A stretch of DNA of 46,613 nucleotides from contig NZ_NEXS01000015.1 in the NCBI RefSeq assembly GCF_002810445.1, forward strand, positions 1-46,613, read 5' to 3'. Shown here piece after piece: positions 1 through 46,613 of this stretch (position 1 is its first letter; each line of letters starts with the position of its first letter). A program made the translations under genes and the position numbers. The notes beneath the pieces were generated by a model. That model was given only the letters and a program-made list of their open reading frames with translations, did no database searches and was not told the DNA's origin. The DNA is from Advenella sp. S44 (GTDB taxonomy: Bacteria > Pseudomonadota > Gammaproteobacteria > Burkholderiales > Burkholderiaceae_B).

Positions 1-2
1 TT

Positions 3-842
3 TTATAGACAGTTCGTAGCCTCAGAAAAGTATTGCTGTTCGTAGTTTACCGGCGATAGGTTGGCCGCATGGCTATGACGGCGGACAGGGTTGTAAAACA
101 TTTCGATATAGTCAAAGATATCCTGTCGTGCGTGCTCTCTGGTTTTGTATATATTACGTTTAATTCGTTCACGTTTGAGTAATTGGAAGAAGCTTTCTGC
201 GACAGCATTATCATGGCAGTTTCCGCGTCGACTCATACTCGGTTGTAGATTATGGTTGGCCAGGAACGCTGCGTATTCGTAGCTCGTAAATTGACTACCC
301 TGATCTGAATGGACCATGATGGGTTGCTTGGGTTTGCGACGCCATACTGCGGCGAGCAGTGCCTGCAGAACTAAATCTTTATTCATTCGTGAATCCATCG
401 ACCAGCCCACTACCTGGCGCGAGAATAAGTCCACCACAACAGCCAGATAGAGCCAACCTTCATGGGTACGGATATAGGTAATATCGGTCACCCAGACTCG
501 GTTCGGCGCTGCGACATCGAATTGCCTGTCCAGAATGTTAGCCACTACATTATGGGCAGCGCCACCATAAGACCCGGGTCGACGACGACCATACCCAACC
601 TGAGCACGCCATCCGCAGCTACGCATCAAGCGCGCTACGCGATGACGGCTGCAGGTCTCGCCCAATGCCAGTAAATCCAAATGCACCTTGCTGTAGCCAT
701 AAACCCGGCCACTCTCAAGCCAGGAGGGCTTCATCAGAGCCAGCAATCGCTGGTCTTCATGATGGCGTGTGCTATAGGCATTGCGTCTCCAGGCGTAATA
801 TCCACTAGGATGAACGCCTAGCACCTGACACAGTCTGCGCAC
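3..842 (-). CDS. IS3-family transposase OrfB (DDE integrase core)
   Basis: The 279-residue frame has an IS3 OrfB N-terminus with an HTH_21-like region, then an rve integrase core: VTDITYI (first Asp), HSDQGSQFTS (second Asp), and the Glu in NAVAESFF. The frame is open upstream of the ATG and overlaps the end of orfA (the residues before the ATG read LKYAFVEQYSTQYPV, typical of IS3 OrfB). The active protein is therefore probably an OrfAB fusion made by -1 frameshifting. Product function is secure from the motifs. Confidence 0.93.
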   Translation of the reverse strand: MRRLCQVLGVHPSGYYAWRRNAYSTRHHEDQRLLALMKPSWLESGRVYGYSKVHLDLLALGETCSRHRVARLMRSCGWRAQVGYGRRRPGSYGGAAHNVVANILDRQFDVAAPNRVWVTDITYIRTHEGWLYLAVVVDLFSRQVVGWSMDSRMNKDLVLQALLAAVWRRKPKQPIMVHSDQGSQFTSYEYAAFLANHNLQPSMSRRGNCHDNAVAESFFQLLKRERIKRNIYKTREHARQDIFDYIEMFYNPVRRHSHAANLSPVNYEQQYFSEATNCL

Positions 843-880
843 CGGGTATTGAGTCGAATATTGTTCTACAAACGCGTACT

Positions 881-1171
881 TTAGCCGGACTCCTTGGCAA
901 AATACGCGGCGGCCTTTTTTAGGATATCTCGCTCTTGGGTCAATCGTTTGACCTCAGCACGTAGACGCCTGAGCTCGATCGCCTCAGTGCCAGCCTGCTT
1001 ACCTGACTGCGCAGACTTACCGTATCGCTTGATCCAGGCATACAGGCTGTGGCTCGACACGCCCAGTCGTTGCGACACTTCAGCCACCGGTCGGTGGTGT
1101 TCTGTAATTTGCTTTATCGCTTCGAGTTTGAATTCTTCCGTAAATCGGACCTTGCTCATAATAATCTCCAT
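881..1171 (-). CDS. IS3-family OrfA (HTH, leucine-zipper)
   Basis: A 96-residue protein with a helix-turn-helix (EFKLEAIKQITE...VSQRLGVSSHSLYAWIKRYG) followed by a heptad-like coiled coil (LRRLRAEVKRLTQERDILKKA). Near the 3' end the coding strand carries A6G (about 914-920), the usual IS3 slippery heptamer, placed where a -1 shift enters the orfB frame. It binds the IS ends and multimerises with OrfAB. Confidence 0.92.
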   Translation of the reverse strand: MEIIMSKVRFTEEFKLEAIKQITEHHRPVAEVSQRLGVSSHSLYAWIKRYGKSAQSGKQAGTEAIELRRLRAEVKRLTQERDILKKAAAYFAKESG

Positions 1172-1266
1172 CTGTGAGTATTATGAGGCTTAAAAGTGTC
1201 TAGTAAACCCTGGCCGATTCAAAAAGACGTATCCACCGGCTCACTCACATCAGACTCCTCAAAAAA

Positions 1267-1512
1267 TCAATAAACCAACGAGTAGGGCGGTTTTCGCCTC
1301 GTTCGCACTACGTGTATGTGCTCAATAAGCTGATGGCCGTGCGCTTCATCCTCGACCAGGCACGTCATTTCACCATGCCGCTTTGAGCCTTTTCCTCCCC
1401 ACCGTCGAACCACAACCCAATCACCCAAAAGGTCGTATACAAGTTCTGCCTCGTACCATCGACTAGACGTTTCCCAACGCTTGCGAAGAATCATCCCGGC
1501 AGTTCGTTTCAT
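1267..1512 (-). CDS. small WGR-domain-like protein
   Basis: An 81-residue basic protein. The core (RWYEAELVYDLLGDWVVVRR, then WGGKGSKRHGE) matches the WGR fold signature, a nucleic-acid-binding beta domain, with the Arg of WGR replaced by Gly. Stand-alone WGR proteins of this size are common on plasmids and their function is unknown. It is the last gene of the parA-parB-DUF3717-trfB series, and a weak AGG ribosome-binding site precedes the ATG. A second stand-alone WGR protein lies at 42606-42884. Confidence 0.65.
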   Translation of the reverse strand: MKRTAGMILRKRWETSSRWYEAELVYDLLGDWVVVRRWGGKGSKRHGEMTCLVEDEAHGHQLIEHIHVVRTRRKPPYSLVY

Positions 1513-1527
1513 AGCACCTAAAGACGT

Positions 1528-1593
1528 TTAGTGACTGTAATTAGGGTTATGTTCTTTCAAGGCTTCAGCAGCCTCATTTGCTAACCAATTCAT
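1528..1593 (-). CDS. possible 21-residue ORF coupled to the TrfB-like gene
   Basis: The ORF starts one base after the TGA of the gene at 1595-1924. The junction reads TTGATATGAAT, the same arrangement as at the parB/DUF3717 junction (2165-2171), which suggests translational coupling. The peptide starts MNWLANEAAEALKEHNPNY. It could be a real small protein or the stub of a longer gene; nothing in it identifies a family. Confidence 0.35.
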   Translation of the reverse strand: MNWLANEAAEALKEHNPNYSH

Positions 1594-1594
1594 A

Positions 1595-1924
1595 TCAATC
1601 CCTCGGCTCAGAAAAGTACCTAACGCGCTCCTGTTCCACTTCATCAAGGAAGTCATCTAACATTTCCTTGGGCGCATAAACAGTCTGTTTCACCCATGAC
1701 GGCGGCACCATGACCTTCATCAGATAGGCCGAATAAACCTTGTCGCGGTAATGCTGAACACTTTGACGCGCTACACCGTATTCGCGGCCCACCTCGGACA
1801 AGCCTTTGCCGTTAACCAACACCTCGCGGGCCAGTTCGACATTTCTTTTCGCTACTCGGGGCATGGTGCTGGCCGCAGTGGTAAATTCTTCTTCCGTTAA
1901 CCTGTAACGCTCCTGACTTCGCAT
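1595..1924 (-). CDS. TrfB/KorA-family transcriptional repressor
   Basis: A 109-residue protein with the KorA/TrfB layout: N-terminal RLTEEEF, then ELAREVLVNGKGLSEVGREY with the recognition segment GVARQSVQHYRDKVYSA, then a short dimerisation tail. KorA proteins repress plasmid backbone promoters, usually together with KorB. It sits downstream of parA-parB-DUF3717 in one operon, so it is a likely autoregulator and a candidate for binding the palindrome in the 4020-4048 promoter. A shorter paralogue lies at 8048-8308. Confidence 0.8.
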   Translation of the reverse strand: MRSQERYRLTEEEFTTAASTMPRVAKRNVELAREVLVNGKGLSEVGREYGVARQSVQHYRDKVYSAYLMKVMVPPSWVKQTVYAPKEMLDDFLDEVEQERVRYFSEPRD

Positions 1925-1933
1925 CGTTCACCC

Positions 1934-2167
1934 TTATAAAAGCGGCAAGCTTTGCTGTTTAATTGCTAACTCGATCTTGCCAATTAACGCTTGATCTAAG
2001 TCACGAGCCGCTATAACGGCCTCGTGTGTAAAGATCATGTTGCCGTAAACATTAGCAAGGCGGCTGGCTGTCTCGCCAAGTGAAACCCCATCATGAGGCC
2101 CCTCAACGCCGCGCCAATAATTTACGGCCCTCTCAATTTTCTCAATGCTGTAAACCGTCTCATTCAT
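1934..2167 (-). CDS. DUF3717-like small plasmid protein
   Basis: A 77-residue protein beginning with YSIEKIERAVNYWRG and ending with an A/YGNMIF...EAVIAARDLD block. This resembles the DUF3717 family, whose function is unknown. The start ATG follows the parB TGA by one base, so it is almost certainly co-translated with parB. Family assignment is from pattern memory only. Confidence 0.6.
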   Translation of the reverse strand: MNETVYSIEKIERAVNYWRGVEGPHDGVSLGETASRLANVYGNMIFTHEAVIAARDLDQALIGKIELAIKQQSLPLL

Positions 2168-2168
2168 A

Positions 2169-3149
2169 TCAATGCTTTTGTGATAGCGCTGCTAGAGCCT
2201 CGCGCATACGCTGTAGTTCTTTACCCGCCTGAACCGTGCCATCAAGCACACCGCCTAAAGCGTTGCGCACATCAGGCCTTTCTTGAAGGGCACCCAGCAT
2301 CTTTTCAAGTTGCTCATTGATTCGCTCGGCTTGCTTGCCCGCTTGTATTACCAACTTTGCAGAAGCTGGTTCCAGCGTCACCGGCGACACGTTTTTTTCT
2401 CGCATGCGGGAATCCGCTTTTTTGCTGGCTTTTGCGCTTTGGTCTTTGTCGGCCGGTTTTGTTTCTTTCAACTTCTCACGAACGGCTTTACGCACATTTA
2501 GCGCCGGGTCAGCCTCTGCCCGTTCAACAACTTCTTTTGCTGCCTTAGCATCTTCTTTTTCCAGTCGGTGCAAATCGTTGATGGCTGATATGTCAGCCGT
2601 AACACCCGCCGTCACCGCCTTACTCGCTTCACCTTCTGTCTTGACCACTTCAAGAAACTTGATGCGCTCGGACACCCAATTGATGCTTTTATTCCATTCA
2701 GCCGCCACTTTTTCCAAAGTACCTAGCCGTCGCCTGTCTTCGTTCAGTGCTGTAGCAACCTCAAGTTGAGTTAGGTTTTCCCGCTGAATATTCTCGGCCC
2801 GCTGAATACGTCGCGCCTGCTCGTCCGTAATATCGCGCACTACAACCTGTAATTTGATGCCAGCAATTTTGCTGGCACTCCAACGCCGTTCACCAGCAAC
2901 CATCAAGTAGCGCCCCGGCTTAGTAGGGTGTTTACGGACGATAGCGGGTTCATGCTGTCCGTCCCGTTTCATGTCTTCGCCAAGTTCGGTTAACGATTCA
3001 ATTGTTAGACCCGGATTGTCCTTACTGCGAATCTGAACCTCACAATCAACCAAATTAGGGTCAACTTCCTCAATGCGCTCACCGGGCAGGGCCGCGCCTT
3101 GCTTCTGAATCTGTGACAGCTTGCTAATTTTTTTCGTAAAAGCGCTCAT
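2169..3149 (-). CDS. parB: ParB/KorB-family partition protein
   Basis: A 326-residue protein. The N-terminal ParB/Sulfiredoxin fold has the CTP-binding box (GERRWSASKIAG, about residues 86-97) and the RAENIQRENL motif; a central HTH (residues about 130-190) and a Lys/Glu-rich linker follow, then a C-terminal dimerisation segment. It would bind parS and, in the KorB branch, also repress promoters. It is directly downstream of parA and co-transcribed. A 16-bp near-palindrome lies inside the gene at 2397-2412 and recurs upstream of parA, the expected pattern for a cis-encoded ParB site. Confidence 0.92.
   Translation of the reverse strand: MSAFTKKISKLSQIQKQGAALPGERIEEVDPNLVDCEVQIRSKDNPGLTIESLTELGEDMKRDGQHEPAIVRKHPTKPGRYLMVAGERRWSASKIAGIKLQVVVRDITDEQARRIQRAENIQRENLTQLEVATALNEDRRRLGTLEKVAAEWNKSINWVSERIKFLEVVKTEGEASKAVTAGVTADISAINDLHRLEKEDAKAAKEVVERAEADPALNVRKAVREKLKETKPADKDQSAKASKKADSRMREKNVSPVTLEPASAKLVIQAGKQAERINEQLEKMLGALQERPDVRNALGGVLDGTVQAGKELQRMREALAALSQKH
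2397..2412. promoter_or_regulatory. putative parS/ParB-binding site inside parB
   Basis: TTCTCGCATGCGGGAA is palindromic except for one base pair of each arm (14 of 16 positions). The identical 16-mer occurs at 4058-4073 in the parA upstream region. Exact recurrence of a palindromic 16-mer at the two ends of a parAB operon is hard to explain by chance and fits a centromere-like site. Confidence 0.6.
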
Positions 3150-3162
3150 TCCTATCTCTCCA

Positions 3163-3960
3163 TTAGTTCATACCAAGACGTGACAGCACTTCGTCACATG
3201 CCTGTCGCATTTCTTTTGCCGCCAAGCGCTGATTACCACTTCGGGCACGATGCCATACAGGGTGGCCCTGAGCCAGCGCGGTCGATATGCAGGCCCGCGC
3301 AATAACAACCTCGTCAAAAAGCATGTCGCCATAGGCTTCACGCAATTCTGGCAGCGCTCGTACTTCGTTGGATGACTTGCTATTGACCCGATTTGCAACA
3401 AAACCAAGGTGTCGCAAATTAGGGTTGTATTCACCTTGAACCCCTGCAACAGTAGCCAACAACTTTGGCATTCTTGCCAAAGAAAACGGGGAAATATCGA
3501 ATGGCGTCACCACGCCATCAGCAGCCGTCAGAGCGCCAAGCATGCGACGCTGTAAATTAGGCGGGGTATCAATGATGCACAGGTCGTAATCAGCAGCAAA
3601 CTTGGTCAAAGACTCCCGTAGCCCCATGATGACGTCCAGCGGCATATCATCGACGTCCAGAATCTCTACATCGGCCTCGATCAGCGATATGCCCTCATAA
3701 ACCTCTCGGGGGTTTTGCCCATTAAGTTCGCCGGAAAAAAGCTGGCTTGATTTCAAATATGGGGTTTCATCGTCTTCCTCGACCTCGGGAAAAACCTCTG
3801 AAATATCACCCTCGTCAACGTCAACAAGCAGTACTCTATAACCTTGTTCTGCGGCACGAAAAGCGATATGAACGCCGAACGTGCTTTTACCAACACCGCC
3901 TTTTTGGTTTGCCACTGCTAAGACTCGCATACCTTTCCTTTCTGGCTGCTCAGTTCGCAT
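3163..3960 (-). CDS. parA: ParA/IncC-family partition ATPase
   Basis: A Walker-type ParA ATPase. The deviant Walker A is QKGGVGKST (just after MRVLAVAN), Walker A' is LLVDVDEGD, and Walker B is LCIIDTPPN. Three starts are possible: 3990 has no ribosome-binding site; 3960 has GAGG eight bases upstream; 3930 (MRVLAV) has GGAAAGG close upstream. I prefer 3960 (265 residues), but dual starts, as for IncC1/IncC2, are plausible. It drives segregation with ParB. It is transcribed from the promoter at 4020-4048. Confidence 0.92.
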   Translation of the reverse strand: MRTEQPERKGMRVLAVANQKGGVGKSTFGVHIAFRAAEQGYRVLLVDVDEGDISEVFPEVEEDDETPYLKSSQLFSGELNGQNPREVYEGISLIEADVEILDVDDMPLDVIMGLRESLTKFAADYDLCIIDTPPNLQRRMLGALTAADGVVTPFDISPFSLARMPKLLATVAGVQGEYNPNLRHLGFVANRVNSKSSNEVRALPELREAYGDMLFDEVVIARACISTALAQGHPVWHRARSGNQRLAAKEMRQACDEVLSRLGMN

Positions 3961-4019
3961 AGTAGGAACCTCATGAAGAAGATTTAACATTGGATAATGA
4001 ATATTGATTTTGTACTGAC

Positions 4020-4048
4020 ATTATATTGACGTGTCAATACTTTGTCAA
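4020..4048 (-). promoter_or_regulatory. parAB operon promoter with internal palindromic operator
   Basis: On the minus strand a consensus -35 TTGACA (4048-4043), a 17-base spacer and a consensus -10 TATAAT (4025-4020) sit upstream of parA. The spacer contains the palindrome ATTGAC-GT-GTCAAT (4025-4038), perfect in both 6-bp arms. A repressor bound there would block RNA polymerase. The TrfB/KorA-like or ParB protein of the same operon is the obvious candidate. Confidence 0.8.
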
Positions 4049-4057
4049 TAGTTCCAG

Positions 4058-4073
4058 TTCTCGCATGCGGGAA
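4058..4073. promoter_or_regulatory. putative parS/ParB-binding site upstream of parA
   Basis: A second exact copy of the 16-mer TTCTCGCATGCGGGAA also found within parB. It starts ten bases upstream of the -35 box of the parAB promoter, so ParB bound here could both nucleate the partition complex and repress its own operon. Confidence 0.6.
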
Positions 4074-4193
4074 TTTCCAGCAACAAAAAACGAATCTATG
4101 ATTCATGGTGCGCCGTCTATAGAATTGCAGCAACGCTCTTGATAGAATAGGGAAGTAGGCTTCTCAGCAATGAGGGGCTTAACATTGGATTTC

Positions 4194-4222
4194 ATCCCGG
4201 CTTTTTGGCCGGGATTTTTTTT
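4194..4222 (+). terminator. intrinsic terminator on the plus strand, no upstream gene
   Basis: Stem ATCCCGGC / GCCGGGAT with a 6-base loop, followed by eight T on the plus strand. All annotated genes to the left are on the minus strand, so this terminator implies a short plus-strand transcript from within about 4075-4190. The word CTTGATAGAAT lies 55 bases upstream and recurs before the next terminator. Confidence 0.7.
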
Positions 4223-4310
4223 GCCCTTCCATCTAGCCAGCTTGATAGAATGGCCTTAACCCGCCGATATTTGTCATGGTCTGTTTCCTTGTGCAAGTCC
4301 AGTCGGGTCA

Positions 4311-4352
4311 GACGGGAATACGGGGCGGCTCCTGTATTCCCGTCGTCTTTTT
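4311..4352 (+). terminator. second plus-strand terminator in the same intergenic region
   Basis: A perfect 11-bp stem (GACGGGAATAC at 4311-4321 and its complement at 4334-4344) is followed by GTCTTTTT on the plus strand only. No CDS precedes it on that strand. It could end a small RNA beginning near the second CTTGATAGAAT (4241-4251), or catch antisense transcription before the KfrB-domain gene. Confidence 0.65.
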
Positions 4353-4355
4353 CGC

Positions 4356-4918
4356 CTAAACGCGGCCTCGCGGCTCAATACCACGCGAAGCAGGGCTACT
4401 GTGCTCACGCTCCTGCCATGCCTTGGCAATTCCAACGTGCTCGTAGGGATAGCGAATTTCAACATTTGCCCCTTGCTTGAATAGATCTCTTTGCGAACTA
4501 CTCAGGGTTTTTCTTTCATGACGAATATGTAATTCCCGGCGACCTTCACGGACAGTCTGTATAACGTGTCGATCATCAACTGACACAATCGGTCCTTTAT
4601 AGGTTTTTCCTACTTCCGGGGCGTGTCGTTTAGGCTTGGCCGCAACGTCTTTGTGCTGATAGAACTTTCCATCGTTATACAGATCGTGCGTTACAACGGA
4701 TTTGTGCGCCTCACCATCGCCATCGCTCAACGATAACTCACGGGACTTGTCTATCATCTTGCGTTCGTCAGCTACATAGGCCCTCATTGGGCCGGGCAGA
4801 GTAGGGCGCTGCTCGGCTTCGATTGCTATTTTTTTGTTTCAAGTGCGCTATCTTGCTGCACTTCTCGATCAGCTTTTTGCCTTGAAGACGAAAGCATCAG
4901 TTCTTGTTTTCGGTTCAC
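4356..4918 (-). pseudogene. KfrB-domain protein, split by a -1 frameshift in an A7 run
   Basis: A GTG at 4918 has an excellent ribosome-binding site (AGGAGG, six bases away) and opens a frame beginning MNRKQELMLSSSRQKADREV that stops at TAG directly after seven A (4829-4835). The rest continues in the -1 frame as an open reading frame to 4356. The C-terminal half (GKTYKGPIVSVDDRHVIQ, then HERKTLSS and VEIRYPYEHVGIAK) is a KfrB-type domain, often at the C-terminus of plasmid primase/relaxase proteins. One missing A, a sequencing error, or programmed slippage on A7 would each explain it. Confidence 0.65.
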
Positions 4919-5029
4919 GCTATGCCTCCTATATTCGTGCCAAAGAACCTATCTGCATGGTATCATGTAATTGACACATGACAGTCATCAATGATATGGC
5001 ACATGCAACGTAACGAATTGGAGAATGAC

Positions 5030-5239
5030 ATGGGAACAACAAACAAAGTAAGGCTACACCGGGCCAGACTACGCGCTGAGGGCTTACGACCCTTCCAAAT
5101 GTGGGTTCCTGATACACGGTCAACAAAATTTGCTGAAAAAATACGTCAGCAAGCCCGCAAATTGCGAAATGACCCTACTGAGCGTGAGATTCTGGAACAA
5201 ACAGACGAAGCCATCCGCACAACTGAAGGATGGGTATGA
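5030..5239 (+). CDS. mazE: MazE-like antitoxin (DUF3018 type)
   Basis: A protein of about 69 residues starting MGTTNKVRLHRARLRAEGLR with the PFQMWVPDTRS core typical of DUF3018 antitoxins. I chose the ATG at 5030 because GGAG lies seven bases upstream; an earlier ATG at 4991 lacks one. The last codons overlap the toxin start (ATGA). It should neutralise the toxin and repress the promoter near 4971 (TTGACA with a weak -10). Confidence 0.85.
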   Translation: MGTTNKVRLHRARLRAEGLRPFQMWVPDTRSTKFAEKIRQQARKLRNDPTEREILEQTDEAIRTTEGWV

Positions 5240-5556
5240 CACGAGGTAGCATCGTAACCGTGGCTTTTCAAGGTGACTTTGGAAAGCCACGGCCAGCATT
5301 AATTGTGCAATCAGATTTACTCGAAGACCTGCAAAGCATCATTGTTTGCCCGATCACCAGCGATATACAAGACGCAGCCTTTCGCATCACCATAGAACCA
5401 AACCCTACCAACGGCCTGAAATACCTTTCGCAAGTAATGGTTGATAAAATTGGCACCCTCTCAGAAAGCAAAATAGGCTCTACCATTGGTCAGTTGGACA
5501 ATGAGCGTATGAGGGCAGTGGAACGAGCCATATTGTGGGTAGTCGGCATCGCCTGA
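5236..5556 (+). CDS. mazF: MazF/PemK-family endoribonuclease toxin
   Basis: A protein of about 106 residues with the PemK/MazF fold: RGSIVTVAFQGDFGKPRPALIVQSD at the N-terminus, then IIVCPITSD and SQVMVDKIGTLSESKIG. It cleaves mRNA when unopposed and acts here as a plasmid addiction module. The start overlaps the antitoxin stop by four bases (ATGA). Its 3' end overlaps the convergent 5490-5873 frame by 67 bases, which suggests the cassette landed in that older gene. Confidence 0.9.
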   Translation: MTRGSIVTVAFQGDFGKPRPALIVQSDLLEDLQSIIVCPITSDIQDAAFRITIEPNPTNGLKYLSQVMVDKIGTLSESKIGSTIGQLDNERMRAVERAILWVVGIA

Positions 5557-5873
5557 CTGGATGCACCCATCAATAGCTTTACAGCCGAAACAAAATCTAA
5601 ACGGTACAGGTGCATCACTAAGTCGATAGCACCACCGCCGCCTTTCTCAACCCTTGAGTCATACCAACGCAGCCCGGTAGCCAACAATTCCACCACACCA
5701 CCGTCAATAGAAACGTATAGCCGCAACGTCGATTTATCTTTGAGCGGTACAAAATCAGTATCACGCTTCCAATACAACCCCATCAAGTCCAACGCTTCAA
5801 TTACAGGCATAACCCTGAGCGCCGCCAATACCTCGGGGGAAAACGATTTACGGTTTCTACTCATACCCATCAA
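5490..5873 (-). pseudogene. primase-type N-terminal fragment, 3' end lost to mazEF
   Basis: A 127-residue frame. Residues about 30-105 (VPLKDKSTLRLYVS, then TGLRWYDSRVEKGGGGAIDL and VMHLYRLDFVSAVKLLMGA) resemble the N-terminal CHC2-like domain of plasmid TOPRIM/primase proteins. The similarity stops at LLMGA; the remaining 20 residues are only the antisense of mazF. KfrB-like domains, such as the one at 4356-4918 on the same strand, are often the C-terminus of such primases, so both may be remnants of one gene interrupted by mazEF. That link is inference. Confidence 0.5.
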
Positions 5874-5939
5874 TTCCTTTACAAGCTAACCCTATTGAAT
5901 CCGTAACACTCCGTGCCTGCGGCACTGCGCGGCATGTGG

Positions 5940-6170
5940 ACAACGCTACCGCGTTGACACACAAGCCTTGCGGCTACTCGTGATATATAAATCACAGGGC
6001 TACTCCGGCTTTCAGCCGAGGCGGCCAAGCCGCTAGGCTTCGCCATTAGTAATACGCACGCACTTGTCTCATGCATTATGGTCACCGCTTTTGGCTTCGC
6101 CATTAGTAATACGCACGGACTTTGAACACCCGGCCTGTCGGTCGTGTAATACGCACGCACCTGTCTCACC
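5940..6170. repeat. iteron-like direct repeats, candidate replication origin
   Basis: The core TAATACGCACGCAC occurs at 6050-6063 and 6147-6160, with one substitution at 6107-6120. Two copies are extended leftward by GGCTTCGCCATTAG and two rightward by TGTCTCA. The repeats overlap the last codons of rep. Just left, at 5980-5995, GTGAT and ATCAC flank an AT-rich stretch that could melt. No gene is supported in 5879-6068. Together this looks like an oriV. Confidence 0.55.
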
Positions 6171-7469
6171 AGCCGGGGGGGTCGGCTTGCCAGCGCGATA
6201 CCAACTTGCCCGACTCATTCCGAAGGCCTCCCACGGCTTTGTGCGGCTCAATGACTGGCTTTCGTAGGTTTCCCGATCTATCGCCCCGGCTGCCCGCCTA
6301 CGCGCCTTCTGGCGCTCTCTGTGACGCTCTGCGGCCATGGCTGTACTGATTACGGTGCGTAGTTTGCGCTGTTCCTCGTCGGTAATCTGAAACAAGCTGA
6401 TTAGAGTGTCATTCTTTGGGGTATACAGGGGGGAATACTGACGGCCACCAAATTCTACTTTTTCACCGGCTTCGTATTGCTTCGCTTTAGCGTAAAGCGT
6501 CATCAACTCTTTGCTACGGTAATCATTCCAGTTGGGGGAAAGCTCGCGGGCCAACGCCTTCGCTTCGTGGTACATCGCGCCGCTGTGCGTAGCGCCCGAT
6601 AGCAACAGAAAATTGAGTCGCCAAAAAAGGTGCTTCATGCGTTCACCTTCTTGAACGCCGCCGCGCAGCTTCGTTAGCAATCTAAGGTCTTCCAACCTAT
6701 CCCACGCCAATTTTCGGCCTGAAAACCCGCGTAATTCGCTATTTTTCGTACCCTGTAGTAGTTTTAATTGTCGCTTTTCGCTGCGCTGTCGTCGTTCTTG
6801 CTCGATCTGCCACCGTGCCACCGGCAGCAGTATTTCGGCAAGATATTCAAATGAGTAGCGCACGGGCTGGCCATCTGGCCCGTTCTCGACGTGCACCACG
6901 CGGCAAATCTCGCCGCTCTTGCTGTTGACTGTCTGAATAATGCGCAATACACGGCTAGCGTCTTTAGCTGCCGGGTCGGCGCCTACATCGGCCAAGCGCT
7001 CCACTAAATAGCGTTGGCATGCGTTCCAGCGTGGCAACGCCTGACGTGGTACGGGTGTTTCTAACAGCCACTTGGCCTGTATGCCTCGACCGCTGAATAC
7101 CAGCAATGACGGCGTGGGTAAACCTTGATCGTGACACAGGTACAACACGCTATTGGTAAGCTGCTCAGGGGTTCGTCCTTGCGCCCATGGCATGTTGTAG
7201 GTGTCCAAGTCAGCGAAAAGCAACCCAACGCGGGCTAGATTCACGACACGACGATTCGGCCTAATAAATTCAGCCTGCGTCAGCCAGCTATCACGGGTTT
7301 TATCGACCAGCCCTAGCACTGTCGGCATATCAACTAATCGGTGCGACGATTGGAACGTGCCACCGTCTGGATTCTTGACCAGGACGGAAAAAAAGCCGAA
7401 GCGGCTAGGGTCGTGATACGCCCCGGCCTCGTCGGCTCCATCAAACAGTTCTCGCTGTGCTAACGCCAT
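6069..7469 (-). CDS. plasmid replication initiator with primase (AEP-like) core
   Basis: A 466-residue protein with the features of primase-type Rep proteins: metal-binding LLFADLDTY (about residues 85-93), VFSGRGIQAKWLL, and KDASRVLRIIQTVNSKSG, the pattern seen in prim-pol domains. A basic helical C-terminal region includes MSRASWYRAGKP. It would open the origin and prime replication. The start has GAGG seven bases upstream and a hairpin (GCTTTGCG arms) just before it. The final 30-40 residues are encoded by the iteron repeats and are probably not conserved. Expression should be controlled by the antisense RNA at 7543-7624. Confidence 0.85.
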   Translation of the reverse strand: MALAQRELFDGADEAGAYHDPSRFGFFSVLVKNPDGGTFQSSHRLVDMPTVLGLVDKTRDSWLTQAEFIRPNRRVVNLARVGLLFADLDTYNMPWAQGRTPEQLTNSVLYLCHDQGLPTPSLLVFSGRGIQAKWLLETPVPRQALPRWNACQRYLVERLADVGADPAAKDASRVLRIIQTVNSKSGEICRVVHVENGPDGQPVRYSFEYLAEILLPVARWQIEQERRQRSEKRQLKLLQGTKNSELRGFSGRKLAWDRLEDLRLLTKLRGGVQEGERMKHLFWRLNFLLLSGATHSGAMYHEAKALARELSPNWNDYRSKELMTLYAKAKQYEAGEKVEFGGRQYSPLYTPKNDTLISLFQITDEEQRKLRTVISTAMAAERHRERQKARRRAAGAIDRETYESQSLSRTKPWEAFGMSRASWYRAGKPTPPAGETGACVLHDRQAGCSKSVRITNGEAKSGDHNA

Positions 7470-7507
7470 AAAGCTGCCTCACGCTTTGCGGTCTTCGCGC
7501 AAAGCCC

Positions 7508-7536
7508 TTGTCAAATGAGGAATGCAGCCTTACAAT
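7508..7536 (+). promoter_or_regulatory. promoter of antisense RNA opposite the rep leader
   Basis: -35 TTGTCA (7508-7513), a spacer of exactly 17 bases, and -10 TACAAT (7531-7536), each one mismatch from consensus. It points into the rep leader from the opposite strand. No protein-coding gene follows; the transcript would end at the terminator 7601-7624. Confidence 0.75.
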
Positions 7537-7542
7537 GAGCAC

Positions 7543-7624
7543 TATCAACAGCACTCTTAGCTGCTCGCCAAAGCAGTTGTAAGACTAAAACCTCGCCGAA
7601 GCCCCGTCGCCAAACGGGGCTTTT
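7543..7624 (+). ncRNA. counter-transcribed RNA controlling rep
   Basis: A predicted RNA of about 82 nt, antisense to the untranslated leader of rep. Hairpin 1 is CTGCT-CGCCAA-AGCAG (7561-7576), lengthened by CTTA/TAAG below a bulge. The terminator hairpin is GCCCCG / CGGGGC (7601-7620) with loop TCGCCAAA, then TTTT. Both loops contain CGCCAA, so both sense loops contain UUGGCG, a U-turn (YUNR) kissing motif; this hexamer is recalled as the target loop of IncB/IncI-type replicons. Position, strand, promoter and terminator all fit plasmid copy-number control. Confidence 0.78.
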
Positions 7625-7634
7625 GCATTTCTGT

Positions 7635-7949
7635 TTATGACTCGTTGCCGGTGCCACCCGATAACTCGTCGCTCTTTCCTGCCAATGATCTTGGCAACCA
7701 ACCCGAAACGTCTGCCTCAAACTTGAAAAGCCCGTGCTGGATTAGCACAGAGGCGGCACCGTCCACTGTTCGGAAGTATCGGGGGCCACCGCGATACTGA
7801 CCGAGAACGCGTTCTTGCTCACCAATTCGCAGCACAAGAATCAACCCTTTATCTGCGAAACGAACCGCCGCGCTCTTGATGCCACCAGCCGAAAGCACCT
7901 CTTTGAATGCTGTTGGGCTAATGACAGATTTCGAGTCAAACATAATCAT
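7635..7949 (-). CDS. small plasmid protein, ParC-partition-associated-like
   Basis: A 104-residue protein starting MIMFDSKSVISPTAFKEVL, with the core AAVRFADKGLILVLRIGEQERVLG. It resembles small plasmid proteins that databases often call ParC-family partition-associated; the actual role is unknown. It lies upstream of the rep leader on the same strand. Inverted repeats (CCAGC/GCTGG, CAGCAC/GTGCTG) around 7971-7994, upstream of its start, could be an operator. An AAGG ribosome-binding site precedes the start. Confidence 0.55.
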   Translation of the reverse strand: MIMFDSKSVISPTAFKEVLSAGGIKSAAVRFADKGLILVLRIGEQERVLGQYRGGPRYFRTVDGAASVLIQHGLFKFEADVSGWLPRSLAGKSDELSGGTGNES

Positions 7950-8047
7950 GCCTTACCTTTACTATTCTGTCCAGCACTAGACGCTGGTGCTGCAATGATA
8001 GCGCATTACGTAACAAATACTGTGTGTTTTGCGAAGTAGTCCGCTAT

Positions 8048-8308
8048 TTATTTTTCTCGGGCAAGCTGCGCTCTTGCCTCAGCTTCCATTTTTCGCACTT
8101 GTTCGGCCATTTCAGGGGGTAGCCAAACCTCGACCTTTCGCCATCCTCTCTCGATCTCTTTGGCCGCTGCCCGGACACGGGCCACCTCGCTTTGACTCTT
8201 GCCCTCTACCAGCACCTCTCGGGTGATTTCGATAGTGCTAAGCGTAAGGTGACTCAACCGCGGTTGCAGCGCCTCGAATGCCTCTGCCGTCATCGTAGGT
8301 CTTGCCAT
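8048..8308 (-). CDS. TrfB/KorA-like protein lacking the recognition helix
   Basis: An 86-residue protein related to the repressor at 1595-1924: TMTAEAFEALQ at the N-terminus and REVLVEGKSQSEVAR in the middle. After SEVAR the about 16 residues that form the HTH recognition segment in TrfB proteins are absent, and the chain resumes at VRAAAKEIERGW, with KVEVWLPPEMAEQV as in the family. The reading frame is intact, so this is an in-frame deletion. It may be a dimerisation-only antagonist or simply inactive. A good AGAGG site precedes the ATG. Confidence 0.7.
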   Translation of the reverse strand: MARPTMTAEAFEALQPRLSHLTLSTIEITREVLVEGKSQSEVARVRAAAKEIERGWRKVEVWLPPEMAEQVRKMEAEARAQLAREK

Positions 8309-8328
8309 TCACTACCTCTGCATGGATT

Positions 8329-8353
8329 GGTACGGGCCGTAGTGGCCCGTACC
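8329..8353. promoter_or_regulatory. 10-bp perfect inverted repeat upstream of the TrfB-like gene
   Basis: GGTACGGGCC-GTAGT-GGCCCGTACC, perfect over ten base pairs, centred about 33 bases upstream of the start codon at 8308. There is no T-tract on either strand, so it is not a standard terminator. It fits an operator or a leader hairpin for the minus-strand gene. Confidence 0.5.
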
Positions 8354-8367
8354 TGATTAAAAACTAG

Positions 8368-8691
8368 CGGTCACGCCGTGCGTACGATCTGGCGATCGAT
8401 ATCTCTTCCAGCCGCCGGCGAGGAAGCAACACGGCAACCGAGCATATCCTAGAAATCGAAGGCGAGGTTGGCGGCAACCCTCGATGGCGTCGTTCTACGA
8501 TCGAGTTCCCGAAAGGACAGGCCGCGCTGACAGGCCTCAGTGTCGTGCTGTCATTGTCGACAGTCTTGGGACTTGAAGGTCGCCCGCCAGCCCCTGCGGG
8601 ACTCTATTTCCCCGAACTACTTATGGATGCTGATTGGTTCCTGGATGAACTGGTACAGGCAGGTGCCACCGTAGTCGTCGATTCGAATTAA
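8368..8691 (+). pseudogene. 3' fragment of a chromosomal-type gene (dehydrogenase-like?)
   Basis: An open frame without a start runs from a TAG at 8365 to TAA at 8691. Its last ~90 residues read like real protein (HILEIEGEVGGNPRWRRS, EFPKGQAALTGLSVVLSLS, GLYFPELLMDADWFLDELV, QAGATVVVDSN). The ending recalls the C-terminus of saccharopine-dehydrogenase-like enzymes, but I am not certain. It marks the left edge of a plus-strand chromosome-like segment whose right edge is the cut thiC at 18746. Confidence 0.45.
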
Positions 8692-8766
8692 CGATGAGCA
8701 AGTGTCCAACGTGCCACACCAGGAAACTACTACCCTGTGCGTGGCCGTTGACCAAAACCATCGTAT

Positions 8767-9162
8767 TCAAACTAGATCGATTTTGCTGAAATCTGTGATA
8801 TCGCCGTTATTGTCAAGCGTGATAGCGAAATTGACAATATCACCGTTCTGAAACACATTGGATTGCAATGGAGCCGCAAGTAATTCATTGAAGAATTCAA
8901 CGTAAACCATATCCATATTGACTTTTGCTCGCTGGTCGGATCTGGAAGTCATGAATGATAAATCTCTTGACCATTTCATCGACCTGGAGTGTTGACCTGC
9001 TGGCGAGCGAGACTCCATCCGACTGTCAGCGCGGCGAGCGCCACTATCATCAAACTGATGATCTAATTTAAATGGATCGTGGCCTTGTCGTCGGCCAACA
9101 AGCCAGCCAACACCACAGGCACGACCTCCGAACGTGATTGGAAACCAATACGGAATATCCAC
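8767..9162 (-). CDS. uncertain hypothetical protein
   Basis: A 131-residue frame whose N-terminal half has unusual composition and no recognisable family. The last ~50 residues (VYVEFFNELLAAPLQSNVFQ then NGDIVNFAITLDNNGDITDF) look protein-like, with an acidic Asn/Asp loop. It may be the tail of a broken gene rather than an intact one. No clear ribosome-binding site was found. Confidence 0.3.
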   Translation of the reverse strand: MDIPYWFPITFGGRACGVGWLVGRRQGHDPFKLDHQFDDSGARRADSRMESRSPAGQHSRSMKWSRDLSFMTSRSDQRAKVNMDMVYVEFFNELLAAPLQSNVFQNGDIVNFAITLDNNGDITDFSKIDLV

Positions 9163-9210
9163 AATCGACTAAAATCAGTCTTTATCTGACTACACGCTCG
9201 CATTTTGATG

Positions 9211-9513
9211 TATACTCCTTCTGTTTTCAACGTTTAGAGGTTAATTGTGGACACAGACGGATGTAGTCGATCTAAGATCGCACGCGCCGCCTAGTAGGAT
9301 CAGCAGAAACCTTTTTTCTGTCACATCCTGCTAAGCCAGGATGTGGTAGGCCCCGGGTAACAGTCTGTTGCTCGTTCAAACCCCATTCATTTTTATCGCT
9401 TTTTTAGCTATGCTCATTGGCGGTGTACGTTCGCGTGCCGTCGACACATAGATAAAAGGCGGCGCATGCTCGTGGATTCATCACCGTTTTCTCCCCTTTT
9501 CAAGGAGATAACT
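9211..9513 (+). promoter_or_regulatory. long structured leader before the first Mg2+-island gene
   Basis: A -10-like TATACT (9211-9216) is followed by about 290 bases before the first start codon at 9514. The leader contains a short GTG ORF (9247-9294) and two adjacent hairpins: CAGAAA/TTTCTG (9304-9320) and the perfect CACATCCTG-CTAAGC-CAGGATGTG (9322-9345). Two T-rich runs follow near 9390-9407. The layout (mini-ORF, tandem hairpins, U-rich tract) resembles Mg2+-responsive leaders, but no known riboswitch core was recognised. Confidence 0.5.
9247..9294 (+). CDS. 15-codon leader ORF, acidic start
   Basis: GTG start with GAGG six bases upstream. The peptide is MDTDGCSRSKIARAA. The two early Asp residues parallel the acidic starts of the other mini-ORFs in this island (9896 and 10692). 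Translation through 9294 would end just before the first leader hairpin, so ribosome position could influence folding. The reading as a leader peptide is inference. Confidence 0.4.
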   Translation: MDTDGCSRSKIARAA

Positions 9514-9861
9514 ATGCGCACCATCAAATTATTGCAATGGCTGCACCGTTCGGGCGCAGCCCAGAACGACACGCGACCCACCACCTATCGACTTACCATT
9601 ATCAGCTTAAGCACGATGCTTAACACGATACGTAAACAGCTCTACCACGAGCTGCAGGCCTTGGACGTCCCTATTTCGCGGGTGCATGTTTCTTGTGCTG
9701 ATGTCGAGCACTTGGCCAGCACTTCGGTCACGCTGGAGTGTCCCCCTCATCTTCGCCCAAGGTTAAATGCCCTGGCGCTACGGCTGGGTCAAAGTCCTGA
9801 TATACGTCGAATTCATGTGGAAAGCGCAGCAGGAAGCACCCTCGCCGCGCTACCCGCCTGA
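9514..9861 (+). CDS. orphan MgtC-C-terminal-like (ACT-fold) protein
   Basis: A 115-residue protein with AAGGAG upstream of the ATG at 9514. It starts with a membrane-proximal-type helix (MRTIKLLQWLHRSG) and continues YRLTIISLSTMLNTIRKQLY, VPISRVHVSCADVEH and TSVTLECPPHLRP, ending RLGQSPDIRRIHVES. This beta-alpha-beta-beta-alpha-beta order matches the cytosolic C-terminal domain of MgtC, including the real mgtC at 14121-14837, but there are no membrane helices. It may be a free regulatory domain for MgtC or a Mg2+ transporter. Assignment is by pattern, not alignment. Confidence 0.5.
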   Translation: MRTIKLLQWLHRSGAAQNDTRPTTYRLTIISLSTMLNTIRKQLYHELQALDVPISRVHVSCADVEHLASTSVTLECPPHLRPRLNALALRLGQSPDIRRIHVESAAGSTLAALPA

Positions 9862-9895
9862 CAGTATTTTGATAAGTAATCCATAGGAGAGCGCC

Positions 9896-9958
9896 ATGCC
9901 AGAAGACCCTGAGCCGCGACGGCACCCCACTTGGCCCGACACTCGTCCGCTGCGCTGA
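9896..9958 (+). CDS. MgtL-like acidic-proline leader peptide
   Basis: A 20-codon ORF with a strong AGGAG site six bases upstream, encoding MPEDPEPRRHPTWPDTRPLR. The enterobacterial mgtA leader peptide MgtL is [17 protein letters not shown] (from memory). Both have an acidic/proline start followed by Arg pairs. In MgtL, acidic-proline residues destabilise translating ribosomes when Mg2+ is low and so switch on the transporter. This ORF lies 165 bases before the 10124 gene, with hairpins between, inside a Mg2+-transport cluster. Function is inferred. Confidence 0.6.
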   Translation: MPEDPEPRRHPTWPDTRPLR

Positions 9959-10037
9959 CATTTTCTGTTTAACAGAGAATAACCGCTTAAAAATGGGCAC
10001 GGCCAGCCTATAAAGCTTACCCAACAGGATTATCGTT

Positions 10038-10055
10038 CAGTGGCGCAAGCCACTG
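10038..10055 (+). promoter_or_regulatory. GNRA-capped hairpin between leader peptide and 10124 gene
   Basis: CAGTGGC-GCAA-GCCACTG is a perfect 7-bp stem with a GCAA tetraloop, the most stable class of RNA loop. A smaller hairpin TCTGTT/AACAGA lies at about 9964-9976, right after the MgtL-like stop. Neither is followed by a T-run, so a Rho-dependent or folding switch is more likely than intrinsic termination. Confidence 0.5.
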
Positions 10056-10123
10056 AGGGATAGTCGCACCCGTAGACAACGCAACACGCAAGGGGCGGCT
10101 GCGTACATTAGAAGGAGATCATC

Positions 10124-10642
10124 ATGTTCATGACTCATTCGCCATTTTCATCAACGCGACGCCACCGTATTTCTTTGGTAGCGACACCGGACCACATCAA
10201 CCAGGTATATGCCGCATTGCGTGCGGCCGCCTATGACCTTGGCCTTCATCTCACGCGTTGGCAGGAATTATCTGCTCCAGCAGTAGGATTCGCACAGGAT
10301 GAGTCTGTCCCAAATGAAGCTCGTTTATTGCAAGCCGAATTCAGCACCACAGATAGTCTATCGACTCAGTTTCTACAGCGCGTTATTCGCGCCACCAACA
10401 ACATACCCATGGCGAGTCTCAAGCTAGAGTTATTCCACCCGACGGTACCTGTGGGCTCCAAAACGCAATCCGCACTTGCCCCGAAGACCGGCAACGGAAA
10501 ATTGAATACTGTCCGGCGCCCTCCTTCCCAACCATTGTGGGCATGGCTGCTACCCGAACCGCCATGCTCCTCTGAGGCTTTTGATTGGCCTGAAGAGCAA
10601 TCGGCCTCACGCCCCACAGTACACAGCGCACCATTTCGATAG
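10124..10642 (+). CDS. second orphan MgtC-tail-like domain protein
   Basis: A 172-residue protein with a GGAG ribosome-binding site. The N-terminal ~110 residues (RRHRISLVATPDHINQVYAA, ARLLQAEFSTTDSLSTQFLQ, IPMASLKLELFHP) again follow the MgtC C-terminal ACT-like pattern. The last ~60 residues are Pro/Ser-rich (PPSQPLWAWLLPEPPC) and look disordered. No membrane helix or signal peptide is seen. With the 9514 gene it makes two stand-alone copies of this domain in one cluster. Function unknown. Confidence 0.45.
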   Translation: MFMTHSPFSSTRRHRISLVATPDHINQVYAALRAAAYDLGLHLTRWQELSAPAVGFAQDESVPNEARLLQAEFSTTDSLSTQFLQRVIRATNNIPMASLKLELFHPTVPVGSKTQSALAPKTGNGKLNTVRRPPSQPLWAWLLPEPPCSSEAFDWPEEQSASRPTVHSAPFR

Positions 10643-10691
10643 TGCGTGCTAATGGCACACACGATAAATAACTCACTAGAAAGGAAAAATT

Positions 10692-10826
10692 ATGGACGAA
10701 GACGGTAACGAGATGTTGCTCGCTGGCCACCTTCTTGCGCGGCCAGCGAGCAACACCAACCCCAGCTATTTCTTTAACCGATCAAGGACTAACTTGAGCC
10801 GGCGGAGCGTTCTGTTGCCTAAATAA
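10692..10826 (+). CDS. 44-codon leader ORF with acidic start and internal hairpin
   Basis: The ATG follows AAGGA by seven bases. The peptide begins MDEDGNEMLLAGHLLARPAS and ends SRRSVLLPK. Codons 8-21 are written in a perfect 15-bp stem: arms 10714-10728 and 10741-10755 with a 12-base loop. Ribosomes released early by the acidic start would leave the hairpin free to form. It lies 48 bases before the MgtA-remnant/porin ORF. Both the mini-ORF and the hairpin are directly visible; the switch is inferred. Confidence 0.5.
   Translation: MDEDGNEMLLAGHLLARPASNTNPSYFFNRSRTNLSRRSVLLPK
10714..10755 (+). promoter_or_regulatory. 15-bp perfect stem-loop inside leader ORF
   Basis: The left arm begins TGTTGCTCGCTGGCC, and the right arm is its exact complement, with a 12-base loop (10729-10740). 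There is no U-tract after it. Its place within the coding part of a short leader ORF suggests ribosome-controlled folding, as in attenuation leaders. Confidence 0.65.
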
Positions 10827-10873
10827 AAGGGCTGGATCTCCTGTCCGTGCTCAGGCGCATCAGGATGTATCTA

Positions 10874-12589
10874 ATGAAAAAAATAACGCAACAGCTCCAC
10901 TACGGAGATATCGCAAAAACGTCAACCTTTCACAATGACCCAAGCTTACCCATTGTGCACTACGCCTGGCACTCCCTTAACGCGGTGCTACACGAGTTAA
11001 GAACGGACCTTAAAGGGTTAGTTCAGGCCGATGCACTACAGCGTTTAACCCGTAATGGTCCTAACAAGATCGCTCTCGATAAGCTTATACGCCGCGTTGA
11101 CAAACGCACCGACCGGCAATTGTCGCTACAACAACAACCCGCTGCCGTGCGGCGTCGCGCCACGCTGTCAGCGTCTCCCATAGAACGAGAAATCGCTATT
11201 CGCTCGCTTGTGCCAGGGGACATCATCACACTGAAGCCAGGCGACCTTATTCCTGCCGACATTCGACTGATCGACTCGGAGAACTTCCTTGTCGATCAAT
11301 CCGCGCCAGACTCCCTACCCAATGCCTGCCTCATGGGTGCCCAGGTCATTCACGGGACAGCCACAGCGGTTGTCGTTGGAACCGGGCCAGCGACCTGCCT
11401 TGGCTCTGAAGCCGAAGATGCCATTGCTGCCATGCTCGCCGTGTCCGCCACCTACTTCTCATTACTGCGACCCGCATGTCGAGCGGCAACGGCAATCATT
11501 TGCTCGGGTTTGCTTTTAAGTGCAGCGCCCGCTCATGCCCAAGAGGGGGTATCTCTTTATGGCACTGTGGATACCGGCATAGGCTGGACCCGTGTGTCTG
11601 GTGGAGATCATCTGACCGGCGCCCTAAGCGGCGGCCAAGCTGACTCGCTGTGGGGATTACGCGGTTCCGAAGGGCTCGCTAACGGGTTTACAGCAAGCTT
11701 CGCTCTTGAAAGCGGCTTTGATCCGTCCACCGGATCGCTGGAAGATGAAGACCGCCTGTTCAACTATGCCGCATGGATAGGCATAGGACACGATGAACTG
11801 GGTGAGTTCCGCCTGGGTCGCCAACACGCCATAGGTCAGCGGTTCGGCGACGAACTGGAAATCGCCTCATGGGCTGACTTCGGACTGGGTGCGCTGTTCA
11901 AAGCCTCTGATAATTACCAGTTATCCAATACCATCAGCTACCTAAGCCCCGAGCTATCCGGCTTTCAGGCTGGACTCAGCTACAGTTTCAATGCCAACGA
12001 CGGCGAGCATTTTCAAACCAGCCGTAACGCGCGTGCACTAAGTGCCGGCCTGCGTTATGACGACGGGCCGCTCTACGCGACGCTGACCTATGACCGCATG
12101 CAGCCAGGCCACGATGGGGTACACGGAAGCCGCTCAGCCCAAGCATGGCAGCTTGGGGCAAGCTACGACTTCGAGGTCATCAAGTTGGCAGCAGGCTGGT
12201 CCCGCCAAAGTAACGGCTTTGTCGGACTGAACGGCGGAGATACAACTACCGACGATCTCAGCGAAGTCGGGCTTTCAGGGGCGGGCCCAATGGAATTCGT
12301 CCAAGGCGGCCGAGTCGACGCCTGGTTTCTGGGGGCGTCGCTGCCACTAGGCCCGGGCCGTGCGTTAGCGCAATGGTCCATCGCCAACCCTGATTGGACA
12401 TGGCGCAGCACGGGCGAACGCGCCAAAAAAGTCCAAACCTATTCCCTAGGCTACGTCTATGACCTGTCGCCACGCACCAGCGTGTACGCCTTTGCGGCAG
12501 GCGGGCGCAATTTTTCACTCGACGACACATTCACGGCACGCAACCCAACAGTCAGCCGGATTGCCGCTGGACTCACTCATCACTTCTAG
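10874..12589 (+). CDS. MgtA-type ATPase remnant fused to an outer-membrane porin
   Basis: One open frame. Residues about 1-185 from the ATG at 10874 (AGGA eight bases upstream) are a collapsed MgtA-like P-type ATPase: ALQRLTRNGPNKIA, LVPGDIITLKPGDLIPADIR and LPNACLMGAQVIHGTATAVV match the N-terminal and actuator domains. The TGES loop, all membrane helices and DKTG are missing. The frame then runs into a signal peptide (ATG 11432; AAPAHA cleavage site) and a Gram-negative porin starting EGVSLYGTVDTGIGWTRV and ending in Phe (GLTHHF). A porin needs an N-terminal signal, so it may be translated from 11432. The porin part is secure; the fusion is odd. Confidence 0.7.
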   Translation: MKKITQQLHYGDIAKTSTFHNDPSLPIVHYAWHSLNAVLHELRTDLKGLVQADALQRLTRNGPNKIALDKLIRRVDKRTDRQLSLQQQPAAVRRRATLSASPIEREIAIRSLVPGDIITLKPGDLIPADIRLIDSENFLVDQSAPDSLPNACLMGAQVIHGTATAVVVGTGPATCLGSEAEDAIAAMLAVSATYFSLLRPACRAATAIICSGLLLSAAPAHAQEGVSLYGTVDTGIGWTRVSGGDHLTGALSGGQADSLWGLRGSEGLANGFTASFALESGFDPSTGSLEDEDRLFNYAAWIGIGHDELGEFRLGRQHAIGQRFGDELEIASWADFGLGALFKASDNYQLSNTISYLSPELSGFQAGLSYSFNANDGEHFQTSRNARALSAGLRYDDGPLYATLTYDRMQPGHDGVHGSRSAQAWQLGASYDFEVIKLAAGWSRQSNGFVGLNGGDTTTDDLSEVGLSGAGPMEFVQGGRVDAWFLGASLPLGPGRALAQWSIANPDWTWRSTGERAKKVQTYSLGYVYDLSPRTSVYAFAAGGRNFSLDDTFTARNPTVSRIAAGLTHHF

Positions 12590-12674
12590 CTTGACCGAGC
12601 TTTCGGTTGGCGGCGCCAGTCGCCAGCTCTCATTTACTACGCCATTTCAGCTTCAGAAATAACAAGGAACACCC
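12590..12674 (+). promoter_or_regulatory. short structured gap before mgtE
   Basis: This 85-base gap contains an imperfect hairpin, GAGCT...AGCTC enclosing GGCG...CGCC (about 12597-12630), followed by an AT-rich stretch and AAGGA before the mgtE ATG. There is no T-run after the stem, so it is not an obvious terminator. No mini-ORF comparable to the others was found. Confidence 0.35.
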
Positions 12675-14030
12675 ATGACTCTAGATACACTAACGCTGCG
12701 CCTCCAACACCACATTGATCAAAAAGACTACACCGCTGGCACTGCACTACTTAACGACATACCAGCGGTAGACGCCGCCTCGGTGCTGAACGATACGCCG
12801 CTGAGCACGGCGTGGAAGCTGCTCTCGAGCTTGAATATAAACCGTAAAGCCTCGGTGTTTGGGCATTTGCGCCCCACCATGCAAGCCGACATGGCGCGCC
12901 TGATGAGCCGCAAAGAACTGGCCTTGCTATTCGAGGAAATGGAACATGACGAGCGTGCCGACTTATACAACCGGCTAAGCGAGTCCGAGCGCCGAGCCTT
13001 GCTGCCAGGGCTGGCCCATGCCGAACGCGAAGATATCCGTCTGCTTGCCAGCTACCCCGAAGGCACAGTCGGCTCGGTCATGACATCCGCTTACGTCACG
13101 CTGCGAGCCGACCAGACTGTGGCCCAGGCACTGGATACCATCCGCCTGGAAGCGCCAGACATGGAAACCATTTATCAAGCTTATGTTCTGGACGAAAGCC
13201 GTCACCTAGTAGGCACCCTGTCACTGCGCGACCTGATACTTGCTGTACCGGCCATGCTGATTGAACAGATCATGGTGAAAGACGTCATTCAGTGTCAGGC
13301 TCAGGAGCCGCGTACTGCAGCAGCGCGCCAGATCGCCCACTACGATCTGATTGCCGTGCCCGTTGTCAACGAAACGGGTCAAATGGTGGGCATCGTCACG
13401 CACGACGACGCACTGGATGTCACCCAGGAAGAAAGCACCGACGATCAGCTCAGGCTGGGCGCCGTAAGCCGCCTGGCGGTTTCCTTCAAAGATGCGAGCA
13501 TAGGCGCGCTTTATCGCACCCGTGTCGGCTGGCTCGTCATTCTGGTCTTTGGCAACCTTTTTTCCGGAGCCGGCATTGCCCACTTTGAAAGTCTGATCGA
13601 AAGCCTGGTTGCCTTGGTGTTCTTCCTGCCTTTGCTTGTCGACAGCGGGGGCAACGCCGGTTCACAAAGCGCAACGCTAATGGTTCGTGCTCTGGCCACC
13701 GGCGAGGTCATGGCCAAAGACTGGGTGCAAATGCTGGGTAAGGAAATTATCGTCGCCCTGCTGCTGGGGCTGAGTATGGCCCTTGCCGTTTCGCTGATCG
13801 GCTTTGTACGGGCTGGACCGGAAGTAGCGTTAGTGGTGTCTATCACCATGGTCATCATTGTTATCGTTGGCAGCGTTATTGGCATGTTGCTGCCTTTTTT
13901 GCTGACTCGATTCAAGCTTGACCCCGCATCGGCCAGCGCACCGCTGATCACATCCATCTGCGACGGCGTCGGTGTGTTGATTTACTTCAATATCGCCAAC
14001 CTGATGCTGGTGTTGCCAGACGCCGTCTAA
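12675..14030 (+). CDS. mgtE: MgtE-family Mg2+ transporter
   Basis: A 451-residue protein with the full MgtE order: N-terminal superhelical domain (to about residue 125, ending ASYPEGTVGSVMT), two CBS domains (about 130-255, e.g. IMVKDVIQ and IVTHDDAL) that sense cytosolic Mg2+ and gate the pore, then five C-terminal membrane helices. The pore-region motif LLVDSGGNAGSQSATL is present. Length is normal for the family. It lies in the plus-strand Mg2+ island, 85 bases after the porin gene. Confidence 0.95.
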   Translation: MTLDTLTLRLQHHIDQKDYTAGTALLNDIPAVDAASVLNDTPLSTAWKLLSSLNINRKASVFGHLRPTMQADMARLMSRKELALLFEEMEHDERADLYNRLSESERRALLPGLAHAEREDIRLLASYPEGTVGSVMTSAYVTLRADQTVAQALDTIRLEAPDMETIYQAYVLDESRHLVGTLSLRDLILAVPAMLIEQIMVKDVIQCQAQEPRTAAARQIAHYDLIAVPVVNETGQMVGIVTHDDALDVTQEESTDDQLRLGAVSRLAVSFKDASIGALYRTRVGWLVILVFGNLFSGAGIAHFESLIESLVALVFFLPLLVDSGGNAGSQSATLMVRALATGEVMAKDWVQMLGKEIIVALLLGLSMALAVSLIGFVRAGPEVALVVSITMVIIVIVGSVIGMLLPFLLTRFKLDPASASAPLITSICDGVGVLIYFNIANLMLVLPDAV

Positions 14031-14060
14031 AGGCATAACGTTAATCGCCCTGGGTCAAGA

Positions 14061-14089
14061 GCACATGCACAGGAACTCTGTGCATGTGC
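14061..14089 (+). promoter_or_regulatory. 12-bp perfect hairpin upstream of mgtC
   Basis: GCACATGCACAG, loop GAACT, then the exact complement CTGTGCATGTGC. No T-run follows. It starts 60 bases upstream of the mgtC ATG and overlaps the start of a 19-codon ORF (14065-14124). It is another leader hairpin in the same island. Confidence 0.6.
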
Positions 14090-14124
14090 ATCGACCAAAC
14101 CACATAAATATTCAAAAACAATGA
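14065..14124 (+). CDS. possible 19-codon leader ORF overlapping the mgtC start
   Basis: The ATG lies inside the left arm of the 14061-14089 hairpin and the ORF ends in a TGA that overlaps the mgtC ATG (ATGA). The peptide reads MHRNSVHVHRPNHINIQKQ. mgtC itself has no recognisable Shine-Dalgarno sequence, so coupling to this ORF would explain its translation. AAGAG precedes the mini-ORF. It does not share the acidic start of the other leaders. Confidence 0.4.
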   Translation: MHRNSVHVHRPNHINIQKQ

Positions 14125-14837
14125 AAGCCTTCGCCAATATCCAATTACTTGAAATCGCCGACACCCTGGTCAGCCTGACCACCGCCTTCATTATGGGCTC
14201 CATCATCGGCTTCGAGCGCCAGTATCGCCAGCGTACCGCCGGACTTCGTACCAACGTACTGGTGTCCGTTGGCGCGGCCATCTTCGTTGACATGGCCTTT
14301 CGCATTGCAGGTCATGATGGTGCCGTTCGCGTTATTGCTTACGTCGTATCGGGCGTTGGTTTTTTAGGGGCCGGTGTTATTATGCGCGAAGAAGGCAGCA
14401 TACGTGGCTTGAACACTGCCGCCACGTTGTGGGGATCAGCAGCGATTGGCGCTAGTGCAGGAGTAGGGCTGGTTGTAGAGGCGGTGCTAGGCACGTTTTT
14501 TGTATTGGCTGCAAACACACTACTGCGACCTTTTGTTAATTATATAAATCGCCTGCCCGTTGATACTGAATCCAGTGAAATTACAAACACTATCCATATC
14601 ATTACACCCAGCGATCAACGCCAGCACGCGATGACAGCATTAGAAGAAATTCTAGAATCAGCCAATTACCCTTTGGCAGAACTGGACATTACCCCCTTTG
14701 GCGAGGAGGAAATTGAAATCGAGGCAACACTGATGGCGACATCGATAAGCAGTGAAGACATGGATCGCCTGATCACCAAGCTTAACGCTGAACCGTCTAT
14801 CCATCAAGCCTTCTGGGCGCTAAGTACATCTGAATAA
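14121..14837 (+). CDS. mgtC: MgtC/SapB-family inner membrane protein
   Basis: A 238-residue protein. The N-terminal ~150 residues hold four or five membrane helices with the MgtC signatures GSIIGFERQYRQRTAGLRTN and VSGVGFLGAGVIMREEGSI, and WGSAAIGASAGVG. The cytosolic C-terminal domain (about 155-238) has the ACT-like fold seen in the orphan proteins at 9514 and 10124. MgtC proteins help cells grow at low Mg2+ and, in pathogens, modulate ATP synthase and virulence. The partner here is presumably MgtE. Confidence 0.93.
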   Translation: MKAFANIQLLEIADTLVSLTTAFIMGSIIGFERQYRQRTAGLRTNVLVSVGAAIFVDMAFRIAGHDGAVRVIAYVVSGVGFLGAGVIMREEGSIRGLNTAATLWGSAAIGASAGVGLVVEAVLGTFFVLAANTLLRPFVNYINRLPVDTESSEITNTIHIITPSDQRQHAMTALEEILESANYPLAELDITPFGEEEIEIEATLMATSISSEDMDRLITKLNAEPSIHQAFWALSTSE

Positions 14838-15125
14838 GTACCAGGCCACAATCGCAGATTAAGTATATCTATCTCATAGCACCTTCCTTAGTCAGGTTGT
14901 GCATCACCCGAAGCGGACGGAGTTGTCTAATACAGCTACTAGGCAATCATTAGTGCGCTAATAATAAACAGATCAGTCGGTCGTCAGACAATATCCATCA
15001 GCCCCCTTGGCCAGGAAAAAAAGTGACAAAACTCTTGGGTGCTGATGGAGCATCAAAAAATACAGGACAACTGATGTAATCAGGGCCAGCCACGCGTCTG
15101 ACGACACTATGGCCCGAATCATTGC
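14838..15125. other. intergenic region between mgtC and the sulfide operon
   Basis: The genes converge here. The only visible structure is an interrupted inverted repeat CCATCAGC...GCTGATGG (about 14996-15048) with a 37-base interior containing a run of A. It is a weak candidate for a bidirectional transcription stop. No ORF with a ribosome-binding site was found. Confidence 0.4.
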
Positions 15126-15593
15126 TCAGTCTTTGGTATAGTCCAGGCCATCATACGTAAGTCCTTTCCCCAGCACTCCTGCCATCGTCAGCATAAACGC
15201 AAGGCCTCGCCTGACGTCCGGCTCACGCGCCATGCGCAGCAAACCTATCAGGCTAGGGGTTTCCTGCATGTTCGAGACCTGAGTCCGTGCCATCCGTGCG
15301 GCGTTGCCGGCTGTCCATGCTGCTCCCATAGTTTCTTCAAAGGCTTTCGCCAGCTTCTCGACCATATACTCGTCAGTCATATCGACCAGGTCAGCAGTGA
15401 TCGACACCAGATCAACGATACGGTTCAGGCGGCCTCCAGCCAGCAGGGGCTCTACCTTGGCAAGCAATTCCTGCAGTCCCTGCAGCGCTGCAGCATCGTG
15501 CAAAAGCCCGCCGGTCTGATTCGACGCCATAGAGTCAACGGTCTGAGTGTCTTGTGCCGCCTCATGCGGTGTCACATTCTTTAGTCCATCCAT
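15126..15593 (-). CDS. DUF1641 protein, partner of sulfide:quinone oxidoreductase
   Basis: A protein of about 155 residues. The C-terminal part (LARMAREPDVRRGLAF-like block, here LLRMAREPDVRRGLAFMLTM, then GLTYDGLDYTKD) fits DUF1641, a family often encoded next to SQR-type flavoproteins. I prefer the ATG at 15593 (GGAGGG four bases upstream). A start at 15648 overlaps the sqr stop (ATGA) and is also possible. It is probably an accessory or membrane-recruitment factor for the SQR. Confidence 0.7.
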   Translation of the reverse strand: MDGLKNVTPHEAAQDTQTVDSMASNQTGGLLHDAAALQGLQELLAKVEPLLAGGRLNRIVDLVSITADLVDMTDEYMVEKLAKAFEETMGAAWTAGNAARMARTQVSNMQETPSLIGLLRMAREPDVRRGLAFMLTMAGVLGKGLTYDGLDYTKD

Positions 15594-15643
15594 ACTACCC
15601 TCCGTGTGATTATCGCCGTCTGCGTGACGTAGTTCTGGTGATG

Positions 15644-16834
15644 TCATACCAGCCCCCGGGCTACCGCCCAATAAGCGCCGCGATTAAAGCCTTTACGCAT
15701 CAAGCCACCCAATTTGTTAGGCGGCGTGGGTTGGACGTCGACTTTGTAGTCATACCAAAGCGGCATACCGTCGTCCAGGCCCATCTGGGCAATGGCGACG
15801 ACCTTGCCTTCATAGGCATCGCAGGTGCGTCCATGCCGTATTTCCGACGCAAGGTTGTTAACAACCACCGGCGACTGGCTATGACAAGAGCCGCCCGCTT
15901 TGCTAACAGGTAGATCCACGGTATCGCCCAAGACGTAAACGTTTTCTAACCCTATCACCTTCATCGTTTCGTGGTCTGTGGGTAACCACCCCTCATCGTC
16001 AGCGGCTTGCGAGATACCAGATTCCCGCACCGCCTGCACTGCGCGAATAGGCGGTGTAGCCATTAAAATATCGAAATTCTCTTCGTCGCCCTCTTCCGAA
16101 TATGCAACCTTGCGATCCGGATCTACGCGATCAAGGGTGAATCCTCGCTGATGCTTGATGCCACGCTGCTCGAAGATAGTAGGCAGAACTTCACAGGTGT
16201 CTTTCTGCAAAAACAAGCAGTTGCGTAATAGCTGGGCTACCGTGGGGTAGGTGTAAATGATCTCGATCTGGTCCCTGACCCCGCGTTTACGCAGCATGTC
16301 GTCCAGCATCAGTGTGGTTTCTATCGGTGCAATACCGCACTGGTGCGGCACATTATGGGTCTTGGGGAAAGTCACGGTGATAAATATGCGGCCCTTTTCT
16401 ATGGTGCTGAGCTTATCGGCTAATTGTCGCGCAGGCGCATGCTGATAGAAGTGATCACCGCCTTCTTTCAGGCCTTCGATTCGTTCCGGCGAGGGTATGC
16501 AACCGGTGGAGATCACTAAATGGTCGTAATCAATGACTTTGCCGCTGGCACACCGTACTTTGCTGGCGCCAAAATCAAATTGCTCGACCTCTTCCAGTTG
16601 AAAGTCGATTTCCGGACGAAGTAAGCTGCGCTGAGGCCGCCGAAGTTCATCCCGGAAAAAACCATTGAATGCCACATACATAAACGCCGGCTTGTAATAG
16701 TGCCATGGCGAATTGGACAGCATGGTCACCTTGACCTTGCCTGCGCGAATTTCTGGATAAAGCTTGGTCACTAGGTGGTTAGCGGTCATAGTGCCGCCTA
16801 TGCCACCACCGATAATCAGGATGTGATGCGCCAT
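15644..16834 (-). CDS. sqr: sulfide:quinone oxidoreductase-family flavoprotein
   Basis: A protein of about 396 residues with an FAD Rossmann motif at the start (ILIIGGGIGGTMTANHL). The Cys-bearing segments VISTGCIPSPERI, NVPHQCGIAPIE and KAGGSCHSQSPVVV correspond to the catalytic Cys of SQR; VYVLGDTVDLP is the second FAD-binding box. It oxidises sulfide at the cytoplasmic membrane and passes electrons to quinone. Start at 16834 chosen for GGAG six bases upstream. A TetR operator lies 28 bases upstream, so the gene is probably repressed by the 16921 product. Confidence 0.88.
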   Translation of the reverse strand: MAHHILIIGGGIGGTMTANHLVTKLYPEIRAGKVKVTMLSNSPWHYYKPAFMYVAFNGFFRDELRRPQRSLLRPEIDFQLEEVEQFDFGASKVRCASGKVIDYDHLVISTGCIPSPERIEGLKEGGDHFYQHAPARQLADKLSTIEKGRIFITVTFPKTHNVPHQCGIAPIETTLMLDDMLRKRGVRDQIEIIYTYPTVAQLLRNCLFLQKDTCEVLPTIFEQRGIKHQRGFTLDRVDPDRKVAYSEEGDEENFDILMATPPIRAVQAVRESGISQAADDEGWLPTDHETMKVIGLENVYVLGDTVDLPVSKAGGSCHSQSPVVVNNLASEIRHGRTCDAYEGKVVAIAQMGLDDGMPLWYDYKVDVQPTPPNKLGGLMRKGFNRGAYWAVARGLV

Positions 16835-16861
16835 CTGTATCTCCTTTTTTAACGTAATTCC

Positions 16862-16879
16862 AGAACGAAGGTTCGTTCT
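16862..16879. promoter_or_regulatory. TetR-type operator upstream of sqr
   Basis: A perfect palindrome AGAACGAA-GG-TTCGTTCT. An almost identical copy (AGAACGAA-TG-TTCGTTC) lies in front of the tetR gene at 17562-17579. A matched pair flanking a divergent-type regulator and its target is the standard arrangement for TetR repressors. Confidence 0.85.
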
Positions 16880-16920
16880 AGTACCAAACAAAAAATATCG
16901 GCTCGGGCTTATCTAAGACG

Positions 16921-17550
16921 TTACTCCGACCCGGATGAAACGAGGCCCCTGTGTGTTGTCAAAGCGGCCCATGTGTTCTGCCAAAGTTCATCGTAATAAT
17001 CGCCTACTGGCTGGGGCACCAGCCCATCAAGGCGTAAGCATACCATGCGAATTGCAGCCCCGTAAACCAATGCGCCTGCCACCACGGGGTCCATAGGTTT
17101 GATCTCGCCGGTTAAAATGCCATCGGCCACAAACCGGCGCATGCGCACAAACGCCGATGTAGAGCAGATGGATTTTTCCGACGGCAGAAATTCACGATGC
17201 CGGGCGTGAATGATGAACTCCATCGCTTCGGGCTCGGCTTCGGTCAACTCAAACAGCATTCTTACAACGGCCGCGCAACGATCTTGTGCCCCGTCATGCG
17301 TGGCTTCAATATCGTTAAGCAAAGCATTCATGCGCTCAAGCAGATGGTCGTAAACTGCCCGCGCAATACCCGCCTTGTCAGTAAAGTGATGGTAGGCAAA
17401 ACCGACGGACACCCCGCCTGCCGCCACGATTTCGTGAACGGACGTATTGAAATAACCTTTTTCACAAAACAGGCGCAACGCGGCTCGCAGGGTAGACACG
17501 TGACGGGCGCCAAGATCGGCGAAGAGGCTGAAGGATATCGTTTCGGTCAT
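16921..17550 (-). CDS. TetR-family repressor of the sulfide operon
   Basis: A 209-residue protein. The N-terminal HTH (TLRAALRLFCEKGYFNTSVH, EIVAAGGVSVGFAYHHFTDK) is classic TetR; the rest is an all-helical ligand domain. I choose ATG 17550 (MTETIS) instead of the upstream start at 17589, because the latter would put the operator inside the coding region. It is probably autoregulated through 17562-17579 and represses sqr through 16862-16879. The inducer is likely a sulfur species (inference). Confidence 0.88.
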   Translation of the reverse strand: MTETISFSLFADLGARHVSTLRAALRLFCEKGYFNTSVHEIVAAGGVSVGFAYHHFTDKAGIARAVYDHLLERMNALLNDIEATHDGAQDRCAAVVRMLFELTEAEPEAMEFIIHARHREFLPSEKSICSTSAFVRMRRFVADGILTGEIKPMDPVVAGALVYGAAIRMVCLRLDGLVPQPVGDYYDELWQNTWAALTTHRGLVSSGSE

Positions 17551-17561
17551 GTAGACATCAT

Positions 17562-17579
17562 AGAACGAATGTTCGTTCG
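17562..17579. promoter_or_regulatory. TetR-type operator upstream of tetR
   Basis: AGAACGAA-TG-TTCGTTCG, one base short of perfect symmetry, 12 bases upstream of the tetR ATG. It is the same motif as 16862-16879. Confidence 0.8.
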
Positions 17580-17589
17580 GTGGTATCAC

Positions 17590-17817
17590 GCCTGCTTAGG
17601 TGTTTACCCATAGGTCGAAAAACGGGATATGAACTATGGGACTACTCCGACTTGCCATCAGCACGGCGACGATCATAAGAAATGGATAGTTAAAACTGAG
17701 CGTTCTCAGTTCATGCCGTCTTGGCCCTGCTGTCATTGCAGTGATTGCTCACCGTTCGTCTTGGCTTTACTGATGTAGATGCAAGTTCACGCCACAAGCT
17801 TATGTCCTATACTGGCT
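17590..17817 (+). other. intergenic region carrying the thiC promoter
   Basis: No ORF is supported here. A promoter-like pair, TTCACG near 17786 and TATACT near 17809 with a 17-base spacer, immediately precedes the TPP riboswitch. The rest shows nothing recognisable. Confidence 0.5.
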
Positions 17818-17905
17818 CGCACGCAGGGGTACTCGCTGATTTCAGCGGGTTGAGAAAGGCCCTTCGTACCAGTACGGATAATGCCGATGCTGGGAGCGTG
17901 CTTGT
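17818..17905 (+). ncRNA. TPP riboswitch (THI element)
   Basis: The conserved blocks are in the right order: GCAGGGGTACTC (P1/P2 side), GCGGGTTGAGAAAGGCCC (the CUGAGA-type thiamine-binding core, here TTGAGA), then ACCAGTACGGATAATGCCG and GATGCTGGGAGCG. It sits about 80 bases upstream of thiC, the usual target. It senses thiamine pyrophosphate and turns thiC off. Confidence 0.92.
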
Positions 17906-17988
17906 TTAACATCGTTTGACGCCCTGTCAGGCGATGACATCAAGCCTATTCCCCTATCGGCTCCATTGTTAATTTCTTGGAGCATGTC

Positions 17989-18783
17989 TTGAACACCCAT
18001 CCCATCTTTTCAGCAGCCAGCGCCGAAGTCGACGCCGCCGCCATCACGCCTCTTCCCCAGTCACGCAAAATTTATCAACAAGGCTCACGCCCGGATATTC
18101 GTGTGCCATTTCGCGAAGTCTCGCAAGACGACACCCCCACTATGTTCGGCGGCGAAAAAAACCCTCCACTGACTATTTATGACACCAGCGGCCCCTATAC
18201 CGACCCATCGGTCAAGATCGACATCCGTAAGGGCCTTGACCCAGTGCGTAGTGCCTGGATAGCAGAGCGCAACGACACCGAAAAGCTGGCAGGCGCCAGC
18301 AGCGAATACGGACAAGCCCGCCTGCAGGACGCAAAGCTTGATTCCCTGCGCTTCGAATTGAATCGCTTACCGCGTCGCGCCCTAGCGGGAAACAACGTGA
18401 CTCAAATGCATTACGCTCGGCGCGGCATTATTACCCCTGAGATGGAGTTCATCGCGATTCGTGAAAACCTGCAACGGGAGCGCTACGTGGAAATGTTGCG
18501 AGCCAGCGGCCCGGATGGCGACAAGCTGGTAGAGCGGTTGCTGCGTCAACACGCAGGTCAATCGTTTGGAGCCGCTATCCCAGCCTCGATCACGCCAGAA
18601 TTCGTGCGCGAGGAAGTGGCAAGAGGCCGGGCCATCATTCCAGCCAATATAAACCACCCCGAATGCGAGCCTATGATCATAGGTAGAAATTTCCTGGTCA
18701 AGATCAATGCCAACATAGGAAACTCGGCGCTAAGTTCAAACATCAGGGGGTCACCTCACGAAACGGAAAAAATCGTACGCTAA
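17989..18783 (+). pseudogene. thiC: thiC (phosphomethylpyrimidine synthase), truncated
   Basis: The N-terminal ~255 residues of ThiC, including [46 protein letters not shown] and [20 protein letters not shown]. Full-length ThiC is about 630 residues. Similarity ends at GNSALSS and the frame runs into the Tn3-family inverted repeat at 18747. The radical-SAM half with the Fe-S cysteines is lost, so this copy cannot work. Preferred start is TTG 17989 with GGAG six bases upstream; the frame is open from 17977. Confidence 0.9.
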
Positions 18784-18784
18784 G
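18747..18784. mobile_element. 38-bp Tn3-family terminal inverted repeat
   Basis: Starts GGGGTCACCTCACGAAACGG and ends GTACGCTAAG, like Tn21-subgroup ends. It is followed inward by the 3' end of a tnpA gene on the minus strand, as expected. The opposite end of this transposon is not in the window, so only a remnant remains, inserted in thiC. Confidence 0.85.
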
Positions 18785-19157
18785 CCTCTCGCGGTGTTCG
18801 TAGTGGCCGGAACCGGCCCCGCGCAACGCGTTTATCCTGCTGCCAGACGTAATCGCCGGTGAGATTGATGTGTTCCCAGCCCAGCGGCGACAGGTGCGGT
18901 AACAGATCTTCATCCACGGGCTGCCCGGAATCGGTCAGTGACTGGATCGCACGCTCCATATAGACGGTATTCCAGAGAATGATGGCGTTGACCACGAGAT
19001 TCAGGCCGCTGGCGCGGTAGCGCTGGTTTTCGTAACTGCGATCGCGAACTTCGCCCAGACGGTTCAAGAATACGGCTCGGGCCAACGCATTCTTGGCCTC
19101 GCCCTTGTTCAGCCCCACCTGGACGCGGCGACGTAAATCGACGTTCTGCAGCAGGCT
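18780..19157 (-). pseudogene. tnpA: C-terminal fragment of a Tn3-family transposase
   Basis: About 125 residues of the TnpA C-terminus: [59 protein letters not shown]. It is clearly homologous to, but different from, the end of the TnpA at 27766. The frame is open upstream ([12 protein letters not shown]) until similarity stops near 19157, where unrelated sequence begins. It is a deletion remnant and inactive. Confidence 0.88.
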
Positions 19158-19171
19158 CGAAGGCTCAAGAG

Positions 19172-19402
19172 ATGACTGTTGCAGAGCTGAAAAATCCAGA
19201 CGTCCTGAAAGGCTACATCAAAGGGCTGGAAGACCATCGGACGGACCTCTATATCGGCAGAGATATCGAGAATGCCCAAGTACCGCAGTCGGACTTTGAG
19301 CGGGTCAATCAACTATTGACACCTGCTTACGCGGGTAGACTGAAAAACATAGAGCCACAAAATTTGGAAGTGAAATCAGACGGCCCTGAACTAGAACGCT
19401 AA
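19172..19402 (+). CDS. unrecognised protein, probably a C-terminal fragment
   Basis: A 76-residue frame with AAGAG before its ATG. It contains [20 protein letters not shown] and [20 protein letters not shown]. It begins within 20 bases of the point where the tnpA remnant stops, and the frame is open further upstream, so it is probably the tail of a longer plasmid gene removed by the transposon. A strong terminator follows. No family is claimed. Confidence 0.45.
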
Positions 19403-19427
19403 GCCCATCTTGGCTACTAGAAACAAC

Positions 19428-19451
19428 AAAGGCCACCCTTGGGTGGCCTTT
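19428..19451. terminator. bidirectional terminator between 19402 gene and brnA
   Basis: AAAGGCCACCC and GGGTGGCCTTT form an 11-bp perfect stem with a tiny loop, flanked by A-rich and T-rich ends on both strands. It separates the plus-strand gene from the minus-strand toxin-antitoxin pair. Confidence 0.85.
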
Positions 19452-19456
19452 ATCTA

Positions 19457-19720
19457 CTAGCGAGAGTGCGAAATATCGTTCTCAAGCAGCATTCGAACAT
19501 AACGAGTATAGGGAATGCCTTTACTGGCTGCCTTCGCTTTCACCGCAGATAACAGCGCGGATGGAATACGCATGTTCAATGCAGCTTCCTTCTTGGCGAA
19601 TTCAAACTTCATTGGCTTGAAGCCGGACAAATCGTATTCCGACAGATCAGCATCCGTCACAAATTTTTCGGCTTCTGCGTCACTACGCAACGATGGTAGA
19701 GGCTTAAGTTTTCTGTTCAT
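19457..19720 (-). CDS. brnA: BrnA/CopG-type antitoxin
   Basis: An 87-residue protein starting MNRKLKPLPSLRSDAEAEKF, with a ribbon-helix-helix C-terminus (AALNMRIPSALLSAVKAKAA, GIPYTRYVRMLLENDI). It binds the toxin encoded just upstream and represses the operon. Start 19720 chosen because the upstream extension reads through toxin sequence in another frame. It overlaps brnT by 17 bases. Confidence 0.85.
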   Translation of the reverse strand: MNRKLKPLPSLRSDAEAEKFVTDADLSEYDLSGFKPMKFEFAKKEAALNMRIPSALLSAVKAKAASKGIPYTRYVRMLLENDISHSR

Positions 19721-19988
19721 AATGATCGATCTCCTTCTGGTGCATGAAACGTGCGCTGATGGGTCGCAATTTGGTTTGGCCACCTACCTTGCGAAACATA
19801 AACACCAAAAACACATACCGGCCAGCAACAGTTTTTCCAATAGCCCTCATGCGCGGCTCATCAGGAAACGGGTCAGGCATAACAGCAGGGCCACCCAAGA
19901 AAACCTGCTCGATTTCCTCGCGAGTAACACCATGCTTGCCGCACTTGGGCCAGTTGCCATCATCCCAGTCAAATCCATCTATTTCCAT
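19704..19988 (-). CDS. brnT: BrnT-family ribonuclease toxin
   Basis: A 94-residue protein starting MEIDGFDWDDGNWPKCGKHG, the BrnT signature (FDWDxxK/CxxxHGV), followed by TREEIEQVF and RYVFLVFMFRKVGG. BrnT is a RelE-fold RNase. It is the first gene of the pair, as usual for BrnTA. The upstream region 19989-20020 has repeats of TGTAGACA/TGTATAT that could be an operator. Confidence 0.88.
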   Translation of the reverse strand: MEIDGFDWDDGNWPKCGKHGVTREEIEQVFLGGPAVMPDPFPDEPRMRAIGKTVAGRYVFLVFMFRKVGGQTKLRPISARFMHQKEIDHYEQKT

Positions 19989-20067
19989 ACAATCAATATA
20001 CACCAATGTCTACACAAATGCAAAACAAGACCCTGTGACGGCAGGGCCTTGTAATCCCTAGTGACCG

Positions 20068-20556
20068 CTAGAACGGAATATCGTCTGTCATATCCGCCAG
20101 ACTATCCGAGGCAGGAGGGGTATTGGATTGCGCTTGCTTCGCCGCCTGCTTAGCCGGACGCTTGCCAGTAGGCTTGCCCTGTGGTTGCGGCTCTGGCGCT
20201 TCGCCGGCACCCTCTCCACCACGACCACCACCCAACATCTGCATCTGCTCGACCACAATTTCAGTAGTGTAGCGGTCTTGGCCATCATCGCCTGCCCATT
20301 TGCGGGTGCGTAGACGACCTTCCACATAAACGGGTCGGCCTTTTCTCAGGTACTCACCTGCAATTTCAGCCAGACGGTTGTAGAACACCACACGGTGCCA
20401 TTCCGTTTCCTCGCGGCGCTCACCAGAGCTACGGTCTTTCCACTGCGAAGTCGTGGCGATGGAAATATTGCAGATAGCAGCCCCTTCCGCGCTATAGCGT
20501 ACTTCGGGGTCACGTCCAAGGTTGCCGACCAAGATCACTTTGTTTACCGATGCCAT
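20068..20556 (-). CDS. ssb: single-stranded DNA-binding protein
   Basis: A 162-residue protein with the OB fold ([51 protein letters not shown]), a Gly/Pro/Gln/Lys-rich linker, and the conserved acidic tip DDIPF that recruits replication proteins. Start at 20556 (MASVNK). Plasmid-borne ssb genes support conjugative or replicative single-stranded DNA. Confidence 0.95.
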
Positions 20557-20571
20557 GATGTTTGCTCCCAA

Positions 20572-21045
20572 AAAATCGAATCACAAAAAGGTTTACCGCT
20601 GACCGGGATCGAAGATTCCGAGCCCGATTTGTAGATCTGTGTTGCGTTCTACATTTCGGCTTGCGGTGTGTGCCGCCGGTCTCGTTAGTTCGCCGCCCGT
20701 GCCGTGCCGAACCATGGAAGGACAAACGGAAAGGGACCGTGGAATAAATAGGGAGCGAAGCGAGCGGTTTATGCCGCGAAAGCCCTTGAAGTGCGGCCTG
20801 GAGTGGTACGGTCGGCGTTGTTGGGGCGGCGGACTGACGAGATCGGATTCGCGGTAGCCCAGTAATGAGAGGACGCAACACAGCCGCGCGGCGAGCGCCT
20901 TCTGTGCGCAGCGCACCAACTAGGCCGCACCGCGGCCCTGGCAAGCGAAGCGCGCAGACCCAGTAGGGTCGAAGCTAAAAAGTTAAATGGAACTCGTTGA
21001 ACTCAACGACAGACAATTAAGTGCTCATTGATCAAGAGGACAAGG
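20572..21045. other. GC-rich non-coding region
   Basis: About 470 bases without a convincing ORF; the long open frames here are low-complexity antisense shadows. It contains a perfect 13-base palindrome GTGCGCAGCGCAC (about 20906-20918) and clustered CG-rich words. It could be an origin or transfer-related site of the backbone, but no specific motif was recognised. Confidence 0.4.
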
Positions 21046-21324
21046 ATGGACGCAATAATTCAACCTTTAGCAACTGCTATGTGGTGAGTGCCACCAATTG
21101 GTTTGCTCATTACCGCAGGTCTCATTACCGCTGGCTTGTTCCATGCTTATCGTGCGGTTCGACTTTGGCAACTCCGCAACACCCCAATCTCAGATCCTGT
21201 GATAGCCAAGGCCTTGGAGGGAGTGAAACCACCACCCTACGCGCTGTACGCTGTGATGTATCTTGCTGGAGCCATCGTTATGGCTATCGCAACGGTCATG
21301 TTGCGACAAGCTACTTTGATGTGA
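21046..21324 (+). pseudogene. small two-helix membrane protein with an in-frame UGA
   Basis: The ATG at 21046 has a good AGAGGACAAGG site. The frame reads MDAIIQPLATAMW, then TGA (21085-21087), then continues in the same frame for 79 codons: two hydrophobic segments (PPIGLLITAGLITAGLF and LYAVMYLAGAIVMAIATVML) around a loop with RLWQLRNTPISDPV. The downstream part has no ribosome-binding site of its own except a GTG right after the stop. It is most simply a nonsense mutation in a 92-residue membrane protein; readthrough or restart is possible. Confidence 0.55.
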
Positions 21325-21405
21325 ATGGCCCTTTCACATGAAAATCCGTACGGTCTAGTCGCCAGGACCACCCAAATCAACAAGGGCCCGGTAGGGCCCA
21401 TATAT

Positions 21406-21908
21406 TCAGAACAGGCTCATCTGCCCCTCCTGGATACCTTTGCTGATTGCCTGCTCAACGTGCTGCTCTGGCACATCAGTGTTGTGCTTTTGCTGTATCG
21501 GCTTGGGCTGCGGCATAAGCAACTGCTCTGCATCACTGACAGGCTGTTGTCGACGCAAGCGCCGCGACCACCCTCCTAGTATGTGAGCCGGTGTGCACCA
21601 GGTCTCGACCGTCTCAAGAGTCAGCGCATTGCCTTGAATCACGACGGCTGGTATATGCAGCAACGCTAGTTGTAGGAATGTCATATGAGCGCACCGTCGA
21701 TCCACATCAATTGCTGTGACATGTAGGGCTTGTTGATAGTTGATACCGGCATCGGCCAATACATGCGCTGCTGCGATAATCATTCCTCCAGCTCCACTTG
21801 CTGGCTCTTGTAGCGTGAGAAATCCTCGCGTCTGCAACTGCGCTTTAAGTGTTGCTTCGTCTCCTAGGATCATTTCAGCCATCATGCGAGAGACCTCATA
21901 TGGGGGTG
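21406..21908 (-). pseudogene. N6-adenine methyltransferase-like protein, N-terminus lost
   Basis: Residues PYEVSRMMAEMILGDE, LTLQEPASGAGGMIIAAAHV (SAM-binding motif I) and VTAIDVDRRCAHMT (motif II) identify a SAM-dependent DNA methylase fold. No NPPY catalytic motif is seen. Family members normally have more sequence, ending FTPYEVSR, before this point. Here the frame runs directly into the Tn3-family end at 21903, so the start is gone. Its missing 5' part is not found at the other transposon end. Confidence 0.7.
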
Positions 21909-21971
21909 GCCGGGGAATTCGAACAAAATCGTACGCTAAGAGATTGGAATACAAACACGGATGACTGAGGC

Positions 21972-22922
21972 CTAGATGTGTAAACCCACCACATTGTTCA
22001 CGGCCAGCCCCAATCGGCTGATTGGCGTTTTATGATTCAAGCTGGCATGCGGTCGGTGCCAGTTGTAGTCATGCAGCCAATACGGCAGATACGCCGCGCG
22101 TTGCGCGGCGTCTTCATAGACATGCGCATAGGCCCACTCGTGCAGCGCCGTCTGGATCAGCCGTTCGGCCTTGCCGTTGGTGCGCGGCCGATACGGCCGG
22201 GTACGCCGGTGCCTGAGCCCCAGAAGCCGACAGGCTCTGGCGAACAGGCGCGATTGATAGCACGCCCCGTTATCGGTCAATACCGTGCGAAAAGACACGT
22301 CCAGACGCCGGTAGTATCGCAACGTGACGATCAGTGCACGTACGGCGCTGCAGCCCGTCTCATCCGGCCAGATCGTGGCATGCGCCACACGGCTGTGATC
22401 GTCGATCGCGATATGCACATAGTCCCAGCCGGCACCGCGCGACTTCGTTCGTCGATCTCCTGTCACTCGATGCCCCGGCTGAGCAAAGCGGTTCAATTTC
22501 TTGATATCCAGATGGAGCATATCGCCCGGCGCGTCATGTTCGTAGCGATTCGCGGGCGGCGTCGGCTCAAGCGCCGATAGTCGATTCAGGCCAGCCGCGC
22601 GCAATACGCGACTGATCGTGCTCACGGGCACGTGCGTCGACGCATGAATCTGGCGGTAGATCAAGCGTTGACGACGCAGCGCGATGATCTCGCGCCGTTT
22701 GGCAGCGCACAGTTGATGCGGACACTGCGTCGGTCGACAACTGCGATCGAACAGACCCGACTCGCCTTCGGTCCGATAGCGGGCCAGCCACTTGTAGGCC
22801 GTACGCGCGCTGATGCCCATCGCCTGGGCGGCTTCAACAGGGCGTAGACCATGTTCGCGGATACGGCGAATTAGCAGCACTCGACCTTGAAACGTCAGTC
22901 GCGCATTCTGATGCGTGTTCAT
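21972..22922 (-). CDS. IS481-family transposase
   Basis: A 316-residue protein starting MNTHQNARLTFQGRVLLIRR (AGGAG eight bases upstream). Two N-terminal HTH segments (GLRPVEAAQAMGISARTAYK) precede a DDE core: DMLHLDIKKL, VLTDNGACYQS and NGKAERLIQT. The stop codon lies in the target duplication just outside the element, as often seen in this family. Confidence 0.92.
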   Translation of the reverse strand: MNTHQNARLTFQGRVLLIRRIREHGLRPVEAAQAMGISARTAYKWLARYRTEGESGLFDRSCRPTQCPHQLCAAKRREIIALRRQRLIYRQIHASTHVPVSTISRVLRAAGLNRLSALEPTPPANRYEHDAPGDMLHLDIKKLNRFAQPGHRVTGDRRTKSRGAGWDYVHIAIDDHSRVAHATIWPDETGCSAVRALIVTLRYYRRLDVSFRTVLTDNGACYQSRLFARACRLLGLRHRRTRPYRPRTNGKAERLIQTALHEWAYAHVYEDAAQRAAYLPYWLHDYNWHRPHASLNHKTPISRLGLAVNNVVGLHI

Positions 22923-23008
22923 CCGGGTCACTCCTGGGGCTTCTGGATTTCGACACCCATCAGCTTCAGGGATAGTGGCTCGGATGAACAATCTACTGAG
23001 AGGTCACA
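21977..23008 (-). mobile_element. IS481-family insertion sequence with 6-bp target duplication
   Basis: 1032 bp, with ends TGTGTAAACCC and TGTGACCTCTC that match inward (shared ATTGTTCA), and CCTAGA repeated directly on both sides (21971-21976 and 23009-23014). It is an intact insertion within the Tn3-family transposon. Confidence 0.85.
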
Positions 23009-23096
23009 CCTAGAGTCTTAGCTTTCGTCGGCTGTCGGCCAGAAGCGGCTCCTAGATGCTGGCATGGAATGTCGACAAAGTAGATTTAGTCGAAAT

Positions 23097-24077
23097 TCAA
23101 ATGGCACATCGCCTGAAGTCGATCATCGGTTTTTTTCTGCCTGGAATCGCAAAACTTTTGATCGCGCGGCGCCAGTGCGATAGAGGAAAATTCCGAGTCT
23201 CTGGCAGTCTCGAGTCAAGCAAGAGTGGCCAAATGGCCTGAAACTGCTGCTGCCATATTTCTGATTCCATCGTTACCAACTCATCCCTGAGATGAAAGCG
23301 CGTAAACTGAGCGCGAGGCTGGCGTGACGGGACAACTGGGCAACCGCTCAGCAGGCCATATCCGACAAACGTACTACCGAGCTTCATCGCATCGATCACG
23401 GATATAGCGACTGTTCCGCCCAGTGCATCAAAAGTTATATCTGTCTCTGCGGCGATGTTTTTGATAGCCGAGCTATCATTGAGAGCCAGCGGAATGATTC
23501 CAAGCTCCCGTATCTGCTCCGCCCTGCTATGGGAGCGGTAGATGCCGACCACTTCCGCAGCGCCTTGCAGCCTAGCCCAAAGCCCCAGCAGATTCGCGCA
23601 GGTTGATCCAGCGCCTGTCAGCAGAACCCGCTTTCCCTGCACTGGCCAATTTTTTAGCATTCTGAGAGCGGCTAGTGGATTGATATAACTGCGTGCGGCG
23701 GTCAAATCATCGACGTCGTTAGGGACAGTGACAGCAAAGGCGGGATCGCAATCCACAAAACGTTGCCACGTTCCAGGCCCTCGCAGGGGCAGCACACGTC
23801 GCCCAACCAGCCCGGCGTATGCAGACGGTGCATTGATTACTACGCCTACGCCTTCATATCCGGCAATCGCTGGAAGCTGGATCCGATGGGCATAGGCTCC
23901 TGTAACCGGGATCAGGTCGGACGGATTGACCGGTACGACCGACATAGCAACTCGCAGAACATCGTCTGTCGTAGTTGTAACGTCGGCCTCTTCCAACATT
24001 AGGCTTTCGTGCGGCGGACCGAACGACCGGTAGCGAAGGACGAGGTTATTCACAACGATGCCGCTTCGGCTGACCAT
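23097..24077 (-). CDS. MDR-family zinc-less alcohol dehydrogenase/quinone reductase-like
   Basis: A 326-residue protein. The GroES-like N-terminal domain has VVPVNPSDLIPVTGAY and LPAIAGYEGVGVVI. The nucleotide-binding Rossmann segment is KRVLLTGAGSTCANLLGLWA, followed by ALGGTVAISVIDAM. Zinc ligands are absent, as in quinone reductases and 2-enoyl thioester reductases. The substrate is unknown. It is the only non-transposition gene of this transposon, so it is the likely selected cargo. There is no clear ribosome-binding site at the ATG. Confidence 0.75.
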   Translation of the reverse strand: MVSRSGIVVNNLVLRYRSFGPPHESLMLEEADVTTTTDDVLRVAMSVVPVNPSDLIPVTGAYAHRIQLPAIAGYEGVGVVINAPSAYAGLVGRRVLPLRGPGTWQRFVDCDPAFAVTVPNDVDDLTAARSYINPLAALRMLKNWPVQGKRVLLTGAGSTCANLLGLWARLQGAAEVVGIYRSHSRAEQIRELGIIPLALNDSSAIKNIAAETDITFDALGGTVAISVIDAMKLGSTFVGYGLLSGCPVVPSRQPRAQFTRFHLRDELVTMESEIWQQQFQAIWPLLLDSRLPETRNFPLSHWRRAIKSFAIPGRKKPMIDFRRCAI

Positions 24078-24153
24078 GGCGGGAAACAGCTGGGAATTGA
24101 GATCAACTGCATAGTTGCAAGAGAAATTAACGGCAGCAAAGGGGCGAAGACGT

Positions 24154-24735
24154 TCAGCCGATCGGTTTCAAGAGCGTTGTCGGTCGGTGACGAGCGATGA
24201 GTCGACCCACAGTCGATGGATGGACTCGAAATAGCCGGGCAGCCTCAGCACTGCTCTTTTGACCCGAGATAACCAAGCTGACGACCTCTTTCTGCTGTTG
24301 CTGCGTAAGTTTTGGACGTCGGCCTCCAACTCGTCCTGCCTTTCGAGCCTCATTCATGCCGTTGCGTGTGCGCTCGCGCAGCATGGCGCGCTCGAATTCG
24401 GCAAACGAGCCGACCATCTGCATCATCATGCGCCCGGCGGGCGTTGAAGTATCAATGGATTCCGTCAAACTCCGGAAATCAGCACGGACCTTTTCAACCC
24501 GCTCCAGCGTCAGTAGCAGATCCTTCAATGAGCGGGATAACCGGTCGAGCTTCCATACCACCACGACATCATCCGCACGCAGTTGATCCAGCAATCGGTG
24601 TAGTTCCGGTCGGTCCCACCGACCGCCGGATGCCTTCTCCTGAAAAATCTTTTGGCACCCCGCCTGTTCGAGCGCCGCGATCTGCGCTCGGGTGTCTTGT
24701 TCCTGGGTCGAAACGCGGGCATAGCCGATACGCAT
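24154..24735 (-). CDS. tnpR: Tn3-family serine resolvase
   Basis: A 193-residue protein with the serine recombinase N-terminus (MRIGYARVSTQEQDTRAQIA; Ser in RVST is the nucleophile), the DRLSRSLKDLL and GRMMMQMVGSFAEFERAML motifs, and a C-terminal Hin-type HTH (SSAEAARLFRVHPSTVGRL). It resolves cointegrates at the res site between it and the divergent tnpA. Confidence 0.93.
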   Translation of the reverse strand: MRIGYARVSTQEQDTRAQIAALEQAGCQKIFQEKASGGRWDRPELHRLLDQLRADDVVVVWKLDRLSRSLKDLLLTLERVEKVRADFRSLTESIDTSTPAGRMMMQMVGSFAEFERAMLRERTRNGMNEARKAGRVGGRRPKLTQQQQKEVVSLVISGQKSSAEAARLFRVHPSTVGRLIARHRPTTLLKPIG

Positions 24736-24872
24736 GATTGCATAAACCTATTGCCAATACGGTTTATTATGCAATACGTTTGTGCAACTCGCAAACCCTC
24801 ATTCCACCGTTACCGAGAAGGCCGTAGCACAAACATACGTTTGCGCAATCGCTTTTTGACCCGGAGCCTGCC
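24736..24872. promoter_or_regulatory. res site and divergent tnpR/tnpA promoters
   Basis: This 137-base interval between the divergent tnpR and tnpA genes is rich in short inverted words such as TTGCATAA/TTATGCAA (24738-24766) and CAAACGT/ACGTTTG repeats. That layout matches a three-subsite res region with overlapping promoters. Confidence 0.7.
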
Positions 24873-27766
24873 ATGCCTCGACGATCCGTACTGTCCGCAT
24901 CGGAGCGCGACAGCCTGCTCGCACCGCCGGAGGACGAGAGCGAGTTGATCCGCTACTACACGTTTTCGGAAACCGACCATGCGCTGATTCGGCAGCGCCG
25001 AGGGGTGGCCAACCGATTCGGCTTTGCCGTGCAACTCTGCTTATTGCGTTATCCAGGCACAGTGCTCTCACGCAACAAGGCCATCGCGATGAGACACGGC
25101 GTGAACATCTACAGGTCCTCCTGGCGTACCTTGGGCTCGCGCCGTTCGGCTTGTCCGAGTTCCGCGCATTGGTGAATGAGCTCACCGAGCTGGCTTTGCA
25201 GACCGACAAAGGTCTGGTCCTGGCGTCGCACGCTCTAAAAGCGCTGCGTCGACGCCAAATCGTCGTACCCGCATTGCCGGTCGTTGAACGCGCCTGCGCA
25301 CGCGCCATTACCCGCGCCAATCGTCGATTGTATCGACGGCTGATCCAGCCGCTGACGGCATGGCATCGCGAGCGGCTCGATGGTTTGCTAGACATGAAAC
25401 CGGAGAGCCAAACGACTTGGTTGGTCTGGCTTCGGCAATCGCCATTGAAACCGAACTCACGGCATATGCTCGAACACATTGAGCGGCTTCGATGTTTTCA
25501 GGCACTCGACTTGCCGGCGAACATCGGCCGCGATATTCACCAGAACCGATTGCTTAAAATCGCCCGAGAAGGCGCCCAGATGACACCGCGCGATCTGCGC
25601 AAGTTTGCGCCGGAGCGCCGGCACGCCACCCTGGCGGCATTGGCGATCGAGAGTATGGCCACAGTGACCGATGAGATTATCGATTTGCACGATCGCATTT
25701 TGATCAAGCTGTTCGCTCATGCCCGTAACAAGCATCAGCAACGCTTCCACAGTCAGGGCAAAGCCATTAACGATAAGGTCCGGTTGTATTCGGCGATCGG
25801 CCATGCGTTGCTACAGGCCAAGGACAACGGAGAGAATGCGTTCGAGGCGATCGAACAGGTCATTCCTTGGGATGCCTTCATTCAAAGCATCACGGAGGCC
25901 GATCACTTGGCGCGCCCCGGTTCGTTCGATCATCTCCATCTGGTCAGTGATCAGTTCCCCACGCTGCGGCGATACACGCCGCAATTTCTGACCGTGCTGA
26001 GCTTTCAGGCCGCTACTGCGGCACAGCCCGTGCTGGATGCGATCGAGACGCTACGCGCCATGAATGCTGCGAACGCGAGAGCCGTACCGGCCAACGCACC
26101 GACAGCTTTCATCAAGCCGCGCTGGCGCACGCTGGTATTCGATGAGCGCGGGATTGATCGTCGTTTCTATGAAATCTGTGCGTTATCCGAGCTAAAGAAT
26201 GCACTGCGCTCCGGCGATATCTGGGTTCGCGGCTCTCGGCAGTTTCGCAACTTCGATGATTACCTTATTTCCGGCGAGACATTCAAGGCACTCACGCGAT
26301 CAAACCAGTTGCCGATCGCAGTGAATTCGGATGGTGATCAATACCTGGAAGAACGGCTGGCGGAACTCGAACGCCAACTCTCGACGGTCAGCCGGTTAGC
26401 TCGGGACAATGAATTGCCGGATGCCACGCTGACCGAAACAGGATTGAAGCTGACGCCACAAGAGACTGCGGTGCCAGCGGACGCGCAGCGGCTGATCGAC
26501 CAAACCGCTCAGTTGCTGCCCCGGATCAAGATCACGGACTTGTTGATGGACGTGGATGACTGGACCGGGTTTACACGACACTTCGTCCATCTCAAAAGCG
26601 AGGAGCCGGCCAAGAATCGAGTCCTGTTGCTGTCCGCCATACTGGCTGACGGCATCAATCTCGGGCTCACAAAAATGGCGGAATCCTGTCCGGGAATAAC
26701 CTACGGGCGACTGTCCTGGCTCCAGGCCTGGCACATCCGAGACGAAACCTATACGGCGGCGCTGGCCGAACTGACCAATACCCAGCTTGGCCGCGCATTC
26801 GCCGGTTACTGGGGCGACGGCACCACGTCCTCATCCGATGGCCAGCGTTTTCGCGCCGGCGGCCGTGGGGAAAGCACGGGCCACGTCAACCCGAAATATG
26901 GTATCGAGCCTGGCCGTTTGTTCTATACCCACATCTCGGATCAATACGCGCCGTTCCATACGCAGGTGATCAACGTCGGCATCCGCGATTCGACCTATGT
27001 GCTCGACGGCTTGCTTTATCACGAGTCCGATTTACGCATCGAAGAGCACTATACCGACACGGCCGGTTTCACGGACCACGTATTTGCATTGATGCATCTG
27101 CTCGGCTTCCGATTTGCACCACGCATCCGCGATCTGAAGGACACGCGGCTCTATGTACCGTCGAAGCGTTCGGAATATCCCGAGCTTCAAGCGATGATCG
27201 GCGGCACGCTCAACGTCAAGCACATCTGCGCGCATTGGGACGAGATACTGCGCCTGGCGACTTCGATCCAGCAAGGCACCGTCACGACGTCGTTGATGGT
27301 GCGCAAACTCGGCAGCTATCCGCGTCAGAACGGCCTGGCGGTCGCGCTACGCGAGCTGGGCCGCATCGAGCGAACGCTGTTCATTCTGGATTGGCTGCAG
27401 AACGTGGAACTGCGACGCCGCGTCCATGCCGGACTGAACAAGGGCGAAGCACGTAACGCGCTGGCGCGAGCGGTCTTCTTCAATCGATTGGGCGAGATCC
27501 GGGATCGCAGTTTCGAGCAGCAACGTTACCGAGCCAGTGGATTGAATCTGGTGACAGCGGCGGTCGTGCTCTGGAATACCATGTATCTGGAGCGGATCAC
27601 GACTCACCTCCGTGACAAGGGCGAGTCCGTGGACGAAGAACTTCTACAGTATCTGTCGCCGCTAGGCTGGGACCATATCAATCTGACCGGCGATTATGTC
27701 TGGCAGCAGAATCGCGGGATCGCACCGGGACAGTTTCGCCCGCTACGGGCGACAGGCAAACCTTAG
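24873..27766 (+). pseudogene. tnpA: Tn3-family transposase disrupted by a frameshift deletion
   Basis: The first frame begins [20 protein letters not shown] and matches TnpA up to [10 protein letters not shown] (about 25070). The second frame picks up at [20 protein letters not shown] and continues for 871 codons to 27766, with full C-terminal homology ([27 protein letters not shown]). About 35 residues expected between them are missing and the frame changes, so a small out-of-frame deletion has occurred near 25070-25110. The stop lies inside the right inverted repeat. Transposition would need help from another TnpA. Confidence 0.85.
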
Positions 27767-27792
27767 CGTACGATTTTGTCCGAATTCCCTGT

Positions 27793-27921
27793 TCACCCCT
27801 CATAAGCAAGTTGATCATTGATAGGGCGTTCCCGCTGCGCATCTAGGTATTCCTGATGGTGGCGACGGTTCTGCTCTTCATATTCCGTGCCCATACGTGC
27901 ATTTTTTTGCCTATATTCCAT
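27793..27921 (-). pseudogene. small protein truncated by the Tn3 end
   Basis: An ATG at 27921 follows GGGAGG by four bases and opens MEYRQKNARMGTEYEEQNRR, a charged helical peptide, ending EG* where the frame enters the transposon repeat. The true C-terminus is probably lost. It lies just downstream of kfrA on the same strand. Confidence 0.5.
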
Positions 27922-27994
27922 GCAACCTCCCATTCATTAGTTTTTTCACTTACCGACGTGTTGATGATCGACGCCAGCGCCACGGCTCGATGCA

Positions 27995-28627
27995 TCATTT
28001 TTTGCTTGCCTCCGGCTTCAAGGCGATGGTCAGGCTGCTGAACTGCTCTTTTAGAGCCTCTATCTGCCCTTGCATATTTGCCGCTTTCTGACTGGCCTCT
28101 TTCGCCTCTTTATGAGCCGCGTTCGCCTCGGCTTCCTTGGCGGCAAGCATTTCCTTGCAGCGATTCAATTCTTCGACACTGCGGCGCTCAAGGTTCGCCA
28201 GTTGGCCAGCAAGGTCATTGCGTTCCTGTACAACCGGCTCTAACTGCTCAACACGCTCACGAAGCCTGTCATTTTCCAGCGTCAATGAGTCAGCCAACTC
28301 TACTGTCTCAGCAAGTCCTTGCGCAATGTCCTGTCTTTCGGCCTCGATGCGCTCACGCTCTGCCGTGAGTTGTTCTTGTGCTTTTGTAAGGGCAATAGCC
28401 CAAATGACATTACCAGCTTGGGTAAGCTGGTCGATCACTTCTGTCGGCGCTGGCTCAGGGCTTGGGGCAACTTCGGCTTTACGATTTTTCCATTCGCTCA
28501 TGGCGTCTGAAATCGTAGTGTAGCTGCCACTTCCTAGCTTTTTTCGTACAGCAGCAAGGGTAGGGCGGATGCCCTCAGCATCGAGCGCATCTGCCACCTT
28601 CCAAATATCTGATTTTGTAATCGCCAT
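27995..28627 (-). CDS. kfrA: KfrA-type DNA-binding coiled-coil protein
   Basis: A 210-residue protein. The N-terminal KfrA_N domain (ITKSDIWKVADALDAEGIRP, VRKKLGSGSYTTISDAMSEW) binds DNA. From about residue 75 to 200 there is a long heptad-rich coiled coil (LTAERERIEAERQDIAQGL and so on). KfrA proteins autorepress and support plasmid stability by forming filaments. The inverted repeat at 28654-28688 in its promoter is the likely operator. Confidence 0.92.
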   Translation of the reverse strand: MAITKSDIWKVADALDAEGIRPTLAAVRKKLGSGSYTTISDAMSEWKNRKAEVAPSPEPAPTEVIDQLTQAGNVIWAIALTKAQEQLTAERERIEAERQDIAQGLAETVELADSLTLENDRLRERVEQLEPVVQERNDLAGQLANLERRSVEELNRCKEMLAAKEAEANAAHKEAKEASQKAANMQGQIEALKEQFSSLTIALKPEASKK

Positions 28628-28653
28628 GCTAGAAGCCTCTTTGTATTACGGTA

Positions 28654-28688
28654 TGTATGTTGTATTATACATACTACAATACAACATA
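28654..28688. promoter_or_regulatory. KfrA operator candidate, 12-bp inverted repeat
   Basis: GTATGTTGTATT and its exact complement AATACAACATAC are separated by 11 bases. The repeat is 27 bases upstream of the kfrA ATG. Additional TATGT/ACATA half-sites lie within it. KfrA autoregulation through such repeats is established for the family. Confidence 0.75.
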
Positions 28689-28699
28689 CAATATCTTTT

Positions 28700-28807
28700 T
28701 TTGATCTGGCGACGTCTCGGACTATACTTTTTCAGTAGTAAGCTACTTTCGTGACTCCTGCGTCTCGGAAGCACAAAGCCCGGACGGTTGCCGCTGTTCG
28801 GGCTTTT
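28700..28807 (+). ncRNA. candidate small RNA upstream of the 28900 gene
   Basis: -35 TTGATC (28700-28705), a 16-base spacer and -10 TATACT (28722-28727) predict a start near 28734. An AGTAG-TAAG-CTACT hairpin is followed by a terminator with stem AAAGCCCG / CGGGCTTT (28774-28805) and TTTTCTTATTTT. The product would be about 75 nt and ends before the next gene. It could also be a transcription attenuator in that gene's leader. Confidence 0.45.
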
Positions 28808-28899
28808 CTTATTTTGTACTCCCCGCGGTTGAACTTTAATGCTACGCAGCTTAGATTGTGAAAAGTGAAGCAGACGATTTATAGCAAGGAGGGTGGGTT

Positions 28900-29427
28900 T
28901 TGAAAGGAATAACAGGCTTCAACAAAAGCAACACTTTGTTAAATAGAGTTCGAACAATTGTTTTTGGAGTATTAGCGCTTTCTCCACTTGCAGCGTCTGC
29001 CCAAACTGATGCTTCCATGAGTTTTGATATCGACATTAGTCTGTCAACTCAAGCCCTTACCACAATCAATGAAACCGGCGAAAACCTAACGATGCTTGTC
29101 ACCTACTATGGTGACCCGTCACCGGCTGGTAAAAAATACGTAAACGATATTGGAACGGTAGAACTCGTCTCAAAAACGATTGAGCTAAACGTACCGGGGG
29201 AACCTATTCATGTCAGTGGCCACGATATAACGCAAAGCCGACTCGCATGGATTAACGACTCAGTAAAGGTCAACGTCAATCTCTATTCGTCTCGCAAAGC
29301 CAGCGACGACAATATTCTCGACTGCGACTTTATTGATGATGAACTAAAGAATGTGGTTAGCGCTTCCCCGGTGCCGATGCACTGCTCTCTTATTAGTGAG
29401 AACCGACAATCTAACGCTAAACCGTAG
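28900..29427 (+). CDS. exported hypothetical protein
   Basis: A 175-residue protein. The TTG start has GGAGGG just upstream. A signal peptide is clear (basic start, then TIVFGVLALSPLAASAQT). The mature part is acidic with beta-like segments (MSFDIDISLSTQALTTINET, ENLTMLVTYYGDPSPAGK, DSVKVNVNLYSSRKASDDN) and two Cys (LDCDF, MHCSL) that could form a disulfide. No family recognised. It precedes the truncated binding-protein gene by 70 bases. Confidence 0.6.
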   Translation: MKGITGFNKSNTLLNRVRTIVFGVLALSPLAASAQTDASMSFDIDISLSTQALTTINETGENLTMLVTYYGDPSPAGKKYVNDIGTVELVSKTIELNVPGEPIHVSGHDITQSRLAWINDSVKVNVNLYSSRKASDDNILDCDFIDDELKNVVSASPVPMHCSLISENRQSNAKP

Positions 29428-29497
29428 TGGACGACTGATAGACTATCCCACTATGTAAACGACTTTGGTGAAAAATTAATAACGACACGGAAAGCAT

Positions 29498-29937
29498 ATG
29501 TTTTCTAGCCTGATACGTTTTCTTTTGTTGGTCAGTTGCCTTGCTTGTGTTGCAAACACATCCGCTCAAATTGAGTCACCAGAAAGCGCGGAAGCGGCAA
29601 CACTACAGCCTTCGACCGTTGGGGTGTACGTGCATCCGCCCTTTGTCATGAAAGGGGATGACGATCTTACCGGCATGGCGATTGACTTATGGGAAGAGAT
29701 GGCCGCCCATCTCAACCTTGATAGTTCATATGTCGAGTTCGACAATGTTGGAGAGTTAATTCGCGCAACCGAATCAGGAGATATTGACGTTGCCCTTACC
29801 AACATGACGGTCACTAAGGATCGGGCACAGCGCATTGATTTTACTCACCCGTGGTTTGATGCTGGACAACGTATCATGGTCTCTACCGAGCAAGGTGCAA
29901 GTGCAGGCAGTCTTTTCAAAGGGTTAAGCGAGTCTGG
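29498..29937 (+). pseudogene. substrate-binding/GluR0-like receptor, cut by a Tn7-type end
   Basis: The signal peptide (FLLLVSCLACVANTSA) is followed by the first lobe of a family 3 solute-binding domain: VGVYVHPPFVMKGDDDLTGM, AIDLWEEMAAHLNLD, and DVALTNMTVTKDRAQRIDF. The wording THPWFDAGQRIMVS is typical of prokaryotic glutamate-receptor-like channels, in which the pore would follow. Homology stops at LSESG, where the Tn7-type terminus starts (29938); the stop at 29959 is inside it. Channel identity is a guess. Confidence 0.7.
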
Positions 29938-30000
29938 TGTGGGCGGACAATATAATTGAGAAACGGACAAAATAGTTCAGAACTATGACACTAAAGATGA
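29938..30000. mobile_element. Tn7-type transposon terminus (solitary)
   Basis: Begins TGTGGGCGGACAATATAATT, sharing the first 14 bases with the right end at 33708. Three TnsB-like GACA-starting sites occur at 29946, 29966 and 29987, a tight spacing like the dense right-end array. It faces the other end, but its outside flank (TCTGG) does not match that at 33709 (TATTT), so the two are not a simple pair. Confidence 0.75.
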
Positions 30001-30020
30001 GAGTTTTATTTTTATAAAAT

Positions 30021-30698
30021 TTAAGCCGTATGCTTGTCATTTATGAACTCAGAAGGTCGTTGCCCAAAAAAAGCTTTAAATGCTGCACTGTAAGCACTAT
30101 GGCTGCTGTAGCCATAGTTCAGCGCAATTTCGGTGATAGGGAGCCCTTCGTTCAATGCTTCTACTGAGTACAGTAAACGAGCTTGTTGTCGCCATTTACC
30201 AAAAGAAATCCCCGTTAATTGTACAAACTGTCGTTCAAAGGTTTTGGTGGATATATGTAGCTCATTAGCCCATTGCCCCATCGGGCGCGAGTCGAAAGGG
30301 TGATGTATAAGGTATTCACAAATATTGTGATAGCGGGCGTCTTGGGGCCAAGGTAAAAGCAAATTTAACGAGTTATGGCGTTTCAACTCTTCTAATAACA
30401 AACCTACTAATAAATTAGCGTGTTTGTCTTTTTCGTAATCAATGGGTAGCAAAGTAGAGGCGAGAATGAGCTCTTTGAGTAAAGGGGTAACGTTGATGAC
30501 GTAACTTTTATTTGGTAGAGCTGTTGAGGTCGTGTTTGTTTTAATTAACAAACTTCGCACTTTGCAGTGACTGCGCATGACAACAGTATGTTCTTGTTTT
30601 GCGGGTAGCCAGACGGCGCGGTTTGTGGGGACAAGCCAACGTCCTTTCTGGGTCTCAATCAGCAAGGTACCAGAAATAGCATATAACAATTGTGCGCT
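30021..30698 (-). pseudogene. AraC-family regulator, N-terminus removed by IS3
   Basis: The C-terminal AraC HTH is complete (MGQWANELHISTKTFERQFV, LPITEIALNYGYSSHSAYSA, FFGQRPSEF). The N-terminal cupin sensor starts only at SAQLLYAISGTLLIETQKGR; family members have 30-40 residues before this. The frame continues into IS3 copy 2 at 30700, showing truncation. It lies inside the Tn7-type end, so it may have been transposon cargo. Confidence 0.8.
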
Positions 30699-30715
30699 AT
30701 GAATCGACCAGACTT

Positions 30716-31555
30716 TTATAGACAGTTCGTAGCCTCAGAAAAGTATTGCTGTTCGTAGTTTACCGGTGATAGGTTGGCCGCATGACTATGACGGCGGACA
30801 GGGTTGTAAAACATTTCGATATAGTCAAAGATATCCTGTCGTGCGTGCTCTCTGGTTTTGTATATATTACGTTTAATTCGTTCACGTTTGAGTAATTGGA
30901 AGAAGCTTTCTGCGACAGCATTATCATGGCAGTTTCCTCGGCGGCTCATACTCGGCTGCAGATTATGATTGGCCAGGAATGCGCCGTATTCGTAGCTGGT
31001 AAATTGACTACCCTGATCTGAGTGGACAATGACGGGTTGCTTGGGTTTACGACGCCATACTGCGGCGAGCAATGCCTGCAGAACTAAATCTTTATTCATT
31101 CGTGAATCCATCGACCAGCCCACTACCTGGCGCGAGAATAAGTCCACCACAACAGCCAGATAGAGCCAACCTTCATGGGTACGGATATAGGTAATATCGG
31201 TCACCCAGACTCGGTTCGGCGCTGCGACATCGAATTGCCTGTCCAGAATGTTAGCCACTACATTATGGGCAGCGCCACCATAAGACCCGGGTCGACGACG
31301 ACCATACCCAACCTGAGCACGCCATCCGCAGCTACGCATCAAGCGCGCTACGCGATGACGGCTGCAGGTCTCGCCCAATGCCAGTAAATCCAAATGCACC
31401 TTGCTGTAGCCATAAACCCGGCCACTCTCAAGCCAGGAGGGCTTCATCAGAGCCAGCAATCGCTGGTCTTCATGATGGCGTGTGCTATAGGCATTGCGTC
31501 TCCAGGCGTAATATCCACTAGGATGAACGCCTAGCACCTGACACAGTCTGCGCAC
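30716..31555 (-). CDS. IS3-family transposase OrfB, copy 2
   Basis: Same 279-residue product as the copy at 3-842 with a few substitutions (PVIVHSDQGS instead of PIMVHSDQGS; YGAFLAN for YAAFLAN). All three catalytic acidic residues are kept. Confidence 0.93.
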   Translation of the reverse strand: MRRLCQVLGVHPSGYYAWRRNAYSTRHHEDQRLLALMKPSWLESGRVYGYSKVHLDLLALGETCSRHRVARLMRSCGWRAQVGYGRRRPGSYGGAAHNVVANILDRQFDVAAPNRVWVTDITYIRTHEGWLYLAVVVDLFSRQVVGWSMDSRMNKDLVLQALLAAVWRRKPKQPVIVHSDQGSQFTSYEYGAFLANHNLQPSMSRRGNCHDNAVAESFFQLLKRERIKRNIYKTREHARQDIFDYIEMFYNPVRRHSHAANLSPVNYEQQYFSEATNCL

Positions 31556-31593
31556 CGGGTATTGAGTCGAATATTGTTCTACAAACGCGTACT

Positions 31594-31884
31594 TTAGCCG
31601 GACTCCTTGGCAAAATACGCGGCGGCCTTTTTTAGGATATCTCGCTCTTGGGTCAATCGTTTGACCTCAGCACGTAGACGCCTGAGCTCGATCGCCTCAG
31701 TGCCAGCCTGCTTACCTGACTGCGCAGACTTACCGTATCGCTTGATCCAGGCATACAGGCTGTGGCTCGACACGCCCAGTCGTTGCGACACTTCAGCCAC
31801 CGGTCGGTGGTGTTCTGTAATTTGCTTTATCGCTTCGAGTTTGAATTCTTCCGTAAATCGGACCTTGCTCATAATAATCTCCAT
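31594..31884 (-). CDS. IS3-family OrfA, copy 2
   Basis: Identical in protein sequence to the copy at 881-1171, including the A6G slippery run near the end. Confidence 0.92.
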   Translation of the reverse strand: MEIIMSKVRFTEEFKLEAIKQITEHHRPVAEVSQRLGVSSHSLYAWIKRYGKSAQSGKQAGTEAIELRRLRAEVKRLTQERDILKKAAAYFAKESG

Positions 31885-31934
31885 CTGTGAGTATTATGAG
31901 GCTTAAAAGTGTCTAGTAAACCCTGGCCGATTCA

Positions 31935-32766
31935 CAGCAATCGTGGCATCAATCTCATAACGGCTACCAGGTCCTAATGCTTGAGAGGTTGCTGTGCTAC
32001 TTAATGGTCGTACATCTTTTTTATATACCCCTGCTTTAACTCTGGACTTTAAGCGCTGAGCTTTAGGATATTCGCGATCATAAAAATAACGAAACTGGCG
32101 TAGCGTTGGATAATCCTCTTGAGGAATACGAGGAAAATACTGAGCAAATAGGTCTACAAATCGCCTATAAGCAACGGTAGTTTTTGTGCCTTTTTGATTG
32201 AGTAGGTGCTTTTCTATGGTCAGCCTAAAAAGCCGTTCAATCTCGGGGGTAACCTTGACCCCCTCACCCTCACCATATTCTCTAGCTCGGCCAGCTTTTA
32301 CTGTGCCTGTCGCTGAGCGACTTTCTCCTGGTGCGCCGCTGTTTTTGTAATCGGGAATTAATGCATTAGGCGTTTGACCACGCTGCCAGTAACGGCGTAA
32401 CAACTTATAAACTGTAGCCTTAGTAACCTTATACTCTTGGACCACATGCTCAACGAGTTCGCTCCTGATTTTAGGGTCGAAACGATCCTTACTATTAATA
32501 ATAGGAAGAATTTTTCGATAATCCTCCTCGCGCTTCTGGAAGCTGACAGAATCTACAGACGGCTCTTCTAAATCAAGATGTACATAAGGATCATCAGTTC
32601 TGACTAAGCGGCCCTCATCTAAATACTGCATTAGCAACAACTCAGCCCTAGCTTGTGGAACTCCTTTATCAGCGCTTATTTGCATCCAGATAACTTGGCC
32701 ATCCTCTATAGCCAAAATGCGATACGGATCATTATCAAATAGCACAACCTCATTAATTTGCCACAT
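31935..32766 (-). pseudogene. tnsB: Tn7 tnsB transposase, truncated by IS3
   Basis: The first 277 residues of TnsB, ending right after the first catalytic Asp (YEIDATIA; this Asp is residue 273, the number known for Tn7 TnsB). The remaining residues up to the stop at 31903 come from the IS. Full TnsB is about 702 residues, so the second Asp and the Glu of the DDE triad are lost. The start overlaps the end of tnsA, as in Tn7. Confidence 0.92.
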
Positions 32767-33574
32767 AGCGTAGCTCCTCCATATTCACTACTTGGCTAAT
32801 ACAGAGATCTGCACACTTATTTGCCCTGAAAGACTTATAAATATTGAACTTAATAAAACCATTTGCGGTTAAGGCTCGTATCTCACTCAATGTTTTTCCT
32901 AGCTCCAAATCATAAGCAATATCAACCTGCTTACAGACATTGATAATGTTTTTATCTCCTTTTTCTTGCAGGATATGGGCCAATGGGGATAGTTGTGCTA
33001 AAAGCTCCGCAGAAACTTCTTCTGTTTTCACTGAATAAAGCCATTCAATATTTTCTTTTACTACGGGATTTATTTCTTTATCAGTAAAAATGAACCAAGG
33101 AATTTGCTTTTGCTGCCAATAGCGACGCTCTAGTTCTAGTTTTTCTAAGGTACGCTCGTCTTGTAAGACTGCTGCAGGTTTGACTTGAATAGCAAACTGC
33201 TCAAAAGGACCATCTTTGCAGTCCACTAAAAAATCAGTAGACATAACCTGATCTACACCACGAATAGCAGGATGCTTAATACCACTATCTATTGCAATCT
33301 GCCTGGTATCACTAGGCAATAAGGGGAACTGCTCGCGTATATCTAGCACGCTGCTCTCCCACTCAAGACTGAGAAAAACAGCAAGTTCTAAATCAGAGAG
33401 CAAATGATGGACTCGTCCCGTTTTATGAGAATAAATACGGTGGGAACGACCTGAGGAAGGAACTTCTTGTACTGTTAGCCATGGAATATAGTCTTTACCA
33501 TGCCCTTGGCCACGCCCCTCTTTAATACGACGGGCAATTTGTACTTCAGAAAATGAAGAGTTTGCTTTAGCCAT
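32753..33574 (-). CDS. tnsA: Tn7 TnsA endonuclease
   Basis: A 273-residue protein, the length of Tn7 TnsA. The catalytic residues fall at the known positions: E63 (LSDLELAVFL), D114 (MSTDFLVDCK) and K132 (IQVKPAAV). It cuts the 5' ends of Tn7 during cut-and-paste transposition but needs TnsB, which is broken here. It is adjacent to the right end at 33621-33708, as in Tn7. It is likely a recent remnant of Tn7 itself or a very close relative. Confidence 0.95.
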   Translation of the reverse strand: MAKANSSFSEVQIARRIKEGRGQGHGKDYIPWLTVQEVPSSGRSHRIYSHKTGRVHHLLSDLELAVFLSLEWESSVLDIREQFPLLPSDTRQIAIDSGIKHPAIRGVDQVMSTDFLVDCKDGPFEQFAIQVKPAAVLQDERTLEKLELERRYWQQKQIPWFIFTDKEINPVVKENIEWLYSVKTEEVSAELLAQLSPLAHILQEKGDKNIINVCKQVDIAYDLELGKTLSEIRALTANGFIKFNIYKSFRANKCADLCISQVVNMEELRYVAN

Positions 33575-33620
33575 AACAAAAGTCCAGTATGCTTTTTCAC
33601 AGCATAACTGGACTGATTTC

Positions 33621-33708
33621 AGTTTACAACTATTTTGTCTAGTTTAAGACTTTATTGTCATAGTTTAGATCTATTTTGTTCAGTTTAAGACTTTATTGTC
33701 CGCCCACA
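33621..33708. mobile_element. Tn7 right end (TnsB-binding array)
   Basis: Read inward from 33708 it starts TGTGGGCGGACAATAAAGTC and contains overlapping sites of the GACAAWAWAG...TTAAAC type about 20 bases apart. The layout and sequence match my memory of canonical Tn7-R closely, and the tnsA promoter follows. The target-side flank is TATTT. Confidence 0.92.
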
Positions 33709-33712
33709 TATT

Positions 33713-33758
33713 TAACTATATAGTTATGTTGCTAATTAAGAACATAACTATATAGTTA
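33713..33758. repeat. parFG upstream repeats, candidate centromere/operator
   Basis: The 14-base palindrome TAACTATATAGTTA occurs at 33713-33726 and 33745-33758, set within an 18-bp perfect inverted repeat with a 10-base spacer (outer words ATGTT and AACAT). Looser copies (AATAGTTATATTACT, GTATAGTTATTCAACTA) follow up to the parA start at 33859. Such AT-rich arrays upstream of ParF/ParG genes serve as partition site and operator. Confidence 0.65.
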
Positions 33759-33858
33759 CTTTGTTATTCATTAAAATAGTTATATTACTAGATGATTATT
33801 TAATTATATAATTGAATTACCGTATAGTTATTCAACTAAACTACTATATAGAGCGACT

Positions 33859-34503
33859 ATGATAATTTCATTCCTTAATCAAAAGGGTGGCGTTGGTAAA
33901 ACCACTCTAAGCATAAATGCAGCCTATGCATTAGCTGACCAAGGGCACAAGGTCATTCTGGCCGACAGTGACCCACAACGCAGCTCGATGGCTTGGGCTA
34001 GCGTCAGAAATAACGCTAATAAACCTTTATCTTTCAATGTGATCGGTATTGACTCAGGAAGCATGCGCGAAACCTTGACTCGGATGAAGCAACAAGATGG
34101 GTACGACTTCATCGTAATTGATGGCGCACCCCGAATGACCGACTTGGCAAGGGCAGCAATCATCATTAGTGATCTAGTCGTTATGCCAATGCAAGCGTCG
34201 GGCTTTGATCTATGGGCGACCGATGAACTTAAGTCGATGATTGAAGAAGCAAAAATTTATAAACCGGAAATCATCCATGCCGTGTTGCTAAACCGTGTTG
34301 TTCCAAATACGAATTTGGCAAAAGATGTTCTGGCCGATATGCAAGAAAATGGCTGGACCTTTTTCGATACGGTAATTGGCCAGCGACAAAACTTTGCAAA
34401 TGCTGCCACACAAGGGCTTACTGTTTTTGAAGTGGCAAACAGTAAATCCGCTCAGGATGAAATCCTGTTTATGATCGATGAAATTTTAAAATTGAAGGAT
34501 TAA
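33859..34503 (+). CDS. parF: ParF-type partition ATPase (ParA family, type Ib)
   Basis: A 214-residue protein starting MIISFLNQKGGVGKTTLSIN (deviant Walker A), then VILADSDPQRSSMAW (A') and FIVIDGAPRMTDLARAAI (Walker B). There is no N-terminal HTH, so it belongs to the small type Ib class that works with a ribbon-helix-helix partner, encoded two bases downstream. It is the second partition system in the window. Confidence 0.93.
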   Translation: MIISFLNQKGGVGKTTLSINAAYALADQGHKVILADSDPQRSSMAWASVRNNANKPLSFNVIGIDSGSMRETLTRMKQQDGYDFIVIDGAPRMTDLARAAIIISDLVVMPMQASGFDLWATDELKSMIEEAKIYKPEIIHAVLLNRVVPNTNLAKDVLADMQENGWTFFDTVIGQRQNFANAATQGLTVFEVANSKSAQDEILFMIDEILKLKD

Positions 34504-34505
34504 TA

Positions 34506-34763
34506 ATGGGTATCCCAAAACCAGAAACGATACGTAAACCGAACTTACAGACATCAATTGATAAAGCAGCACAAGAATGGATTGACCAAGGAAGGGAAGA
34601 GAAAAAACCGGCAGCGACCACCAAAGCACGCCAAACCACTACTATTATTCTTGATGCTGATCTACATACCAATATTAAAGTTTATTGCGCACAGCAAAAG
34701 GGGATGAAATTCAATAATTTCGTTGAGGAAGCATTACAAGCATATTTAAAATTAAAACAGTAG
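34506..34763 (+). CDS. ParG-like ribbon-helix-helix partition protein
   Basis: An 85-residue protein with a flexible basic N-terminus (MGIPKPETIRKPNLQ...) and a C-terminal RHH fold (TTTIILDADLHTNIKVYCAQ, KFNNFVEEALQAYLKL). It is encoded two bases after parF. It would bind the AT-rich repeats upstream, repress the operon and stimulate the ATPase. The motif TATAACTA recurs downstream at 34782-34797. Confidence 0.85.
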   Translation: MGIPKPETIRKPNLQTSIDKAAQEWIDQGREEKKPAATTKARQTTTIILDADLHTNIKVYCAQQKGMKFNNFVEEALQAYLKLKQ

Positions 34764-34822
34764 ATAACTCGCAATCAATTATATAACTATATAACTAATT
34801 AATTAAATATAGCAGGATAATC

Positions 34823-35287
34823 ATGCGTCTAATTTCAATAGGGCTTCTCGCCACAATAAGCCTCAACTGTTATGCTTGGTCGGCAACATCCGATGACAAA
34901 TGGCGTTCTGGATGGGGGCAGGGAGTCTCAGAACTCCAAGTTACACAAGGCTCCGGCAACAGTATTGATGTTATATGTGCTTCCCCACTCGACTTTCCGG
35001 GTGGGAGCAAAATTAGCTTTACTGTAGCCGGTAATTCGCTCAAAAACGGTGAAATCCTAACCATATTTGATAATGAAAAACCAGAAACCTTTCAAACCAA
35101 CGAACAGAGTGTCATTGAGTCTGCTAGTAGAGTAGGGGCTCAAAATTTTAGATACTTGTTAGATAAATTTAAAAAACATAGCAAAGTATATGTACGTTAC
35201 CCGGATGGTAAAGAAGCAACATTCACATTGAAAGGAGCTTCAAAGGCTATTGGCGACGATTGCGAAGCGGCCTTCGATCACCGTTAA
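34823..35287 (+). CDS. exported hypothetical protein
   Basis: A 154-residue protein with a signal peptide (MRLISIGLLATISLNCYAWS). The mature part has ELQVTQGSGNSIDVICASPL and GGSKISFTVAGNSLKNGEIL, with a Cys pair (VICAS, DDCEA) that may form a disulfide. The fold looks beta-rich. No family was recognised. It follows parG by about 60 bases and an AGGATAATC site. Confidence 0.6.
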   Translation: MRLISIGLLATISLNCYAWSATSDDKWRSGWGQGVSELQVTQGSGNSIDVICASPLDFPGGSKISFTVAGNSLKNGEILTIFDNEKPETFQTNEQSVIESASRVGAQNFRYLLDKFKKHSKVYVRYPDGKEATFTLKGASKAIGDDCEAAFDHR

Positions 35288-35303
35288 TTTGCAGTGAAGT
35301 GAA

Positions 35304-35930
35304 TTAATACAGGATCTCAAAGTCAAATGCTCCTGGTGTCTCGTACGGATGGAGTAGACTTTCCGCTTGACCAGGAGTACCAGTAAGCCAAGTATCGTAC
35401 TCATGCGCAGGCAGAACTAATGGGGACCGATCATGCAACGATTTAATTGGGGAATTCTGGCCAGGCTCGACGGTGAGCATTGAAAAAAAACTGGTGACTT
35501 CGCCAGTCTCTTTGTCTATCGTATCCTCATAGATCCCTGCAGCACCAAAAGTAGGGCGCATAGGCATGAAGATCCGGATTTTAGTTTTAATTCCGTTGTT
35601 GATTTCCGGAATTTCTGGCCATTCAAACCAGGCATTTAAAGGAATAACACAACGTCTTTCAGCAAAAGCGTGTTTGAAACTCCTGGTTTTCGTTATTGAC
35701 TCAGACACAGCATTGAAAAGGATTTTCTTTGTTAGCTTTCCCGTCTTACCGGGCCAATGCCGAATAAAACCCCAGTGCCTGAATTCAACTTCGTAGGAAT
35801 TTGGGTTTGTTTCCACGATTACCGGCGCTTTATTAGTAGGGCTTATGTTTAGATCAGGCTGAAAATTCGGCCACTGGACAAAATTAAACTCTTCGCCAAA
35901 GGATTTTGAAAATTCGTATCGTCCGCACAT
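35304..35930 (-). CDS. yedK: SRAP/YedK-family abasic-site protein
   Basis: A 208-residue protein starting MCGRYEFSKS; Cys2 is the residue that forms the covalent bond with abasic sites in single-stranded DNA. Other family marks are ILFNAVSES (in place of the usual NARAE), RRCVIPLNAWFEW and SLHDRSPLVL (catalytic His). HMCES/YedK proteins protect single-stranded DNA abasic sites, and mobile elements and phages often carry them. The NAR variation is unusual but the key Cys and His are kept. Confidence 0.88.
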   Translation of the reverse strand: MCGRYEFSKSFGEEFNFVQWPNFQPDLNISPTNKAPVIVETNPNSYEVEFRHWGFIRHWPGKTGKLTKKILFNAVSESITKTRSFKHAFAERRCVIPLNAWFEWPEIPEINNGIKTKIRIFMPMRPTFGAAGIYEDTIDKETGEVTSFFSMLTVEPGQNSPIKSLHDRSPLVLPAHEYDTWLTGTPGQAESLLHPYETPGAFDFEILY

Positions 35931-35989
35931 AGAACAATTCCCATACAGTCGGTAGAAAATATGAAGTTTCTAAGATCTTACATAAAAAA

Positions 35990-36696
35990 TTACTCAGCAG
36001 AAGTATTATTTATGTACTCAAAATTTGCACAATCAGTTTGTAAATTTATATCGCCTACAGATAATGCAAGAGTCAAAACACTGGCATCATCTTTTAGCGT
36101 AGTTATGTCCTCACCAAGAAGAACGTGGTCAACCCAAAACCCATCCGTCGCCATGCACCACATTTCATAATTATCTAATTCAAACTGGCTTACCGCTGGT
36201 TCATCAAAATGACGAATCCTTAGACATTTGGTTAGACTATTACGCTCTATAGACTGCGCATGCTTAATAGTAAACTCTTCGCCAAATGCATTGGCCGCAG
36301 AATGAACTGGTGTCAACCAAAGCACATCCCCATTCCTATTAACACCGCCAACGCGGCAATCACCACAGTTCAGAGTCCAGCCAACCCCAGCTTTCTTATC
36401 TAGCACGAGTATTGCATATGCAGCTTTCTCATGAATATAGCCTTTATTTCTAAGCATACAATGGGCATTGAATATCCCCATTCGGATATGAGCAGGAGAA
36501 AGATTACCTTGCTTTTTCACAAGATTTATTAAGTGATTTTTCCAGTCGCTACTAAATTCAATCCCATTTAAACCGTGATCTGTAGCGTCAACTAAAATAG
36601 CAAATACTACATCGTGGTTTAAATAAACACTACACGAGTCTCGATTTTCGTGTTTATTACTCCCTTTTTTACTAAGCCATGAATTAAGAGTGAATT
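35990..36696 (-). pseudogene. PP2C-like phosphatase, interrupted by IS66 near its start
   Basis: About 235 residues with PPM/PP2C landmarks: HENRDSCSVYL (metal-binding Asp), VFAILVDATDHGLNGIEF, LNCGDCRVGGVNRNG, MWCMATDGFWVDH and DDASVLTLALS. The first codons lie beyond IS66: ATG at 39855 reads MKFQYEFT down to the target duplication, then continues LNSWLSKKGSNK here. The rebuilt gene is about 240 residues and its ATG overlaps the stop of the upstream NTase gene (TAATG), so it is the third gene of the 41310-start operon. A weak TTG start at 36712 inside the IS might express a near-full protein. Confidence 0.8.
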
Positions 36697-36787
36697 GTAA
36701 GCGCCCGCCCAATACCGTCTGGAGATCTCACTGAGATTCGCGCAAACTACGTGTCCACCTATTAAATGAAATGGACATGCAACGTTA

Positions 36788-37195
36788 ATGAGCACTTCTC
36801 TTTCTGTCGTTCCGGCTGGCCGGGCCCCGCGGCGGCGTTATCCGCTTGAATACAAACGCCAGGTGGTACAGGAGTCCTTGAGCCCGGGCGCGTCAATCGC
36901 TGGCGTGGCACTGGCCCACGGAATCAACGCCAATATGTTGCATAACTGGCGCTGGCAATATCGACGTGGCGATTTCGGCGCGCTTTCATCGATGCCGACG
37001 TTTGTGCCGGTACACGTGGCGCCCGATAGCGCCTTGTCCACTATAAAGCCCAACTTACCGGCTAGGCGCATTGACGGACAAGCCGATGCCCGGTCCAGCG
37101 AAATTGAGCTCGTATTTAACGCCGCGTGCGTTGTCATCCGCGGCGCGGCGGATCCGGCGACATTACGGTGCGTCATCGACGCGTTACGTCCATGA
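36788..37195 (+). CDS. tnpA: IS66 accessory protein TnpA
   Basis: A 135-residue protein with an N-terminal HTH ([40 protein letters not shown]) and a Ser/Pro/Ala tail. It is required for IS66 transposition along with TnpB and TnpC. Its stop overlaps the tnpB ATG. Confidence 0.9.
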
Positions 37196-37536
37196 TCGGG
37201 CTGCCCGCGGGAACGCGGGTTTGGCTGGCGGCCGGGGCGACGGACATGCGTCGCGGCTTTGATGGGCTGGCGGCAACGGTTCAAGCCACGCTGCACGAAG
37301 ATCCCTTTAGCGGTCATGTGTTTGTCTTCCGGGGCCGTAAGGGCGATCGGCTCAAGGTGCTCTGGTGGAGTGGTGATGGCATGTGTTTGCTCGCCAAGCG
37401 TCTTGAACATGGCCACTTCGTGTGGCCCAGTGCCGAATCGGGCTGCGTGCATTTAACGTCGGCGCAGCTCTCGATGCTGCTTGAAGGCATTGATTGGCGA
37501 CGGCCTGTGCGCACGCATAAACCGACACAGGCTTGA
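37192..37536 (+). CDS. tnpB: IS66 Orf2-like protein TnpB
   Basis: A 114-residue protein starting [20 protein letters not shown] and containing [20 protein letters not shown] and [14 protein letters not shown], the standard IS66 Orf2 signature. Start at 37192 chosen for the ATGA overlap with tnpA. Confidence 0.93.
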
Positions 37537-37628
37537 TCGCTGCAAAAAAGGCTAAGAGTGGCGTATTTATTAGCATTCAGGCGCTTTATTCATTAGGAGA
37601 AACGGTCGTTATTGGGTAAAATAACGCC

Positions 37629-39230
37629 ATGTTAAATCGCGTCCAACTTCCCGATACTATCGATGCCTTAAAGGCGTTGTTGTCGGCCAAGTCAGCCCAG
37701 ATCGCCGCCTTCGAGCAAGAACGCGAGGTCTGGCATCTGGAGCGCGATGCACTGCGTGCCCAAAAGCACGATGACAAACATGAGATCGCCCGTCTGTCGC
37801 TGTTACTCGATAAGCTGCGACGCATGCTGTTTGGCCAGAAGTCTGAAAAGCTCGTACACCAGATCGACCAATTACAGCTCGAACTGGAAGAACTGCACAT
37901 CAATCAGGGCGAGCGCGCCCAGAAAGTCGAAATGGCACAGGCGCCTGCCTCACGTCCTGCACCGCAACGCCGGGCGCTGCCCGAACACCTGCCTCGCGAT
38001 ATTGAAGAACACCTTCCTGACGAGGCTGTCTGTCCTGATTGCGGCGGCGCGTGGGCTCGCCTGGGCGAAGACGTCAGCGAGGTGCTCGAACACATTCCGG
38101 CAAGCTTTAGAATTGTTCGTCACGTGCGACCGCGTCTGGCCTGTCGCTGTTGCGATCGCATGGCCCAAGCCCCTGCGCCCAGCCGTCCGATTGCACGCAG
38201 CTTCGCCGGCCCCGGGTTGCTTAGCCACGTGATGGTCAGTAAATACCTGGACCACCAACCCCTGTACCGTCAGTGCCAGATCTATGAACGCGAAAACGTG
38301 AGCCTGAGCGAAAGCACCATGGGGGATTGGGTCGGTGGCGTGCACGAATTGCTGCGTCCCTTGCTGGATGCGTTGCGTCGCCACGTCTTTGCGGCCGATA
38401 AGCTGCACACGGACGACACGCCAATCAAGGTTCTGGCGCCCGGCACCGGCAAGACACGCGAGGCGCGCCTGTGGGTGTATGCCCGCGATGATCGGCCCAG
38501 TGGCGAGTCCACCGCACCGGCCATGTGGATGCGTTATTCGCCGGATCGGCGTGGCATCCATCCGCAAACGCACCTGCAGCACTATCGCGGTATCTTGCAA
38601 GCGGATGCGTTTGCCGGGTACAACAAGGTTTACGCATCGGGTCGCGTCATAGAAGCGGGTTGCTGGGCGCATGCCCGGCGTAAGTTCTACGACATTCACG
38701 TGAAAGACGCCACCTTCATCACGACCCACGTGCTGGAGAGAATTGCCGAACTTTACCAGATTGAAGCGGGTATCCGGGGCAGTCCCCCCACCGCGCGGCA
38801 CGCCGCCCGACAAGAGCACGCCAAACCCATCGTCACCGCGCTCTACGCGTGGTTGCGCGACCAGTTGCCCAGCGTCTCACGCAAATCAAAAACGGCCGAT
38901 GCGATCGGTTATGCCCTGAATCAATGGCAGGCTCTGGCGCGCTACGTGGATGATGGCCGCATTGAGATTGACAATAATGCCGCCGAGCGGGCGCTGCGCG
39001 GCGTAGCTTTAGGCAGAAAGAACTATCTCTTCCTGGGTTCGGATACCGGTGGCGAGCGCGCGGCCACCATGTACAGCTTGCTTGGCAGCGCAAAGTTAAA
39101 CGACATCAATCCCCAGGCGTACCTGCGTCATGTGTTGACGGTGATTGCCGATCATCCGGTGAACCGCATTGATGAGCTGTTGCCGTGGAATGTGGCCAAG
39201 CACTCGCTGTCACTTGATAGGGCTGCATAA
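37629..39230 (+). CDS. tnpC: IS66-family transposase TnpC
   Basis: A 533-residue protein. N-terminal coiled coil (about 20-90), a zinc-binding segment (CPDCGGAWARLGEDVSEVLE, RLACRCCDRMAQAP), then the DDE core (DKLHTDDTPIKVLAPG, LQADAFAGYNKVY, IEIDNNAAERALRGVALGRK). It appears intact. Confidence 0.95.
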   Translation: MLNRVQLPDTIDALKALLSAKSAQIAAFEQEREVWHLERDALRAQKHDDKHEIARLSLLLDKLRRMLFGQKSEKLVHQIDQLQLELEELHINQGERAQKVEMAQAPASRPAPQRRALPEHLPRDIEEHLPDEAVCPDCGGAWARLGEDVSEVLEHIPASFRIVRHVRPRLACRCCDRMAQAPAPSRPIARSFAGPGLLSHVMVSKYLDHQPLYRQCQIYERENVSLSESTMGDWVGGVHELLRPLLDALRRHVFAADKLHTDDTPIKVLAPGTGKTREARLWVYARDDRPSGESTAPAMWMRYSPDRRGIHPQTHLQHYRGILQADAFAGYNKVYASGRVIEAGCWAHARRKFYDIHVKDATFITTHVLERIAELYQIEAGIRGSPPTARHAARQEHAKPIVTALYAWLRDQLPSVSRKSKTADAIGYALNQWQALARYVDDGRIEIDNNAAERALRGVALGRKNYLFLGSDTGGERAATMYSLLGSAKLNDINPQAYLRHVLTVIADHPVNRIDELLPWNVAKHSLSLDRAA

Positions 39231-39803
39231 ATGGTCAGTAAGGTCCTCGCGTTGCAAGGGCAAGCGCTCGTGTTGCGTATCGAATTGGGCTACGTTCAGC
39301 CGACAATCCATCGCACCATCGTGGTGCCTAGCCGCATTACCTTGCCCAAGCTGCACATCACCATCCAGAACGCCATGGGCTGGCTCGGCGGCCATCTGCA
39401 TGAGTTCATCATCAACCATGTGCACTATGGCGTGCCTGACCCTGATTACCCCGAGACCGATCTACAAAGCCAAAACCGGGTCCGCCTGGACAAGGCGCTG
39501 GGCTTAAGTGGCCAGTTCGAATACCTCTACGACTATGGGGATTACTGGCTCCATCAAATCCAAGTGCTCGAAGTGATGCCCTTCGAAGGTCCACTGGACT
39601 CTCCCTGGTGTTTGGATGGGGCCAATGCGTGTCCGCCTGAGGACGTGGGCGGGGAGCCGGGCTATATGGACTTCCTGCAAGCCATGGCTGACTCTGATCA
39701 CCCCGACCATTCTGATCTGAAGCAATGGTATGGCGACCCCTTTGATCCGGCCGCCTTCGACCTGCAAGAGGTCAATGAACGGCTGATGCAGATCCGGCTT
39801 TAA
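39231..39803 (+). CDS. pRiA4b ORF-3-like passenger protein within IS66
   Basis: A 190-residue protein with LRIELGYVQPTIHRTIVVPS, LHITIQNAMGWLGGHLHEF, YLYDYGDYWLHQIQVLEV and GGEPGYMDFLQAMAD. These match the family named after plasmid pRiA4b ORF-3. It begins directly after tnpC and lies inside the IS66 ends, so it moves with the element. Function unknown. Confidence 0.88.
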   Translation: MVSKVLALQGQALVLRIELGYVQPTIHRTIVVPSRITLPKLHITIQNAMGWLGGHLHEFIINHVHYGVPDPDYPETDLQSQNRVRLDKALGLSGQFEYLYDYGDYWLHQIQVLEVMPFEGPLDSPWCLDGANACPPEDVGGEPGYMDFLQAMADSDHPDHSDLKQWYGDPFDPAAFDLQEVNERLMQIRL

Positions 39804-39854
39804 AGCAAGACGGTACTCACCGGACCGTTACAGTGAATTCATATTGAAACTTCA

Positions 39855-40556
39855 TTAGATACCTAGCTTAATGATATTGTCGATACGTTCGTAAATTAGA
39901 TCTTTACGGCCCCGATCGCTTAGGCTCGCACTATCAATCGCATGAGACATTGATGGAAGTTCCAATAAAAGCTTAAACTCATCGGCTATATATTTTCTCA
40001 AGTCAGTTGAACTTGCGGCTATCTCATCTATCAATGATTCTCGTCCGTCTATAAGATTGAGAACATCTTCGATATCTTGACTGATTAACGGGTCTCTATT
40101 TCCACGTCCTTTGAATGCCTCTAGCTTAGTACCGATGAAGTAGGGTGGAGTGACCAGACGTATACTTGTCCCATCAAGGTCATAGATCTGGGATGTTTCC
40201 TGTGCTTCTTTATACCAACGATTTGAAAACCCGAGTATCTCCTCATCATCTGGCATAAAGTCAACACGCAGTTCGCCTAGCCACATGGCGCACGTAGGGG
40301 CATTTTCAATCATTTTTACTTCAAAACCATGTTTTCTCAGTCTGGCTTGAAACTTGAACCATTCAGCTTTGCCACCCATTAAATATAAAATTAGATCAAC
40401 ATCATCTGTAGAGCGAATCTGTTCAATTGAAAACTCATCAGTAATAAACAGTCCGGTAGTACACCCACCAACAAAAACTACTTCGTTGAGCAATTCTGTG
40501 CCAAGTGCATTAGCGACACATTGAATCATTCTCTTTTGTGTATTAAATTCAGACAT
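39855..40556 (-). CDS. nucleotidyltransferase-like protein (AbiEii-type)
   Basis: A 233-residue protein. VFVGGCTTGLFITDEFSIEQ and RSTDDVDLILYLMGG form the NTase core (the GG, then an Asp pair, DDVD). The second half (PPYFIGTKLEAFKGRGNRDP, SQDIEDVLNLIDGRESLI) resembles AbiEii/DUF6036-type toxin NTases. It begins one base after the HTH gene stop and overlaps the start of the PP2C gene. Toxin-type NTases modify tRNA or nucleotides; whether this one does is inference. Confidence 0.7.
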   Translation of the reverse strand: MSEFNTQKRMIQCVANALGTELLNEVVFVGGCTTGLFITDEFSIEQIRSTDDVDLILYLMGGKAEWFKFQARLRKHGFEVKMIENAPTCAMWLGELRVDFMPDDEEILGFSNRWYKEAQETSQIYDLDGTSIRLVTPPYFIGTKLEAFKGRGNRDPLISQDIEDVLNLIDGRESLIDEIAASSTDLRKYIADEFKLLLELPSMSHAIDSASLSDRGRKDLIYERIDNIIKLGI

Positions 40557-40557
40557 T

Positions 40558-41310
40558 TTAAATATCTAACATATTACGAAGAAGCTCAGAAGAAATAGCG
40601 CGTTCTCGTGCAAGTCCAATCCGAATTGAATCGGTTAAAGCTAAGAATTTATATAGATTTACATCTTGTTTTACCGCTATTGGTACTGACTCATGAATAG
40701 GTTCCAATGTCATTCCTTTAGTATTTCCTCTGGCATCAGGCCATACCAAAGGGGTTTCACCTGCCGAACTAATGCTGCCTTTTAATGCTGGTGCTGCCCA
40801 CGCTGTTGCGATACCTCGTGTTAGCGCTCCGCGCTTAGCTGGAAATACATATTTCAATCCATAAATTACAAACTCACCAAGTGCAGTAGCATTAATACGC
40901 GGTATTTCAGTGAGTCGTTGAGGTTCCGCTAAGCCGACGTCATAACATCTCGCTAGAGAAAGTGCTACTTGCGATTTACTGATACCTGTCATTCTTGCTA
41001 GGGAGCGAACTTTGTATTTATCACTTATAGATTCTGGCAAACCAGGAGATCTCGCTAAAGAACGCGCTACTTGAGCTTTACTAATAGGAGTCATTTTTGC
41101 TAGGGAGCGAACTTTGTATATATCACTTTTAGATTCTGGCAAACCAGGCAGTGTGTGCTGACTTAAATCGAATGCCATATCATCATCTGGATAATAGGGA
41201 TCTTCTATTTCCCAATCTTGCCAATTGCTTTCGTCGACATAATCATTGCCTCGTTCACTTATTTCTAAGCTGGCTAATTTAAACAGTAATAAAATGTCTT
41301 GACCTTTCAT
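40558..41310 (-). CDS. HTH regulator with a tandemly duplicated HTH
   Basis: A 250-residue protein starting MKGQDILLLFKLASLEISER (ATG at 41310). A 34-residue unit is repeated back to back: YKVRSLAKMTPISKAQVARS and YKVRSLARMTGISKSQVALS, each an HTH. The C-terminal part (GLKYVFPAKRGALTRGIATA, AAPALKGSISSAGETPLVWP, LYKFLALTDSIRIG) is shared by regulators that pair with NTase genes. It probably represses its own operon through 41329-41352. Confidence 0.7.
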   Translation of the reverse strand: MKGQDILLLFKLASLEISERGNDYVDESNWQDWEIEDPYYPDDDMAFDLSQHTLPGLPESKSDIYKVRSLAKMTPISKAQVARSLARSPGLPESISDKYKVRSLARMTGISKSQVALSLARCYDVGLAEPQRLTEIPRINATALGEFVIYGLKYVFPAKRGALTRGIATAWAAPALKGSISSAGETPLVWPDARGNTKGMTLEPIHESVPIAVKQDVNLYKFLALTDSIRIGLARERAISSELLRNMLDI

Positions 41311-41328
41311 AATTATTCCAAACCTATC

Positions 41329-41352
41329 GTCCTGCGTCCTAGGACTTAGGAC
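41329..41352. promoter_or_regulatory. double palindromic operator of the HTH-NTase-PP2C operon
   Basis: GTCCT-GC-GTCCT followed by AGGAC-TT-AGGAC: two direct half-sites facing two inverse ones, symmetric in all four 5-bp words. It lies 19 bases upstream of the HTH start. TATAAT and TTGACA elements are present just beyond (41353-41384), although with a short 14-base spacer. It is a good site for the dimeric HTH protein. Confidence 0.7.
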
Positions 41353-41382
41353 AATGATTATACATACAAACTCAATTGTCAA

Positions 41383-41667
41383 CCTTTTTCCAGTTTATGG
41401 GAAAATTAAACAACTTTAAGCAACTGCCATTTGAGTGTGCTCAAACGCCATAACCCGTAGAACGCGTAATTTCAGTAAAAAGCATGATTTATATGTCACT
41501 GACATAGATTGAAGATCTATATTCCATTTTCTCCAAGACGTAGTAGTTAATAACTATAATTATTAACTATACGATTATTGTGCGAATTATCGGCTTATCG
41601 TAGAATAGAGCACAGGTAACCAACTATGCGCCCCGGATTTGTGGACGGGCACAAAGTGTAAGAATAG
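41383..41667 (+). other. divergent intergenic region with a 9-bp inverted repeat
   Basis: The region is AT-rich and without an ORF. AGTTAATAA-CTATAA-TTATTAACT (41545-41568) is a perfect 9-bp inverted repeat, about 130 bases upstream of the DUF1835 gene, and may be its operator. It resembles in composition the parFG repeats. Nothing else is recognised. Confidence 0.5.
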
Positions 41668-41697
41668 TTGGGGAAAAATCAGACGGAAGGAGATTCA

Positions 41698-42468
41698 GTG
41701 GGCAAAACCGTACACATAATACCGGGTGAATCAGCGGCGAGTTCGTTCCGGCACGCGCTTGCGCTGGCCGGCCGAGACGATGAATATATTGTGTTTATTG
41801 ATGATCTCAGTGGGGGCCCCATCGCGTCGGACGATCCTTCTGTCCGAATCAATTGGTGGAATGAACAGTTTGACTGGCCAGAGGTTCAAGATAATATCCT
41901 GACCTTTTGGCAGAACATCGTGGCAAGTGAGGCTAAGATTGTCGTCTGGTTTGGCCAGTTCTCAGCGCGAGAGTGTGCATTTCGCCACGCGTTCGCCTGG
42001 CATTTTCGTGAGCGTCCCTATTATGTGGTCGATGTGACCGGCCAACGTGTGCCGTCTCATGCCGGTGAATTGACCGAGCCCTTGAAGGCTTTAGCCGTTG
42101 TACGGCCCGAGGGACTGGCGTCCTTGTTGGGAAGCGAACGGGCAGTTTCATCACAAGAAGAGCTGCACTATCGGAGCAATTGGACGCGACTTCTAACTGA
42201 AAATACCCCGTTTCGCATTGTCACGCCGGCGGGACTTGTTTCCGCGCCGCTGGACTACTTCGACCCCATGATCTTGGATCAAGCGGGCTCAGATTGGAAG
42301 CAAATGGCCTATGTGATTGCACATGTCCTGGGCGTCAGCCTCGCGCCGTACCGGCAGGTGTCGGATTTGACGTTACATCAACGGGCGCTCGCACTGGTCG
42401 ATAGCGGTCAGTTACTGGCGAGGGGGTATCCGTTGAATATGAGAGCGTGTCATATAAAACGTGCGTAA
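41698..42468 (+). CDS. DUF1835-domain protein
   Basis: A protein of about 256 residues. GTG start with AAGGAG six bases upstream. The opening TVHIIPGESAASSFRHALAL, YIVFIDDLSGGPIAS and RINWWNEQF match DUF1835, whose members have been linked to small-molecule or stress functions without a settled role. The C-terminal region (KQMAYVIAHVLGVSLAPYRQ, LALVDSGQLLARGYPL) resembles DUF3658. It is the first gene of a plus-strand set with the WGR and recombinase genes. Confidence 0.7.
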   Translation: MGKTVHIIPGESAASSFRHALALAGRDDEYIVFIDDLSGGPIASDDPSVRINWWNEQFDWPEVQDNILTFWQNIVASEAKIVVWFGQFSARECAFRHAFAWHFRERPYYVVDVTGQRVPSHAGELTEPLKALAVVRPEGLASLLGSERAVSSQEELHYRSNWTRLLTENTPFRIVTPAGLVSAPLDYFDPMILDQAGSDWKQMAYVIAHVLGVSLAPYRQVSDLTLHQRALALVDSGQLLARGYPLNMRACHIKRA

Positions 42469-42506
42469 GCGGATCGCATGGAGCGGGCAAAGAACACCAC
42501 GATGAC

Positions 42507-42587
42507 ATGGCGACAATCTACCATTTCACAGCCGATGACAACGTTTTTATACTCAAACGAGTCAGTCTCACTGCCCGCGAGACGTGA
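42507..42587 (+). CDS. possible 26-residue ORF
   Basis: The ATG at 42507 opens MATIYHFTADDNVFILKRVS and ends LTARET. The composition is protein-like and the position between DUF1835 and WGR genes is plausible, but there is no good ribosome-binding site. It may be a decayed gene. Confidence 0.3.
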   Translation: MATIYHFTADDNVFILKRVSLTARET

Positions 42588-42605
42588 CACGGTAAGGAGC
42601 TGGCC

Positions 42606-42884
42606 ATGGCCAACATCGCTTTTACCTCAACCTTGGACGAGGCAACACAAGCGTTTGACGAAAGACATACTCACTACTGGACTCATCCCGGGACCGGGCG
42701 CTACTACGCCGCGAGCCTGATCATCAATCTGTTTGGCCAATGGGAACTGAAGCAGGCCTGGGGCAGTCTATCGAGCCGACGGGGCCGACTGCGCTATGTG
42801 CCCTTGACCGGCCTGGCCGAGGGCCAAGCGCAATTGCAGAGGGTGGTTCAGCGGCGTCTTCAGCGCGGTTATGTGGCCGGTTAG
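42606..42884 (+). CDS. small WGR-domain protein
   Basis: A 92-residue protein with AAGGAG seven bases before the ATG. Core RYYAASLIINLFGQWELKQA then WGSLSSRRGRLRYVPL, with AEGQAQLQRVVQRRLQRGY at the end: a WGR fold with Arg replaced by Ser. It precedes the recombinase and may assist DNA binding; that is inference. Confidence 0.75.
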   Translation: MANIAFTSTLDEATQAFDERHTHYWTHPGTGRYYAASLIINLFGQWELKQAWGSLSSRRGRLRYVPLTGLAEGQAQLQRVVQRRLQRGYVAG

Positions 42885-42935
42885 GTGTCCTGGACTGTCA
42901 GGATAGTGCAGTATCGTTAAACAGCTAATTAACTG

Positions 42936-42959
42936 TATAACCATATAACCATATAACTA
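42936..42959. repeat. three tandem 8-bp repeats before the recombinase
   Basis: TATAACCA, TATAACCA, TATAACTA in tandem. The last form also occurs twice in tandem at 34782-34797 after parG, and the same half-word lies in the parFG upstream palindromes. This suggests that ParG or a related protein also binds here. Confidence 0.5.
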
Positions 42960-42998
42960 AATAATTAGTAACTCAGACCGTAGAAGGAAACCTGATTG

Positions 42999-45191
42999 AT
43001 GGCCAGCGTCAAAGAGCTCTTACCCGTGCGCAAGATCGGCCTGCACCACATTGCGTTTTACCGGGCTTTTTTTGAAAACACCCTGAATCTGGCCGATATC
43101 GCCGATCAGTACCTGGAGACCGGCCGCAACCTGGTTGATGCGCGCCATACCCTGATCCTGGTCCAAGATGCCTTATTAGTGGTGGGGGCCCGCAAGAATA
43201 AGGAACCCGAACAGCTGGCCCTGTTAAAACTGCCGGCCAGCGTACGCAAAAGCGTCACTGAGACCCAAAAGATGCTCGATCGGCTGCGGGCGATTAAAAA
43301 GCAAGTCGCCGGTCAGGCGCACTCACTGGAGCCATCCGTGTCTGTGACACCGATCTCGTTTGAGGATTTTATTGCCGCGTTTGATCCGGACAATGTGCTG
43401 GGTCAGGAAGAGCAGTTGTCGTTTTATTATGCTGAAGTCGGTGGTAGTCTCACCTCGGCCACTGAGGAGGCGAAACGGGAAGACCGCGAACGCCTGGCCC
43501 TGGTGCCTGAGCCCGAAGACGACAACCTGTCTGAGGCTCAAAAAGCGCTGCAGGCGCTGCACGTGAAAAACCTCGAGCGACGCCTGGTCATTATCAATGA
43601 ATTGGCGTTCGAATTGACCTCGACCCCAACACTGGATGATCCGGTGGCGGGGTGGTTTCATCCGAAGGTGGCCAATAAATTGATCCGGGCCCAGCTCGAT
43701 ACCCTTGGAAAGTTGGTGGATTTCGCGAACGAATATGGCTGGTGGTGGTTCAAGCATGTGAAGGGGCTGGGACAGGTGACGGCGGTCAAACTGACCACGT
43801 GGCTCAGCCAGAATGAGCACTTTTTAGAAAAGCAGATTTATCAGCATGTGCTCAAAAAAAGTAAAGACCTGCCGGGCGGTGTCCGACGGCGAAGCCCGAA
43901 GGTGGGCACACTGCTGATCCCACCGCAGACACCAGCGAACGATTCTAGCATGCTCGCCGAGGGCAGCCACCAAATTGAGCCATTAGAGGCGCTGCGACTG
44001 CCAGCACGGTTCAATGGCCAGCAAGGCAGTAATCGTGCGCCGCGACAAAATAACCGACTGAGTGCTCAGAATGACTATGAAGCGATTCATGAGTGGCTAG
44101 CGCTCTATAAGGCTCACACCTATCAGTCCTACCGAAAGGAAGCCGAGCGGCTCTTGTTGTGGAGTCTGTTCAATATGCAAAAACCGCTGTCGTCTCTCAC
44201 CACGCGAGATCTGTCGCTATTTCGGGATTTTCTATGTAACCCTCAGCCCGCCAGCTTGTGGGTAGCTAAACGAAAATACCCGCGTACCCATGAAAAATGG
44301 CGGCCTTTTGTGAATGCCAATCGACCGCCTGATGAGCCGGCAGCACTGGCCGCCGATCCGAGTCAAGAGGTCGAACTAAAGGGATCGATGAGTCGAGAGA
44401 GTGTTGCACATACGCTGACGGTGCTGGGGGGCTTGTTTGAATTTTTAACGAGCCAGCAGTATCTGCTCTCCAATCCGTTTAAGGGGCTGCCGAAGTTGTC
44501 CTCGAATCGGAGCATGCGCGTTAATCACCGGATTAATCAACGACTGTGGCGACGGATTCAGGATGGGTTAGATCACGTGCCGGCAAGCGATACTGTGGCG
44601 TATCGGACCGTGTTTGCGATTCGGTTTTTTTATTTGACGGGGCTCAGATTGTCGGAGCTGTGTGCGGCAAAGATGGGGGATTTCCTGGTTCAGGAAAACG
44701 ATGAAGGCAAGCTGGCCTGGTATTTGTCAGTCGAGGGAAAAGGGGAAAGGACAAGAGAGGTATACTTGGTGAAGCCGGCTCTGGATCTGTTGCAACAGTA
44801 CTTAGCAACGCAGGGGCTGGATACTGACCCGAGATTGAGTGATGCCGATGCGCCGCTGATCGGGTATAAAAAGTGGGTGACTGATGAACAGAGTGGAGAA
44901 GGGCGGGTAGAAAGACTCCCTATTTACCATACGGTGATTTATGCGGATATAAAGCGGCTTTTAGGCGAACTGGCAGATGAGATTGAAATGGAAGCACCGT
45001 TTGATGCGCAAGCGTTGAAAGCCATCACGCCGCATTGGTTGCGGCATACGTTTGCCTCGATGCTAGTGAAAACCACGCCTTTGGCTCAGGTGCGCGATAT
45101 GTTGGGGCATGCCAGTATCCACACCAGCAGTCTATATTTAGGGACTGAAAAAGAGGAAGGGGAGGAGGCAATGGAAAGGGCTTTTGAATGA
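42999..45191 (+). CDS. large tyrosine recombinase
   Basis: A protein of about 730 residues, much longer than XerC/D. The N-terminal ~350 residues have no recognised family and include a coiled-coil-like stretch (SVRKSVTETQKMLDRLRAIK). A SAM-like core-binding domain (about 365-500) follows, then the catalytic domain: FYLTGLRLSELCAAK (Arg), VEGKGERTREVYL (Lys), HWLRHTFAS (HxxR), GHASIHTSSLYLG (His and the Tyr nucleophile). All catalytic residues are present. A role in plasmid multimer resolution or integration is likely. Confidence 0.88.
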   Translation: MASVKELLPVRKIGLHHIAFYRAFFENTLNLADIADQYLETGRNLVDARHTLILVQDALLVVGARKNKEPEQLALLKLPASVRKSVTETQKMLDRLRAIKKQVAGQAHSLEPSVSVTPISFEDFIAAFDPDNVLGQEEQLSFYYAEVGGSLTSATEEAKREDRERLALVPEPEDDNLSEAQKALQALHVKNLERRLVIINELAFELTSTPTLDDPVAGWFHPKVANKLIRAQLDTLGKLVDFANEYGWWWFKHVKGLGQVTAVKLTTWLSQNEHFLEKQIYQHVLKKSKDLPGGVRRRSPKVGTLLIPPQTPANDSSMLAEGSHQIEPLEALRLPARFNGQQGSNRAPRQNNRLSAQNDYEAIHEWLALYKAHTYQSYRKEAERLLLWSLFNMQKPLSSLTTRDLSLFRDFLCNPQPASLWVAKRKYPRTHEKWRPFVNANRPPDEPAALAADPSQEVELKGSMSRESVAHTLTVLGGLFEFLTSQQYLLSNPFKGLPKLSSNRSMRVNHRINQRLWRRIQDGLDHVPASDTVAYRTVFAIRFFYLTGLRLSELCAAKMGDFLVQENDEGKLAWYLSVEGKGERTREVYLVKPALDLLQQYLATQGLDTDPRLSDADAPLIGYKKWVTDEQSGEGRVERLPIYHTVIYADIKRLLGELADEIEMEAPFDAQALKAITPHWLRHTFASMLVKTTPLAQVRDMLGHASIHTSSLYLGTEKEEGEEAMERAFE

Positions 45192-45425
45192 ATCTTCTTT
45201 ACATATTCAATGCATATTGTTTAAATATTCCAAAAGACATTCTCAGACCTCTCAATCCTTTTCAAACCAGCAATTTATTAATCCGATGCAGTCTAGTCAA
45301 CTCACACGGCATCACTACCTCGAGGACTACCTGCTGGTGTCCTAGGTTATATAGAGGAATATGGTGGGCAAAGAGGACATCTAATCACGAGCAAGAATAG
45401 AAAATGAATAAATGTGCTTTGAATG
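45192..45425 (+). other. short non-coding gap after the recombinase
   Basis: About 230 AT-rich bases. A 70-codon open frame starting in the recombinase stop (ATGA at 45188) has poor, Cys/Trp/Arg-biased composition and I do not regard it as a gene. No terminator was found. Confidence 0.4.
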
Positions 45426-45466
45426 TGTAAATACCCCATTTATAACACAGTCATCTCGTAGAGAAT

Positions 45467-46276
45467 TTATGCCGCATTTCGGTACTCTAACGGCGTCATG
45501 TCATTCAGTGAGTCGTGTGGTCGTTCAGTGTTATATAACTCAATCCAGTTTTCGGTTATTTGCTTTACCTCATTCAGGTTGTTGAAAATATATAAATCCA
45601 GTACATCATCACGATACGTTCGGTTAAATCGCTCAATGTATGCGTTCTGGTAAGGGCAACCAGGTTTGATGTAATCAATCATAATGCCATGCACTTTTGC
45701 CCAGCTGGTGAAGACTTCTGAGGTAAATTCACTGCCGTTATCAACGCGAATTTTCTCAGGGTAACCGTGCCATTCAGCCAGTTGGTCCAGATAACGTATT
45801 ACACGCAACGATGGCATACTGGTCGCGATATCAATGCCGAGTATTTCACGGTTAAAATCATCAATAACATTGAATGTCCGAAACCGGACTTTGTTGTGCA
45901 AGCTGTCGCTCATAAAGTCCATTGACCAGCACTTACCCAGCGCACTAGGCGCAACCAAAGGCTCAGGGTTGCGGTTAGGCAAGCGTCGCTTTCCTTTGCG
46001 CCGTAGGTTCAGTTTTAACTCAGTATAAACACGATACACTCGTTTGTGGTTCCAGCGGTGGCCTAGCTTGCGAAGACGTTTGAAGCACTTAGGAAAACCC
46101 CAGCGATGATGTTTTTCAATCAACGCATTGAGTGCATCAATGATTGCAGTGTCATCGGTTAACTTAGGTTCGTAATAATAAGCGGTACGGCTGATGCCAA
46201 CCGCATTACAGCAGGTTACAACGCTCGCGTTATACTGCACCTGTAGCTCACGTGCCCAAACTTTTCGTTCTGCCAC
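45467..46276 (-). CDS. IS3-family transposase OrfB
   Basis: A 269-residue protein. N-terminal HTH_21-like segment (MAERKVWARELQVQYNASVV), then the rve core: WSMDFMSDSLHN (Asp), IRVDNGSEFTSEVF (Asp), and AYIERFNRTYRDD (Glu). It ends ERPHDSLNDMTPLEYRNAA, typical of the IS51/IS407 groups. Confidence 0.93.
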   Translation of the reverse strand: MAERKVWARELQVQYNASVVTCCNAVGISRTAYYYEPKLTDDTAIIDALNALIEKHHRWGFPKCFKRLRKLGHRWNHKRVYRVYTELKLNLRRKGKRRLPNRNPEPLVAPSALGKCWSMDFMSDSLHNKVRFRTFNVIDDFNREILGIDIATSMPSLRVIRYLDQLAEWHGYPEKIRVDNGSEFTSEVFTSWAKVHGIMIDYIKPGCPYQNAYIERFNRTYRDDVLDLYIFNNLNEVKQITENWIELYNTERPHDSLNDMTPLEYRNAA

Positions 46277-46281
46277 AGGTG

Positions 46282-46548
46282 CTAAAGCTTTTTTATAATA
46301 TCTTCTTGCATCTGCGATTTTAGGCTCAAATCCGCATACATTTGTTTGAGCCGACGGTTTTCTTCTTCAAGCTCTTTTAAACGGCGCACATCGGATGCTT
46401 CCATACCGCCGTATTTTTCGCGCCACTTATAAAACGTTGAATTGCCGATGCCATACTTACGGCAGAGGTCTTTGATCGGCATACCAACTTCAGCTTCTTT
46501 CAAAATCGCCACAATTTGGCTTTCAGTCTTTCGTTTGCTCATCGTCAA
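46282..46548 (-). CDS. IS3-family OrfA
   Basis: An 88-residue protein with an HTH (MSKRKTESQIVAILKEAEVG, CRKYGIGNSTFYKWREKYGG) and a leucine-zipper-like tail (LKELEEENRRLKQMYADLSL). The stop precedes the orfB ATG by five bases; a fusion by frameshifting near the A-rich 3' end (DIIKKL) is expected. Confidence 0.92.
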   Translation of the reverse strand: MTMSKRKTESQIVAILKEAEVGMPIKDLCRKYGIGNSTFYKWREKYGGMEASDVRRLKELEEENRRLKQMYADLSLKSQMQEDIIKKL

Positions 46549-46613
46549 ACTCCTTTCGTTTAGCTTAAAAGAAATTCTACGAGTAATCTGTATTATTTTA
46601 CGGGGTAGTTACA

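Follow-up and report, generated by a model that had tools for sequence, protein, structure and literature searches.

A candidate MgtL-type acidic-proline leader peptide in a Mg2+ transport cluster of Advenella sp. S44 and its relatives in other Betaproteobacteria

Can a leader peptide of the MgtL type operate beyond the enterobacteria, and between the genes of an operon instead of in front of a lone transporter gene? In MgtL, according to the available parts of two reports, ribosomes drop off at low Mg2+ on the destabilising sequence EPDP, leading to expression of the downstream gene (PMC11282234, PMC11552253). The question is raised by uORF1, an ORF of 20 codons carried by contig NZ_NEXS01000015.1 of Advenella sp. 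S44 (positions 1 to 46,613, forward strand; this whole stretch of 46,613 nucleotides is called the window). uORF1 lies between ORF115 and ORF172, and six bases separate its ATG from the Shine-Dalgarno sequence (SD) AGGAG. The features of the locus are the following.

9514-9861, + strand: ORF115, a stand-alone protein resembling the MgtC C-terminal (ACT-type) domain
9885-9889, + strand: AGGAG, SD of uORF1
9896-9958, + strand: uORF1, predicted leader peptide MPEDPEPRRHPTWPDTRPLR, member of a conserved class
9902-9919, + strand: acidic-proline motif codons of uORF1, E-D-P-E-P-R(CGA), the part compared with the tail for pN/pS in relatives
9960-9980, + strand: hairpin directly 3' of the uORF1 stop, arms ATTTTCTGT/ACAGAGAAT
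10038-10055, + strand: hairpin with a GCAA loop, CAGTGGC-GCAA-GCCACTG
10124-10642, + strand: ORF172, whose Chromobacterium homolog is the second small gene in the mgtA operon
10692-10826, + strand: uORF2, a second acidic leader, MDEDGNEM..., preceding the MgtA remnant
10715-10754, + strand: 14-bp hairpin within uORF2, starting directly after the acidic codons
10874-12589, + strand: ORF in which a truncated MgtA, comprising N-terminal and actuator parts, runs on into a porin
12675-14030, + strand: mgtE (Pfam MgtE, 1.2e-33)
14121-14837, + strand: mgtC (Pfam MgtC, 1.6e-35)

Much of this layout had been recognised in an earlier sequence-only reading, which had described a 20-codon ORF with a near-ideal ribosome-binding site (RBS), its clustering with mgtE and mgtC, now confirmed by Pfam, and a downstream gene other than mgtA; indeed, the next gene is ORF172, and the MgtA remnant lies further on. 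The MgtL sequence that it gave is indeed that of E. coli MG1655; uORF2 had been overlooked. It had also placed the Mg2+ island on a plasmid, and the presence of KfrA, KfrB, ParA and a Tn3 transposase on the contig supports, short of proof, a plasmid-like nature; relatives were absent from the plasmid collection at both the DNA and the protein level. As a whole, the earlier interpretation is partly supported.

ORF115 matches Pfam MgtC_SapB_C at E 0.012 in the window and 4.8e-5 in a Chromobacterium homolog, both under the curated cut-off. Its AlphaFold model (pLDDT 80.9) displays a beta-alpha-beta-beta-alpha-beta fold, for which the best hits in the PDB are the two solved C-terminal domains of MgtC, 7qa5 (E 3.4e-6) and 2lqj (E 1.0e-5); judging from this model, ORF115 resembles the C-terminal domain of MgtC in free-standing form. 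ORF172 has no Pfam family match; a homolog profile from which the window was excluded detects it at E 1.9e-15, and BLASTP gives 24% identity over 105 columns. The MgtA-porin ORF matches E1-E2_ATPase (2.1e-12), Cation_ATPase_N (2.7e-4) and Porin_4 (6.1e-49); by eye, the MgtA part lacks transmembrane segments, and it is open in frame into the porin. Two other features were observed in the window: a perfect 9-bp hairpin (CACATCCTG/CAGGATGTG, 9322-9345) located 5' of ORF115, and a match to the Xanthomonas sRNA asX6 of Rfam at 4258-4349 (52 bits for a gathering score of 50).

The distribution of such peptides was analysed around the ORF115 homologs of the family of the window, which are found in 103 of 200 genomes, at 107 places. 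Of these, 104 were examined, including the window and leaving out the same-genus genomes G136, G152 and G167. A uORF was scored when an ORF in the 600 bases following the ORF115 stop had [DE][PS][DE]P among its first 12 residues, and MgtA when a match lay within 1.5 kb downstream. All 19 loci followed by an MgtA gene or remnant carry a uORF, including the two with a truncated MgtA (the window and its close relative), and none of the 85 loci without MgtA does, two of these having fewer than 600 bases downstream and three (L004, L013 and L016) carrying leaders that are acidic without being [DE]P[DE]P. Downstream of these 85 ORF115 genes, MgtC is found in 10 cases, MgtE in one and none of the three proteins in 74. 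At the loci whose MgtA is not known to be truncated, a short ORF with an RBS precedes MgtA in 17 of 17 and encodes a peptide of 21 codons (36 in two cases), for example MPSALDPEPRLRP..., MPATSDPEPRWRW... or MPNSDEPEPRLRW... The relatives thus have, like MgtL, an ORF with an RBS upstream of MgtA, while the window has just a truncated MgtA behind ORF172. Between ORF115 and mgtC, two loci (L005, 1591-1698; L006, 1834-1941) encode a peptide of 35 residues, MKDPYK..., with one hydrophobic stretch, which occupies the slot of the leader peptide in other loci.

A scan of GTDB with the pattern GGAG-N(4-10)-ATGCC-N(4-10)-GANCCNGANCCNCGA, in which CGA is required, returned at least 119 matching stretches. 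Among the 119 matches listed, 40 are in-frame [DE]P[DE]PR in ORFs of at most 60 codons, from Achromobacter or Bordetella (26), Chromobacterium (7), the Alcaligenaceae strain CGII-64, which carries a near copy of the window, and six others. MgtA, MgtE or ORF115 lies within 2.6 kb downstream in 30 of these 40. Four of the remaining ten (L145, L221, L224 and L240) belong to the same genera or to CGII-64 and have just 130-1050 bases downstream; the six others in this list have none of the three proteins downstream, L227 having 384 bases to view. Among the 79 out-of-frame or long matches listed, whose downstream room is unequal, none is followed by MgtA, MgtE or ORF115. Since many genomes are common to the GTDB and family loci, the two sets of counts are not additive. 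A wider pattern was found in 7 of 369 genomes of the class (reversed control: 7) and 10 of 399 genomes of the order (control: 2), the window being included in each; of the loci listed apart from the window, five are in-frame short ORFs and none has a match to MgtA, MgtE, MgtC or ORF115 within about 1.5 kb downstream. Thirty regions upstream of mgtA were also inspected in the order: one is of the Achromobacter type (L131), one encodes MNDDSYPP... (L135), five contain weak candidates (L119, L120, L124, L129 and L132) and the other 23 contain no candidate by the same filter.

The same peptide class occurs in Chromobacteriaceae, where an ORF115 homolog was found in 19 of 61 genomes. An acidic-proline uORF lies beside it in all 19, 18 encoding [DE]PEPR and one MSDDPRPRP; a second, distant copy of ORF115 has no uORF in L264 and MTEEPEAQARSA in L279. 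These peptides are near-identical (MPEEPEPR, MSEEPEPR, MLIEDPEPR); an ORF115/ORF172/mgtA operon contains two or three of them, or a single one stands before mgtE. Twelve genomes display the order MPEEPEPR..., ORF115, second peptide, ORF172 homolog and mgtA, the second peptide being MPEEPEPQ..., MPEEPGPQ..., MPEDPEPK... or similar. Five genomes display the order ORF115a, MLIEDPEPRP..., ORF115b, MSEEPEPRSCRPEAAR..., ORF172, MTD[DE]SYP... (43 codons) and mgtA. An SD precedes the first peptide in 17 of 17 loci; the second has no recognisable SD by the criterion used in four of 17 (L259, L260, L266 and L268), which makes these four second peptides doubtful. MgtA is found in all seventeen at E 1e-28 or better and in L278 at 4.5e-9, giving 18 genomes with a match; L277 carries MgtE in place of MgtA. 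C. subtsugae and C. sphagni encode an additional peptide, MPEEPEPRPCRPAR..., 5' of mgtE.

The profile match of ORF172 therefore indicates that the window shares with Chromobacteriaceae the operon order ORF115-uORF-ORF172-(uORF)-mgtA, both of its uORFs being in peptide-bearing slots. As the same slot carries a peptide in operons ending in mgtA, uORF1 seems to occupy an ancestral position in the cluster, in which the mgtA of the window has decayed. This runs against an isolated, relocated sensor; the sequence-only reading had proposed a convergent or relocated one. The central claim of that reading, an MgtL-like acidic-proline leader tied to Mg2+ transport, is supported: the motif codons are conserved in relatives, where peptides of this class are also found before mgtA or mgtE.

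The comparison of related loci for conservation of the acidic-proline codons, which had been suggested together with this claim, was carried out on three classes of uORFs: those preceding ORF115 in Chromobacterium (class A, 10 distinct sequences), those preceding ORF172 (class B, 12) and those preceding mgtA in Achromobacter and Bordetella (class M, 14). Pairwise pN/pS is 0.00 for the motif vs 1.88 for the tail in class A, 0.11 vs 0.81 in class B, whose uORFs were located by a pattern that itself requires some of the motif (it matched in 17 of 17 loci, so that all were kept), and 0.25 vs 1.05 in class M: the motif codons are under purifying selection and the tail is not. For classes A and M, the SD and the content of D, E and P served to locate the uORFs. 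The values for classes A and B come from the twelve genomes, leaving out L272-L276, and the class M alignments are without L041. Third positions vary at codon 2 in the three classes, at codon 5 in A and at codon 7 in M, and D and E interchange within the motif. As motif pN/pS is low while third positions vary, the amino acids are held and the tail drifts; the acidic-proline motif is thus conserved as amino acids within the first 10 or so codons. Fixed codons are also observed, namely CCG at codon 7 (10/10 in A, 12/12 in B), CCC at codon 5 in B and CGA in A and M; since some proline codons of the motif are invariant at their third position, part of the conservation may be at the RNA or codon level. 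This selection on the motif is the strongest sign that the uORFs are translated in relatives. For the window, it would apply by analogy, the comparison of its own codons being with just one near-identical copy, that of strain CGII-64.

At the level of genomics, a functioning like that of MgtL is therefore supported by the conservation of the peptides, by the selection acting on their motif in relatives and by their linkage to MgtA or MgtE. The reading that we favour, with a probability of about 65%, is that uORF1 is a cis-acting MgtL-type leader peptide on which ribosome drop-off at low Mg2+ would turn on ORF172 and the cluster. For uORF1, we infer translation, ribosome drop-off, Mg2+ as the signal and the output step. 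The nascent chain, through E-D-P-E-P within its first 7-8 residues, would destabilise the ribosome, and more so at low Mg2+; after drop-off, the mRNA behind would fold or stay protected, leading to expression of ORF172 and then of the rest of the Mg2+ cluster. When Mg2+ is sufficient, uORF1 would be completed and expression of the next gene lowered, via Rho-dependent termination or hiding of its RBS. Control could also be modular, each intercistronic gap of one operon being able to hold a peptide, of which the window would retain two, uORF1 and uORF2. The fuller proposal, that in betaproteobacterial Mg2+ operons two or three successive cistrons, encoding stand-alone MgtC C-terminal-domain proteins and an MgtA or MgtE transporter, are each preceded by an MgtL-type peptide and gated separately through ribosome stability, is tentative and falls slightly short of an even bet.

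How the output would be achieved is addressed by the structure of the RNA. A stretch of 115 bases starting at codon 7 was compared with dinucleotide shuffles in 38 of 39 chosen leaders, one being too short: z is below -2 in 13/38, vs 2/38 upstream control stretches, and the median is -1.17 vs -0.15. The uORF1 leader of the window is no more structured than its shuffles (z -0.33; relative, 0.72). The uORF2 leader is more structured than its shuffles (z -3.81); its relatives give -3.01, -1.88 and -5.54, but Chromobacteriaceae class C -1.74, -0.55 and -0.55. In relatives, the uORF2 slot encodes MDEDGNEM (L003), MNNDSNEM (L004, before mgtE), MDDDTPRRR (L013) or MTDDSYPRPP (Chromobacteriaceae), and in the uORF2 hairpin a C-G pair is replaced by U-A in L003, both arms having changed, while L004 has a single mismatch. 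RNAalifold and pair counting on the leaders revealed no covariation above shuffles; a stem of 33 pairs is 96% kept in ten Achromobacter-type leaders yet nearly invariant. The two hairpins downstream of uORF1 to which the sequence-only reading had drawn attention do exist, but their importance does not follow: that at 10038-10055 is identical in L003, the one close relative, and that at 9960-9980 is deleted there and was rejected as a conserved element. No intrinsic terminator was found at 9100-10900, and the Rfam Mg2+ riboswitches (M-box, Mg sensor) have no match at gathering scores in the window or eight related loci.

Within the preferred reading, the output could act through a hidden RBS of the next cistron, as in mgtQ, and not through transcription termination. 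Such a version is a serious possibility, somewhat less than evenly likely. Its intercistronic position is that of mgtQ between mgtC and mgtB, and, among the 15 class A leaders (of 17) with results, 12 have their best complement to the next RBS at the uORF stop or directly behind it. This complementarity is significant (p<0.05) in 3/15 of class A, but in just 2/17 of class B, 0/5 of class C and 0/16 of class M, and no complement in the window beats shuffles (p 0.74). Likewise, no RBS-hiding stem exclusive with a stem overlapping the uORF emerged, class A giving weak support, and the long C-rich Achromobacter leaders would also suit Rho. A conserved RBS switch based on pairings noticed by eye (UCCCC after the stop with GGGGGA; CGUAAGC with GCUUACG) was rejected, as these fail against dinucleotide shuffles, class A being a weak exception.

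Because its operon has no intact MgtA, uORF1 could itself be a leftover, the decaying remnant of an element that works solely in relatives. The truncation of MgtA, the fact that, at E 1e-100, nothing in the genome matches the Mg2+ ATPase family, the loss of one hairpin in the only close relative and the lack of significant structure in the uORF1 leader would all fit such decay. However, strain CGII-64 has exactly the same motif and SD with an altered tail, and ORF115, ORF172 and MgtE are under purifying selection between the two (ratios of 0.15, 0.31 and 0.07), which makes decay an unlikely explanation, albeit one that keeps some weight. The MgtA remnant also gives a ratio indicative of purifying selection against CGII-64 (0.26).

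Still less probable is that a uORF1-type leader senses charged tRNA-Pro, or the tRNA-Arg reading CGA, by ribosome stalling, as is reported for the mgtP leader of Salmonella, and not Mg2+ directly. Taking classes A, B and M together, 35 of the 36 distinct sequences have prolines at both motif positions. Furthermore, an acidic-proline start and Pro-Arg(CGA) are common to E. coli mgtL (ATG GAA CCT GAT CCC ACG CCT CTC CCT CGA CGG ...; L306, 232-285), the window (CCG CGA CGG, the CGA codon being at 9917-9919), classes A and M and L013 (CCT CGA AGA CGG). Each distinct sequence of class A (10/10) and class M (14/14) has CGA behind the last proline of the motif, though this codon represents 5-17% of arginine codons in the loci measured; Pro-Arg(CGA) is absent from class B, L276 and L016. 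Sensing of tRNA would not, however, require the acidic residues, which are kept with D/E interchange, and Chromobacterium class B has Q, N, K or L at the arginine position. The shared CGA might reflect common ancestry, slow decoding of this codon or a role at the base of the stem that follows.

Finally, short ORFs are common, but uORF1 is almost certainly not a chance ORF, because GGAG-N(4-10)-ATG-N(3-12)-GAN-CCN-GAN-CCN has a single match in the 4,305,312 bases of its genome, uORF1 itself at the Mg2+ cluster (none for the reversed pattern), and linkage and selection contradict chance.

Compared with MgtL of E. coli and Salmonella, uORF1 and its relatives are also short ORFs with a good SD, linked to the gene of a Mg2+ P-type ATPase; their acidic residues likewise alternate with prolines in the first 9 codons, before a Pro-Arg(CGA)-Arg whose Pro-Arg(CGA) is by eye the same. 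MgtL is, however, the 5' leader of a lone mgtA, whereas these peptides lie between the cistrons of a multigene operon, behind ORF115, occur in tandem and in Betaproteobacteria, and have ORF172 as the next gene in the window. The closest layout is that of mgtQ, an acidic Salmonella ORF of 8 codons located between mgtC and mgtB, which promotes mgtB translation without requiring its Pro codon, according to the available portion of its description (PMC8092293), where an mgtQ-like ORF of Brucella is also mentioned. As far as that portion goes, the peptides described here share with mgtQ a location between two cistrons, an MgtC-type gene on one side and that of a Mg2+ ATPase on the other, as well as the acidic early codons and the good SD: ORF115, MgtC C-terminal-like by its model, precedes the uORF and MgtA follows in 17 relatives, ORF172 standing between uORF1 and the truncated MgtA in the window. 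They differ from it by their conserved prolines and by RBS-hiding stems that are not demonstrable in the window.

In Salmonella mgtCBRU, with its leader ORFs mgtM and mgtP, a single Mg2+ operon is likewise controlled by several small ORFs (PMC8092293). These two respond to ATP and charged tRNA-Pro and lie together in the 5' leader, whereas the present peptides share one motif and precede successive cistrons. CruR, a copper uORF of Bordetella pertussis (145 residues, RAPP arrest motif, CXXC copper site; excerpt of PMC9426467), is another Alcaligenaceae uORF at metal-transport genes, acting via its nascent chain and Rho, but its sequence is unrelated. The available excerpt of PMC6117051 describes B. 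pertussis mgtC as monocistronic and does not mention a leader ORF, and that of PMC12810186 reports a different Mg2+-linked uORF in mycobacteria. A search of open-licence PubMed Central literature found no report of such peptides in Betaproteobacteria, or outside enterics apart from the Brucella mention, and no description of a multi-gate arrangement for MgtL.

If these peptides sense Mg2+, destabilisation of the ribosome by the nascent chain would be a repeatable readout of intracellular Mg2+ beyond enterobacteria. Their tandem arrangement provides natural replicates, with the same motif and different tails in many species, which should therefore allow the needs of the nascent peptide (acidic-proline residues, Arg CGA) to be separated from those of the RNA, and the free-standing MgtC C-terminal domain is a partner protein for follow-up.

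Another arrangement was observed in three loci (L163, L248 and L258), two from Gemmatimonadota MAGs and one from a MAG labelled Gammaproteobacteria: a 20-codon ORF with an SD, MPD[DE]ADPEPR.RR..TPER., lies directly 5' of a gene for proline dehydrogenase (identified in L163 by Pfam Pro_dh at 3e-6, and in L248 and L258 by similar sequence) and is possibly a proline-responsive leader.
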